Both the position numbers and the translations under genes were made by a program. Positions 1 through 50,103 of a stretch of DNA of 50,103 bases are shown here, piece after piece. The notes beneath the pieces were generated by a model, which saw only the letters and a list, made by a program, of their open reading frames with translations, was not told the DNA's origin and searched no databases. The DNA is from Desulfobacula sp. (GTDB lineage Bacteria > Desulfobacterota > Desulfobacteria > Desulfobacterales > Desulfobacteraceae): NCBI GenBank assembly GCA_021647625.1, contig JAKIUJ010000003.1, positions 1-50,103 on the forward strand, read 5' to 3'. Position 1 is the first letter of the stretch, and every line of letters begins with the position of its first letter.

Positions 1-246
1 TTTCCGGACAAAATATTCATCCCTAATGGATTCATCCCCCCGAAGCATATGGTTAACGTGGGCAATGCCGATGGTGATGTCATGTTTTTTTTGAGAAGCC
101 AAAAAAAAGAGAACAAGGGCAACAGAGTCAGGGCCGCCTGAGACGGCAATCAATACAGCATCCTTGGAATTGATCATTCGGTGTTCATCAATGGTCTGCT
201 CAATCGTTTTAAAAAAAATGGCTGAAGGCTGTGTGGACATGTTCAT
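1..246 (-). CDS. tilS: tRNA(Ile)-lysidine synthase TilS, N-terminal part (cut by window edge)
   Basis: Only the first ~82 codons are inside the window; the reading frame runs off position 1. The visible part contains the PP-loop SGGPDS (the family's SGGxDS ATP-pyrophosphatase motif) and the downstream HVNHMLRGDES block that is characteristic of TilS. Known role: the enzyme converts the wobble cytidine of the AUA-reading tRNA-Ile to lysidine in the cytoplasm, using ATP and lysine. Two in-frame ATGs lie at 246 and 240 and neither has a strong Shine-Dalgarno sequence; the start is therefore uncertain by two codons. It begins 13 bases after the stop of mqnD on the same strand, which suggests co-transcription. 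This short gene start is easily missed because it is truncated. Confidence 0.88.
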   Translation of the reverse strand, partial: MNMSTQPSAIFFKTIEQTIDEHRMINSKDAVLIAVSGGPDSVALVLFFLASQKKHDITIGIAHVNHMLRGDESIRDEYFVRK

Positions 247-259
247 ATCTTTATTTATA

Positions 260-1129
260 TTAACAGGCAAAAAGCGGAGCATTAAAAGGTTGCATCAACC
301 CGGATTCCTGGGCCTTCTTAAAAAACAAGGTAATGGCTGCTTCGCCTTTGTCCCCGAGGTCTCTTGAAAAATCATTCACATAGAGACCAATATGCTGCTG
401 AATGACGGATTCCTCCATTTCCTGGGCATATCCTTTAATATAGTCATATGCCGCATTTGGATTTGAAAACGCATGATCGATACTTTGTTTGATTAAATTC
501 TGGATATCACAGGCAACAGAGGTGTCAATATCCCGCCGGATGGCAATACACCCAAGCGGAATGGGCAGAGATGTCTTGTCTTCCCACCACTGGCCAAGGT
601 CCGCTTTCAGCTCAAGGTTCATGTTTTGATAAACAAACCGCCCTTCATGAATAATAACGCCAAAGTCTGCTCTTTTTGCAAGCACGGAAGGCATGATTTT
701 TTCAAAGGACATGGGGCAGACTTGAACCTCCAATCCGGGAAAAAGATCATCCATATAAAACCGGAAGAGGTGATAGGCGGTGGTGCCAAGTCCCGGGACA
801 GCGATGATTTGTTTTTTTTTGTCATCTTTTTTATCAGATATGCGCCTCCCGGGGCCGGAGATAATCAAAGGACCACAACCCAGTCCCAGGGCAGACCCAG
901 TCCTTAAAAGCGCATATTTATCTGAAAGACTGCCAAATGCCGCAAAAGACAGTTTTGTGATATCATACTTTTGTTTTTCTGCATTCTGATTCAGGGTTTC
1001 AACATCTTCAAGGCTGATATTAAACCCATAGCTGTTGAGATCAATCAAATGCCGGGCAATGGCCTTGAAAATAAAGGTATCATTGGGACAGCCGGAATAC
1101 CCCAAAGAGTATGATGAATCATTTTTCAT
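260..1129 (-). CDS. mqnD: 1,4-dihydroxy-6-naphthoate synthase (futalosine menaquinone pathway)
   Basis: 289 aa, the usual length of MqnD. The N-terminus carries LGYSGCPNDTFIF, matching the family signature YSPCPNDTFIF with one Pro-to-Gly change. A GLGTTAYHLFRFY segment near residue 115 and IIHEGRFVYQ near 160 also fit this periplasmic-binding-protein-like fold. Known role: MqnD converts cyclic dehypoxanthine futalosine to 1,4-dihydroxy-6-naphthoate in the alternative menaquinone pathway used by many anaerobes. The gene is followed after 13 bases by tilS. Its start at 1129 is divergent from uvrA, with about 140 bases between them holding the promoters. Function is confident from the signature; no other mqn genes are in the window. 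Confidence 0.9.
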   Translation of the reverse strand: MKNDSSYSLGYSGCPNDTFIFKAIARHLIDLNSYGFNISLEDVETLNQNAEKQKYDITKLSFAAFGSLSDKYALLRTGSALGLGCGPLIISGPGRRISDKKDDKKKQIIAVPGLGTTAYHLFRFYMDDLFPGLEVQVCPMSFEKIMPSVLAKRADFGVIIHEGRFVYQNMNLELKADLGQWWEDKTSLPIPLGCIAIRRDIDTSVACDIQNLIKQSIDHAFSNPNAAYDYIKGYAQEMEESVIQQHIGLYVNDFSRDLGDKGEAAITLFFKKAQESGLMQPFNAPLFAC

Positions 1130-1266
1130 ACCATAGTCATATCAAAAAAACCTCCCTAAAATCAATTTGAATTTTTCAATTGGCGGGTTTACTTTTGTGC
1201 GGCCATGCTTATGATTTTCAGATGTTGAAATAGAAAATACGCAGCATTTAAGACAGGTGACAGGGT

Positions 1267-4176
1267 ATGAAAAACGGCAGTATGACAGCAGCAGTTGAAC
1301 ATGAGAAAAAAGATCCCAAGGCCAGATACGCATTAAAGGAACTTGACCGGATTATTGTTAAAGGTGCAAGAGAGCATAACCTTAAAAATATCGATGTTGA
1401 AATCCCTAAAAAAAATATGGTGGTCATCACCGGTGTGTCAGGATCAGGCAAATCGAGCCTTGCATTTGATACCATATTTGCAGAAGGTCAGCGCCGATAT
1501 GTGGAATCATTATCTTCTTATGCGCGTCAATTTATCGGTCAGATGGAAAAACCCAAATACGATACGATCAGGGGATTGTCACCCACCATTGCTATAGAAC
1601 AAAAGGCTGCCAGTAAAAATCCAAGATCCACCGTGGGCACCATCACGGAAATCTATGATTATTTAAGGGTATTGTTTGCAAGGATCGGTACCCAGTACTG
1701 CTATAAATGCGGAAAAAAGGTTGGCCGGGGGCATGCCCAGAGCATGGTCTCCCAGATCGTTTCTCTGCCGGAAAATTCCAAAATATTGATTTTAGCGCCC
1801 ATCGTGGAAAACCGCAAAGGGGAGCACAAAGACAAACTGGATGAATTAAAAAAAGAGGGCTATGCAAGGGTCCGTGTGGATGGTGTGGTCCAGGGTCTTG
1901 AAAATGTTCAAACCCTTGCAAAAAATAAAAAACACCATATTGAGGTCGTTGTCGATCGCCTGGCGGTGAAAAATACCAATAAGTTTGAAGAACGCCTCAC
2001 CGATTCCGTGGAAAGTGCGTTAAGGCTGGGCAGCGGTCAGATCATTGTCCATATGCTGGGCAGGGAAGACTTGAAGATGAGTGAGGCGCGCTCCTGCTGT
2101 GGTATTGCCTATCCCGAACTGATCCCCCAGCTGTTTTCCTTTAATTCTCCTTTGGGCATGTGCCCGGACTGCAACGGCATCGGAACACTATTATCCATGA
2201 ATCCGGATAAGGTTATTCCGGATAAGACGTTGAGCATCCGGCAAGGCGCGGTTGTGCCCTGGAAGAATTATTTTATTAAAAAACCCAGGTATCAAAATGA
2301 CAACTCCTGGGGGATGAGTCAGTTAAAAGCCATGGAAACTCAATGGGGCATTGACTTTGATATGCCATGGGAAAAGTTGCCCGAAAAAGACAGGGATCTT
2401 CTCTTGTACGGGTCTGCAAACAAAGAGATGACGGTTGCCTGGAATTCAGCCAAAATCCAGGGCGAGTTTACACGGACCCATGAGGGATTGATTCATACCT
2501 TGATGCGGCGGTATAAGGCAACCCAGTCAGAGGGGCAAAAAAAATATTATTCTGCCTTTATGACCTCGGCAATCTGTCCGTCCTGCCATGGAAAAAGACT
2601 GAGGGATGAAGTGCTTCATGTTCATATCAATAAAAAATCTATTATTGATGTTACAGCAATGACGGTACAGGAGGCTTTTGATTTCGCAACCAGTCTTGAG
2701 TTAACCGGGAATAAACGATTGATTGCCGAAGAGCTGCTTAAAGAGATATCAGACCGGTTGGGGTTTCTCGTAAACGTGGGGCTGAACTATTTGTCCCTTG
2801 ATCGCAGCGGGCCAACGCTTTCCGGTGGTGAATCCCAAAGAATCCGTCTGGCATCCCAGGTGGGGTCGGAATTAACAGGGGTGCTTTATATCCTTGATGA
2901 ACCCTCCATTGGCCTGCACCAGCGCGATAATCTAAAATTGTTGAAAACCCTTCACCACTTAAGAGATATCGGTAATACCCTGGTCATTGTAGAGCATGAC
3001 CAGGAAACCATGGAAAACTCCGATTGGATCATTGATATTGGTCCGGGAGCCGGACACCTGGGAGGACAAATCGTTGCCCAGGGAACGCCGGAAGATATAA
3101 AGGCCAATCCTGTATCCATCACCGGGAAATTTTTAACCGGAAAAGAACAGATTGAGATCCCCAAAAAAAGAAGGCGACCCAAAAAATGGATTTCAATTGT
3201 TAAGGCATCGGAAAATAATCTTCAGAATATAACAGCAAAGATTCCCCTGGGTCTGCTTGTTGCGGTAACAGGGGTGTCCGGGGCGGGAAAATCAACCCTG
3301 ATTAACCAGATTCTATATCCTGCACTGGCTGTGGAGCTTCACAACTCTCAAATTACGGTTGGCAAGCATAAACAAATCAAGGGACTGTCCCATTTGAACA
3401 AGGTCATCAATATTGATCAAAAACCTATTGGCCGGACCCCTAGGAGTAATCCAGCCACCTATACAAAGGTGTTTGATTCTATCCGTGATTTTTTTGCCAT
3501 GTTGCCGGAGTCAAAGGCAAGGGGTTATAAAAAAGGAAGGTATTCGTTTAACGTCAAAGGCGGAAGGTGCGAAGCCTGCAGGGGCGATGGATATATCAAG
3601 GTTGAGATGCATTTTCTGGCCGATGTCTTTGTTCCCTGCGAAGTCTGCAATGGTAAACGGTTTAACCGGGCCACCCTTGAAATCACATACAAAGATCACT
3701 CCATATCCGATATCCTTGATTTGTCTGTAATGCAGGCAAGAGACCTGTTTAAAAGCCATCCCAAAATCAGCCATATTCTGACTACCCTCATGGATGTGGG
3801 ATTATCCTATATTAAACTGGGTCAGGCCGCCACCACTCTGTCCGGGGGGGAAGCACAACGGATCAAGCTTGCCCGGGAGCTTGCCAAGCGGGACACGGGT
3901 GATACGCTTTATATTCTGGATGAACCCACAACAGGGCTGCATTTTCAAGATGTTAAATTATTGCTCAAGGTCCTGGACCGGTTGACCCAGGCAGGCAATA
4001 CCGTGATTATCATTGAGCACAATATGGATGTTATAAAAACTGCGGACTGGGTTCTGGATCTTGGACCCGAGGGTGGAAACAGTGGCGGCCTGATCGTTGC
4101 ACAGGGGTCTCCGGAAAAGGTAAGTGTCAATAAAAAAAGCTATACCGGACACTATTTGAAAGATGTCCTAAAGTGA
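1267..4176 (+). CDS. uvrA: Excinuclease ABC subunit A
   Basis: 969 aa, normal for UvrA (about 940-970). Two ABC ATPase modules are visible: Walker A GVSGSGKSS near residue 55 and GVSGAGKST near 669; signature motifs LSGGESQRI near 517 and LSGGEAQRI near 857; Walker B segments YILDEPS and YILDEPT. Zinc-binding cysteine pairs occur near residue 144 (CYKC) and at CEAC...CEVC (about 767-793), the second being the DNA-damage-recognition zinc finger. Known role: damage recognition in nucleotide excision repair with UvrB and UvrC. An in-frame ATG 15 bases downstream (1282) is an alternative start. The gene stands first in a rightward run and the next gene begins about 50 bases after its stop. Confidence 0.97.
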   Translation: MKNGSMTAAVEHEKKDPKARYALKELDRIIVKGAREHNLKNIDVEIPKKNMVVITGVSGSGKSSLAFDTIFAEGQRRYVESLSSYARQFIGQMEKPKYDTIRGLSPTIAIEQKAASKNPRSTVGTITEIYDYLRVLFARIGTQYCYKCGKKVGRGHAQSMVSQIVSLPENSKILILAPIVENRKGEHKDKLDELKKEGYARVRVDGVVQGLENVQTLAKNKKHHIEVVVDRLAVKNTNKFEERLTDSVESALRLGSGQIIVHMLGREDLKMSEARSCCGIAYPELIPQLFSFNSPLGMCPDCNGIGTLLSMNPDKVIPDKTLSIRQGAVVPWKNYFIKKPRYQNDNSWGMSQLKAMETQWGIDFDMPWEKLPEKDRDLLLYGSANKEMTVAWNSAKIQGEFTRTHEGLIHTLMRRYKATQSEGQKKYYSAFMTSAICPSCHGKRLRDEVLHVHINKKSIIDVTAMTVQEAFDFATSLELTGNKRLIAEELLKEISDRLGFLVNVGLNYLSLDRSGPTLSGGESQRIRLASQVGSELTGVLYILDEPSIGLHQRDNLKLLKTLHHLRDIGNTLVIVEHDQETMENSDWIIDIGPGAGHLGGQIVAQGTPEDIKANPVSITGKFLTGKEQIEIPKKRRRPKKWISIVKASENNLQNITAKIPLGLLVAVTGVSGAGKSTLINQILYPALAVELHNSQITVGKHKQIKGLSHLNKVINIDQKPIGRTPRSNPATYTKVFDSIRDFFAMLPESKARGYKKGRYSFNVKGGRCEACRGDGYIKVEMHFLADVFVPCEVCNGKRFNRATLEITYKDHSISDILDLSVMQARDLFKSHPKISHILTTLMDVGLSYIKLGQAATTLSGGEAQRIKLARELAKRDTGDTLYILDEPTTGLHFQDVKLLLKVLDRLTQAGNTVIIIEHNMDVIKTADWVLDLGPEGGNSGGLIVAQGSPEKVSVNKKSYTGHYLKDVLK

Positions 4177-4227
4177 TCATTGAAGCAGGAAGAGACAAAC
4201 CTGTTAAGAGATATCAGGCAAGAAAAA

Positions 4228-4995
4228 ATGGACCTATTCGCAATCATATTTAGATGGACCGTTAGACTGTATCTTTATTCCTGGTACTATTTTGAAAAAA
4301 TTACCCGGACCAATGGATTCGGGTCTGATCAACCCGTTTATATCAAAAAGCCCTGTCAATCATCCGGCAATCAATTAAAAGATGCATTGTTTCAATACCA
4401 TGTAAAGCAATTTCATGAATCTTCCTGCTCCGTGGCATCTGTTGTGTCTGTGGTCAATGCCTTAACCCATTTGCAGGGCACAATGAAAGATATGCCTGTC
4501 ACACAGCAAGAACTTCTTGAAAGAGTGAAAGCCGCCCATTGGAAAGAACGAATGGGCGATAATGGATACAAGGGTAAAAGAGGGCTTCCCCTTGAAACCC
4601 TGGGCCAGGTGGTAAAGGCAAGTTTAACTGAATTCAAGATCTCCTATAAGGCCATGGATATCGTTCCGGCGATAGCGAATACAGACACATCATCCGATTT
4701 CAAAAATGAACTAAAAAAAAGTTTGGAACGATTTGAAAAAAAAGGAGATTGCCTGCTGATTTCCCATTTTGACCAGGGCAGTTTTATCCCGGAATTCCAC
4801 ATTCCCCATATTTCACCGGTGGGCGGGTTTGATGCCGATACTAAAACGGTCACCATGCTGGATGTTGATCCGGCACAAAAATGGCCCTACCAGATCTCTT
4901 TTGATGCATTTTATAAAGGTATTTCATTTAATTATCACAATGTCTTTCGACCCTTTGGATTTGCTCATGGAGGCTATATTTTCATCGAATTGTAG
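4228..4995 (+). CDS. Phytochelatin synthase-like cysteine protease (PF05023 type)
   Basis: About 255 aa from the ATG at 4228, which has AGG upstream; a longer TTG start at 4180 has no ribosome site. Three blocks match the phytochelatin synthase papain-like fold: Cys67 in ESSCSVASVVSVVNAL, His194 in PHISPVGGFD, and Asp212 in MLDVDP. These correspond to the catalytic Cys-His-Asp triad. Known for the family: plant enzymes join gamma-Glu-Cys units of glutathione to make metal-chelating phytochelatins, while bacterial short forms mostly hydrolyse glutathione to gamma-Glu-Cys. The N-terminus (about residues 3-23) is hydrophobic and aromatic, which may be a membrane anchor. It follows uvrA closely but is unlikely to be functionally linked. 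The substrate in this organism is unknown. Confidence 0.75.
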   Translation: MDLFAIIFRWTVRLYLYSWYYFEKITRTNGFGSDQPVYIKKPCQSSGNQLKDALFQYHVKQFHESSCSVASVVSVVNALTHLQGTMKDMPVTQQELLERVKAAHWKERMGDNGYKGKRGLPLETLGQVVKASLTEFKISYKAMDIVPAIANTDTSSDFKNELKKSLERFEKKGDCLLISHFDQGSFIPEFHIPHISPVGGFDADTKTVTMLDVDPAQKWPYQISFDAFYKGISFNYHNVFRPFGFAHGGYIFIEL

Positions 4996-5347
4996 CCTGT
5001 TCCCCAGGCATTCCCCTTAATTCTTCCTTATTTACACTCTGTGGTATCATACTGGTGGTTTTATGAAATTTTAAGAAGACTTTTCAACAAAAGCCGGATT
5101 ACTGCTCGGCAGCGGTTGGACTTGACTTACCGTTGATAATGGCAGATTGGAACCGGTGAAATACAACCAGTTTGATGGAATAACGATAAGGCCGCACAAT
5201 AAAATACAATCCAGACAAAAAACTGCCGGCAGATTTTTATAAAAAATACAGCAAGTTATGATAAATGCGCTTTCTGGCACAAAAAATGAAAGGCATAAAG
5301 TGCTGGGTGGGGGTGAACTTGGAATGAATTTTTGAAGAGGAGAAAAA
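4996..5347. other. Gene-free spacer upstream of a small unknown protein
   Basis: About 350 bases between the phytochelatin-synthase-like gene and the next gene. No conserved ORF, tRNA, strong terminator or known riboswitch could be recognised. The only clear signal is a Shine-Dalgarno GAAGAGGAG just before 5348. Confidence 0.4.
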
Positions 5348-5686
5348 ATGGGCTTTATGATTGAAGATCACTGCGACGAGAATATCAAAGAGTTTTACAG
5401 TGCGGAGTTTAAATTAATCGAACCTCGAATCCTGTATCAGTTTAAAGTTCGTAAAAGTGTTGCAGAACCAATGTATGCTGTTGTTAAGGAGGGGTCAAAA
5501 GCACTTGATAATATTAAGGAAGGCGATGTCATTAATATGCGGTATTACAGCGAGGATAAAACAATACCGGCGGAATCCTTTAACACCAAAATTAAATACA
5601 TTACCAAGGACAGTTCCATAGGATTTAAAGATCATTATGTAATCGGGCTGGATATTGAAAAAGAAAAAGATTGTATTGTTGCATAA
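5348..5686 (+). CDS. Small cytoplasmic protein of unknown function
   Basis: 112 aa with a strong ribosome site (GAGGAG, 7 bases before ATG). Composition is acidic and soluble with no signal peptide or membrane segment. Alternating hydrophobic and charged segments (for example VINMRYYS and YVIGLDI) suggest a mostly beta fold; it could be a distant PilZ-like barrel, but the RxxxR and (D/N)xSxxG signature of that family is not present. No function is assigned. It lies alone between a protease-like gene and glnE, and the good ribosome site and coding character make it a likely real gene. Confidence 0.65.
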   Translation: MGFMIEDHCDENIKEFYSAEFKLIEPRILYQFKVRKSVAEPMYAVVKEGSKALDNIKEGDVINMRYYSEDKTIPAESFNTKIKYITKDSSIGFKDHYVIGLDIEKEKDCIVA

Positions 5687-5772
5687 AATAGTTTTTCTTT
5701 AAGTTTTCTTGATAAAATTTGCCTGCAATATTATGGTGGTATTTTTTAACCCTTTTCAACAGCAGGGTAGAA

Positions 5773-8664
5773 ATGGACCATAGTTTAATTGGCACTGTAT
5801 TCCCCCTCCTTGATAAATCTTTGACGCTCAGTTTACAAAACAGGCTTGATTCTTTCTGGAAAAGTGCAGGTCAAGCCGCTGTGGACATCACGCTTGAACA
5901 ATCGCTTGCACCGGATCTTGTGAAAGTTTTTTTGTTCAGCGAATTTGTAGCCACATCAATTACCCGAAATCCAAAACTATTCAAAGAGCTTATTGAGTCA
6001 AATGATTTATTTAAATCTTATTCTGAACATACCTATGATAATCTTCTGGATCGACTGCTATCCAGACAAACAAAATCGGCAGCGGTAAAGCAGATTCTCT
6101 TAACGACCAAACTTTATGAAACAATCAGAATTGCCTGGCGGGATTTGGCAGGGCTTGCGGAACTTGAAGAAACTCTTTTTGATCTGTCCTGTCTTGCAGA
6201 TGCCATTGTGGACAGGGCGGTTAAGACAATTTATGACAGTGTTGCCGCACAATATGGCCTGCCGATGGATAGCCAAGGAAACTTCCAGGGGCTCATTGTT
6301 CTTGGTATGGGCAAACTTGGTGCCCGGGAATTAAATTTTTCTTCTGATATTGATTTGATTTTTGTCTATCCCAAAGATGGCTACACCAACGGGGAAAATC
6401 TCATATCCAACGAAGAATTTTTCACAAAAGTCTGTCGTAAGTTTTTAAAGTTTTTTTCTGCCGCATACCATGAAATTAATTTTTACAGAGTTGATACCCG
6501 CCTCCGTCCTTACGGGGATGGCGGTCCGCTCGTGATGAGCACTTCAGCGTTTGAAGAGTATTACCAGGCCCAGGGGAGAGAATGGGAACGATATGCCATG
6601 ATCAAGGCAAGACCCATTGCCGGGGATATCCCGGCTGGATTTAAACTGTTGAAAATGTTGAACTCATTTATCTACCGACGTTATTTTGATTATGGGTCCT
6701 TTGATTCGTTCAGAGATATGAAACATCGTATTACGCTCCAGGTAAAAAATAAAAAATTAAAAAACAACATCAAACTGGGTGCCGGCGGCATAAGGGAGAT
6801 AGAGTTTTTCGGACAGTTGTTTCAACTCATCCGGGGCGGTGTGGAGCCTAAACTGCAGGAACGGCCGATTCTAAAAGTCCTGGATCTTTTACAGGTTCAT
6901 CATTGTATCAACGCTGCAACAAAACAGGATTTAAAGAATGCCTATATATTTTTACGGATGACAGAGAACAGGCTTCAAGCCTATGCAGATTTGCAAACCC
7001 ATGATATTCCGGCAGAACAGGAACAAAGGCAAATCCTTGCACTGTCCATGGGAAAAAAAAACTGGGACGGATTTGAAAAAGAGTTGCACTTTCATCTTGA
7101 AAAGGTGCATCACCATTTCAGCCAGCTTTTGGTATCAGAAGAACAAGAAAAACAGGACAAGGAAACAGAAGGGTTAAAACAGATGTGGATCAATATTAAT
7201 GATCCACAATATATCGCAGATTCAGTTGCCATTGGCGGATTTAAAGAACCAGAGCGGGTTTTATCCATATTGAGATCTCTGGAACAGCACCCAAATACAA
7301 AGCGGTTGACCTCCAGTGGGAGAAAAAAACTGGGACGTCTGGTGCCCGTTCTTGTCAAAAAAATCGGTGAAAAAAAAGACCCGGATGCTGTTTTACTCAA
7401 ATTAATTGACTTGATCATTACCATAGAACGGCGAACCTGTTATTTATCACTTCTTCTAGAAAATAAGGGTGCCCTGGAAACCTTGATCACCCTGGCCCGG
7501 AAAAGTCCATGGATTATATCTTTTTTATCAAATCATCCTGCCCTGCTTGACGAGCTGATGCATCCGGGAACCCTTTATTCTCCACCGGATAAATCTGCCC
7601 TTGAAAAAGAGATGGAAACCAGAATGGCAGGGATACCCCCGGATGACCTGGAATTTTTACTTGAAGAACTGTGTATCTTTCGACAGATCAATATGCTTCG
7701 GGTATCCGCAGCAGATGTCAGTGGTGACTATCCGCTAATGAAAGTCAGTGATCATCTGACCTGGATTGCAGAAACTGTTTTGGCCCAGGTTCTGAAAATA
7801 TCCTGGCATATTGTATCACAAAAATATGGCATTCCTGATGGAATCATCGACAATAGTGCCAAAAATTGTGGGTTTGCCATTATTGTCTATGGCAAAGTCG
7901 GTGGGCTTGAAATGGGATATAAATCCGATATTGACATTGTTTTTCTTTTTGATTCCGATGCAGGCATGACACAGGGAGATCAAAAAAGTATCGATAATGG
8001 TCTGTTTTATTCCAACCTGGGTCAGAGAATCATCAATGCTCTGACCATGCACACACCTGCCGGAACCCTTTACGGCGCAGATATGCGCCTGCGGCCAGGG
8101 GGCAATTCGGGTATGATCGTTTCTCACATTGATGCATTTGAAGAATACCTTAACGACCAAGCCTGGACATGGGAACATCAGGCATTGATCCGGGCACGCC
8201 CCATTGCCGGAGACACAAAACTTACCACCCGGTTTGAGACAATCAGAACCCGTGTGCTGACCAAATCAAGAAAAGAAAGTGAGTTAAAAAAAGAAGTGGC
8301 GGACATGCGTGAACGCATGCGCCGGGATCGTTTGAAAGATCCGGGAGATCTCTTTAGTTTAAAACAGTCCCCCGGCGGGATTGTGGATATTGAGTTTCTG
8401 GTTCAATATCTGGTGTTAAACCACGCAGATATCTATCCGGATATAATATTCTGGACAGACAATATGCGTCTTTTAGAAAGTCTTGATGAACAAGGTATTA
8501 TAACAGGTTGTGAGAGTGAACGACTGCAGAATGCTTATATATCCATGCGAAAGGCCATTCATCGACTAAATCTTCAGGAAAAAAGCCTGATGGTTTCACC
8601 TGATCTGTTTGATCAGAACAAAAATCATGTCATTGAAATATATGAGAGGTATCTGGCCGGGTAA
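5773..8664 (+). CDS. glnE: Bifunctional glutamine synthetase adenylyltransferase / adenylyl-removing enzyme
   Basis: 963 aa from the ATG at 5773, preceded by AGGG at good spacing; an upstream TTG frame extension (5719) has no ribosome site. Two nucleotidyltransferase domains are visible: GMGKLGARELNFSSDIDL near residue 178 (deadenylylation half) and YGKVGGLEMGYKSDIDIV near 705 (adenylylation half), each followed by the paired RLRPYGDGG and RLRPGGNSG blocks. Known role: covalent control of glutamine synthetase by adenylylation at low nitrogen demand, reversed on nitrogen limitation, under PII control. No glnA or glnB is in the window. Length fits the family. Convergent with the TRAP operon. 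Confidence 0.95.
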   Translation: MDHSLIGTVFPLLDKSLTLSLQNRLDSFWKSAGQAAVDITLEQSLAPDLVKVFLFSEFVATSITRNPKLFKELIESNDLFKSYSEHTYDNLLDRLLSRQTKSAAVKQILLTTKLYETIRIAWRDLAGLAELEETLFDLSCLADAIVDRAVKTIYDSVAAQYGLPMDSQGNFQGLIVLGMGKLGARELNFSSDIDLIFVYPKDGYTNGENLISNEEFFTKVCRKFLKFFSAAYHEINFYRVDTRLRPYGDGGPLVMSTSAFEEYYQAQGREWERYAMIKARPIAGDIPAGFKLLKMLNSFIYRRYFDYGSFDSFRDMKHRITLQVKNKKLKNNIKLGAGGIREIEFFGQLFQLIRGGVEPKLQERPILKVLDLLQVHHCINAATKQDLKNAYIFLRMTENRLQAYADLQTHDIPAEQEQRQILALSMGKKNWDGFEKELHFHLEKVHHHFSQLLVSEEQEKQDKETEGLKQMWININDPQYIADSVAIGGFKEPERVLSILRSLEQHPNTKRLTSSGRKKLGRLVPVLVKKIGEKKDPDAVLLKLIDLIITIERRTCYLSLLLENKGALETLITLARKSPWIISFLSNHPALLDELMHPGTLYSPPDKSALEKEMETRMAGIPPDDLEFLLEELCIFRQINMLRVSAADVSGDYPLMKVSDHLTWIAETVLAQVLKISWHIVSQKYGIPDGIIDNSAKNCGFAIIVYGKVGGLEMGYKSDIDIVFLFDSDAGMTQGDQKSIDNGLFYSNLGQRIINALTMHTPAGTLYGADMRLRPGGNSGMIVSHIDAFEEYLNDQAWTWEHQALIRARPIAGDTKLTTRFETIRTRVLTKSRKESELKKEVADMRERMRRDRLKDPGDLFSLKQSPGGIVDIEFLVQYLVLNHADIYPDIIFWTDNMRLLESLDEQGIITGCESERLQNAYISMRKAIHRLNLQEKSLMVSPDLFDQNKNHVIEIYERYLAG

Positions 8665-8812
8665 ACCAGTCGTATCTAAGCCAGTATAAATGGACAAACT
8701 GCTGATCCGGTAGCCGTAATTGATTGCCATCGTAATCTTGTCCGAATTCTGGATTTAAGTTACCAATTCGTGCGGAGCAAGGCAAATAAAATTTAGATTT
8801 ATAATCAGGGTG

Positions 8813-10093
8813 CTATGATATAAAAACAAGCGATAACCATGGGCAATAAGTGATGATCAGTACAGCTAAAAGCAGCACCAGCATAAAAGGAATGGTGGCC
8901 TTGTAGATGTCGATGATGGGTTTGTTAAACCTGTACCCTGCAATAAAAAGGTTCATTCCCACAGGTGGGGTGAAATAACCGATCTGCATGTTGGCAAGAA
9001 AAATAATACCCAGATGAATGGGATCGACACCATATTCAAGTGCCACCGGCAGCATAAGAGGGACCATGATGATGATGGCTGAAAAAATATCCAGCATGGC
9101 ACCTAAAATGAGTAGAAAGATATTTAATAGAATCAAAAAGACCAGCTTGCTGGAAACAAAGGTCTGGCAGATTTCAAACAGTTTTACCGGCACTTCGACA
9201 TCAATCAGATAGTTTGTAAAGCCCAGAGAAACGCCTAAAATCATCAGAATACCGCCCACCATGATCATGGATTCCTTGATGATGGCGGTCAATTTTGAAA
9301 ATTTAATATCTTTGTAAATGAAAACTTCTACAATTAAAACATACAGTGCAGTGACGGCTGCGGCTTCCGATACAGCAAAATATCCTGAATAAATACCAGC
9401 AAAGACAAAGATGGGCAAAGGGATTTCCCAGATGGATTCCCGGACGGCTGACAAGGCCTTTTGAAATGAAAATGCGATTAAGGGTATGGGGTGTTTACGA
9501 TTAGTCCAGATGCTCCAGACAGATAACATCACAATCATGAGAATGGCCGGCAGAATACCTGCGATGAACAATTTTTCTATGGAGATATCCAATCCCCGGC
9601 TCATTTGCTGGGCAATGACTCCATAAAGAATTAAAGGAAGGGATGGCGGCAGCAGCAGTCCTAAACTACCCGAGGTGGTCACCAGGCCCAGGCTGAATTT
9701 TTTTTTGTATCCGGCTTGTTTTAAGGCTGGATAGAGCAAGGCACCCATGGCCACAATGGTCACACCGGAAGCACCTGTAAATGCAGTGAAAAGTGCGCAG
9801 ACAATAAATGCTACAATGGCAAGCCCACCGGGCATCCATCCGAAAAATGCCTGGGTCAGCCTGACCAGTCGTGATGAGGTGTTGCTTTCTCCAAGGATGT
9901 ATCCTGCAAAGGTAAACAAGGGTAAGGCCAGGAGAATCGGGGTATCGGCAATTCGATACAGCTCAATGGTCAGAACGGATAAATCAATCTCGCTGGTATA
10001 AAAGCCCATCATGGCGGCACAAATGATTATGGTAAACAACGGCGCGCCTAAAAACGCCAGAATGATTAATATGGCAATCAGAAGATAAATCAT
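8813..10093 (-). CDS. TRAP transporter large membrane subunit (DctM type)
   Basis: 426 aa, very hydrophobic, with about 12 predicted membrane segments, the expected size for DctM. The family's conserved TAFTGASGVTIVAMG and GSLGLLLPPSLPLILYG segments are visible, as is the FTPPVGMNLF motif near the end. Known role: the Na+-driven translocation channel of tripartite ATP-independent periplasmic transporters. Its start overlaps the stop of the small membrane subunit by four bases (10090-10093), so the two are translationally coupled. Last gene of a four-gene leftward operon: TatT lipoprotein, binding protein, DctQ, DctM. Confidence 0.93.
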   Translation of the reverse strand: MIYLLIAILIILAFLGAPLFTIIICAAMMGFYTSEIDLSVLTIELYRIADTPILLALPLFTFAGYILGESNTSSRLVRLTQAFFGWMPGGLAIVAFIVCALFTAFTGASGVTIVAMGALLYPALKQAGYKKKFSLGLVTTSGSLGLLLPPSLPLILYGVIAQQMSRGLDISIEKLFIAGILPAILMIVMLSVWSIWTNRKHPIPLIAFSFQKALSAVRESIWEIPLPIFVFAGIYSGYFAVSEAAAVTALYVLIVEVFIYKDIKFSKLTAIIKESMIMVGGILMILGVSLGFTNYLIDVEVPVKLFEICQTFVSSKLVFLILLNIFLLILGAMLDIFSAIIIMVPLMLPVALEYGVDPIHLGIIFLANMQIGYFTPPVGMNLFIAGYRFNKPIIDIYKATIPFMLVLLLAVLIITYCPWLSLVFIS

Positions 10094-10593
10094 GATCCAA
10101 CACGTTTAATAATATGGATAAGAGTTTGAAAAGACAAAATCAAATATCGAAAGCAGATGATCCCAAAGGCAATGGGGATGATGCTTTCACAGAGCCATGC
10201 CGGAACCTTTGCAAAGGCGGTCATGCCGCCTGCTCTTTCCAATAAAACAAAGGTAAAGCTGAAATAAGCCATGATCCCACAGATCACGGTGGTGAATATG
10301 GCTATAATAAGGTCCGATAGTTTTTTGATTGGCCCGGGCAGATACCGGGAGATAATATCAATACTGATGTGGTTGTTATTTCGGCTGGCAATCATTGCGC
10401 CCACAAGCCCGATCCACAGAACCAGTACCTTCACCAGCCCGTCTCCCCACAGGATGCCTGAATCAAGCAGGTTTCTCAGGACAATCTGGAGTACAGCCAT
10501 GATTATCATAACAAGCAAGAGAGTGACAAGAATACCATCTTCAAGTTTTTGAAGACAAGAAATAATGGATAAGGGGTTTTTTTTATTCGGCAT
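10090..10593 (-). CDS. TRAP transporter small membrane subunit (DctQ type)
   Basis: 167 aa with four hydrophobic segments, typical of DctQ. WGDGLVKVLVLWIGLVGAM and the following SRNNNHISIDI are the conserved central region of this family. Known role: the small membrane partner that couples binding protein and DctM. It overlaps the binding-protein gene upstream by 11 bases and dctM downstream by 4 bases, so the three are tightly coupled. Confidence 0.9.
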   Translation of the reverse strand: MPNKKNPLSIISCLQKLEDGILVTLLLVMIIMAVLQIVLRNLLDSGILWGDGLVKVLVLWIGLVGAMIASRNNNHISIDIISRYLPGPIKKLSDLIIAIFTTVICGIMAYFSFTFVLLERAGGMTAFAKVPAWLCESIIPIAFGIICFRYLILSFQTLIHIIKRVGS

Positions 10594-11614
10594 TGTCAGC
10601 TTGTCGGGTTTTGTGAAAGTTTTTCAGGTGCATCTCAAGTTCGTCTGCGATACCTTTAGGCAGAACCCCTGATTCAACCATTTTTCGGGATGCTTTTTTG
10701 CCAAGGCTTTTCCATTCTTCCATAGCCGCAGGATTGGGTGTAATAAAGATAATACCCCGGTTTTTTAAAACCGCAATATTTTTTATATCATCAATTCTGT
10801 TCTGGGCCTGAATTTCCTTTGAAATTTGAGACATCTCCCTTCTTATAATCTGTTGATCCGAAGGTGAGACCTTTGAAAATTGTTTCTTGTCGAGGACCAG
10901 CATCGCGGAAAGATAGATTAGGGGAATCTGGGTGACATATTTTATCTGGGTGTGCCATTGCAGGACAAGGGCGCCAACCGGTGATGTGGCAACTGTGTCA
11001 ATCAACCCGGACTGCAGGCTGATCCTGACATCAGCAATGGAAAGCGGGATGGGATTGATGCCGAATGCCTCAATTGATTCGGAGCTGATGGTGTCATTGT
11101 CAGGAATCCAGACCTTTTGTTTCCTCAAGTCCTGAACCGTTTCAACAGGTTTTTTAGACATAATATAGGAAAAGCCGCCGCCGATCAGCCCAAAGCTTAC
11201 AAAGCCCTTCTCTGCAAGTCCTTTGGTGATATAATCGTCCATGTATTTTCTAACATAATCCACTTCTTTGAGGGTGTTGAATTTCATGGGCTGGGAATAG
11301 AGCTGGTTTGCGGTGAAAAACGAGGCAAGACTGCCACTGACCACTGCACCGCCGTGAAGCTGACCGATTTTGATTTTTTTTAAGACCATCTTGTCATTGC
11401 CCATCCGTCCACTGGGATAAAATTTGAATGTGACACGGTTATCGGTTTTTTGGGTCACCTGCTTTGCTCCTTTGAGCATTTTTTCCATCCACATTGAACC
11501 GTCCGGTGAAAGGGTGGCGATTTTAAATTTAACTGATTTTGCCGTAACACTCTGCTGGGTAACCAGAACTAATATCAGAATGAACAAGATCTGTTTAGAT
11601 ATTTTCAATGTCAT
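10583..11614 (-). CDS. TRAP transporter substrate-binding protein (DctP family, TPAT type)
   Basis: 343 aa from the ATG at 11614, which has GGAG at 6 bases; a second ATG at 11626 lacks this. Residues 1-25 form a signal peptide ending VTA, so the protein is periplasmic. LSPDGSMW, YPSGRMGND and the helix-hinge region match DctP. In classic DctP/SiaP proteins the segment DLKGLKLRVP contains an arginine that binds the substrate carboxylate; here the aligned segment is DLRKQKVWIP, with Trp169 in that place. The substrate is therefore unlikely to be bound as a simple carboxylate in the usual manner. The adjoining TatT gene supports assignment to the TPR-associated TRAP group. Confidence 0.88.
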   Translation of the reverse strand: MTLKISKQILFILILVLVTQQSVTAKSVKFKIATLSPDGSMWMEKMLKGAKQVTQKTDNRVTFKFYPSGRMGNDKMVLKKIKIGQLHGGAVVSGSLASFFTANQLYSQPMKFNTLKEVDYVRKYMDDYITKGLAEKGFVSFGLIGGGFSYIMSKKPVETVQDLRKQKVWIPDNDTISSESIEAFGINPIPLSIADVRISLQSGLIDTVATSPVGALVLQWHTQIKYVTQIPLIYLSAMLVLDKKQFSKVSPSDQQIIRREMSQISKEIQAQNRIDDIKNIAVLKNRGIIFITPNPAAMEEWKSLGKKASRKMVESGVLPKGIADELEMHLKNFHKTRQADNAE

Positions 11615-11637
11615 TGTGGACTCCATCGGGTACGGGT

Positions 11638-12534
11638 TTAGAAATACTCATCCGCGTTGTTTAATAGTTTTTGGGCCTTTTTTTTTGCCCAGGTATTGAT
11701 AAGGGTATGCCCGTCAACATAGGGGTCTGCCGCTATAACTTCATTTAAAAGCGTATCGTGCAGTTTTCGGTCAAAGATGTTTCTGGCATAGATTTCGGCA
11801 TAGACCACCTTGACCATCAAATCTTTTCCTTTGGATAATTGAATTGCTTTGTCAAAATATTTTTTGCCTTCCTGTGGACGTCCCCCCAGGGCCGGCGGGA
11901 AAAATGAGGACAACGACCCCAGATAAAGAAATGGAGCGCCCTCCTTAAAGGTCTCATCCAGTTCAACAATTCTCAGCATGATGGCTTCAATGCGTGACAA
12001 ATCTGCAATGGCATTGTAGTCGCTTTTATTGGCCATGATCCATCCACCCCAGGCATTACCAAGGGAAAACAGCGGGTCAAGGTCATCTTTTTTTAGGGCT
12101 GACAAGGCCTTTTCAAAGTCTTCAAATTTCATGGCTTGTAAATTACAGGCCTTTTTTTGTGACAGACAGAGCGCTTTTTTAGCATATCTTAAAGCCTTGG
12201 CAGACATTTTTTTGGCCCTGCCGGTATCTTCTACAAAAACATCTGCATACGCTGAATAGAGCATGGCTGCAGTGGACAGCATCTTTTTATTGTCCGGGTC
12301 TTTGCTGATTAAACTGTCGATCATTAAAAGATAGGCCGGTGCCCCCTGCTCCACAAGACCCAAGTCATCATTGTTAAGAATACTTTTAGAAAGATGAGAC
12401 ATGATATCGGATGTGGCCGAAGACATGAGCATGGAACATCCTGATAAAACGGCCAGGGTGAGAACAAAGGATATGTAAACGGCGACTGTCTTAAGTATTC
12501 GACTCACGGGTGCATTTAATGTCCGATGGTTCAT
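11638..12534 (-). CDS. TatT-type TPR lipoprotein of a TRAP (TPAT) system
   Basis: 298 aa. The N-terminus has a hydrophobic stretch followed by LAVLSGCSM, a lipobox, so the protein should be lipidated. The rest is helical and repeat-like (AAMLYSAYADVFVE, AKKALRYAKKALCLS, PFLYLGSLSSFFPPALGGRP), as in the TatT component family. Known: in Treponema the TatT protein (Tp0956) forms a trimer of TPR-like subunits that associates with the TRAP binding protein TatP. The gene precedes the binding-protein gene by 23 bases on the same strand, so it is the first gene of the operon. Ligand is unknown. Confidence 0.85.
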   Translation of the reverse strand: MNHRTLNAPVSRILKTVAVYISFVLTLAVLSGCSMLMSSATSDIMSHLSKSILNNDDLGLVEQGAPAYLLMIDSLISKDPDNKKMLSTAAMLYSAYADVFVEDTGRAKKMSAKALRYAKKALCLSQKKACNLQAMKFEDFEKALSALKKDDLDPLFSLGNAWGGWIMANKSDYNAIADLSRIEAIMLRIVELDETFKEGAPFLYLGSLSSFFPPALGGRPQEGKKYFDKAIQLSKGKDLMVKVVYAEIYARNIFDRKLHDTLLNEVIAADPYVDGHTLINTWAKKKAQKLLNNADEYF

Positions 12535-12578
12535 TGTTGGAATAAATCCTCAGGTTCTTTAGCAATTCTGAACGGAGC

Positions 12579-12613
12579 AAAAAACAAACAGGCTAAAAAT
12601 TAGCCTGTTTGTT
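12579..12613 (-). terminator. Strong hairpin with U-run upstream of the TRAP operon
   Basis: Perfect 14-bp stem (AACAAACAGGCTAA at 12583-12596, complement at 12600-12613) with a 3-base loop. Read leftwards it is followed by six Ts (12579-12584), as in an intrinsic terminator. It sits only 45 bases before the first TRAP gene and no leftward gene ends upstream, so it may be a leader attenuator or the end of an unannotated small transcript. Confidence 0.7.
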
Positions 12614-12698
12614 CAAAAAAAGCAACTTGTTAAAAAAAGCCAGGATGAACATCAGTAAAACAATATGGCAAAAATAATAAGTTTTGTCCCCCCTTATA

Positions 12699-12863
12699 AA
12701 TGAACACCCAGGGTAAACGCATGTAAACTTGGCATGAATTTTAATTCTTTATTTTACAGGTACTTATGCAAAACGATATTTTCATTTGCGTTTACCTTCA
12801 AACCGTAACTACCTGAAATCATTAATATGGAAAAGTTACATGCGTTAGCCCTGAATGAACACC
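12699..12863 (-). mobile_element. MITE-like element, copy A, with 10-bp target duplication
   Basis: The element is 12709-12853 (145 bp), starting CAGGGTAAACGC and ending GCGTTAGCCCTG. The terminal inverted repeats are about 18-20 bp and imperfect (CAGGGTAAACGCATG against CAGGGCTAACGCATG). It is flanked by the direct repeat AATGAACACC at 12699-12708 and 12854-12863. A second copy, about 88% identical by hand alignment, lies at 43484-43627 in the opposite orientation with its own 10-bp duplication. It has no coding capacity. Terminal CAGGG and 8-10 bp duplications are reminiscent of ISAs1-family elements, but the parent element is not identified. Confidence 0.85.
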
Positions 12864-13001
12864 GGGTGACGGCTTGTTACATTTCCAAAAATCGCACTAT
12901 TCACATTTAAATAGATTTTAATTTGTCTTCTTGATATAAAAAAGTTCTGAATATTGTGTAGCAAATACCAAAACAGGCCCTACAAACATATTGGAACGAT
13001 A

Positions 13002-14297
13002 ATGAAAATATATCCCTATCCATCAAACAAAGCGGAACAACGAGTTCAAAACACCATAAAACGCGGCTTAGGCTTTACACAAAAAGACCAGCAAGCTGTA
13101 GAATCTTATCTTGACGATGTAAAAACAAGGGGGGATCTGGCACTTGTTGAGTATACCAACAAATTTGACTCTCCGCATGTCACCCTTGACTCACTAAAAG
13201 TCACCCAAAAAGAGTTTGCCGATGCAATAAAACAAGTTGATACCCCCTTTTTAAAAACCCTTGATCGATCCATCAATCAGCTTGAATATTATCATAACAA
13301 ACAAAAAGAAAACTCCTGGATCGATACCCCGAGAAACGGGGTCATGGTCGGACAACTTGTTAAACCGGTCAGTGCTGCAGGAGTATATGCACCGGGTGCT
13401 AAAGGCGGAAAAACGCCGCTGGTCTCTTCGGTGCTGATGGGCGGTATTCCCGCCAAAGTGGCTGGTGTTCCTTCCATTAATCTTATGACCCCGCCAATGG
13501 AAAATGGATCTATCAATCCTTATATGCTTGCTGCCGCTCAAAAAATAGGCATTAAAAATGTGTTTAAGGCCGGCAGTGCCTGGGCCATTGCAGCACTGGC
13601 ATTCGGAACGGATATTGTTCCCAAGGTAGATGTCATCGTGGGGCCGGGTAATATTTATGTGACCCTTGCTAAAAAGATCGTTTCCGGGATAGTGGGAATC
13701 GATATGATTGCAGGCCCCAGCGAAATTTTAATTATTGCGGATAAGGATGCCAACCCTGAGTTTCTGGCAGCCGATCTGTTATCCCAGGCAGAACACGATG
13801 TCATGGCATCTTCCATTCTTGTTACCGATTCCCCGCGCCTGGCAGAGGCCACCCTTTCTGCTGTGAAAAAACAGCTTGGGAGTCTTGACCGAAAAAAGAT
13901 TGCCCAGCAGTCCATAGACAATTTTGGTGCAATCATGCTGGTTCCGGATATTGACACAGGTATCCAACTTTCCAACAGGCTGGCTCCGGAGCATCTTGAA
14001 CTGATCGTAAAGAATCCGTTTGATTATCTGGACCAGATCCAGAATGCCGGCGCCCTGTTCTTAGGAGAATACACCCCCGAGCCCATGGGAGATTATATTG
14101 CAGGGCCCAACCATGTGCTTCCCACAGCCGGAACAGCACGATTCTCATCCGCATTGAGTGTGGACAACTTTACTAAAAAAACCAGTCTGATTCATTATTC
14201 TAAAAAAGCATTCAAAAAAGAGGCTGATGATGTGATACGCATGGCTCAAACCGAAGGATTGGGGGCACATGCCAACTCGGTCAAGGTCAGGAAATAA
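13002..14297 (+). CDS. hisD: Histidinol dehydrogenase
   Basis: 431 aa from the ATG at 13002 (GGAA upstream), exactly the usual HisD size; an upstream TTG extension from 12954 is not credible. Visible family blocks include PVSAAGVYAPGAKGGKTPL, VDVIVGPGNIYVTLAKK, DMIAGPSEILIIAD, SQAEHDVMAS with the zinc and catalytic Glu/His region, and APEHLEL followed by GPNHVLPTAG. Known role: the last two steps of histidine biosynthesis, histidinol to histidine with 2 NAD+, zinc-dependent, cytoplasmic. It stands alone without other his biosynthesis genes and overlaps the convergent kinase gene by 11 bases. Confidence 0.96.
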   Translation: MKIYPYPSNKAEQRVQNTIKRGLGFTQKDQQAVESYLDDVKTRGDLALVEYTNKFDSPHVTLDSLKVTQKEFADAIKQVDTPFLKTLDRSINQLEYYHNKQKENSWIDTPRNGVMVGQLVKPVSAAGVYAPGAKGGKTPLVSSVLMGGIPAKVAGVPSINLMTPPMENGSINPYMLAAAQKIGIKNVFKAGSAWAIAALAFGTDIVPKVDVIVGPGNIYVTLAKKIVSGIVGIDMIAGPSEILIIADKDANPEFLAADLLSQAEHDVMASSILVTDSPRLAEATLSAVKKQLGSLDRKKIAQQSIDNFGAIMLVPDIDTGIQLSNRLAPEHLELIVKNPFDYLDQIQNAGALFLGEYTPEPMGDYIAGPNHVLPTAGTARFSSALSVDNFTKKTSLIHYSKKAFKKEADDVIRMAQTEGLGAHANSVKVRK

Positions 14298-16095
14298 CGG
14301 TTTGAGATAATTCTTCCAGTGCAGATTGAAGCGCCTTCATGCTGTAGGGCTTGGCAATTGCCAGGGCAAATCCGTAGTCCTGGCAATCTTCCATGATCCT
14401 GTCACTTGAATATCCACTGGCAATGATAGCCTTCACATCAGGATTAAGTTTTTGCAATTCCTTAATGGTCGCGGCACCGCCCATGCCCTGCTTGACTTCA
14501 AGATCAAGGATGACAAACCCGATGGGGTCTTTGGTGGTTAAATGTTTTTTATAGGTTTGAATGGCCTGCTCTCCATTTTTTGCTAAAATTGCTTCATATC
14601 CAATACGGTTCAGTATTTTTTTTGATATCTCCCGAATCATGTTATCATCATCCATAATCAGGACTTTTGGACGTTGTTTCGAATCTGAATCATTTCCTTC
14701 GAACGGTGGTACTTGCGTCTTATCAGATGTCTGCCGGACCTTTGTATCCGATGTCTTACCCGGTGGTTTACCCGGTGGTTTACCCGATTGGTTCTCGGGC
14801 AATTCCTGATCCTGACAAATGGGCAATATGATATCCACGCGGGTCCCTTTCCCAGGGTTGGAACCAATCAGAATCTCGCCCTGGTGACTTTTCACAATGG
14901 AATAGGCTATAGACATCCCAAGACCAGTTCCTTTATCTTTTCCAAATGCCTTGGTGGAATAGTATGGCTCAAATACTTTTTCAATATTTTCTTTTTCAAT
15001 TCCCATACCCTGATCAACAAGAGAAATGACCACAAAATCTGTTTTTCCAGGATGCAATTGAAATAATACACAAACCTTTCCGGTTTCATCCATTGACTCA
15101 TGGGCATTTTGAATAACATTTTTTAAAGCCTCTTTGAGTTGAAACGTATTCACTTCTATGGATTCGGGTATTTGACCAATTTCTAATTGATATGAAATCA
15201 ACTGTTCTTGTGCAATTTCTGCCAAGGCCTGGGTGATGAATTGTTTACTTTTGGCTTGTTCTTTTAAAATGACACCGCCCTTTGAAAAAACAATAAATCT
15301 GGAGGCCAATTCCTTTGCCTGCATCACTGAAATTTCAGCATCATCAAGAATTTGGGTCAACTCGGGTTCAGTAACCATCATCTGGGCCAAATTAATATTG
15401 CCCAGCGTTATAGATAAAGTGTTATTGAAATCATGGGCGATACCACCAGCCAAAGTACCTATGGCCTCTAATTTTTCTGATCGAATCAATTTTTCCCGGG
15501 CTTTTTCCAGTTGCTTCTGGGCTTTCTTTTTTTCAATCGACAAAGCAATTTGATCAGAAACAAAGGTCAACACGTCCACATCAGATTCACTGTACTGACC
15601 TGGATTTGTATAGCTTTGAACAGCCATCACCCCCATGACTTCCTGATTGATCATCAGGGGAATTCCCAGCCATATTTTTGGTACGGTGCCTTTTAACCGC
15701 CCCTGCTCTCCGAGTCTTTTCAGCTCCTTCTCTTTAAGCAGCAAGGGCCTTTTAGCCATGATAACATCTCCGGTTAAGGAACGATCCCGGGTAAAATTTT
15801 CAATCCATTTAACTACTTTTTCATCATGATTATCAACATGGTAAACAAAACGAATCGCATTTTTTTTCTTAAAATATATAGCAATATAAAAATTGGTCAT
15901 ATCCATGAGTTTGGCTAAGATTTCATGGATGGAGGCGTATAACTCCTGAAGGGTGGAACTTGTGTTCAATGAGTCGGCTATATCAAAAAGTGTTCGATTA
16001 ATCAGCTCTGTGCGAAGCGCCCTGTAAACCTTGTTTTCAAGTTTTACAACATAGGCTTGAAGTTCTTCATAGCTGGGTTTTTCTAATTTTCCCAT
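14287..16095 (-). CDS. Soluble hybrid sensor histidine kinase (GAF-HisKA-HATPase-REC)
   Basis: 602 aa, no membrane segment. Order of domains: short coiled N-terminus, GAF domain (about 35-190, with WLGIPLMINQEVMGVM), a coiled-coil linker, H-box GGIAHDFNNTLS (about 220), ATPase N-box KNVIQNAHESM (about 310), G-boxes DQGMGIEKENI and GTGLGMSIAY, a low-complexity linker, and a receiver domain (about 480-600) with phosphoacceptor in FVILDLEVKQGMGG and the conserved Lys in AIAKPYS. Known role: phosphorelay sensing with a cytoplasmic GAF ligand. The linker contains in-frame copies of a Gly-Lys-Pro-Pro repeat. No dedicated output regulator is adjacent; divergent from hisS. Confidence 0.92.
   Translation of the reverse strand: MGKLEKPSYEELQAYVVKLENKVYRALRTELINRTLFDIADSLNTSSTLQELYASIHEILAKLMDMTNFYIAIYFKKKNAIRFVYHVDNHDEKVVKWIENFTRDRSLTGDVIMAKRPLLLKEKELKRLGEQGRLKGTVPKIWLGIPLMINQEVMGVMAVQSYTNPGQYSESDVDVLTFVSDQIALSIEKKKAQKQLEKAREKLIRSEKLEAIGTLAGGIAHDFNNTLSITLGNINLAQMMVTEPELTQILDDAEISVMQAKELASRFIVFSKGGVILKEQAKSKQFITQALAEIAQEQLISYQLEIGQIPESIEVNTFQLKEALKNVIQNAHESMDETGKVCVLFQLHPGKTDFVVISLVDQGMGIEKENIEKVFEPYYSTKAFGKDKGTGLGMSIAYSIVKSHQGEILIGSNPGKGTRVDIILPICQDQELPENQSGKPPGKPPGKTSDTKVRQTSDKTQVPPFEGNDSDSKQRPKVLIMDDDNMIREISKKILNRIGYEAILAKNGEQAIQTYKKHLTTKDPIGFVILDLEVKQGMGGAATIKELQKLNPDVKAIIASGYSSDRIMEDCQDYGFALAIAKPYSMKALQSALEELSQTVIS
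14756..14791 (-). repeat. 12-bp tandem repeats in the kinase linker
   Basis: Two exact copies of TTACCCGGTGGT (14756-14767 and 14768-14779) and a third imperfect copy (14780-14791) encode GKPP-type repeats between the ATPase and receiver domains. A length-variable hinge is possible. Confidence 0.7.
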
Positions 16096-16248
16096 ATATT
16101 ACAAAATCCCTTGTCACCGCGATCATTTGCCAAATTCATAATTATGTATTTCCTTAAATTAATCCATTTTGACTTAAATTTTCAAGGATTATTTATTTTC
16201 TTTATTGAATTCAAACATTAAGATTTTTTGAATTGATCACATTACATA

Positions 16249-16280
16249 TTGACTAAGACCTTGAATTTAAACTATATAGA
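16249..16280 (+). promoter_or_regulatory. Possible hisS promoter
   Basis: TTGACT at 16249-16254 and TATATA at 16273-16278, 18 bases apart, about 50 bases before the hisS start. A sigma-70-like match only; no T-box or leader structure was recognised. Confidence 0.35.
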
Positions 16281-16330
16281 ACGTTTGGTTAAATTTTGAA
16301 ATAAACATAACAGCAATAAAGAAAAAAATA

Positions 16331-17587
16331 ATGCAGACCATAAGAGGGTTCAGAGATATACTGCCGGAACATATTGCCCTGTGGCAGAAAGTGGAAAAAG
16401 AAGCCACACAATTATTTAGTGCGTTTGGATATAAAGAAATTCGGATTCCAATTCTGGAAAAAACACAACTATTTGCCAGAAGTATTGGTGAAGCCACTGA
16501 TATTGTCGAAAAAGAGATGTATACGTTTCCGGATAGAAAAGGGGATAAGCTTACATTACGACCCGAAGCCACAGCCTCCATTGTCAGGTCGTATGTCCAG
16601 CATAAAATGTATGCCACAGATCCGATCAGAAAATTTTTCATGATCGGCCCCATGTTTCGCCGGGAAAGACCCCAAAAAGGTCGATACCGCCAGTTTTATC
16701 AGATTGACGCCGAGGTGTTCGGGATTGAATCTGCGTACATTGACAGCGAGCTGATCTTTTTGCTGAATGAATTATTTAAACGACTTGGCCTTACAGGATT
16801 GTCTGCCCATATCAATTCATTGGGCTGCCCTGAATGCAGACCTGGATTTCAAAAAAACCTGTTGGATCTATTGGAATCCCAAAAAGACAAACTATGTGAC
16901 AATTGCCTGAATCGAATGAATAAGAACCCCTTAAGAACACTTGATTGCAAAGTTCAGGGCTGTCGGGATGCGTTAAAAGATGCACCGTGTACAATTGATC
17001 ACTTGTGTGATGACTGTTCCGACCATTTTAATACGGTAAAACAAACCCTGAAAAAACAGGGTGTTGATTTCATAGTTGACAAATCTCTTGTTCGCGGACT
17101 GGATTATTACACACGGACAGCCTGGGAAATTCAAACCACAACCCTTGGTGCACAAAGTGCCTTGGCTGGTGGTGGACGATATGACGGCCTGGTAAAAGAG
17201 ATCGGCGGCCCCCAGACCCCGGGTATTGGGTTTGCCATTGGATTTGACCGGTTGGTCGAAGTCCTGGAACAAATTGAAACCGCCCCAAAACCCAATCCGC
17301 TTGACCTGTTTGTCGTTTGTTTAGGAAAGGATGCAATGGAAAAAGGATATCACTGGTCCTGCGAGTTGAACCAAAAAAATATCCGCACAGATATTGATTT
17401 CAGAGGAAAAAGCTTGAAAGCCCTGATGAAACGGGCAAACAAACTGGATGCCGAATATGTATTGATTGTCGGAGAGAATGAACTCCATGATAACGCTATC
17501 ATATTAAGGAACATGCAGACCAAGGAACAGAAAACATTTTCTGTTGAGACACTGATTGATGAACTGACGAAGATATTCAAAATATAA
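16331..17587 (+). CDS. hisS: Histidyl-tRNA synthetase
   Basis: 418 aa, normal for bacterial HisRS. Class II motifs are visible: TLRPEATASIVRSYV (motif 2 region start), RRERPQKGRYRQFYQIDAEVFG (motif 2 loop), the histidine signature VRGLDYYTRTAWE, and GGGRYDGLVKEIGG followed by GIGFAIGFDRL (motif 3). The C-terminal anticodon-binding domain starts near residue 320. Known role: charging tRNA-His. The stop is followed after about 13 bases by aspS on the same strand, a common hisS-aspS pair. Confidence 0.97.
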   Translation: MQTIRGFRDILPEHIALWQKVEKEATQLFSAFGYKEIRIPILEKTQLFARSIGEATDIVEKEMYTFPDRKGDKLTLRPEATASIVRSYVQHKMYATDPIRKFFMIGPMFRRERPQKGRYRQFYQIDAEVFGIESAYIDSELIFLLNELFKRLGLTGLSAHINSLGCPECRPGFQKNLLDLLESQKDKLCDNCLNRMNKNPLRTLDCKVQGCRDALKDAPCTIDHLCDDCSDHFNTVKQTLKKQGVDFIVDKSLVRGLDYYTRTAWEIQTTTLGAQSALAGGGRYDGLVKEIGGPQTPGIGFAIGFDRLVEVLEQIETAPKPNPLDLFVVCLGKDAMEKGYHWSCELNQKNIRTDIDFRGKSLKALMKRANKLDAEYVLIVGENELHDNAIILRNMQTKEQKTFSVETLIDELTKIFKI

Positions 17588-17600
17588 AGGAATGTTACAC

Positions 17601-19388
17601 GTGACAGACTTATTAGGAGATATGAAAAGAACACATCATTGTTGTGAATTAACAGATGCCGATGTTGATAAAAAAGTGGTGCTCATGGGCTGGGTTCAGA
17701 ACCGTCGTGATCATGGTGGTGTTATTTTTATAGATTTAAGAGATAGAGAAGGGATCACCCAGGTCGTCTTTAACCCGGGCGTTTCCAAAACAGCACATGA
17801 AAAGGCGGGAGAGATCAGAAACGAGTATGTCCTTGGCATTAAAGGAACGGTTATTCCAAGGCCCGATGACATGATTAATCCCAAGCGAAAAACCGGTGCC
17901 GTTGAGGTCATGGTGGATGAGTTGAGTATCTTTTCAAAGGCTGAAACACCCGCGTTTCAAATTGAAGACCGGATTGAAGCATCAGAATCCATCAGACTGC
18001 AATACCGGTATCTTGATTTACGGCGCCAACAGTTGAAAAACAATATCATGACCAGACACAAGGCTGCCACTGCTGTCCGAAACTATCTGGATCAAAACGG
18101 ATTCATCGATATTGAAACCCCGTTTTTGACTAAAAGCACGCCGGAAGGAGCAAGGGACTATCTTGTGCCTTCACGGGTCAACCCGGGTGAATTTTATGCC
18201 CTGCCCCAATCCCCCCAGCTGTTCAAACAATTGCTGATGATTGCAGGATTTGACCGGTATTACCAGATTGTTAAATGCTTCAGGGATGAAGATTTAAGGG
18301 CAGACCGCCAGCCTGAATTTACCCAGATCGATATGGAACTCTCCTTTGTTGATGAAAAACAGATCATGACCGTCGCAGAGGGCATGATCGTTGAGATCTT
18401 CAAAAAAGTACTTGATATGGACCTTGTTACGCCCTTTTCGCAAATCACCTATGACCAAGCCATTGAAAGATTTGGTCTGGACCGGCCGGATCTTCGATTT
18501 GGACTTGAGTTGATCAATGTTTCAGACATTGTCAAAGATGCCGGATTTAAAGTTTTTGCCAATGTGGTTAAAAATGGCGGCCTTGTTAAAGCGATCAATG
18601 CCAAAGGGTGTGCAACATTTACCCGTAAACAGATTGATGAACTCACTGATTTTGCAGGTGTCTATAAGGCAAAGGGCCTTGCCTGGATCAAAATCAAGGA
18701 AGATACCTGGCAGTCTCCCATTGCCAAGTTCTTTACGGATGAGGAAAAAGATGCATTAAAAAACCGTCTTGATCTTCAGCCCGGAGACATTGTTTTCTTT
18801 GTGGCTGACCAGCCAAAGATCACCAATGAAGCATTGGGCCAACTGCGAAATGAACTGGCCAGACGTCTGGAACTCGTCAGCAATGACACCTATGAATTTG
18901 TATGGGTCACCCACTTTCCCCTGGTTGAATACGATGAAACGGAAAAACGCTATCAGGCATTGCACCATCCTTTTACAGCACCCCTTGAAGAAGATATGGA
19001 AAAACTTTCCACAGATCCTGCTTCAATTAAATCAAGGGCCTACGACCTTGTACTGAACGGTATTGAAATCGGCGGCGGCAGTATCCGTATCCATTCTTCT
19101 GAACTTCAGCAAAAAGTATTGAAATGTCTTGGAATTGATGACAAAGAGGCCAATGAAAAATTTGGATTCCTTTTGACTGCTTTAAAATCAGGAGCACCAC
19201 CCCATGGCGGTATTGCATTTGGCCTGGATCGATTGATCATGCTCTTGTGCAAAGAAGATTCCATAAGGAACGTCATTGCATTTCCAAAAACGCAAAAAGC
19301 CACCTGCATGTTGACCCAAGCGCCATCCAAGGCAGCAACAGCCCAGCTTCAGGAATTGGCCATTAAGATAAATAAAATAGAAGAATAA
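17601..19388 (+). CDS. aspS: Aspartyl-tRNA synthetase (possibly non-discriminating)
   Basis: About 595 aa, bacterial type. OB-fold anticodon-binding domain first (VVLMGWVQNRRDHGGVIFIDLRDREG), then class II core with SPQLFKQLLMIAGFDRYYQI, FRDEDLRADRQPEFTQID, the bacterial GAD insertion, and the C-terminal GLDRLIMLL motif 3. GTG 17601 has AGGA at 9 bases and is preferred; ATG 17592 is too close to that site, and ATG 17622 is also possible. Known role: charging tRNA-Asp, and in many bacteria lacking AsnRS also tRNA-Asn; which applies is not decided here. Ends at a strong bidirectional terminator. Confidence 0.96.
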   Translation: MTDLLGDMKRTHHCCELTDADVDKKVVLMGWVQNRRDHGGVIFIDLRDREGITQVVFNPGVSKTAHEKAGEIRNEYVLGIKGTVIPRPDDMINPKRKTGAVEVMVDELSIFSKAETPAFQIEDRIEASESIRLQYRYLDLRRQQLKNNIMTRHKAATAVRNYLDQNGFIDIETPFLTKSTPEGARDYLVPSRVNPGEFYALPQSPQLFKQLLMIAGFDRYYQIVKCFRDEDLRADRQPEFTQIDMELSFVDEKQIMTVAEGMIVEIFKKVLDMDLVTPFSQITYDQAIERFGLDRPDLRFGLELINVSDIVKDAGFKVFANVVKNGGLVKAINAKGCATFTRKQIDELTDFAGVYKAKGLAWIKIKEDTWQSPIAKFFTDEEKDALKNRLDLQPGDIVFFVADQPKITNEALGQLRNELARRLELVSNDTYEFVWVTHFPLVEYDETEKRYQALHHPFTAPLEEDMEKLSTDPASIKSRAYDLVLNGIEIGGGSIRIHSSELQQKVLKCLGIDDKEANEKFGFLLTALKSGAPPHGGIAFGLDRLIMLLCKEDSIRNVIAFPKTQKATCMLTQAPSKAATAQLQELAIKINKIEE

Positions 19389-19399
19389 ATAATTCTGTC

Positions 19400-19451
19400 T
19401 GAACTCAAAAAGGTGTCTTCCCTGTTTAAAAGAAGACACCTTTTTGAGTTC
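19400..19451. terminator. Bidirectional terminator between aspS and msrB
   Basis: Nearly perfect inverted repeat of about 20 bp (GAACTCAAAAAGGTGTCTTC at 19400-19419; complement at 19431-19451) with an A-run on one side and T-run on the other. It suits both the rightward hisS-aspS and leftward msrB transcripts. Confidence 0.85.
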
Positions 19452-19492
19452 TGGAGCAGGGTATAACATAGCCGTGTTTTGCTTTAATACAA

Positions 19493-20023
19493 TCAAAACA
19501 GGAAGCTATATTTCTCATAGCCCTCTTTTTTAAGATCCTCTTTGGGAACAAATCTTAATGATGCTGAATTGACGCAATATCGTAATCCTGTAGGCTTGGG
19601 ACCATCGTCAAACAAATGCCCTAAATGAGAGTCACCATATTTACTGCGAACTTCGGTTCGGACCATAAAAAAGCCCTTGTCTGTTTTCTCAACGATATGA
19701 TCCGATTCAAGGGGTTTTGTAAAACTTGGCCATCCGGTTCCGGACTTAAATTTATCCTTTGAACTGAAAAGCGGTTCTCCTGAAACAATATCCACATAGA
19801 TCCCTTCTTTTTTATTATCCCAGTATTCATTGGAAAAAGCACGCTCAGTTCCATTTTCCTGGGTAATGTTATACTGTAATGGCGTCAATTGCATTTTTAT
19901 TTGCTTGTCATCCGGTCTTGACCATAAAGGTGTTTCCATCATTTGGGTTTTATCCTCTCTTTCGGCAAAAGACTGATAACCTAAAAACAGAACACCGGCG
20001 ATCAGCATTGAAATTATTTTCAT
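19493..20023 (-). CDS. msrB: Periplasmic methionine-R-sulfoxide reductase (MsrB)
   Basis: 176 aa. An N-terminal hydrophobic stretch (about residues 2-20, ending SFA) is a signal peptide. [32 protein letters not shown] and [11 protein letters not shown] are the MsrB signatures; Cys150 is the catalytic nucleophile. The usual zinc CxxC pairs are missing (VDIVSG where many MsrBs have CxxCG), and the resolving-cysteine position in the SGxGWPSF motif is Thr. It is therefore likely a zinc-free form recycled by an external thiol or by thioredoxin-like proteins. Known role: reducing methionine-R-sulfoxide in proteins. No neighbour is functionally linked. Confidence 0.92.
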
Positions 20024-20173
20024 TTTGCATCTCCTTTTTTAAAATTTCTTTCCTGTTTATTAGGTATAGATGCTGAATCTCACAGAATAATTTAATAATA
20101 ATCACAAATTGATCACAAAAAAGGGAAAGAATACGATTATATCAAGATTTGATCGAAGGAAGGGTAAAACAAA

Positions 20174-20212
20174 AAGCACCAAAACAAAGCTGTTTGCTTC
20201 ATCTTGGTGCTT
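20174..20212 (-). terminator. Terminator of the min operon
   Basis: Stem AAGCACCAA (20174-20182) with TTGGTGCTT (20204-20212), about 80 bases after minE in its reading direction, followed by a T-rich run on the minus strand (GCTTTTTGTTTT). Confidence 0.65.
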
Positions 20213-20291
20213 AACTTACCTGAAATTTTATTATTTAGTACTCGATCGAAAACCGCAAATTTCTCCGATTACTGCGTTGGTGAGGCACTGT

Positions 20292-20558
20292 TTATGCTCT
20301 TTTTCTTTTTACGTGAAGAATTGGTGTATTGAATACCAGGGCAGATACATTGTCATCTCTTTTTACCTTAAGCTCAAGAGAATCCTTATCAATTTCAAAA
20401 TAATTTGAAATAACCGCTACAATATCTTTTTGCAGGTCTGTCAGGGTGGTGTCATTCAGCTCAAGTTTGTCATATATCAATGAGAATTGAAGTCTTTTTT
20501 TGGCAGTATCCTTGCTCGGCTTTTGGCCGGTGAATCTTCTCAATAATCCGCTTAACAT
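20292..20558 (-). CDS. minE: Cell division topological specificity factor MinE
   Basis: 88 aa from the ATG at 20558, which has AAGGAG at 6 bases; an ATG nine codons upstream overlaps minD and lacks a site. The amphipathic N-terminus MLSGLLRRFTG is the membrane-targeting sequence and AKKRLQFSLIYDK is the MinD-binding helix. The C-terminal topological domain contains ISNYFEIDKDSLELKV. Known role: drives pole-to-pole MinD oscillation. Last gene of minC-minD-minE. Confidence 0.93.
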   Translation of the reverse strand: MLSGLLRRFTGQKPSKDTAKKRLQFSLIYDKLELNDTTLTDLQKDIVAVISNYFEIDKDSLELKVKRDDNVSALVFNTPILHVKRKRA

Positions 20559-20568
20559 CCAACTCTCC

Positions 20569-21369
20569 TTATCTTTTAAGCCCAAGGGTTTTACTCAGTT
20601 TACGCCATAGCCCTGTCTTGTGGGTCGGTACTTCGATGGGCAGGTCTGCTTCCCCATTCAGACGTCTTGCAATGCGTTTGAATGCATGGCCGGCTTTTGA
20701 TTCATTTTGCAACACAAGCGGTGTGCCTGTATTCGAAGCGATAAGTACATGTTCATCCATGGGGACTAATCCTGCCAGATCAATTGAAAGAACCTCTAAA
20801 ACATCTTCATGACTGAGCATTTCGCCTCTTTCAACCCTTGCCGGTTCAATTCGGTTTACAATCAATTTGGGATTCAGAGACCGTGAATATAAAAGCCCGA
20901 TCACACGATCCGCATCCCGGACAGCAGAAACATCCGGAGTACAGATAACCAGGGCCTCGTTGGCACCGACAATTGAATTTTCAAACCCTTTTTCAATACC
21001 GGCCGGGGAATCCATAATCACATAATCAAACTCTTTTCTCAGCTGCCTGGCCACGCGTTCAACACCAGAAGTTGTCAACACATCCTTATTATCACTTTGG
21101 GATGCCGGGATTAAAAACAGATTTTCGATCCTTCTATCCCTGATCGCAGCCTGGCTGATTTTACATTTTCCCTGAACAACATCCACAATATTAAAAACGA
21201 TCCTGTTTTCCAGCCCCATGACAACATCAAGATTTCTCAACCCGATATCCATATCAACGATGGCGACCCGTTTTCCTTCAAGAGCCAGCGCTGCACCAAT
21301 GGAAGACGTTGCCGTCGTCTTGCCGACACCGCCTTTTCCTGATGTTACAACAATTACTTTACCTTCCAA
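20569..21369 (-). CDS. minD: Septum site-determining ATPase MinD
   Basis: 266 aa. Deviant Walker A TSGKGGVGKTTATSS near residue 10, VDMDIGLRNLDVVMG and YVIMDSPAGIEKGF are standard MinD features. The C-terminus (WRKLSKTLGLKR) is an amphipathic membrane-targeting helix. Known role: membrane-bound ATPase that recruits MinC to block polar septation. Middle gene of the operon with minC upstream by 26 bases and minE downstream by 10. Confidence 0.96.
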   Translation of the reverse strand: MEGKVIVVTSGKGGVGKTTATSSIGAALALEGKRVAIVDMDIGLRNLDVVMGLENRIVFNIVDVVQGKCKISQAAIRDRRIENLFLIPASQSDNKDVLTTSGVERVARQLRKEFDYVIMDSPAGIEKGFENSIVGANEALVICTPDVSAVRDADRVIGLLYSRSLNPKLIVNRIEPARVERGEMLSHEDVLEVLSIDLAGLVPMDEHVLIASNTGTPLVLQNESKAGHAFKRIARRLNGEADLPIEVPTHKTGLWRKLSKTLGLKR

Positions 21370-21395
21370 TTGTCACCTCTATTCTTAAGCATTTA

Positions 21396-22085
21396 TCAAA
21401 TAGTTTGAGGCCATGGCATTTTTCGAAAGGGGTTGGCCTTCATATAATCTTTTACAACAATACCCTCGTCTTCAACACAGGCAAATTCAGGTTTTGCACT
21501 GAATTCTTCATCAATTCCAGCAGCTGCGACTTCTCCGATTTTAACCTGTGTCGGTTTAAACTCCAGTGCAAAAATAATTGCCTCTTCATCCCTGGGACAA
21601 CCTGCATGAACTTTTCCCGAAAGTTTTCCCAGAACAATAACATTTCCACCGGCACAGATTTCCGATCCGGGATTAACATCTCCGGTAATCACCAGGTGTT
21701 TCTTTGTTTCAATCTTCTGGCCGGACCGGACTCTGCCCTGGAGCATCAACACATCACTTCTATGATGCTTCCATCCTTTTGATAGATCCCGCTGCCGGAT
21801 TCTCTCAGTGGGAATTGATCTTTTCTCAGGAGGTGCGGATACTTTTGACACCTCAAAGGTATCTTTCAAATATTCCCGAAGAGTGTCTATTAGATCATCA
21901 TGGCCTTTGGCACCACCAATATCAATCACGACGCCCGCCCCAATGGTCAGGTGTTTTAAATTTTTAAATAGCTTGTCTATTTCCGATTTGAGAACATCTT
22001 CGGGATGGGACGGATCAAGGGTTATCCAAAAACCATCGCCGACCCCTTTGAGTCTTACCGGTGCAGAATTATCAAAGTTAATCAT
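21396..22085 (-). CDS. minC: Septum site-determining protein MinC
   Basis: 229 aa. The N-terminal domain (about 1-105) has the FtsZ-inhibition fold; the C-terminal beta-helix contains RVRSGQKIETKKHLVITGDVNPGSEI... and GNVIVLGKLSGKVHAGC, matching MinC. Known role: inhibits FtsZ polymers at the poles, recruited by MinD. First gene of the leftward minCDE operon; about 160 bases separate it from the next gene upstream, where the promoter should lie. Confidence 0.94.
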   Translation of the reverse strand: MINFDNSAPVRLKGVGDGFWITLDPSHPEDVLKSEIDKLFKNLKHLTIGAGVVIDIGGAKGHDDLIDTLREYLKDTFEVSKVSAPPEKRSIPTERIRQRDLSKGWKHHRSDVLMLQGRVRSGQKIETKKHLVITGDVNPGSEICAGGNVIVLGKLSGKVHAGCPRDEEAIIFALEFKPTQVKIGEVAAAGIDEEFSAKPEFACVEDEGIVVKDYMKANPFRKMPWPQTI

Positions 22086-22246
22086 TGTTTATCTTCAAGC
22101 AAATACGTATAAAATACTATTAAGTTTCATGGACTATAGAAAATCAAAATTGAAGTGTCAAGCATTGAATGCGGTAAGATTCAGGATCCCGCAAACAGAC
22201 TCAAACGCTTGTGTTTACGGGGGGTTTTGAATGGTCTATTCCCCAG

Positions 22247-23392
22247 TTATAACTCTAGAATTTCTCTGAGTTTATGGGAAAAATCAATCACACTATAGGG
22301 CTTTAATATATATCCCTTACAACCTTGCCTAAGCATCTCCTGAGCTTTTTCATCGATGGAATATCCAGTGGAAAGCAGAACTTTTATGTCTGGATTTAAT
22401 TTTTTCAATTCCATAAACGTTTCAAGTCCGTTCATTTCCGGCATGATCATATCAAGAATAACCAGATTGATCTTTTTTGTTTTATTTTTATAAATCTTTA
22501 ATGCTTCTTTGCCTGAATCAGCCGTTACGACACTGTATCCCAGAGCTTTACAGATTTCACGTCCAACCGTTAAGATGCGTTCTTCATCATCAACCAGAAG
22601 AACAGACTCATTTCCCATAATCAATTTTTCATCTTCTGCAGGAATATCAAAATTATCAGCCGTCTCTTTGAGCGGCAGGATAATAGAAAACGAAGATCCC
22701 ATATCCGGAGAACTCCATACATCAATAACCCCATCATGATTCTGGACAATTTCCCGGGCAAATGTCAGCCCCAGGCCCTTTTTTTCCGGAAACCGCTCAT
22801 GATCGGCAGAATAAAAGGGAGAAAAAATGTTTTCCAGCACCGCTTTTTCCATACCGATACCTGAGTCTGTGATGGTAATTTTTACAAAGAACCCGGTTTC
22901 AAGACCGTATGATTCTGCCGTCCCGTTTAAAATTGCTGCCGATTCCGTGACAACAGACAGCTTGCCTCCTTTTGGCATTGCGAGTATGGCATTGTGAACA
23001 ATACTTGCCATCACCTGGTTAATTTTATCAGGATCACCATCAACCACAAGGGGCTTGCTATCAAGATCAACATCTAAAACAATTCTTTTTCCTGAAAGAT
23101 CCAGATTTTCCATGGATTTTCGAACGAGCCGGTTTATATCAATGGAGCTTGTGTAATACTCGTCCACCTTGGCAAAGCCCAATAATTGGTTGGCAATTTC
23201 CGACCCTTTATCTATGCAATTGATAATTTCAATAATATGATGATAGAGCGGGTCTGATGGTTTGACACTATTCATCATCAAAGATGCCCTGCCCTTGATG
23301 GCTGCCAGCAAATTATTAAAATCGTGGGCGATGCCGCCCGCAAGTGCTTCCACTGCATCGGGCGTTTCATTTCTCAATTGTATATGTTCCAT
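22247..23392 (-). CDS. Cytoplasmic hybrid histidine kinase (HisKA-HATPase-REC), no sensor domain
   Basis: 381 aa. Starts almost directly at the H-box ALAGGIAHDFNNLLA (residue about 16), followed by N-box VHNAILAMP, G-boxes DSGIGMEKAVLENIFSPFYS and GLGLTFAREIVQNHDG, then a receiver domain (about 262-381) with phosphoacceptor in NLVILDMIMPEMNG and Lys in ILKPYS. No membrane or PAS/GAF domain is present, so input must come from a partner. It lies just after the NarL-type regulator on the same strand (125-base gap), which is a possible but unproven partner. Same HisKA type as the kinase at 14287-16095. Confidence 0.9.
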   Translation of the reverse strand: MEHIQLRNETPDAVEALAGGIAHDFNNLLAAIKGRASLMMNSVKPSDPLYHHIIEIINCIDKGSEIANQLLGFAKVDEYYTSSIDINRLVRKSMENLDLSGKRIVLDVDLDSKPLVVDGDPDKINQVMASIVHNAILAMPKGGKLSVVTESAAILNGTAESYGLETGFFVKITITDSGIGMEKAVLENIFSPFYSADHERFPEKKGLGLTFAREIVQNHDGVIDVWSSPDMGSSFSIILPLKETADNFDIPAEDEKLIMGNESVLLVDDEERILTVGREICKALGYSVVTADSGKEALKIYKNKTKKINLVILDMIMPEMNGLETFMELKKLNPDIKVLLSTGYSIDEKAQEMLRQGCKGYILKPYSVIDFSHKLREILEL

Positions 23393-23476
23393 TTTTCCCC
23401 TTGCCTTCTTGTGCCTGTTTTTTTAATCATTATTCAAATTTTTTCTTACTATAATAAAAAAAAACAGGGAAAACAA

Positions 23477-23492
23477 TCAGGGTAAACCCTGA
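23477..23492 (-). terminator. Short hairpin after the NarL-type regulator
   Basis: TCAGGGT and its complement ACCCTGA are separated by two bases, in T-rich surroundings on the minus strand, 26-41 bases past the regulator's stop at 23518. Confidence 0.45.
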
Positions 23493-23517
23493 GTTTTGCA
23501 AAAAAATTAAACTTTTT

Positions 23518-24168
23518 TTAATCCAGAGAAACAATTCCTTCTTTAATTGCAAATTTTGTCAGGCCTGCTATGTTAAAAATATTCAATTTTTTCATTATAT
23601 TTCTGCGATGAGTTTCAATGGTTTTAATGCTGACGCCCATTTTTTCGGCGATATCTCTATTTTTGTCCCCCTCTGCAACCAGTTGAAGTACTTCTCTTTC
23701 TTTTTTTGAAATATCTTTTGATCGGGGTCGTTTGTAACTGGAGGTAAACAGGTTGCCATGACCGTCAACATACATTCGAGCAATGGAAGGGGATAAATAA
23801 TAATTACCTTTATTTACCTGTTCAATGGCATCCAGTAACTCATCAAAGGCTGATTCTTTAATAATATAGGCTGATGCACCCGATGCAAACATATTATCGA
23901 TATGCTTTTTGGTTGAATGCATGGAAAGGGCGATGATCTTCGTATTGGGCACTCTATTTTTTATGGTTGCTGTGGCTTCCACCCCATTTAGATCAGGCAT
24001 AGCTATATCCATTAAAACCAGATCAGGATTATGCTTAATCGCAAGTTCAACAGCCTCCCGGCCATTTTTGGCAATCGCAATGACGTCAATCCCTTTTTTT
24101 TCCAGAAGACTTTTTAAGCCCTCCCGTATAATGGCATGATCGTCTGCTATGATTACTCTTGTTATCAT
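23518..24168 (-). CDS. NarL/FixJ-family response regulator
   Basis: 216 aa. Receiver domain (1-120) with IIADDHAIIREGL, phosphoacceptor in DLVLMDIAMPDLNG and the Lys in YIIKES. Output domain (150-216) with the LuxR-type helix-turn-helix: SKKEREVLQLVAEGDKNRDIAEKMGVSIKTIETHRRNI (positions described, about 150-190). Known role: two-component transcription regulator. Its promoter lies in the region shared with the aro leader. The orphan hybrid kinase follows it on the same strand. Target genes are unknown. Confidence 0.93.
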   Translation of the reverse strand: MITRVIIADDHAIIREGLKSLLEKKGIDVIAIAKNGREAVELAIKHNPDLVLMDIAMPDLNGVEATATIKNRVPNTKIIALSMHSTKKHIDNMFASGASAYIIKESAFDELLDAIEQVNKGNYYLSPSIARMYVDGHGNLFTSSYKRPRSKDISKKEREVLQLVAEGDKNRDIAEKMGVSIKTIETHRRNIMKKLNIFNIAGLTKFAIKEGIVSLD

Positions 24169-24329
24169 AATCCTCTTTAGGTGATAGTTTAAATTTAATA
24201 AAAAAGTCTATCCTGATCCCCTTGGAAAATCAAACAATTAATCATATTTTAACGGTCTTGTCTTTAATAATATTTGTTGTCGCCTGCGACTGTATGAAGA
24301 AGATTTTAATTTTTTAATTAAATATATTA

Positions 24330-24357
24330 TTGACAAATAAATTTTTTCTTTTATAAT
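24330..24357 (+). promoter_or_regulatory. Consensus sigma-70 promoter of the aroF-aroB operon
   Basis: TTGACA (24330-24335) and TATAAT (24352-24357), 16 bases apart: both hexamers are perfect consensus. Transcription would start near 24364, leaving about 260 bases of leader before aroF. Confidence 0.75.
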
Positions 24358-24367
24358 CACATTCATT

Positions 24368-24481
24368 ATGATGTTCTTGTATATAGAAACAATTTTTAAA
24401 AAAAATCTTCCAAAACAAGTTGCAGTTTGTTCCGGTTGCTGGCGGTGGTGGCGCAAGAATTGCTGCAGCAAAAATCTGTAA
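24368..24481 (+). CDS. Putative Trp-rich leader peptide of aroF-aroB
   Basis: 37 codons from ATG 24368 (an ATG also at 24371) to TAA 24479-24481. Residues 24-29 read CWRWWR: Trp codons at 24440, 24446 and 24449. Three Trp codons within four is far above expectation and matches leader peptides used for tryptophan attenuation. It starts only a few bases after the predicted transcription start, with no visible Shine-Dalgarno site, so it may be translated leaderless or from another start. Followed by competing hairpins. The same arrangement is present before trpE in this window. Confidence 0.6.
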   Translation: MMFLYIETIFKKNLPKQVAVCSGCWRWWRKNCCSKNL

Positions 24482-24509
24482 TAACAGATAACAATTAACG
24501 AAAATTAAT

Positions 24510-24577
24510 GGCTGCAGGGAATCCCGGCAGCCTGTTTGTATTTTTTGGGGGGGCTGCTAACCATAGCGGCCTTTTTT
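24510..24577 (+). terminator. Attenuator before aroF (competing hairpins and U-run)
   Basis: First hairpin: GGCTGC (24510-24515) with GCAGCC (24527-24532). Terminator hairpin: GGCTGCTA (24552-24559) with TAGCGGCC (24564-24571) followed by six Ts (24572-24577). GCAGCC of the first can pair with GGCTGC (24552-24557) of the second, giving an antiterminator. This makes mutually exclusive structures 50 bases before aroF. Confidence 0.7.
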
Positions 24578-24625
24578 ATTGCTCAAAGAAAAGAATACTG
24601 ATACAAACCCAAATGGAGGAAAACC

Positions 24626-25636
24626 ATGTTAGTTGTAATGGAAAAAGGTATACCAGAAAAGACAATACAAGCGTGCATAAACGCAATTGAAAAAAGAGGA
24701 TACACTGCTCGCCCCATACCCGGAGGAGATCGGGTATCCATTGGAATCCTGCACAATACAGGTTCGGTGGATGCTGCCCATTTTCTGGGGCTTGATGGTG
24801 TAAAGGAGGTTATTCCGGTGACAAAACCATATAAACTTGTCAGCCGGGAGTTCAAGCAGGAAAACACCCGAATTAAAGTTGGGGATGCTGTTTTCGGCGA
24901 TGGAAGCCTGCCGGTAATTGCGGGTCCCTGTGCTGTAGAAAGCCTTGAACAGGTACTGTCTATTGCCGGATCTGTAAAAAAAGCCGGTGCCCTATTGTTC
25001 AGAGGAGGGGCATTTAAGCCCAGAACGTCTCCTTATTCTTTCCAGGGACTTGAAAAAAAAGGACTTGAATTTCTGGCTGCTGTCCGTGAAGAAACCGGAT
25101 TGCCTGTTGTTACAGAAGTCATGGATGTTGAAAATTTTGATATTGTCGAGCAATACGCTGATGTTGTTCAGATCGGAACCCGAAATATGCAAAATTTCAG
25201 TCTGTTAAAACGCGCCGGAAAATCAGACAAGCCTGTTATTTTGAAAAGAGGCATGTCCGCCACGCTCCAGGAATGGCTCATGGCTGCTGAATATATCATG
25301 GCAGAAGGCAACAATGACGTTATTCTTTGTGAAAGAGGCGTAAGAACCTTTGTTCGACACAGCAGAAATACACTTGATCTTTCCGTTGTACCCGCTGCAA
25401 AGAAAGAAAGCCATCTGCCCATCATTGTAGATCCCAGTCATGCTGCCGGGGTCAGGGACCAGGTCATCTCCCTTGCCTTAGCCTCTGCTGCCCTGGGCGC
25501 GGATGGTGTGATGATCGAGGTTCATAACAAACCGGAAGAAGCCATGAGCGATGGGGCTCAATCTCTATATCCCGACCAATTTATTTCCGTAATGGATAAG
25601 ATGAACGCCATCCATCAAATCGTTGAACAAAAATAA
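24626..25636 (+). CDS. aroF: 3-deoxy-7-phosphoheptulonate synthase (DAHP synthase, type I-beta)
   Basis: 336 aa with a strong ribosome site GGAGG. Residues 1-70 form a ferredoxin-like regulatory domain (VVMEKGIPEKTIQACINAIEKRG), typical of the Thermotoga/Bacillus I-beta class. The barrel follows with IAGPCAVES (about 98), FRGGAFKPRTSPYSFQG (about 128), KRGM, and IIVDPSHAAG (about 270), which contains metal and phosphate ligands. Known role: first step of aromatic biosynthesis, PEP plus erythrose-4-phosphate. Its stop overlaps the aroB start by one base (TAATG). The Trp-rich leader and attenuator upstream imply control by tryptophan supply. Confidence 0.95.
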   Translation: MLVVMEKGIPEKTIQACINAIEKRGYTARPIPGGDRVSIGILHNTGSVDAAHFLGLDGVKEVIPVTKPYKLVSREFKQENTRIKVGDAVFGDGSLPVIAGPCAVESLEQVLSIAGSVKKAGALLFRGGAFKPRTSPYSFQGLEKKGLEFLAAVREETGLPVVTEVMDVENFDIVEQYADVVQIGTRNMQNFSLLKRAGKSDKPVILKRGMSATLQEWLMAAEYIMAEGNNDVILCERGVRTFVRHSRNTLDLSVVPAAKKESHLPIIVDPSHAAGVRDQVISLALASAALGADGVMIEVHNKPEEAMSDGAQSLYPDQFISVMDKMNAIHQIVEQK

Positions 25637-26670
25637 TGCAGACATTCCATGTCAATGCTCAAACAGGGCTTTCTTCCATCCATGTGGGAGAAAGCCTGAA
25701 GAATCTTGAAGCATACCTGCCATCAACGCGCACTATTATTGTAACTGATGAAAATATAAAAAGACTGTACAAGCACGATTTTCCAGACGTGCCCATTATC
25801 AGTATAGGTACCGGAGAAGGGATAAAAACCCTTGCCACTGTGGAAAAAATATTACAGGATCTGCTCAAATATGACTGTGACCGATCAAGCTTCATTGTAG
25901 GTATTGGTGGTGGGATTGTAACTGATATTACAGGGTTTGCAGCATCAATTTTTTTGCGAGGAGTAAATTTCGGATTTGTTTCCACCTCCTTGCTGTCCCA
26001 GGTAGATGCCAGTGTCGGTGGTAAAAACGGTGTTAATCTTACATCTTACAAAAATATGATTGGCGTCTTCAACCAACCCGAATTTGTGATTTGTGACATT
26101 GAGCTTTTAAACACCCTTCCAAAAACAGAAATTTCGAACGGTCTTGCTGAAATTGTTAAACATGCTCTCATTTGCGATTCCAACATGCTTACTTTTTTGG
26201 AAAGAAACAAACAAAAGGCGCTGGATCTTGATACTAAGACTATTTTTAAACTTGTTGCAGATTCGGTAAAAATTAAATCACAGGTAGTGCAGCAGGATGA
26301 AAAAGAAGCAGGAGAACGGCGCAAACTCAATTTTGGCCATACCATTGGCCATGCCATAGAAAAAATAGAACGGGCCGGACACGGAAGGGCTGTGTCCATG
26401 GGAATGATGGCAGCGGCTCTTTTCTCACAACAACAAAAAATGATCACGGCCAATGATGTTAACCGCATCAAAAACCTGTTACATGACCTTCATCTTCCCA
26501 CGGATCTTTCTTATGCCGCCCAGGACATTATCAGCGGGGCCAAAAAAGATAAAAAGAAACAGGGCCAGAACCTGTTTTATGTTTTTCTTGAACAGATTGG
26601 AAAGGCCAGGGTTGAGAAAATCAGTTTTGAACGGATGGATGCTTTTATTCGTCAGACCTTTACCATGTAA
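25636..26670 (+). CDS. aroB: 3-dehydroquinate synthase
   Basis: 344 aa. GGGIVTDITGFAAS (NAD-binding glycine-rich segment), LSQVDASVGGKNGVN and KLNFGHTIGHAIE (zinc-binding His) are diagnostic. Glu and Lys catalytic positions around NGLAEIVKHAL are also present. Known role: second shikimate-pathway step, converting DAHP to 3-dehydroquinate using NAD+ and a divalent metal. Translationally coupled to aroF by TAATG. Convergent with the SUMF1-like gene, 8 bases away. Confidence 0.96.
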   Translation: MQTFHVNAQTGLSSIHVGESLKNLEAYLPSTRTIIVTDENIKRLYKHDFPDVPIISIGTGEGIKTLATVEKILQDLLKYDCDRSSFIVGIGGGIVTDITGFAASIFLRGVNFGFVSTSLLSQVDASVGGKNGVNLTSYKNMIGVFNQPEFVICDIELLNTLPKTEISNGLAEIVKHALICDSNMLTFLERNKQKALDLDTKTIFKLVADSVKIKSQVVQQDEKEAGERRKLNFGHTIGHAIEKIERAGHGRAVSMGMMAAALFSQQQKMITANDVNRIKNLLHDLHLPTDLSYAAQDIISGAKKDKKKQGQNLFYVFLEQIGKARVEKISFERMDAFIRQTFTM

Positions 26671-26678
26671 AAACCTGT

Positions 26679-27761
26679 TTATTTTTCTCGCTTTAGCACC
26701 AATCGAAACCCGGTTCGACCATCCTTGATTCCGGGAAGAGATTTACCCCTGGCTGTGCATCTGAGCTTTATCAGGTTATCATTAAAAGAACCGCCCCTGA
26801 CCACCCGTGAAGATTCTTTTTTCAAATAGACAGGATTATTTTTTTTATGTTCTGAGTACGCTTTTTTATCATAATAATCCCGGCACCACTCCTTTACATT
26901 GCCGGCCATATCATACACCCCCAAATCATTGGGTGCAAAATAGCCCACAGGTATTGTCTGCCCCCGTAGTTCTTCCGGCAACTCACCCGGATTACATGTG
27001 CCGCAATTTGCCTGTGGCCCACTTAAATCCGCATCCCAGGGACTATTGGTTTCCTCTCCGGCACTTCTACACGCATATTCCCACTGGGCCTCTGTGGGCA
27101 ATAACACCTTTCCAGCTATCTGTGAATTGACTCGTTTGATAAATATTTGGATATCAGTATATGACACGTTTTCAACGGGTCGGGTCAGATACTCCGGAAA
27201 ACCGGAAGAACCAGAGAAATAGGCCGGATTGTATCCCATCACCTGTTTCCACTGGCCCTGCGTCACCTCAAATTTACCCATCCAGAATCCGTCCATACAA
27301 ACTTTGTGCACTGGTTTTTCATCCTTTTTGCATTTTATGGCACCCGGATAACATCCCATGGAAAAACATCCCTTGGGTATATAGGCGAATTTAATGCCTG
27401 TGAGAGGTTCCACATATGTCTTTCCCTTTGAATATTCGGGTAAAGGCGTATCATCAAAAGATGCGTCACACCTTCCTGAATACGTCCACAATTCAAAATC
27501 ATTCCAGATTTTTTGTGCCCGTTTTGATCCTTTATGATATGCTTTTTCTATCCAGCATTTGGCCTTGAAAGGATCTTTGAGTGTCTGCCTTCCTGAGTAA
27601 TATGCCTCCCCAAGATCACACATGGCTTCAATATCGCCATTTCTTGCTTCTGATAAGACGCTGGAAAAATCAAATCGATCTCTTGCTGTGGCAGAACCTC
27701 TAATTAATAAACCCATGGCCAAAACAATTATAATCATAAGTGCTAATATATTTTTTTTCAT
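26679..27761 (-). CDS. Secreted SUMF1/formylglycine-enzyme-like protein with a Sel1-like repeat
   Basis: 360 aa from the ATG at 27761 with GGGAGG at close distance; an upstream in-frame ATG (27818) lacks this. Residues 4-25 are a signal sequence. Residues about 35-85 (EARNGDIEAMCDLGEAYYSG...) look like a Sel1-type TPR. From residue 115 the FGE-sulfatase (SUMF1) fold is recognisable: GIKFAYIPKGCFSMG, EVTQGQWKQVM, LPTEAQWEYACR, GVYDMAGNVKEWCRDYY, RVVRGGSFND and GRTGFRLVL. Family members include formylglycine-generating enzymes, ergothioneine synthases and non-catalytic ligand binders. No sulfatase is adjacent, so the actual activity is unknown. Confidence 0.85.
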   Translation of the reverse strand: MKKNILALMIIIVLAMGLLIRGSATARDRFDFSSVLSEARNGDIEAMCDLGEAYYSGRQTLKDPFKAKCWIEKAYHKGSKRAQKIWNDFELWTYSGRCDASFDDTPLPEYSKGKTYVEPLTGIKFAYIPKGCFSMGCYPGAIKCKKDEKPVHKVCMDGFWMGKFEVTQGQWKQVMGYNPAYFSGSSGFPEYLTRPVENVSYTDIQIFIKRVNSQIAGKVLLPTEAQWEYACRSAGEETNSPWDADLSGPQANCGTCNPGELPEELRGQTIPVGYFAPNDLGVYDMAGNVKEWCRDYYDKKAYSEHKKNNPVYLKKESSRVVRGGSFNDNLIKLRCTARGKSLPGIKDGRTGFRLVLKREK

Positions 27762-27938
27762 ATACCCCTCCCAAACCTCTATTAGATTGACTCTATGGGT
27801 TGAAAAAAAAGGTGTCAAGCCGGAATCAATTGAAACAGTAATTTATTCGCTTTAAAAAACCTTTGGATTATAGTATTTATATTTTCTATTCAGTAATGCA
27901 TCGTGAATTCAATCATCAAATGATATAGGAGGAAAAAA

Positions 27939-28514
27939 ATGGCAAGTCTAAAAGGGTCCCAAACTGAAAAAAATCTATTGACGGCATTTGCCGGAGAATC
28001 CCAGGCAAGAAACCGATACACTTATTTTGCCAGTGCTGCAAAGAAAGAAGGATTTATTCAAATTTGTGATATTTTCACAGAAACTGCTAATCAAGAAAAA
28101 GAGCATGCCAAACGCTTTTTCAAGTTCCTTGAAGGCGGAGAACTTCAGATTACAGGTTCATTTCCTGCCGGTGTCATCGGCTCCACTCTTGAGAATCTGA
28201 AAGCTGCGGCAGCAGGAGAGGAATACGAATGGACCACGATGTATCCAGATTTTGCAAAAACAGCAAAAGAAGAAGGGTTTAACGCCATTGCCCTTGTTTT
28301 TGAGATGATCTCTGTTGCAGAAAAACAGCATGATAAGCGGTATGCCGATCTTGCGGCTAATGTCGAAAAAGGCACGGTCTTTAAAAAGGCCGGCAGTACA
28401 AAATGGTGCTGTAGAAACTGTGGATATGTACATGAGGGCGAAGAAGCCGTTGAAGTCTGTCCTGCATGCGTTCATCCCCAGGCACATTTTGAACTGCTGG
28501 CTGAAAACTGGTAA
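27939..28514 (+). CDS. rbr: Rubrerythrin
   Basis: 191 aa with ribosome site AGGAGG. The ferritin-like diiron domain (ENLLTAFAGESQARNRYTYFA; EKEHAKRFFKFLEGG; EMISVAEKQHDKRY) occupies residues 1-145, and the C-terminal rubredoxin-like domain has CRNCGYVHEG and CPACVHPQAHF (four Cys binding Fe). Known role: reduces hydrogen peroxide in anaerobes, taking electrons from rubredoxin or NADH systems. It fits an anaerobic lifestyle. About 230 bases further on is a terminator, with unusual inverted repeats between. Confidence 0.96.
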   Translation: MASLKGSQTEKNLLTAFAGESQARNRYTYFASAAKKEGFIQICDIFTETANQEKEHAKRFFKFLEGGELQITGSFPAGVIGSTLENLKAAAAGEEYEWTTMYPDFAKTAKEEGFNAIALVFEMISVAEKQHDKRYADLAANVEKGTVFKKAGSTKWCCRNCGYVHEGEEAVEVCPACVHPQAHFELLAENW

Positions 28515-28540
28515 ACCGATATTTTCAAACACTTTTGATG

Positions 28541-28651
28541 CTCTTGCAGATAAAATATATTATGGCTTGATCCCACTATATATTGTATTGTAACAATCAT
28601 GACCTGCAGTATATAGTGAGCAAGAGCCATTCACCGGTATTTCTGCAAGAG
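28541..28651 (+). other. Nested inverted repeats between rubrerythrin and trxA (candidate structured RNA)
   Basis: Outer arms CTCTTGCAGA (28541-28550) and TCTGCAAGAG (28642-28651) are exact complements. Inner arms CACTATATA (28574-28582) and TATATAGTG (28610-28618) are also exact, with extra weaker pairing around them. No coding capacity. A strong terminator follows at 28747-28794, so a transcript of about 250 bases with this structure is possible. No known RNA family was recognised. Confidence 0.5.
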
Positions 28652-28690
28652 ACTCTTTTATATGAAATAATATTCAAAATCAGTCTAATA

Positions 28691-28743
28691 TTTCTGGTTT
28701 TTTGCGCAATTGCTTACAGGCAAAGCTGCGCATTGCCGTTATT
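28691..28743 (+). repeat. 52-bp hairpin repeat, copy 1
   Basis: Shares about 47 of 52 positions with 31309-31360. Contains stem GCGCA (28704-28708) with TGCGC (28727-28731), an inner GCTT/AAGC stem, and a variable 7-base loop. Both copies end near GCCGTTAT. Role unknown. Confidence 0.65.
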
Positions 28744-28746
28744 AAG

Positions 28747-28794
28747 GGGCAACCGTTTATTTTTTAAAGCATTAAAAACGGTTGTCCCTTTTTT
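28747..28794 (+). terminator. Rho-independent terminator before trxA
   Basis: GGGCAACCGTTT (28747-28758) pairs with AAACGGTTG-CCC (28776-28788, one bulge), followed by TTTTTT (28789-28794). It lies about 230 bases past rubrerythrin and 100 before trxA. Confidence 0.8.
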
Positions 28795-28893
28795 AACCGG
28801 CCCTGGTGCATTGATCAATTGACAAAGAATAAATAAGAACATATATTTACAGGGAATTTTTAACTTTTTACCCAAATGTAGGACGGACCAATC

Positions 28894-29220
28894 ATGGCAG
28901 AAAATATAATTGAAATAGAAGATGATACTTTTGAGCAAATCGTTCTCAAATCAGATAAACCGGTAATGGTAGATTTCTGGGCTCCCTGGTGTGGCCCCTG
29001 CAAAGCGATCGCCCCCACTGTGGAAGCCCTTGAGAAAGAATTTGGTGATAAAATGACCTTTACAAAAGTCAACGTGGATGAAAATCCCATCACCCCCAGC
29101 AAATACGGTGTACAAGCCATTCCTACCTTAATTTTCTTTAAAAATGGGGAAATTGCCGATCAAATCACCGGAATGGTTGCAAAAGAGAAACTTGAAGAAA
29201 CCATCAAAGGGGTATTGTAA
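28894..29220 (+). CDS. trxA: Thioredoxin
   Basis: 108 aa, standard size. Active site WAPWCGPCKAIAP near residues 30-38; the cis-Pro loop AIPTLIFFKNGE is present. Known role: general disulfide reductase, electron donor for ribonucleotide reductase, MsrA/B and others. Followed after 14 bases by trxB, then bamD, on the same strand. Its own leader carries the terminator at 28747-28794, so its promoter should lie in about 28795-28870. Confidence 0.96.
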   Translation: MAENIIEIEDDTFEQIVLKSDKPVMVDFWAPWCGPCKAIAPTVEALEKEFGDKMTFTKVNVDENPITPSKYGVQAIPTLIFFKNGEIADQITGMVAKEKLEETIKGVL

Positions 29221-29234
29221 GGGAGAATAAGAAA

Positions 29235-30155
29235 ATGGCAGCAGTGGACTATGACCTTGTCATTATCGGTGCAGGGCCTGCCGGATTAACCGCAGGCATA
29301 TATGCAGCCCGGGCAAGAATGAATGTTCTTCTCTTGGAAAAAGCAGTTCCGGGCGGTCAGGTCCTGGTAACAGACTGGGTTGAAAACTATCCGGGATTTC
29401 CTGAAGGTATTTCAGGGTATGATCTTGCTGAAAAAATGAGAGTGCAGGCAGTGGATCTGGGATTAAAAATAGACACATCCGAAGTCCATTCACTCAATAT
29501 TTCAAAAGACTCAAAAGAAATTGTACTAAAAGATAAAAGCATCTTTACCAAGGCATTGATAATTACATCCGGTGCCTCCCCGAACACCCTTCATGTTGGT
29601 GAGGATAAATTTGTCGGTAAAGGCGTTTCCTATTGCGGTACCTGCGACGGACCTTTTTTCAAAGAAAAAACAGTTGTTGCTGTTGGGGGTGGTGATACTG
29701 CTGTGCAGGAAGCCCTCTTTCTAACCAAATTTGCAAAAAAAGTATATCTGGTTCACCGAAGAGACGAACTTAGGGCAACGAAGATACTTCAGGAACGCGC
29801 CCTTGGCAATGACAAGATAGAACCCGTCTGGGACAGCATTGTAACCGGATTGGATGGTTTTTTTGGATTGGAGGGAGTTAAGGTAAAAAATGTAAAAACC
29901 AATGAAGAAAAGACCATAAAAGCAGATGGCTGCTTCATCTGGATAGGCATTCTTCCAAATACCTCATTTTTAAATGACTCGGTTAAAACCGATGAATACG
30001 GGTTTATCTGTGTGGATGAAACCATGCAGACATCTGTTTCCGGCGTTTATGCCGCCGGCGATGTTCGAGATACCCCCTTAAGACAGATTGCAACCGCAGT
30101 TGGAGATGCCGCCATAGCCACCCTTTCCGCAGAACATTTCATTGAGAACAATTAA
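29235..30155 (+). CDS. trxB: Thioredoxin reductase (NADPH-type)
   Basis: 306 aa. FAD-binding VIIGAGPAGLTAGIYAAR at the start, redox-active CGTC (about 135-138, where many TrxB have CATC), NADPH-binding VAVGGGDTAVQEA and the HRR(D) phosphate-binding motif, and the C-terminal VYAAGDVRD. Known role: reduces thioredoxin with NADPH; partner of trxA just upstream. The HRR motif supports NADPH rather than a ferredoxin-type enzyme. Confidence 0.95.
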   Translation: MAAVDYDLVIIGAGPAGLTAGIYAARARMNVLLLEKAVPGGQVLVTDWVENYPGFPEGISGYDLAEKMRVQAVDLGLKIDTSEVHSLNISKDSKEIVLKDKSIFTKALIITSGASPNTLHVGEDKFVGKGVSYCGTCDGPFFKEKTVVAVGGGDTAVQEALFLTKFAKKVYLVHRRDELRATKILQERALGNDKIEPVWDSIVTGLDGFFGLEGVKVKNVKTNEEKTIKADGCFIWIGILPNTSFLNDSVKTDEYGFICVDETMQTSVSGVYAAGDVRDTPLRQIATAVGDAAIATLSAEHFIENN

Positions 30156-30158
30156 AAT

Positions 30159-30809
30159 ATGAAAAAACTAATATTCATTGTTTGCGCAGCGCTACTGATA
30201 TCCGGATGTGGTTTGTTTGAGGAAAACTATGTGATGGAAAAAAATGCAGAACAACTTGTTTCCGAAGGATCTTCCGCATTTGTTTCCAAAGATTACAAAA
30301 CCGCATTAAAAGCCTATACGGATTTAAAAGACTGGTATCCGTTCAGCAAATATGCCACGTTAGCCGAATTAAAAATTGCAGATTCTCATTTTCGTCTTGA
30401 AGAGTATGGCGAAGCCATCGTGGCTTATGAAGAATTTGAAAAAATGCATCCCAAAAATGAAGCTATTCCATATGTGATTTATCAAATCGGCTTGTCCTGG
30501 TTCAACCAATTGGGAACCATTGACAGGGACCACACACCGGCGAAAAAAGCCCTGACCCATTTTAACCGCCTGGTCGATCAGTTCCCACTAGATGAATATG
30601 CTCAAAAAGCATCTGAACATTATAAAAAATGTATGGCGAACCTTTCCGGACATGAACTCTATGTGGCGGATTTTTATATGCGGACCCAAAAGTATAAAGC
30701 GGCACTGAACCGTTACGAGTACCTGATTAAAACATATCCAGACTCAAAAGAGGGGCAACAAGCCTTGAAAAAAATCAAAAGAGCCAGAGAACTTGCAAAT
30801 AAAAACTAA
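30159..30809 (+). CDS. bamD: Outer membrane assembly lipoprotein BamD
   Basis: 216 aa. Signal sequence with lipobox LLISGCG; Cys17 would be lipidated. TPR-like repeats with the BamD arrangement: YKTALKAYTDLKDWYPFSKYA, YGEAIVAYEEFEKMHP, ALTHFNRLVDQFPLDEYA, YKAALNRYEYLIKTYPDS. Known role: part of the BAM complex inserting beta-barrel proteins. It starts 3 bases after trxB, so it is in the same transcript, an arrangement that may be historical rather than functional. Confidence 0.92.
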   Translation: MKKLIFIVCAALLISGCGLFEENYVMEKNAEQLVSEGSSAFVSKDYKTALKAYTDLKDWYPFSKYATLAELKIADSHFRLEEYGEAIVAYEEFEKMHPKNEAIPYVIYQIGLSWFNQLGTIDRDHTPAKKALTHFNRLVDQFPLDEYAQKASEHYKKCMANLSGHELYVADFYMRTQKYKAALNRYEYLIKTYPDSKEGQQALKKIKRARELANKN

Positions 30810-30894
30810 AAACCTCTTTACTTTTTATCTGGTTTGATGTATTAATTCCTGGTTAATTTTTTGTTAAGAAGATTTTTCTTTTAGGAGTATTAAA

Positions 30895-31089
30895 ATGTCA
30901 AAAGAATGTGCAATTTGTGGAAAAAAACCGATGGTCGGCAACAATGTCAGCCATGCTCATAATCTGAATAAAAGAAGATTTAATCCCAATCTTCAAAGAG
31001 TTCGTGCTGTTATAAAAGAAGGATGCGTAAGAAGAATTGACGTTTGCACAAGCTGTATAAAAGCTGGTAAAGTCGTTAAAGCAGCCTAA
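30895..31089 (+). CDS. rpmB: 50S ribosomal protein L28 (zinc-ribbon form)
   Basis: 64 aa. CAICGKKP and CTSCIKAGK give the two Cys pairs of the zinc-binding (C+) form; [18 protein letters not shown] is the L28 core. RBS TTAGGAG. Known role: large ribosomal subunit protein. Stands alone without rpmG, followed by a hairpin. Confidence 0.96.
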
Positions 31090-31122
31090 GCTTTCCCCCC
31101 TTCATTATCACACAAATATTCT

Positions 31123-31157
31123 CGTTCGGGCAATGATGTATCGTTGTCGCCCGAACG
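31123..31157 (+). terminator. Terminator-like hairpin after rpmB
   Basis: CGTTCGGGC (31123-31131) and GCCCGAACG (31149-31157) form a 9-bp stem with a 17-base loop. There is no long T-run directly after, so termination is likely but not certain. Confidence 0.6.
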
Positions 31158-31277
31158 GGCTTACTCAAAAATAACTTTACATTTTGAGAGCCGATTCATT
31201 CTGACCGACTGCGTTGTGAAAACACGACATATCTTTATATGCCTTAGTTTGAACGCCTTATCGGCCAAGCGAGTCAA

Positions 31278-31360
31278 CTTACAAAACTGGTAATTTGGTT
31301 TTGTAAGATTTCTGGTTTTTGCGCAATTGCTTGCAGGTCAAGCTGCGCATGGCCGTTATA
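31278..31360 (+). repeat. Hairpin followed by the 52-bp repeat, copy 2
   Basis: CTTACAAAAC (31278-31287) and GTTTTGTAAG (31298-31307) are exact complements. Directly after is 31309-31360, the second copy of the repeat at 28691-28743, with stem GCGCA/TGCGC (31321-31348). The stem bases are identical between copies while the loop differs. The remaining part of 31090-31424 shows no gene. Confidence 0.65.
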
Positions 31361-31424
31361 TGAAAGTCTAATGCTTTGTTGTATGGCAAACCGAGACCTA
31401 AAACCAGATCTGCCACACGGTAGT

Positions 31425-32744
31425 TTATAAAATCTTTGATGCCAGTTCTGCCAGTTCAGATCGCTCTCCTTTTTCAAGATTAATATGGGCATATACTTTC
31501 TGACCCTTCATTTTTTCAATGATAAACGCAAGACCATTGGTCTGGCTGTCCAGATACGGATGGTCAATTTGATAAATATCACCGGTGAAAACAATTTTTG
31601 TTCCTTCCCCTGCCCGGGTAATAATGGTTTTCACCTCATGGGGTGTCAAATTCTGGGCCTCATCCACTATAAAAAACACCTTAACAATACTTCGACCGCG
31701 GATGTATGAAATCGGGGTAATAACAATTTTTTCTTCTTCTATAAGCTCCTTAATTTTTTTTGTGTGCCCATTAGTTTCGTTAAAATGATTCTGGATAACG
31801 GAAAGGTTGTCATATAAGGGCTGCATATAGGGATCCAGCTTGGATGCTATATCACCGGGTAAAAATCCGATATCCTTGTTACTTAACGGAACAACCGGTC
31901 GCGCAATAAAGATTTGACGATAATAGCGTTTTCTTTCAAGAGCTGCTGCCAGTGCCAATAGTGTCTTACCTGTTCCTGCCTTTCCGGATACGGTGACCAG
32001 CGGAATGTCCGGATTAAGCATGGCGCTTAATGCAAAGGCCTGTTCCGAATTCCTCGGTTTCACGCCAAAACATGTTGCAGGCTGTATCCGCCTTATTTTC
32101 CGGGTCTTACCATCCAAAAAGGCCAATGCTGATTTGGAGCCATTTTTTAAAACCAGGTGTTCATTATTGTATATGGTATCTTCCTGTTCAAATATAGATG
32201 GTTCTATTTCATAAGGCTTTTGATAAAGTGCATCCAGTAACTTCTCATCAACATCGTCAACAACCTTAAGCCCTGTATACATTTCAGAAAGGTTTTCAAC
32301 ATATTTTGAATTATAATTTTCAGTCTTGAGGCCTATTGACCTGGCTCTTAATCTCAAATTAACATCTTTGGTGACAAAGATAACGTTTTTAAAGTCATGT
32401 TTTTTTGCCACGGTATAGGCAATATTTAAAATCCTGATATCCGATGTTATCTGAGTAAAATTCTTTTTGATAACATCATCCAGTGGCGTATCCAGCCGGA
32501 TACAAATCCTACTATCCCCATTATCAATGGGCGCACCGCCATTTAACATGCTATCGCTGGATAAGGCATCCAGAGATCTTAAAAAATCCCTGGCATTGCT
32601 GTTGATTACATCATTACCTTTTTTAAACCTGTCCAGTTCTTCGATGACGGTGATGGGAATGTAAATGTCGTTGTCTTTAAACTGATTAATACAGGAACTG
32701 TCGTGCAGGATTACATTGGTATCGAGAACAAAAATTTTTTTCAT
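31425..32744 (-). CDS. PhoH-family ATPase with an N-terminal PIN domain
   Basis: 439 aa. Residues 1-150 form a PIN-type nuclease domain (FVLDTNVILHD; VIEELDRFK; FVTKDVNLRLRARSIGL). Residues 210-439 form the PhoH ATPase: Walker A VSGKAGTGKTLLALA near 253 and FFIVDEAQNLTPHEVK. Known for the family: PhoH2-type proteins act as RNA helicases/ribonucleases and resemble toxin-antitoxin fusions. No ybeY-type neighbour is present. Start at 32744 with GGGAG upstream. Isolated leftward gene. Confidence 0.9.
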   Translation of the reverse strand: MKKIFVLDTNVILHDSSCINQFKDNDIYIPITVIEELDRFKKGNDVINSNARDFLRSLDALSSDSMLNGGAPIDNGDSRICIRLDTPLDDVIKKNFTQITSDIRILNIAYTVAKKHDFKNVIFVTKDVNLRLRARSIGLKTENYNSKYVENLSEMYTGLKVVDDVDEKLLDALYQKPYEIEPSIFEQEDTIYNNEHLVLKNGSKSALAFLDGKTRKIRRIQPATCFGVKPRNSEQAFALSAMLNPDIPLVTVSGKAGTGKTLLALAAALERKRYYRQIFIARPVVPLSNKDIGFLPGDIASKLDPYMQPLYDNLSVIQNHFNETNGHTKKIKELIEEEKIVITPISYIRGRSIVKVFFIVDEAQNLTPHEVKTIITRAGEGTKIVFTGDIYQIDHPYLDSQTNGLAFIIEKMKGQKVYAHINLEKGERSELAELASKIL

Positions 32745-32997
32745 AGGCGTCTCCCTTCAGGGTTGAAACCAGTATAGTTACAGCATAAATAAATATTTAA
32801 GACTTGTAAACATTTTGTTCTGCAAATAGGGGTATTTTGAGTAAGCATTTTCATATGGTCGATCTGTGGTTACCCTGTTTACTTCAGCTCCGAAGAAAGG
32901 AATAGGACTACTGTTAATTACAACATTATTCAAAACATCTAAAGCATATTATTTTCAAAATAGATTGACTTAATTCAATAATTTGTCAGATTATTTG

Positions 32998-33022
32998 GGC
33001 TTCGGAGAGAAGCCTTTTTTTT
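32998..33022 (+). terminator. Hairpin with T-run upstream of hipBA
   Basis: GGCTTC (32998-33003) and GAAGCC (33009-33014) with a 5-base loop, followed by eight Ts. No rightward gene ends before it, so the transcript it serves is unidentified. The rest of 32745-33125 shows no ORF; a 19-bp palindrome lies at 33093-33111 (CACGGTGATAATCATCGTG). Confidence 0.65.
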
Positions 33023-33125
33023 ATGTAAAAAAAATGCCGGAGAGAGTTGTAGCCCTCATCCGCCAAACACTACATTATAAGTCAGGAAAGCACACGGTGA
33101 TAATCATCGTGCTGTATTGTCCCCT

Positions 33126-33247
33126 AAAGTTTCCGATTGGTTACTTTTCAAAGTGATTTTATTAAAAAAATAAAAAAAGTCCCTGATCGAGAACTTTTAG
33201 TTGCATTTTGCTTTCAAAGCTGCTAAAAGTATCCGATCAGAAACTTT
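33126..33247 (+). promoter_or_regulatory. Three evenly spaced palindromic operators before hipB
   Basis: Three copies of AAAGT-N12-ACTTT with a CCGATC-like centre: 33126-33147, 33176-33197 and 33226-33247. Starts are exactly 50 bases apart, and the last ends three bases before the hipB ATG. Known: HipB dimers bind multiple palindromes upstream of hipBA in E. coli. The spacing of about five helical turns puts all sites on one face. Confidence 0.8.
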
Positions 33248-33250
33248 TAC

Positions 33251-33493
33251 ATGAGAGGCAAATTGAGACCTTCAAAAAAAATCAATAATCCGAAAGAATT
33301 AGGGCAACATCTCCTTGAAGAGCGTAAACGTCTCCAACTGACTCAAAAAGAGATTTCTGAGTTTAGTGATGTTGGCAGAAAATTTATTATAGAGATTGAA
33401 AAAGGTAAAGTAACGGCTCAGCTTGGGAAAGTATTTGAATTGTTGAACAGCCTTGGTCTTGAACTCCATATCATTAAACGTGGAGATAGTTGA
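33251..33493 (+). CDS. hipB: HipB-like antitoxin (XRE family)
   Basis: 80 aa. ELGQHLLEERKRLQLTQKEISEFSDVGRKFIIEIEKGK is an XRE helix-turn-helix (about residues 16-56); the tail LNSLGLELHIIKRG resembles the HipB beta-lobe that contacts partner and DNA. Known role: antitoxin and autorepressor. The stop overlaps the start of the HipA gene by four bases. Regulated probably by the three upstream palindromes. Confidence 0.88.
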   Translation: MRGKLRPSKKINNPKELGQHLLEERKRLQLTQKEISEFSDVGRKFIIEIEKGKVTAQLGKVFELLNSLGLELHIIKRGDS

Positions 33494-34755
33494 TTTTGGA
33501 AACCTTGAATGTTTTTTTTGAACAAACCAGAGTCGGTTCCTTGAGTATTAATGACAGGAGACTTTTTTTATTCCAATATTCTAAGGAATGGTTGGCATCA
33601 CCTGATGCTTTTCAAATATCTATTTCTTTGCCGATGCAGGAAGGTGTTATCTCAAATGACAAGGTAAAATCATTTTTTTCCAATCTATTACCTGAATCTG
33701 CCGTTAGAATATTAATAGCGAAACAACTTGGGATTTCAGATAAAAATGATTTTATGCTTCTCAAACGTATTGGGGGAGAGTGTGCCGGAGCAATAACAAT
33801 TCTACCTGAAGCAGAAATACCTGAATCACCGAATCAATACAAATATCGTCTTCTATCAGACGAGCAATTGGCAGATTTTATAAAGAATATCCCCAGAAGA
33901 CCTTTGCTTGCAGGTCAGAAAGGTATCCGAATATCACTTGCAGGGGCACAGGAAAAGCTGGCACTTTTCTACAACGACCCTTCATTTTATATCCCAGAAA
34001 ATGGTGCACCAAGTAACTTTATTTTAAAACCGAATATGGCGCATTTTCAGTTTTCCATTGAGAATGAATGCTTTTGTATGATGCTTGCCAATGCAGTTGG
34101 TTTGGCTGTCCCACCTGTTATGATTGCTCGAAAAGAAGATCAAAAGGTTCTATTAATTAAAAGATATGATAGAATATTGGATAATGATATTCTCAAACGT
34201 CTTCACCAGGAAGATTTTTGTCAGGCCATGGGGCTCTCACATGAACTGAAATATCAGGCTGATGGTGGCCCTGGTCTGAAAGCATGCTTTGATCTGGTTC
34301 GATCATACTCTGCGAATCCGATTAAAGATTTTCAACAACTGATGCAATGGGTATTTTTTAATTACTTGATTGGGAATATGGATGGCCATGCAAAAAACTT
34401 GTCTTTTATATATCAGGCCAGACAGATTCGCTTGGCACCTTTTTATGACATGTTGTGTACGGACATATATGATGACCTGTCACAAAAACTTGCTATGAAG
34501 ATAGGTGGGGAGAACAGATCCGAATGGATAATGGAAAGACACTGGAAAGGATTTGCAGAGGAGATAAAAGTAAGTCATCCGATTCTCAAGAAAAGATTAT
34601 TGGATTTTTGCCTTAAAGTGGCCAGTAAAATTGACAATACATATGCGGACTTTATAAACAGATATCAACAAAACAGTCTGTTAGAAGATATCACAGCTGC
34701 GATAAAGAAAAGATCGACTATAATGCTTAAACAATTCAATTCAACAAAAAAATGA
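33490..34755 (+). CDS. hipA: HipA-like serine/threonine kinase toxin
   Basis: 421 aa, the full length of HipA. TTG at 33490 overlaps the hipB stop; TTG 33496 gives METLNVFFEQ and is also possible. ISLAGAQEKLAL is the P-loop/autophosphorylation region, NYLIGNMDGHAKNLSF the catalytic loop, and APFYDMLCTD the metal-binding DxD-like region. Known role: in E. coli HipA phosphorylates glutamyl-tRNA synthetase and produces persistence; targets of other HipA proteins differ. The gene looks intact. Sits at the left end of an accessory region. Confidence 0.92.
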   Translation: MILETLNVFFEQTRVGSLSINDRRLFLFQYSKEWLASPDAFQISISLPMQEGVISNDKVKSFFSNLLPESAVRILIAKQLGISDKNDFMLLKRIGGECAGAITILPEAEIPESPNQYKYRLLSDEQLADFIKNIPRRPLLAGQKGIRISLAGAQEKLALFYNDPSFYIPENGAPSNFILKPNMAHFQFSIENECFCMMLANAVGLAVPPVMIARKEDQKVLLIKRYDRILDNDILKRLHQEDFCQAMGLSHELKYQADGGPGLKACFDLVRSYSANPIKDFQQLMQWVFFNYLIGNMDGHAKNLSFIYQARQIRLAPFYDMLCTDIYDDLSQKLAMKIGGENRSEWIMERHWKGFAEEIKVSHPILKKRLLDFCLKVASKIDNTYADFINRYQQNSLLEDITAAIKKRSTIMLKQFNSTKK

Positions 34756-34831
34756 ACCGGGTGCGACCGGTTATTTTGGTGTTGTACAAAACCGCTTCGC
34801 GGAGGAAGAGCGGCGGCCTCTAACCGTATAA

Positions 34832-35189
34832 TTACCCTTTATGTTTTAAAAACAGACTCACAGCAGGAAGAAACCAGGTTGCCAGGCTATCTGCATTGAT
34901 GCCGATTGGAAAACTATTAAAACCTGTCTCCCCTGTTTTTTTACCTGTACATCAAGATCTGCCTCTAAGGTTTTCACCTGCATGTAATGTTTGAGAAGCA
35001 ACTTTCCTAGTCGAGTCGCACGGGGGGGGGTGTCGTACGGGTAACCAGGATTTGACCGACCTGATCTTCCAATGCCTTGATACGCTGCGACACCGCAGAC
35101 TGGGTGATAAAAAGCTTTTGGGAGGCTTTGTCAAACCCAAGCTCATGGATAACGCAACCCAGGGCTTCTAAAAGTTTATAATCCAACAT
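34832..35189 (-). pseudogene. argP: Broken ArgP/IciA-type LysR regulator
   Basis: The first 55 codons encode the winged-helix start of ArgP ([10 protein letters not shown]..., [20 protein letters not shown]). Then a run of nine Cs (35022-35030 on the plus strand as G) shifts the frame: the next frame gives [22 protein letters not shown], and a further shift leads to FPIGINADSLATWFLPAVSL, the expected ArgP order. The frame ends at TAA 34832-34834, only about 120 codons in, against about 295 for the family. Two shifts and a missing C-terminal half show decay; the homopolymer is also a likely slippage site. Confidence 0.82.
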
Positions 35190-35221
35190 TTTTTATTATT
35201 AGCATAACTATTTAGGGTAAT

Positions 35222-35872
35222 CTATCCCATATACCTCTCAACCATTTTCGCCAATGCGTCATAGGGTTGGGCACCCACCAGCCTGTCAAGTCCCATAAAA
35301 AAGGTGGGAACAGCATTCACCCCTTTTGCCCGGGACAATTCCCAGTCGGCATCCACAGCATCGGAAAATGTTCGTTTTTCGATGACGTGTTGGCCCTGAT
35401 CTTTATCCAGCCCGGATCGCTCAATCAACGCCAGCAAAACATCTGTCCGGGCTATATTTTTTCCATCCACAAAATAGGCTTTAAAGGCTTCCATATGAAA
35501 GGCGTGGCCTTTATCTTTTGATTCAGCCCAAAGCCCGACTTCCTGTGCAAGTCGGCTGTTATAGGTCATCCGCCGATCACCCAGCGCAAGCCCCAGTTTT
35601 CGGGCTGTTTTTTTCAGCTGGGCCATGATCTGATCCACATCAACCAGCATCCCTTTTTTCTTGAACAGATCGTCCAGAGAAAAACCCTGCTTTGGTGTAT
35701 CCGGATGGAGCGGAAATGCCCGCCATTTTACCTTGATATCATATTTTTCTTCTAATTTTTCAATACTCCCGGTAATGAAATAGCACCAGGGTCAAACATA
35801 GTCTGAGAAGATTTCAAGCGTGCATTTACGAGGCTTTGAGCCTTTACTCTCGATCATTTCCAAGTTATCCAT
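35222..35872 (-). CDS. DsbA/FrnE-family oxidoreductase, probable selenoprotein (U-P-W-C)
   Basis: 216 aa if the in-frame TGA at 35792-35794 (codon 27) is read as selenocysteine. The frame starts at ATG 35872 and continues without other stops to 35222. The TGA lies in SDYV-x-PWCYF, where homologues have Cys-Pro-x-Cys, so it replaces the first redox cysteine (U-P-W-C). Then WRAFPLHPDTPKQGFSLDDL, and the cis-Pro loop NAVPTFFMG near the end, as in DsbA/FrnE. Directly after the TGA, CCC(U)GGU and ACCGGG can form a 6-bp stem with an 11-base loop, a possible bacterial SECIS. A nonsense mutation is the alternative. The part from 35650 alone lacks the active site. Confidence 0.72.
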
Positions 35873-35915
35873 TTTTAGCTCCAATTTACCGATTTTTACC
35901 TAATTTTTTGCCAAT

Positions 35916-35934
35916 TTGGTAACAATGTTACCAA
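35916..35934. promoter_or_regulatory. 19-bp perfect palindrome (operator candidate)
   Basis: TTGGTAAC-AAT-GTTACCAA, eight-base arms. It lies between the leftward DsbA-like gene and a rightward regulator remnant; a TATAAT at 35949-35954 is just to its right. It would suit binding of an XRE-type dimer. Confidence 0.6.
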
Positions 35935-35969
35935 GTGTATCACCTATATATAATAAGAAAGAAAACAGC

Positions 35970-36403
35970 ATGAGCAATAAAAAAGTATCCGATATTGGAA
36001 GTTTCCGCTGAAATAGGGCTTGAAGGACATTTTGTTTCATTTAATTTTTTCAAATAAGAGTAAGAAAATGGCAAACCAGATACAAGAAACATATAATTTC
36101 TTTTTTCGTTTAAACAGTCAAAAAAGAATCAAATTCAATAGTAACTGTGTTTTCCTTCAATTCCCCAAAGGCTGGCATGGCAATACCCTGGAAAACGGCA
36201 AATCACAACCCTCTGGAGATATGCTTTGGAGGATCGCAAAAGCTTCTGGCGTATCGATGGATTATTTCATGGATGAAGATGCAGATGAAGCAACCCCTGA
36301 ACCGATACTATCATTAAATATGGGATTGATTGATTCACGCAGGCTCACCGAAAGGACACGAAGCAGCGCGAAAAATATCCGCGTTAATGCATTTGTTCTG
36401 TGA
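35970..36403 (+). pseudogene. Decayed XRE-family regulator
   Basis: A short start (MSNKKVSDIGSF, 35970) ends at a stop. In an overlapping frame from about 36020, RIKFNSNC..., then TLENGKSQPSGDMLWRIAKASGVSMDYFMDED, matches the second half of an XRE repressor, with the middle helices unrecognisable. Reading frames are broken and shifted, so this is probably a remnant. It is adjacent to the 19-bp palindrome, which may have been its operator. Confidence 0.45.
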
Positions 36404-36412
36404 AGACAGGCA

Positions 36413-36796
36413 TCAATTTTCAATTCGAAATTTTTGTATCTTAATTTCAGGCAAATGCTTGTAGTGCTTTTCGTTTCCTGTAATTAGTGGGAGTTGCCTT
36501 GTCACAGCACATGCCCCAATCAGTGCATCAGCAAGCTCCATTGAATGACTTAATGCATATTGTTCAATGAAGAACATTGCTTTTGTAGAAATTTGTTCAT
36601 CAACTTGAATGACTTGGGCTTTAAGAACTCCCAGTGCTTTTTTAAATGCATTGAGTTCTTTTTTGTTTCTTACTCCCTGAATAATCTCTATGTATGTCAC
36701 TACAGATATACTAAATCTATCAAAACTATGAACCAAATTGATCGCATTCTGGTAACCTCTTGAATACCAGACTAATACATCGGTGTCGATAATCAA
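36413..36796 (-). CDS. VapC-like PIN-domain toxin
   Basis: 127 aa. MIIDTDVLVW supplies the first acidic residue, YIEIIQG the second, ELADALIGACA the third, and PLITGNEKHY the last block of a PIN nuclease active site. Known role: tRNA or rRNA cleavage, blocked by its antitoxin. Its start overlaps the antitoxin stop by four bases, the usual TA arrangement. Target is unknown. Confidence 0.85.
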   Translation of the reverse strand: MIIDTDVLVWYSRGYQNAINLVHSFDRFSISVVTYIEIIQGVRNKKELNAFKKALGVLKAQVIQVDEQISTKAMFFIEQYALSHSMELADALIGACAVTRQLPLITGNEKHYKHLPEIKIQKFRIEN

Positions 36797-37029
36797 AATG
36801 TTCTCCTCTTTCTAAGTTTGCGAACATAGGTTTCGACATCTTCCATATCTGTCCGATCTTTCCACATTCCACAGAATTCATTATTTTTATCCATTTGCTT
36901 AGATTCAGAAATAGGCACAATTCTAGCGTAAGGTTTTCCGTGAAAGGTTATGACCACTTCCTCTCCTCTTACCGCTGCATCTAATATTTCTTTTGTATGG
37001 AACCTGAGATCTTTGCTGGTTGCTTGCAT
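36793..37029 (-). CDS. VapB-like antitoxin (Phd/YefM type)
   Basis: 78 aa from ATG 37029, which has GAGGAG; a longer upstream start has no site. SKDLRFHTKEILDAAVRGEEVVITFHGKPYARIVP is the Phd/YefM DNA-binding fold, followed by an acidic and basic tail that should bind the toxin. Known role: neutralises the PIN toxin and represses the operon. Partner gene overlaps directly downstream. Confidence 0.85.
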   Translation of the reverse strand: MQATSKDLRFHTKEILDAAVRGEEVVITFHGKPYARIVPISESKQMDKNNEFCGMWKDRTDMEDVETYVRKLRKRRTF

Positions 37030-37043
37030 TGTTGACTCCTCAT

Positions 37044-37073
37044 AAAAGTTTATATAAATAAGTATGAACTTTT
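37044..37073 (-). promoter_or_regulatory. Inverted repeat upstream of the vapBC-like pair
   Basis: AAAAGTT (37044-37050) and AACTTTT (37067-37073) surround an AT-rich 16-base centre, just before the antitoxin start. A likely antitoxin-binding site. Confidence 0.5.
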
Positions 37074-37239
37074 GTTTTTTGTTTGTCAAGGAAAGTTTGC
37101 ATGAAGTATGGAATCAAGTGCAGAGAACGTTTGGGTAACTGGCAGCAAGTTTATACCACCTGCTTTCATTTTAAAATAATTATTTCAAATTTTATACGTG
37201 AATTATACAACCTTATTCTTTATTTATTTCACGAGAAAT

Positions 37240-37375
37240 AATTAGTTATCCAGTTGATTATGATGATGTAGATCTTGTTGAAATAGCGGTCGCTTTTTCA
37301 CAAGGGGCGCAAGTTATCCGGAGTGAACTGAAAAACAGATTGCTTCCAAAACTTATTAATTCAGTCGATTAAACC
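37240..37375 (+). other. Unrecognised coding remnant
   Basis: An open stretch reads IISYPVDYDDVDLVEIAVAF...ELKNRLLPKLINSVD and then a stop, with codon-like character but no good start. No family was recognised. It sits among other broken genes. Confidence 0.3.
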
Positions 37376-37387
37376 GGGAAAAATAGA

Positions 37388-37646
37388 ATGAAAAATCTCA
37401 GCATGCAAAAAAAAGATGCCAACAACGAGGAATCAAGAACCGACAGATCGAATTAATTTTGAAATACGGAACTTTAGAACACAAACGGGGAGCTTATGAA
37501 TGCTATATCCCTAAAAATATATTCAGACAAATAATTTCCGATTTAAAAGGAAAATTCAGGGTCTTGAAAATATTTCGAGATCTAATAAAACCCTGATTCT
37601 CAATGAGGGGACAATTATCACAGCGTACAATAAAGTAAACTTCTAA
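37388..37646 (+). pseudogene. Small DUF4258-like protein, frameshifted
   Basis: Piecing frames together gives SQHAKKRCQQRGIKNRQIELIL...GAYECYIPKN, and after another shift LENISRSNKTLILNEGTIITAYNKVNF. This looks like the small HA-x-R-x-x-x-RGI protein family (DUF4258). At least two frameshifts are needed, so it is not expressed as such. Confidence 0.5.
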
Positions 37647-37664
37647 TAAAAAGGAACATAAGTC

Positions 37665-37950
37665 ATGGCTAAAAATTTTAGACTCATCCCCGGAGAGAAT
37701 AATAATTGGGAAGTTGCAGCCTTTTTATTGATTGACCATCTCTATATATCAAGTTCTCGAATATCGCATATTGAATTTTCTCGAACTGATATGCACTCTT
37801 CAACCAATGCATTAAATTTTATTGAGAACTTACTTGGGCCTATATAGGCTATGTGGTAAATGGAACACTAAACAATTCAATAAGTAATGCCATCACAAGG
37901 CTTGAGCGGGAAGGATATTTAAAATGTGAGGATGGTCAATGTGTTTTGAC
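37665..37950 (+). pseudogene. Remnant of an unknown protein, cut by a transposase fragment
   Basis: Starts with MAKNFRLIPGENNNW after a ribosome-like AAGGAA, stops at 37845, and an alternate frame continues with GYVVNGTLNNSISNAITRLEREGYLKCEDGQCVLT, which resembles a winged-helix recognition region. It then meets the transposase fragment near 37950. Function unknown; a decayed regulator is possible. Confidence 0.4.
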
Positions 37951-38314
37951 GAATTTTTGTTCCACCAAGGCCTTCAATTATCGGGGATATTTCTCGGGCA
38001 GCATATCGAACCAATTCTGCTGAGGTCTGCGGTTCAATTCCGTTGATCTTATTGTAAAGGGACGTAATCGAAACGCCTATTTGCTCTTTTGCCGCCTGGT
38101 AGGCTGCATTTATCGATGGGCGACTCTGGCAGACTACTTGAGACATGATGTCAAAAACACTGGAAAAAAGCAGATCTTTTGTATATTGTTCCTGAGCGGT
38201 AGTGTCGAACCATTGATCCAACTGTTCAGGATTAAAAATTCGCTCCATGGCACTTCGAGCAATTACTGATATAGGTGTTTCTTTGACAAATCGTTCAAAA
38301 ACAGGGCTTAACAT
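37950..38314 (-). mobile_element. Truncated IS4-family transposase (N-terminal part)
   Basis: From ATG 38314 (AAGGAG upstream): MLSPVFERFVKETPISVIAR, FNPEQLDQWFDTTAQEQYTKDLLFSSVFDIMSQVVC, SINAAYQAAKEQIGVS and ELVRYAAREISPIIEGLGGTK are the N-terminal region of IS4-type transposases. The expected continuation (WLPGYxxKxLDGN and the DDE core) is missing: after about 120 residues the sequence runs into unrelated DNA near 37950. It is thus a deletion remnant, not an active element. Confidence 0.78.
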
Positions 38315-38565
38315 CTTGATCTCCTTAAGATACAGGTTCCGGGTTGTGATTCCCGGCTTGTATCCGCTAGAAACGAAAATGTCTAGATTTGTTTTATGAA
38401 CGATATTCATTTAATTATTTTTCTCTATAGTAATACCTTGAAAGGGCTGGAGCCGACCCTTAACTCCTAAAACTATGGAATATGCAAAAAAGTATTGAAT
38501 CTTTATTTTTAGATTGGTATATTGACAGGATCTTGTGGGGTTGCCAACTTGTCAACCTTGCTACC

Positions 38566-38604
38566 AAGACCCCGGCGATTGTCCAGATTGGCGGGGTCTT
38601 TTTT
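38566..38604 (+). terminator. Rightward terminator before the end of trpF
   Basis: AAGACCCCG (38566-38574) and CGGGGTCTT (38592-38600) then TTTTATA. It functions best in the rightward direction, for a transcript whose source is not clear. Confidence 0.65.
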
Positions 38605-38621
38605 ATATAGAGGTCGTCAAT

Positions 38622-39278
38622 TCAAATTTTCACCTGTTGTTTCACCTGTAAAATAAATGCCGCGATCTTTTTTAAATCTTTTATACCGGGCGATTTTTCC
38701 ACACCCGATGAAACATCAACTGCAGCGGGGCATACATCTTTTACAGCCAGGCAGACATTTTTAGCATTCAGTCCACCTGCAAGAATCACTGGGATACCAG
38801 TATTCAAATTGCGACACTGCTTGTAGTCCCAACTCTCTGCATTCCCGCCAGGCAAGATACCTTTACCATATTCGACCAGAATAAAAGATGCACGGCTATA
38901 CTCAGTTGCCTGGTCAATAAAAGGCGCTTTCTTTGAAAACAAGGCCTTGATTACCATAAGTTTTTTTTTTACTAATTGTTCAACAAGTTTCGGCGACTCA
39001 TTGCCATGAAGTTGTACACCCTTTAAATGGCAGCTTTTCACTTTCTCCATGATTGCATCGTATGAAGCATCAACAAAAACGCCGATGGGGAGGATATGGT
39101 CCGGCAGCGCTTTTGAAATCAGGGCTGCCTGTTCCATGGATACATTGCGCGGGCTTTTTTTGAAAAAGACAAGCCCAATGGCATCAGCTTCAAGTCGAGC
39201 ACACTCCAGAGCAGTATCAGGGTCGGTTAAGCCGCATATTTTAATCCAGGGTGCTGTTGGCAACATGTTATCAGGCAT
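38622..39278 (-). CDS. trpF: Phosphoribosylanthranilate isomerase
   Basis: 218 aa. IKICGLTDPDTA at the N-terminus contains the catalytic Cys; GLVFFKKSPRNVS, GVFVD, KGVQLHGNE and LAGGLNAKN follow. Known role: converts phosphoribosylanthranilate to CdRP in tryptophan synthesis. Last gene of trpEGDCF, 7 bases after trpC. trpB and trpA are not next to it; instead there is a terminator and the truncated transposase. Confidence 0.95.
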   Translation of the reverse strand: MPDNMLPTAPWIKICGLTDPDTALECARLEADAIGLVFFKKSPRNVSMEQAALISKALPDHILPIGVFVDASYDAIMEKVKSCHLKGVQLHGNESPKLVEQLVKKKLMVIKALFSKKAPFIDQATEYSRASFILVEYGKGILPGGNAESWDYKQCRNLNTGIPVILAGGLNAKNVCLAVKDVCPAAVDVSSGVEKSPGIKDLKKIAAFILQVKQQVKI

Positions 39279-39285
39279 ATCCTTG

Positions 39286-40092
39286 TTATTCCGGTACGTT
39301 ATGGTTCCTTAAGGTTTTGATAAATTTTTCAGGGTTATCTGATCTAACAATGCTTTCACCCACCAGAAAATTGAACATATTATGGTTCATGCTGTTTTTT
39401 ATATCTGCGAACGATGAAATGCCACTTGCTTCCACAGGGATAATATCCGGTGGTAGAATGGCGGCTATTTTTTTTGATACATTAAGATCTGTTTCAAGGG
39501 TTTGAAGGTTGCGGTTATTGATATCAACAATGGTTGCACCGCAGTTGTAGGCAATTTCAAATTCTTTTTCAGAAGTGATTTCAACCAAAGGCTCCATACC
39601 AAGTTCTCTTATAAGACAGATGTAATCTTTGAGCTGATCGGCAGACAGAATGGTTGTGATCAACAAAATTGAGGATGCCCCGGACCTGCGGGCTTCATAA
39701 ATCTGGTAGGAACTGATTGTGAAATCTTTTCTCAGAACCGGCAGGTCGGTGTTTGCACAAACTTTTTTTAAATCGTCAAGATGTCCTTTAAAATAATGAG
39801 GTTCCGTTAACACCGAAATGGCACGGGCACCTCCCTTGGTATAGGCCTGTGCAAAAAGTTCAGGGTCAAGATCGGTTCGGATATCACCCTTGGACGGGGA
39901 GGCTTTTTTAATTTCTGCAATTATGCCAATATCATCTGCACAGCTTTGCTGCATGGCAGATAAAAAGCTTGCCGAAGTGTTTGCTTCTTCAGCCTCCTTA
40001 CGAATCTTATTCAGTGAAATATGAGATTTTGCCTCGGAGAGTTCCGCAAATTTAATACTTAAAACTTCTTTTAAGAATCCATGAACAGCCAT
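39286..40092 (-). CDS. trpC: Indole-3-glycerol phosphate synthase
   Basis: 268 aa. IIAEIKKASPSKGDIR, PVLRKDFTISSYQIYEAR, and IVDINNRNLQTLETDL are the family signatures with catalytic Lys and Glu. Known role: cyclisation of CdRP to indole-3-glycerol phosphate. One-base overlap with trpD (TAATG), so coupled. Confidence 0.96.
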   Translation of the reverse strand: MAVHGFLKEVLSIKFAELSEAKSHISLNKIRKEAEEANTSASFLSAMQQSCADDIGIIAEIKKASPSKGDIRTDLDPELFAQAYTKGGARAISVLTEPHYFKGHLDDLKKVCANTDLPVLRKDFTISSYQIYEARRSGASSILLITTILSADQLKDYICLIRELGMEPLVEITSEKEFEIAYNCGATIVDINNRNLQTLETDLNVSKKIAAILPPDIIPVEASGISSFADIKNSMNHNMFNFLVGESIVRSDNPEKFIKTLRNHNVPE

Positions 40093-41111
40093 TAAGCATT
40101 CTCCCTGGAAAACTGAACCAATGCGTTAAGTTTATCAAGCGCTTTGCCGGAATCAATGGCCTGGGAGGCAAGAACTATTCCGTCTTTGATATTTTTTGCC
40201 TCTTTTGCTGCAACCAGGGCTGCGCCAGAATTTATCAGGACAATATTTCTTTTGGGCCCTTTTTCACCTTCCAGTATGTTTAGACTGATGGCGGCATTTT
40301 CTTTTACATCCCCGCCTTTTAAATCTTCGGGCACAGCATAGTCTTCAAAATAATCCAAGGGATCCAGGTCATAGGAGCGAATGGTCTGATCCGAAAGTTC
40401 TGACACGCGTGTAAGAGTGGTGGTCGTGATTTCATCCATACCATCATGGCCATGCACAACAAAGGCATTCTCAACGCCTAAAAGCTTTAAGGCCTGGGCA
40501 AACATTTCTGTTAATCGGGGGGCATAAACCCCAAGCAATTGGCAGCTGGCCGCAGCAGGATTGGTCAAAGGCCCAAGCATATTAAAAATACTTCTGATCC
40601 CGCACTCCATTCTTGCCTTGCCGGCATATTTCATAGATCCATGATAAAGCGGTGCAAACATGAATCCGATTCCGATATCATTGACTGCTTCTTCCACAAT
40701 TTCAGGGTCAACATTCAGATTGACTCCAAGTTCTTCAAGAACATCGGCACTGCCGCATTTGCTTGAAATACTTCGATTGCCATGTTTGGCCACAGTTACC
40801 CCCGCACCTGCCACAACAAAAGCTGTGGTCGTGGAAATATTAAATGATCCCGAGGCATCGCCTCCGGTGCCGCATGTGTCAATGACTTTGCCGGCCCTTG
40901 TTTGTATCCTTGTTGCTTTTCTTCGCATGGCACGGGCAGCACCTGCAACCTCTTCAAAGGTTTCTCCTTTTGTTGCCAGGGCCGCCATGAATGCACCAAT
41001 CTGTGATTCGGCGATTGAGCCGGAAAAAATATCCATGAGCATGGAAGCACTGCTGTCCTGATCCAGGTCCTGTCCCTTGATAATTTTATTTAAATTCTGT
41101 GTAAATGTCAT
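40092..41111 (-). CDS. trpD: Anthranilate phosphoribosyltransferase
   Basis: 339 aa. GTGGDASGSFNISTTTAFV is the PRPP-binding motif, then KHGNRSISSKCGSADVLEELG and the DEITTTT segment. Known role: adds phosphoribose to anthranilate. Separate from trpG, which precedes it by 4 bases. Confidence 0.96.
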   Translation of the reverse strand: MTFTQNLNKIIKGQDLDQDSSASMLMDIFSGSIAESQIGAFMAALATKGETFEEVAGAARAMRRKATRIQTRAGKVIDTCGTGGDASGSFNISTTTAFVVAGAGVTVAKHGNRSISSKCGSADVLEELGVNLNVDPEIVEEAVNDIGIGFMFAPLYHGSMKYAGKARMECGIRSIFNMLGPLTNPAAASCQLLGVYAPRLTEMFAQALKLLGVENAFVVHGHDGMDEITTTTLTRVSELSDQTIRSYDLDPLDYFEDYAVPEDLKGGDVKENAAISLNILEGEKGPKRNIVLINSGAALVAAKEAKNIKDGIVLASQAIDSGKALDKLNALVQFSRENA

Positions 41112-41115
41112 AGTT

Positions 41116-41685
41116 TTACGCCCCTTTGATAAAGTTCCTGATCAATCGTTTGCCCATACTGGTCATAAAAGATTCCGGATGAAACTGAACTCCCTGGGTG
41201 GGGTGCTCTTTATGGCGAAGGCCCATAATTTCGCCATCTTTAGTCCGGGCTGAAATGATTAATTCTTTTGGGAAATTATCCCTTGAAACCGCAAGAGAAT
41301 GGTAGCGCATGACTATGAAGGTCTTTTTAATACCTGAATAAATATGCTCACCATCGCAGGTAATGGGGGATGTCTTTCCATGCATGATTTTACCGGCCTG
41401 GATGATATCTGCTCCAAAATTCTGGGCAATGACCTGGTGTCCGAGACAAACCCCTAATATGGGAAGTTTTCCTGAAAAGTGTTTAACAACGTCCAGAGAA
41501 ATCCCAGCATCCTCGGGGCGGCCGGGCCCTGGAGAAATGACAATGGCTCCAGGATTCAAGGTTTCAAGTTCCTCTATAGACGTTTTATTATTTCTAAAGA
41601 CCTCAACCTTTGCACCTGCATGAAGAATATAGTGAACCAGGTTAAAGGTAAAAGAATCATAGTTATCAATTACTGCAACTAACAT
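41116..41685 (-). CDS. trpG: Anthranilate synthase glutamine amidotransferase subunit
   Basis: 189 aa. Class I amidotransferase: VISPGPGRPEDAG, GVCLGHQ with catalytic Cys, and GVQFHPES with His and Glu. Known role: provides ammonia from glutamine to TrpE. ATG directly follows the trpE stop. Confidence 0.95.
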   Translation of the reverse strand: MLVAVIDNYDSFTFNLVHYILHAGAKVEVFRNNKTSIEELETLNPGAIVISPGPGRPEDAGISLDVVKHFSGKLPILGVCLGHQVIAQNFGADIIQAGKIMHGKTSPITCDGEHIYSGIKKTFIVMRYHSLAVSRDNFPKELIISARTKDGEIMGLRHKEHPTQGVQFHPESFMTSMGKRLIRNFIKGA

Positions 41686-43188
41686 TTAATTGCCTCCATT
41701 TGTTTTGCCCTGATGATTCGTCAGGGCCAACTTCAATGCCATTTCAACACTTTTTGCTTTATTTTGACACTCTAAAAGTTCTTTTTTGGGATCGGAATCG
41801 TACACAATGCCTGCACCTGCCTGAACCGTGAGTTTGTCGTTTTCTATTACCGCTGTTCTGATTGTGATTGCAAAATCCATATTTCCTGTAAAGGAAATAT
41901 AGCCTGCAGCACCACCATAAACCCTTCTGGGCCTATTCTCAAGAGATGAAATGATTTCCATGGCACGGATTTTAGGGGCACCGGAAAGCGTTCCGGCCGG
42001 AAATGTTGCTTTGAACAAATCATAGGCATCAACTCCTTTTTTCATGTCACAGGTGATATTGGAAACCAGGTGCATGACATGGGAGTACCGCTCAACCACC
42101 ATGGTATCTGTTACCTGTACTGTGCCGGTTTCGGCGACCCTGCCAAGATCATTTCGTCCAAGATCAATAAGCATGACGTGTTCGGCTTTTTCTTTGTCGT
42201 CGTTTAACAGTTCATCAGCAAGTTTGCGATCTTCCTGTTCGGTTTTTCCACGGGCTCGGGTACCTGCAATGGGTCTCAATGTGGCAATATTATTTTCAAG
42301 CCGCACCATGGTCTCCGGAGATGATCCGGCAATGATGATGTCATTAAAATTCATGAAGAACATATAAGGGGATGGATTAATATACCGCTGGGCACGATAC
42401 ACCTGTATGGGATCGACATCTGCCCTGCATGAAAAAGGCTGGGAATAAACGGCCTGAAAAATATCACCCTTAATAATATGCTTCTTTATTTTTTCAACCC
42501 CTTGTTTGTATTCCTGTGGCGAGGTTTCCGACTGCATCTTAACTTCAACATGGGTTGATGATTTTGCAAATGATAGCGGAGTATTAATATTATCTATCAT
42601 TTTTTCAAGTGAATTTTGTGCCTGGTCAAAAACCATTTCAGGATCGTCATTATCGGCCAGGTAACATATTTTAAGACAGGTTATGGTCTGCTTGATGTTG
42701 TCAAAAATGATCATTTCATCAGGGATAATAAAGTGGCCGTAGGGTGTTTTTTTAGGTAAGGATACCGGTATATCTTCAAAAAAAGAAACCATCTCATAGG
42801 TAAAGTAGCCTGTGAATCCACTCCAGAATCTGGGCAACTCAGGAATATCTGCCGGGATATAATCTTTTGAAAGTTGTCTGATAACATCCAGAGGATCATT
42901 GTTATGGGGAATGATTTTTGTTTCATTTCTGGTTTTAATTTCTACGTCATCAGAAAATATTTTTATTGTTCCAAAAGCAGACACCCCTAAAAAACTGTAT
43001 CGAGCCCATCTTTCGCCACCTTCCACACTTTCGAGCAGGAAAGATTCTTTTTCTTTGATATAAAACTTTTTTAATATGGACACCGGGGTTTCCATGTCGG
43101 CGAGCACCTGGGTACACACCGGGATAACATTGACGTTTCTAGCCAGATTAGAAAAAGTTTGTTTATCCGGAAAACGATCTAAAATCAT
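41686..43188 (-). CDS. trpE: Anthranilate synthase component I
   Basis: 500 aa. The N-terminal LLES motif (in ESFLLESVEGGERWARYS) is the tryptophan-binding site for feedback inhibition. Core motifs SSPETMVRLE, PIAGTRARG, DLGRNDLGR and FPAGTLSGAPKIRAMEII are present. Known role: chorismate to anthranilate, allosterically inhibited by Trp. First structural gene of the operon, after the leader and terminator at 43252-43295. Confidence 0.97.
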   Translation of the reverse strand: MILDRFPDKQTFSNLARNVNVIPVCTQVLADMETPVSILKKFYIKEKESFLLESVEGGERWARYSFLGVSAFGTIKIFSDDVEIKTRNETKIIPHNNDPLDVIRQLSKDYIPADIPELPRFWSGFTGYFTYEMVSFFEDIPVSLPKKTPYGHFIIPDEMIIFDNIKQTITCLKICYLADNDDPEMVFDQAQNSLEKMIDNINTPLSFAKSSTHVEVKMQSETSPQEYKQGVEKIKKHIIKGDIFQAVYSQPFSCRADVDPIQVYRAQRYINPSPYMFFMNFNDIIIAGSSPETMVRLENNIATLRPIAGTRARGKTEQEDRKLADELLNDDKEKAEHVMLIDLGRNDLGRVAETGTVQVTDTMVVERYSHVMHLVSNITCDMKKGVDAYDLFKATFPAGTLSGAPKIRAMEIISSLENRPRRVYGGAAGYISFTGNMDFAITIRTAVIENDKLTVQAGAGIVYDSDPKKELLECQNKAKSVEMALKLALTNHQGKTNGGN

Positions 43189-43251
43189 ATTATGGATTCC
43201 TTTATTTTAAAAATATCTTGCCACCGTTATATACCATGCCGCCGTGAAAAT

Positions 43252-43295
43252 AAAAAAAGGCTGCGCACATATTATATTTGCTGCCGCAGCCTTTT
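43252..43295 (-). terminator. trp attenuator (terminator and antiterminator)
   Basis: Stem GGCTGCG (minus strand, 43291-43285) with CGCAGCC (43265-43259), flanked by further A/T pairing and followed by seven Ts (43258-43252). The antiterminator option: CGGCAGC at the terminator's 5' arm (43286-43280) is complementary to GCTGCCG inside the leader peptide (43338-43332). The two structures are mutually exclusive. Confidence 0.85.
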
Positions 43296-43322
43296 GTTTT
43301 TTTTTGTATCTATATTAAAAAT

Positions 43323-43403
43323 CTAGCCGGACGGCAGCTTGGGCCATGATAAGCTTAGCCACCACCACTGGATTGTGCCCTTTATATACGTATTTTTTTC
43401 CAT
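43323..43403 (-). CDS. trpL: trp operon leader peptide
   Basis: 26 codons: ATG at 43403, TAG at 43325-43323. Contains Trp at residues 13, 14, 15 and 20 (TGG TGG TGG and a later TGG). This is a typical attenuation leader: scarcity of charged tRNA-Trp stalls the ribosome and lets the antiterminator form. No clear Shine-Dalgarno site. It lies between a sigma-70 promoter and the terminator before trpE. Confidence 0.85.
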   Translation of the reverse strand: MEKNTYIKGTIQWWWLSLSWPKLPSG

Positions 43404-43411
43404 GTTCGGCT

Positions 43412-43440
43412 AAAATAACCAAGAATTGACTTTCTGTCAA
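43412..43440 (-). promoter_or_regulatory. trp operon promoter with a palindrome over the -35 box
   Basis: On the minus strand TTGACA (43440-43435), 17 bases, TATTTT (43417-43412). The -35 box is one arm of the palindrome TTGAC-N5-GTCAA (43426-43440), a possible repressor site in addition to attenuation. Confidence 0.65.
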
Positions 43441-43473
43441 GGTAAATGTTTCTATAAATAGAAACAATGCTTG

Positions 43474-43637
43474 CGGGCAATCGCAGAGCTAACGCATGTA
43501 ACTTTTTCATATTCATGATTTCAAATAGTTACGGTTTACCGGTAAACACAAATGAAATTATCGTTTTGGATAAGTTCCGTAAAACAAAGAATTAAAATTC
43601 ATGCCGAGTTTAAATGTGTTTACCTTGCGGGCAATCG
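43474..43637 (+). mobile_element. MITE-like element, copy B, with 10-bp target duplication
   Basis: Element 43484-43627 (144 bp), starting CAGAGCTAACGC and ending GTGTTTACCTTG, flanked by CGGGCAATCG at 43474-43483 and 43628-43637. Same family as 12709-12853 (about 88% identity by hand). An internal stem changes from GGTAAACGCA/TGCGTTTACC in copy A to GGTAAACACA/TGTGTTTACC here: a compensatory G-C to A-T exchange. It lies between the trp promoter and the rightward radical SAM gene. Confidence 0.85.
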
Positions 43638-43780
43638 CTTTTTGTCTGAATTTATGGTAGAAAAAAACAATTTATAGCTCCTAGCAAGTGAAATGATGCT
43701 TATTTTAACATTAATTAATAAGAAGACGGTATTTATTCATCTGCGATGAACTATAGGTGATGGATTTTTTAGGATTCTTT

Positions 43781-45289
43781 ATGATGATACTCATTTTCCC
43801 GCCTGTTGCCAAACCCTGTGAGCCACCCGCCGGAGTGGCACTGTTGTCTGCTGCCTTAAAAGAGCAGGGGATAGGTTGTTGTGTTGTTGACGCCAATGTT
43901 GAAGGGCTGATGTATTTAATTCACTCGGTGAAAGAGCCCATTGATTCCTGGTCCCAAAGGGCGTTGAAAAACAGGGACAAAATTATTGGTGATTTAAAAG
44001 ATCCAGCGCTTTATAAAAATATGGATCGGTATCATCAGCGGGTCTATGATTTGAATAAATTGTTATCTATCAGTGTCGATTCCAAACGTTTTCGCATTAC
44101 ACTATCAGATTATTCAGATAATAAATTGTCTTCGGTTAATAGTAAAGATTTGTTGAAAAGCGCTGAAATATATCATGAAAATCCATTCTATCCTTATTTT
44201 GAAAAAGAATTAAAACCACAGATATCATCAATGGATTCTGAATTCATTGGGATTTCTCTTTGTTATTTGAATCAAGCCTTGGTCAGTTTCGCTCTGGCCG
44301 GGTGGATTAAGGATAATTTTAAAGATAAAAAGCTTGTCATGGGTGGCGGGCTGATATCCTCATGGATGAGCCGGCCTGATTTTGATGATCCGTTCAAAGA
44401 TCTGATTGATGTGATGATCAAAGGGGAGGGAGAACAACCGCTTTTAGAGTTAATGGGTAAAAAGAATATTGAAAAACGCCACTATGTTCCGGATTATGAT
44501 TTTATAAAACAGGATTTGTATTTATCACCCGGCAAAATTTTGCCGTTTCGCGCGACCATTGGCTGTTATTGGAGCAAATGCCGGTTTTGCCCTGAAAAAG
44601 CGGAGACACGCCCTTATAGTTCACAACGGGCAACAAAGGTCTTAGACGATGTAAAAAATATGGCTAAAGCGTATCAACCTGATGTTATTCATTTTATTGA
44701 TAATGCAGTTACCCCGGCTTTTATGAAAACATTGTCCCAAGAGGATTCAGGATTTAAATGGTATGGGTTTGTCAGATTTGAGAAAGAATTTTTAAGTGCC
44801 TCTTTTTGTCGGGATTTAAAAAAAAATGGGTGTGAAATGCTAAAATTAGGCCTGGAATCAGGAGATCAGGGTGTACTGGATCAAATGAACAAGGGAACCG
44901 ATCTTGATATGGTGTCCGCCACTTTAAAGAATCTTCATGGGGCCGGTATATTAACCTTTGTATATCTATTGTTCGGGACCAGTTTTGAGGATGAGAAAGC
45001 CGCCTTTAAAACCCTTGAATTTGTTGAAGCACATAAAGACTATATCAACTATCTGAACATGGCTGTTTTTAATCTGCCTAAATTTAGTGATGATGCCTTG
45101 GATCTGGATACCCAGGAATTTTATCACGGGGATTTATCTTTATATTTAAATTTTAATCATCCACATGGCTGGGATCGGCGCAAAGTAAAGAATTTTTTGG
45201 ATAAGACCTTTAAAAAAAGAGCATTTTCAAATGGAAAAATCAAAAGAAATCCCGCTTTTTTTTCTTCCAATCATGCCATGTTTTTTTGA
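43781..45289 (+). CDS. B12-binding-type radical SAM protein
   Basis: 502 aa from ATG 43781, with AGGA 6 bases upstream; GTG 43757 and ATG 43760 are less good. N-terminal MMILIFPPVAKPCEPPAGVALLSAAL resembles the cobalamin-binding domain of this class. The radical SAM cluster motif GCYWSKCRFCPE has four residues between the first two cysteines (CX4CX2C rather than CX3CX2C), which is found in a subset of B12-radical SAM proteins. Residues about 380-400 (LKLGLESGDQGVLDQMNKG) follow the usual barrel. Substrate unknown. Divergent from the trp leader; cinA follows. Confidence 0.82.
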   Translation: MMILIFPPVAKPCEPPAGVALLSAALKEQGIGCCVVDANVEGLMYLIHSVKEPIDSWSQRALKNRDKIIGDLKDPALYKNMDRYHQRVYDLNKLLSISVDSKRFRITLSDYSDNKLSSVNSKDLLKSAEIYHENPFYPYFEKELKPQISSMDSEFIGISLCYLNQALVSFALAGWIKDNFKDKKLVMGGGLISSWMSRPDFDDPFKDLIDVMIKGEGEQPLLELMGKKNIEKRHYVPDYDFIKQDLYLSPGKILPFRATIGCYWSKCRFCPEKAETRPYSSQRATKVLDDVKNMAKAYQPDVIHFIDNAVTPAFMKTLSQEDSGFKWYGFVRFEKEFLSASFCRDLKKNGCEMLKLGLESGDQGVLDQMNKGTDLDMVSATLKNLHGAGILTFVYLLFGTSFEDEKAAFKTLEFVEAHKDYINYLNMAVFNLPKFSDDALDLDTQEFYHGDLSLYLNFNHPHGWDRRKVKNFLDKTFKKRAFSNGKIKRNPAFFSSNHAMFF

Positions 45290-45317
45290 ATATTTATAAC
45301 ACAAATTCGGAGTGAAA

Positions 45318-46574
45318 ATGATTACAGCACATATAATGTCCACAGGTGACGAAGTTCTTTTAGGCGATATTGTCGATACCAATGCCGCTTTTTTATGCGC
45401 AGGGTTAAAACAGATGGGTATTGGTGTTCAAAAACTTGTAGCAGTGGGTGATAAGTTCGATGATATAGTCGGCACGTTAATTGATATATCCAAAAAAGCG
45501 GATATCTGTATTGTCACAGGCGGGCTTGGTCCCACCAGTGACGATCTGACCGCCATGGCCTGTACAAAAGCTGTCAAAGAAACTCTTGAATTGAATCCTG
45601 CAGCCATGGACAGCATGGAAAAATATTTTAAAAAACGCAGGTTTGAACTGACAAAAGAGAACAAAAAACAGGCCATGTTACCCAAAAGCGCAACCATATT
45701 GATTAACGACAACGGGACTGCTCCTGGATTTTTTATTCAGATCGACCAGTGTTTGTTCTTTTTTTTGCCGGGTGTTCCTTTTGAAATGAAATTGATGTTT
45801 GAAAATAAGGTTAAACCGGTTTTGAAAGAAAGGTTCACCCTTGAAAAACAGATTCTAATTGAACGGCTTACTGTATTTGGCTTGGCAGAATCCAGGGTGA
45901 GTGCATTGTTGGCCGGGTTTAAAGATTTCTTTCCGGAGTTTAAATTGGGATTTCGGGCCGATTTCCCTTTGATAGAAGTAAAGCTTATCTGCAAAACAGG
46001 TGGAACAAAACAGATAAAATCTCAAATGACTAAGGCCAAAAATTGGGCGGTTGAACATCTTGAAAACAAGGTCATTTCAAAATCAGGGCTGTCCTTGGCC
46101 CGGCAGGTAGGAAGCCTGTTGATAGAGCAAAAGAAAACCCTTGCCATTGCAGAGTCTTGTACCGGCGGTTTGATTGCTAATATGATGACGGATGTGTCCG
46201 GCAGTTCTGATTATTTTTTGTTTTCCGGCGGGACATACTCTAATGATGCCAAGATGAATGTCCTGGGTGTGAAAAAAGAAACAATCATTGAGCATGGTGC
46301 CGTTCATGAACAAACCGCACAAGAAATGGCAATGGGTGCAAGAAAAATGGCCCGGGCTGATTTTGCCATCTCCACCACAGGTATTGCAGGCCCCACTGGC
46401 GGAACAAAAAAAAGGCCGGTGGGCATGGTTTGCATTGGCGTCGCAGGAGATGGGTTTTCAGGTGCAAAAACCTATAGATTTGCCGGAGATGACCGGTTGA
46501 TGAACAAGCAGATGTTTGCTGCGATGGCTTTAGAGTTATTAAGAAGGCAACTGGTTTCGGAAAGTATTTCTTAA
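45318..46574 (+). CDS. cinA: CinA-family protein (nicotinamide mononucleotide deamidase)
   Basis: 418 aa from ATG 45318 (GGAG upstream; GTG 45312 also possible). N-terminal molybdopterin-binding-like domain (AHIMSTGDEVLLGDIVDTN; TGGLGPTSDDLTA) and a C-terminal CinA domain (LAIAESCTGGLIA; STTGIAGPTGGTKKRPVGMV). Known role: NMN deamidase and, in some species, ADP-ribose pyrophosphatase; the protein has a competence/damage-inducible name. Its stop overlaps the convergent hydrolase by four bases. Confidence 0.95.
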   Translation: MITAHIMSTGDEVLLGDIVDTNAAFLCAGLKQMGIGVQKLVAVGDKFDDIVGTLIDISKKADICIVTGGLGPTSDDLTAMACTKAVKETLELNPAAMDSMEKYFKKRRFELTKENKKQAMLPKSATILINDNGTAPGFFIQIDQCLFFFLPGVPFEMKLMFENKVKPVLKERFTLEKQILIERLTVFGLAESRVSALLAGFKDFFPEFKLGFRADFPLIEVKLICKTGGTKQIKSQMTKAKNWAVEHLENKVISKSGLSLARQVGSLLIEQKKTLAIAESCTGGLIANMMTDVSGSSDYFLFSGGTYSNDAKMNVLGVKKETIIEHGAVHEQTAQEMAMGARKMARADFAISTTGIAGPTGGTKKRPVGMVCIGVAGDGFSGAKTYRFAGDDRLMNKQMFAAMALELLRRQLVSESIS

Positions 46575-47311
46575 AACGAGAAACACTTTAAATACCAGGC
46601 AATGGTTTTTATTTCAAACTGGATCTGATCTTTGGGTGATGTCATCTGGTGATCCCCGTTTTGATGGATGATCATTTGTTTGGGCTTTTTTGCCTGACTG
46701 TATATGGCGTGGGCATTGGAAATCGGGACCACGTTGTCCGCATCCCCATGAAAAACAAGCAGATTGTCTAATTCTGCGGCTTTGTCTGTGATATTAAACA
46801 ATAGATTTTCTTTAAAAAAACTTAAGGGCAGGGCAGGGCGATTCCCCGTGGCCTGGGTGGGGATATTTTCAATTGACCGGCTAATTACCGGTGCAGAACA
46901 TAAAACAGCACCGCAAAGGTTAATATCCATAGCTGTTAAGGTGTTCCAGGCATTGATACAGGTGGCACCTCCCATACTTGAGCCGAAAACAGCAAGATTC
47001 CGGGATGTTTTATTCATTGATAATACGTGGTTAACGGCACAAATAAAATCAATGGTTCTTTTTTCAAGGGATGTGTCTTTTACAAATTCCCCGTCACTTT
47101 GGCCGCATCCCCGATGATCAAACCGAAAAAAAGCGATCTTGTTTTGTACAAGAATTTTGGACAATATTTTTTGTTTTGTTGATTCCTTTGTTCCCTCAAG
47201 GCCGTGTGATCCAACAACAATTGGTGGATTTTTAATATCAGGCAGATGCAGCACACCTTTTAGGGTAAACCCTTGGGAAATAAATTGAGTATGGTGTGTA
47301 GTCATTTTCAT
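46571..47311 (-). CDS. Alpha/beta hydrolase (serine aminopeptidase / esterase type)
   Basis: 246 aa. VVGSHGLEGTKES oxyanion region, nucleophile elbow GSSMGG, Asp in FHGDADNVVP and His in NGDHQMT make a plausible Ser-Asp-His triad. Cytoplasmic. Known for the family: esterase, lipase or peptidase activities; substrate not predictable. Converges on cinA. Confidence 0.88.
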   Translation of the reverse strand: MKMTTHHTQFISQGFTLKGVLHLPDIKNPPIVVGSHGLEGTKESTKQKILSKILVQNKIAFFRFDHRGCGQSDGEFVKDTSLEKRTIDFICAVNHVLSMNKTSRNLAVFGSSMGGATCINAWNTLTAMDINLCGAVLCSAPVISRSIENIPTQATGNRPALPLSFFKENLLFNITDKAAELDNLLVFHGDADNVVPISNAHAIYSQAKKPKQMIIHQNGDHQMTSPKDQIQFEIKTIAWYLKCFSF

Positions 47312-47392
47312 CGCTTGTCTTTATGCCATTAAATCATTATAATGGCAAGCTTTTGAAGATGATTCTAATTTACATAAAAATGAAAGATAAAT

Positions 47393-48781
47393 ATGTCGAT
47401 AAAAAAAAGAAAAACCTATGAACTTGATGTAATTGACCTGGCTTTTGGTGGTAAAGGTCTGGCCAAGCCTGATGGATTTCCGGTCTTTATTGACCGATGC
47501 ATCCCGGGTGATCTGGTATTTGTAAAAATAATCAAGAAAAAAAAATCCTGGGCCGAGGGCAAACTGATAAAAATTTTAAAAGAATCCGAACTCAGACAGG
47601 CAGGGAAATGTCGATATTGTAAATTCTGCGGTGGTTGTAAGTGGCAGCAGCTTTCTTACGATCAACAGCTTGAGTATAAAAAAAGGCATGTGCAAGAATC
47701 AATAGAACATATTGGTAGATTAAAGGATGTGCCGATCAATGACGTTATTCCATCGGAAAAGATTTTTGAATACAGGAACAAGATGGAATTTTCCTGTTCC
47801 TCAAAACAATGGCTGATGCCCGAAGAATTAGAAAATCAGGAAATTAAAAAAGGATTTGGCATTGGTCTTCATGTGCCGGGAACCTTTGATAAAGTCATTG
47901 ATATAAAGCAGTGTGAGATCATGCCCGCTTTGGGCAATAAAATTTTAGAAGATGTTCGCCAATTTATTAAAACTTCTGAATTGCCGGCCTATCATTTAAG
48001 GTCGCATGAAGGGTTCTGGCGCTTTTTAATGCTGCGTCATTCCGTGGCCTATGACAATTGGATGGTAAATGTCGTCACCAAGAACAAAAACCTTGATGTA
48101 GTGCAGGATCTGGCCGATCTTCTGAGCCGGAAATATCCCCAGATAGAATCAATTGTGAACAACATTACGGATTCAAAATCCGGTGTGGCATTTGATAAAG
48201 AAGAGATTTGCCTTTTTGGCAAAAATTATATCAAAGAAAAACTGGGAAAACTGGAGTTTAAAATTTCTGCCAACTCATTTTTTCAGACCAATACCCGTGC
48301 ATGCGAAAAATTATACGCCAAGGTAGAAGAATATGCAGGGTTTACAGGAGATGAGGTCGTGATTGATCTTTATTCCGGCACCGGCACTATCCCTATCTGG
48401 CTATCGGATAAGGTGAAGATGGTGTATGGCATCGAAATTATTAAAAGCGCGGTCATTGATGCTAAACAGAATGCAAAGCTTAATAAAATAGACAATTGTG
48501 AGTTTTTACAGGGGGATATCAAAGATGTTTTACCAATGCTGAAGTCGATTCCCGATGTTATGATTATTGATCCCCCAAGAGTTGGAATGCATAAAGATGT
48601 TGTTAAACAGATCCTTGCGATAGCTCCCCGAAAAATTGTTTATGTATCCTGCAATCCTGCCACCCTGGCCCGTGATCTTGAAATGCTGCATTTAGTATAC
48701 ACAGTAGAAGAAATTACACCGGTGGATATGTTTCCGCACACCTATCACATTGAATCCGTCGCATTATTGAGAAAAAAATGA
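47393..48781 (+). CDS. rlmD: 23S rRNA (uracil-C5)-methyltransferase, RlmD/TrmA family
   Basis: 462 aa. N-terminal TRAM-like domain (about 5-60), then Cys-rich iron-sulfur site CRYCKFCGGCKWQQL, a central domain, SAM motif DLYSGTGTIPIW (about 325), IDPPRVGMHKD and the catalytic Cys in YVSCNPATLARDL (about 420). Known role: C5 methylation of uridine in 23S rRNA (U1939 in E. coli); RlmCD or TrmA activity cannot be excluded. No neighbour is linked. Confidence 0.9.
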   Translation: MSIKKRKTYELDVIDLAFGGKGLAKPDGFPVFIDRCIPGDLVFVKIIKKKKSWAEGKLIKILKESELRQAGKCRYCKFCGGCKWQQLSYDQQLEYKKRHVQESIEHIGRLKDVPINDVIPSEKIFEYRNKMEFSCSSKQWLMPEELENQEIKKGFGIGLHVPGTFDKVIDIKQCEIMPALGNKILEDVRQFIKTSELPAYHLRSHEGFWRFLMLRHSVAYDNWMVNVVTKNKNLDVVQDLADLLSRKYPQIESIVNNITDSKSGVAFDKEEICLFGKNYIKEKLGKLEFKISANSFFQTNTRACEKLYAKVEEYAGFTGDEVVIDLYSGTGTIPIWLSDKVKMVYGIEIIKSAVIDAKQNAKLNKIDNCEFLQGDIKDVLPMLKSIPDVMIIDPPRVGMHKDVVKQILAIAPRKIVYVSCNPATLARDLEMLHLVYTVEEITPVDMFPHTYHIESVALLRKK

Positions 48782-49012
48782 AAATAATGCAAAATTGATT
48801 TTTACTATCGGTCTGATATTAACCGGAATCCAACCTAAGGAACGTACATTAAATAACTTACCCATAATTATTGCTTTTTTTGCCGTCTTCTGCGTTTCTC
48901 GTTGGGCACATAGCTAGTTTAGCTTCCTCCTCGCGCCTTGAATACGACAAAAACTTCTGCTAATTACGGGCACTTAATTTAATTCCTGTTCCTAAGCTAA
49001 TATCAGGCAGGT
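48782..49012. other. Intergenic region with possible dispersed repeat
   Basis: No gene seen. The stretch 48888-48962 has a composition and phrase pattern (TTCTGCGTTTCTCGTTGGG, AGCTAGTTTAGCT) suggestive of an intergenic repeat, but no second copy lies in this window. Confidence 0.3.
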
Positions 49013-50103
49013 TCATTCATGTTTGACTGGTTTTTCTTTTCTGGGTTGAGAAAAAAGACAATTTAAAATTATCATATCATCATCTTTTTCAGATTTAACC
49101 ATATAGGGAAGTTTTTTGAACAGTTTAATCATCTTTCGGTTTTCAGGGGAAGTATAGGCTACCAGTCCTTTAATATTGTTGTCTTTGGCGGCTTTAGCAA
49201 GTTTTTTTTGCAGTATATCAGCAATGCCCATACCCTGAAAGTCCCGGGACACTGAATACGCCACTTCGGCCATGTTAATAATTGAATTTCTAAAATATTC
49301 ACCCACTGCGATGATTTTTTCAAATCCAAGTTCCCCAATGGTTGCTACAATGGTAAGATCATTGATATAATCAATTTCAAAGGTGGTATCAATTTGATCA
49401 TGAACAAAACTTTTTTTTTCGTGAAAGAACCTTGAAACAATATCACCCCGGTTCATGGTATAGTAATGTTCCTGTATGCTTCTTTCATCAGACGGCTTTG
49501 CCGGGCGGAACATGATGGTAATACCTTTAATGGTCACGGTTTTTTCATATTTTAAAGGATAGACTCCTTTTATTGCCTGCTTAAATCGCCTGTCGATATC
49601 GATTAATTCGAGTTCTTTTGCCTTTACAAATAATTCATCCCTGAATTTTGGATGGGCAATGCTGATAAGCGCCATGGCCCTTTCCTGAAGTGTTTTACCA
49701 AAAAGGTTGACCACACCATATTCGGTGGCCACAAACTGGACATCACCGCGGGGTACAACCACCGAGATATCAGAAAGTGCTGGAATGATACGGCTTTGTT
49801 TTTCATGGTCAAAGGTGGCGGTCAGCATCAGAATAGATTTGCCGCCCTTTGACATGGCAGCTCCCCTTGTAAAGTCCAAAAGTCCGTTAATGCCCGTATA
49901 ATTATTAAATGGGAGCGCATCAGCGGCAACCTGACCGGTCAGATCAATGGCCATGGCTGTATTTAAAGAAACCATGGCATTATGGCGGGCAATAGTGATC
50001 GGATTATTGATATAATCGGAAGGGTGGAATTCTATAGATGGATTGTCATCGATAAATTCGTATAATAATTCGGAGCCGACAGCACTGCCCGCAACCAATT
50101 TTC
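49013..50103 (-). CDS. Acetyl-CoA hydrolase/transferase fused to a GNAT acetyltransferase (partial)
   Basis: At least 363 codons, start lies beyond the window end. Residues to about 190 show the C-terminal half of the acetyl-CoA hydrolase/transferase fold (VAGSAVGSELLYEF, NPITIARHNAMVSLNTAMAIDLTGQV, VPRGDVQFVATEYGVVNLFGK). From about 195 a GNAT domain follows (IMFRPAKPSDERSIQEHYY; SVSRDFQGMGIADILQKKLA, with the CoA-binding RxxGxG/A). Such fusions are known in anaerobes and may combine CoA transfer with regulatory acetylation or sensing. Substrate unknown. Confidence 0.85.
   Translation of the reverse strand, partial: KLVAGSAVGSELLYEFIDDNPSIEFHPSDYINNPITIARHNAMVSLNTAMAIDLTGQVAADALPFNNYTGINGLLDFTRGAAMSKGGKSILMLTATFDHEKQSRIIPALSDISVVVPRGDVQFVATEYGVVNLFGKTLQERAMALISIAHPKFRDELFVKAKELELIDIDRRFKQAIKGVYPLKYEKTVTIKGITIMFRPAKPSDERSIQEHYYTMNRGDIVSRFFHEKKSFVHDQIDTTFEIDYINDLTIVATIGELGFEKIIAVGEYFRNSIINMAEVAYSVSRDFQGMGIADILQKKLAKAAKDNNIKGLVAYTSPENRKMIKLFKKLPYMVKSEKDDDMIILNCLFSQPRKEKPVKHE

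Follow-up and report, generated by a model that had tools for sequence, protein, structure and literature searches.

Does the in-frame TGA in a gene for a DsbA-like protein of Desulfobacula sp. encode selenocysteine (Sec), or does it simply end the frame? The window, the whole analysed stretch of 50,103 nucleotides (contig JAKIUJ010000003.1, positions 1 to 50,103 of the forward strand), carries this gene on its minus strand at 35222..35872. On sequence comparison, this is very probably a selenoprotein gene, whose product belongs to the FrnE-like branch of the DsbA fold and probably resides in the cytoplasm.

The reading frame and its TGA codon

Direct translation of the minus-strand frame, from the ATG at 35872 to the stop TAG at 35224-35222, gives 216 aa with a sole interior stop, the TGA of codon 27 (35792..35794, minus strand). 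With the TGA read as U, the context is ...EIFSDYV-U-PWCYFITG..., and both this translation and the alignments with relatives make codon 27 the predicted Sec that opens a UPWC motif, Sec27-Pro-Trp-Cys30. The TGC of codon 30 (35783..35785, minus strand) supplies the second residue of the redox pair, and the translated protein has no Cys or Sec other than Cys17, Sec27 and Cys30. The Pfam DSBA match (E 1.3e-34) runs across the TGA, from residue 18 to residue 210. The initial annotation had described an intact frame with TGA replacing the first Cys of a CPWC motif, and these 216 codons bear it out.

The start also stands as the initial annotation had placed it, at 35872 and not at an internal ATG near 35650. 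A GGAG six bases upstream of the ATG (35879..35882, minus strand, read directly from the sequence) is the probable ribosome-binding site. Similar N-terminal extensions are present in three aligned relatives (L002, L009 and L042) and therefore favour the long start. The protein thus very probably comprises 216 aa from 35872.

The table 11 listing offers for this frame just a 142-aa ORF from 35650 (35222..35650, minus strand), a shortened call without the active site. Taking the TGA as a stop thus loses the active site and leaves a 142-aa remnant, and the genes of the relatives are presumably cut likewise wherever their TGA is so taken. That the TGA truly ends the frame and a separate 142-aa protein begins at the internal ATG is very improbable. 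The table 11 ORF in frame is what speaks for it, but such a protein would have neither the active site nor the domain's first third, and the codons before 27 and those from 27 to 74 are conserved as protein across the relatives.

The TGA is widely kept. A first homologue search over 58 genomes, the source genome included, matched 33 genomes in 40 rows at E 0.001. Codon 27 is spanned by 37 of the 40 rows, and 35 of these 37, the window counted, have TGA there. The two others (L043, G002:C372; L153, G048:C59) have TGC and are distant, with 24-25% identity in the alignments. The three rows short of codon 27 are a match in G015 that lies at a contig end and starts with residue 80, one in G029 from residue 77 with the active-site part absent (L030), and the second piece in G047.

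A second scan took the best 80 of 311 loci from named genomes, which are partly shared with the 58-genome set, and TGA is at codon 27 in all 80 of these best loci. The cultured strain Desulfospira joergensenii DSM 10085 carries the gene too (L082). A third sample took 297 genomes of the phylum and gave matches at 1e-10 in 68 of them. Among its full-length matches of at least 40% identity, the window counted, one TGA is listed for 39 of 40, the exception (G093) having TGC. The weaker full-length matches (n=26) are divided into 14 with TGA and 12 without, and four more rows are fragments. The position of the TGA was verified in this sample in the fetched rows only, 20 regions with 19 alignable at the codon, of which 14 have TGA and 5 have Cys (L131-L135). 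The initial annotation had suggested looking for Cys or Sec at this position in homologues, and both are found there, TGA in the proportions above and Cys in the homologues that align at it.

In a tree of 65 rows, rooted at the midpoint purely for display, the Cys row L131 adjoins a Sec row (support 95/92) within a branch of 51 Sec rows and 1 Cys row. This placement would fit a Sec-to-Cys change, although the L131 branch is long (1.09). Six rows of 27-35% identity (L041, L136-L140) form a deeper branch that reads U-P-F-C, with the TGA kept and the hairpin in the same register. The Cys forms L132, L133 and L134 are the tree neighbours of that deeper branch. A plasmid search matched only 3 Vibrio records, at ~30% identity.

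The protein changes little past the TGA. Comparing every pair among 12 sequences (L001 is one of them) gives median pN/pS values of 0.042/0.385 ahead of the TGA, 0.034/0.158 over codons +1 to +12 and 0.167/0.606 starting with codon +13, where pS is near saturation since many of the pairs are distant. Two close pairs give dN/dS past the TGA of 0.019/0.246 and 0.044/0.229. In conserved amino-acid columns of 92 sequences, codons +1 to +12 (9 columns) have a synonymous codon entropy of 0.45 bits vs 1.50 bits elsewhere (64 columns; Mann-Whitney p 2.4e-5). This difference marks an RNA constraint in exactly that stretch.

These patterns bear on whether the gene is a pseudogene, in which an ordinary nonsense mutation would leave at most a short fragment as product. 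In favour of this, table 11 reads TGA as a stop, the adjoining ArgP/LysR-like gene is broken, and copies in two relatives look decayed. One of the two, L042, is a second copy in G018 that reaches a stop after about 106 residues, and its remainder was not found beyond this stop in G018, which has an intact copy as well (L010). The other, L045 in G047, consists of two pieces only. Against a pseudogene, the TGA is kept in 35/37 rows and in 80/80 of the best 80 of 311 loci, non-synonymous change past it is small and a hairpin constrains synonymous sites. A nonsense mutation would not persist across families, so a pseudogene is highly unlikely and a Sec codon is the preferred reading.

Hairpins past the TGA

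With the U of UGA counted as 1, covariation, recoding and folds point to a probable bacterial SECIS hairpin at +15 to +37 (35758..35780, minus strand). Its stem joins bases 15-23 to bases 29-37 and includes a core of +17-23/+29-35 with a U.U mismatch at +20/+32. The small apical loop, CGGGA, contains G, in keeping with the bacterial SECIS criterion given in PMC1088965.

The stem covaries among relatives. In a first set of 33 distinct sequences, four of its pairs are altered on both sides. Of 500 shuffles, none reach its covariation score and 1 reaches its count of pairs with two-sided change, while 120 equal or exceed it in further pair types. When the 3′ arm is slid, the paired share drops from 84.8% to 54.5% or less, and a slide by -3 gives an equal covariation score (0.076 vs 0.074).

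In a large set of 128 TGA rows, 103 of them distinct and with relatedness and shared genomes not removed, the compensatory changes recur. Pair 19-33 is A-U in 88 sequences and G-C in 15, pair 21-31 is U-A in 88, C-G in 12, A-U in 1 and unpaired in 2, and pair 23-29 is C-G in 95, A-U in 6 and unpaired in 2. Position 20-32 is U.U in 78 and U.C in 1, and it becomes G-U, G-C, U-G or A-U in 24. The outer pairs are looser, 16-36 being broken in 18/103 and 15-37 in 53/103.

The Cys homologues serve as the counterpart. Core pairing is 87.5% in the TGA rows vs 47.6% in six Cys homologues. When codons are replaced synonymously, 200 times per row, the TGA rows have 6.13 of the 7 core pairs observed vs 3.67 recoded, higher in 103/103, whereas the Cys homologues have 3.33 observed vs 3.78 recoded, higher in 1/6. 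Moreover, in 16 divergent TGA rows the seven core pairs each hold in 13 to 16 of the 16.

The window's own fold energy is less telling. Its 65 bases from the TGA on fold no better than shuffles (z -0.34), and the 25-base core alone gives z -1.24. A folding check, proposed in the initial annotation, thus comes out divided: relatives reveal a SECIS-like hairpin with compensatory changes, and it is by comparing them that the SECIS criterion applies, while the energy of the window's own fold is insufficient alone. Two distant TGA homologues (L146 and L147) have a different and very stable stem after the UGA, of 8 pairs with a 4-base loop at -16.3 kcal/mol.

The lowest-energy fold of the stretch after the TGA is another hairpin, +3-11/+21-30, in which even the A of the UGA is base-paired. 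It surpasses its own shuffles and, in the close relatives, is paired in 97.0% of cells vs 84.8% for the SECIS stem. Against synonymous recoding it has 8.60 of 9 pairs vs 5.92, higher in 102/103 TGA rows, and it is not above recoding in the six Cys homologues. These above-chance scores are partly explained by its 5′ arm, nearly all dictated by codons: the Pro-Trp-Cys codons set it except for one third position.

The 16 divergent TGA rows separate the two hairpins. The paired share there is 88.4% for the SECIS core vs 81.9% for +3-11/+21-30, whose pairs 4-29, 5-27 and 6-26 hold in 10, 10 and 7 rows. We therefore rejected this upstream hairpin as the SECIS, because three of its pairs are each lost in 6 to 9 of the 16 rows and its 5′ arm is almost wholly fixed by codons. 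It is probably a by-product, and the +15 to +37 hairpin, the best SECIS fit by these comparisons, is the probable working element. The initial annotation had noted a possible stem directly after the TGA; that stem is the lowest-energy fold and is conserved, but the likely SECIS lies further downstream. The two mutually exclusive hairpins could also act together as a small RNA switch, the first masking the UGA and the SECIS forming once the ribosome has opened that first hairpin, though we consider this improbable.

Selenocysteine machinery and gene neighbourhood

The source genome has most of the machinery. A search found selB above the cut-off (G000:C78) and tRNA-Sec (selC; G000:C145, 76.4 bits), which ARAGORN also calls tRNA-SeC. 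Two selD copies are above the cut-off, at G000:C46 (L039) and G000:C207 (L038). Both have an in-frame TGA after Cys-Gly, a position that we take to be the usual Sec place in selD, with stems in about the same place after the TGA.

No match to selA was found in the source genome, a draft of 332 contigs and 92.86% completeness. It is present in 56 of the 57 other genomes, the one without it (G031) being 70% complete. In two relatives (L046 and L047), selA sits between ilvN-like and TPR-like genes, named by eye, whose best matches in the source genome have 40% and 24% identity, respectively. Since 56/57 genomes have selA and its neighbours also seem absent here, an assembly gap is likely. Of the Sec machinery named in the initial annotation, selB, tRNA-Sec and selD are in place and speak for a selenoprotein, whereas the lack of a selA match in this draft counts against one.

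The machinery bears also on whether a tRNA that is near-cognate or reassigned decodes the TGA as Cys or Trp instead of Sec. Distant homologues do have Cys at position 27, which would suit such decoding. However, the genome encodes tRNA-Sec, selB and selD, and the TGA rows preserve the hairpin while the Cys rows do not, so we regard a different amino acid at the TGA as extremely unlikely. Sec is thus favoured by the conserved TGA, the Cys homologues aligned at it, the covarying hairpin and the selB, tRNA-Sec and selD genes, in support of the probable selenoprotein that the initial annotation proposed.

Directly downstream of the selenoprotein gene is a remnant of an ArgP/LysR-type regulator (named by eye; 35189 to ~34860, minus strand), truncated and with its frame interrupted where nine C follow one another (35030-35022). 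Its first 53 residues have a match in 6/80 loci, among the best 80 of 311 named-genome loci. Toxin-antitoxin-like pairs lie on both flanks, at 33251-34755 (plus strand) and 36413-37089 (minus strand), with HTH and HipA on one side and PIN and Phd/YefM on the other. Further off on the plus strand are a thioredoxin gene (28894-29220), recognized by its CGPC motif, and then a thioredoxin-reductase-like gene (29235-30155; PF07992).

A LysE-type exporter (PF01810 in L003) is in the flanks of 13 of the best 80 of 311 named-genome loci, upstream and on the opposite strand in 12 of these 13. It is also near 10/50 loci of the other genome set, some of the 50 missing the selenoprotein gene, and no match to it was found in the window. 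No gene cluster around the selenoprotein occurs in more than 13/80 loci, among the same best 80 of 311, and therefore we draw no function from the neighbourhood.

Protein family, likely reaction and known systems

The AlphaFold2 model, built with 22 sequences, has a mean pLDDT of 93.4. Position 27 immediately precedes the first helix (28-32). Pro189 immediately precedes the strand 190-193, a place where thioredoxin folds presumably carry the cis-proline. The first five Foldseek matches are all FrnE structures of Deinococcus radiodurans, with TM 0.85-0.87 on the query, and a profile search gives an FrnE match at 6e-38. These results support FrnE as a closer relative than periplasmic DsbA. The initial annotation's DsbA/FrnE-like identity is thereby kept as to the DSBA fold and refined towards FrnE.

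The only NCBIfam model found for the protein, NF041057 (Rcas_1661 family thioredoxin-like (seleno)lipoprotein), was rejected at 36.1 bits, far below its curated cut-off of 190. The similarity to it is distant and limited to residues 141-213.

The best reading of the protein is an FrnE-like thiol/disulfide oxidoreductase using Sec27 and Cys30, whose substrate and partner we infer. SelB and Sec-tRNA would read the UGA when the +15 to +37 hairpin is met. Sec27, located at the first helix's tip, would then act as the nucleophile, and may open a disulfide or form a selenenylsulfide with Cys30. The selenenylsulfide would be re-reduced by a thiol system, for example, by thioredoxin and the thioredoxin-reductase-like protein, possible partners or electron donors whose genes (28894-30155) lie 5 to 6 kb off. 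The likely role in an anaerobe would be cytoplasmic disulfide reduction or reshuffling.

FrnE of D. radiodurans (5cp1, 5cnw and others) has the same fold over 209 alignment columns, with TM 0.85, rmsd 2.0 and 26% identity. Its CP(W/F)C motif appears here as U-P-W-C, with Sec for the first Cys. It is predicted cytoplasmic, and so is the window protein, whose N-terminus by eye is charged and has no hydrophobic stretch. FrnE is described in PMC8945050 as a cytoplasmic disulfide reductase of the DsbA family, the loss of which raises the sensitivity to cadmium and diamide. Unlike D. radiodurans FrnE, the window protein is missing the C-terminal CX4C, as it has no Cys beyond residue 30. We therefore call it FrnE-like and not FrnE proper, although the CX4C is absent from some FrnE proteins too, according to that paper (PMC8945050).

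The published record places the gene within a known kind. COG2761, we presume, is the FrnE group. Sec-containing DsbA-like proteins with UxxC, of which the initial annotation also spoke, have been reported since 2005, when 9 sequences from the Sargasso Sea were placed under COG2761 (PMC1088965). In the table of that paper, Cys forms are widespread and Sec forms are 0 in the other set, its column read as completely sequenced genomes (PMC1088965), whereas the relatives here of at least 40% identity are nearly all Sec forms (39/40 in the phylum sample). A 2006 table of selenoproteins in bacterial genomes has DsbA-like entries for Anaeromyxobacter dehalogenans, Desulfovibrio desulfuricans and Desulfotomaculum reducens (PMC1794560). 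Its columns, inferred from the totals of 15 and 33, give for DsbA-like no Sec-to-Cys and one Cys-to-Sec event, and the abstract speaks of few Sec-to-Cys changes, mostly in FdhA and SelD (PMC1794560).

Later surveys add the families DsbA 1, DsbA 2 and DsbA 3 in the GOS set (PMC2398784), of which DsbA 1 is among the closest known entries, and a list from 2026 names a 'DsbA-like protein form 1' (PMC13188914). A dual code expansion with 34 putative selenoproteins is reported in Desulfobacula relatives (PMC8318568), and the word DsbA is absent from the main text of that paper. A search of titles and abstract openings found no paper on a Sec FrnE in this group.

Judged by their published descriptions, the Sec DsbA-like entries (COG2761/PF01323, UxxC) share with the window protein the DSBA domain, Sec as the first residue of the redox motif and a downstream bacterial SECIS. 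They share also the marine and deltaproteobacterial occurrence. Sec DsbA-like proteins are already a published kind, and the window gene is a well-supported new example of it rather than a new principle.
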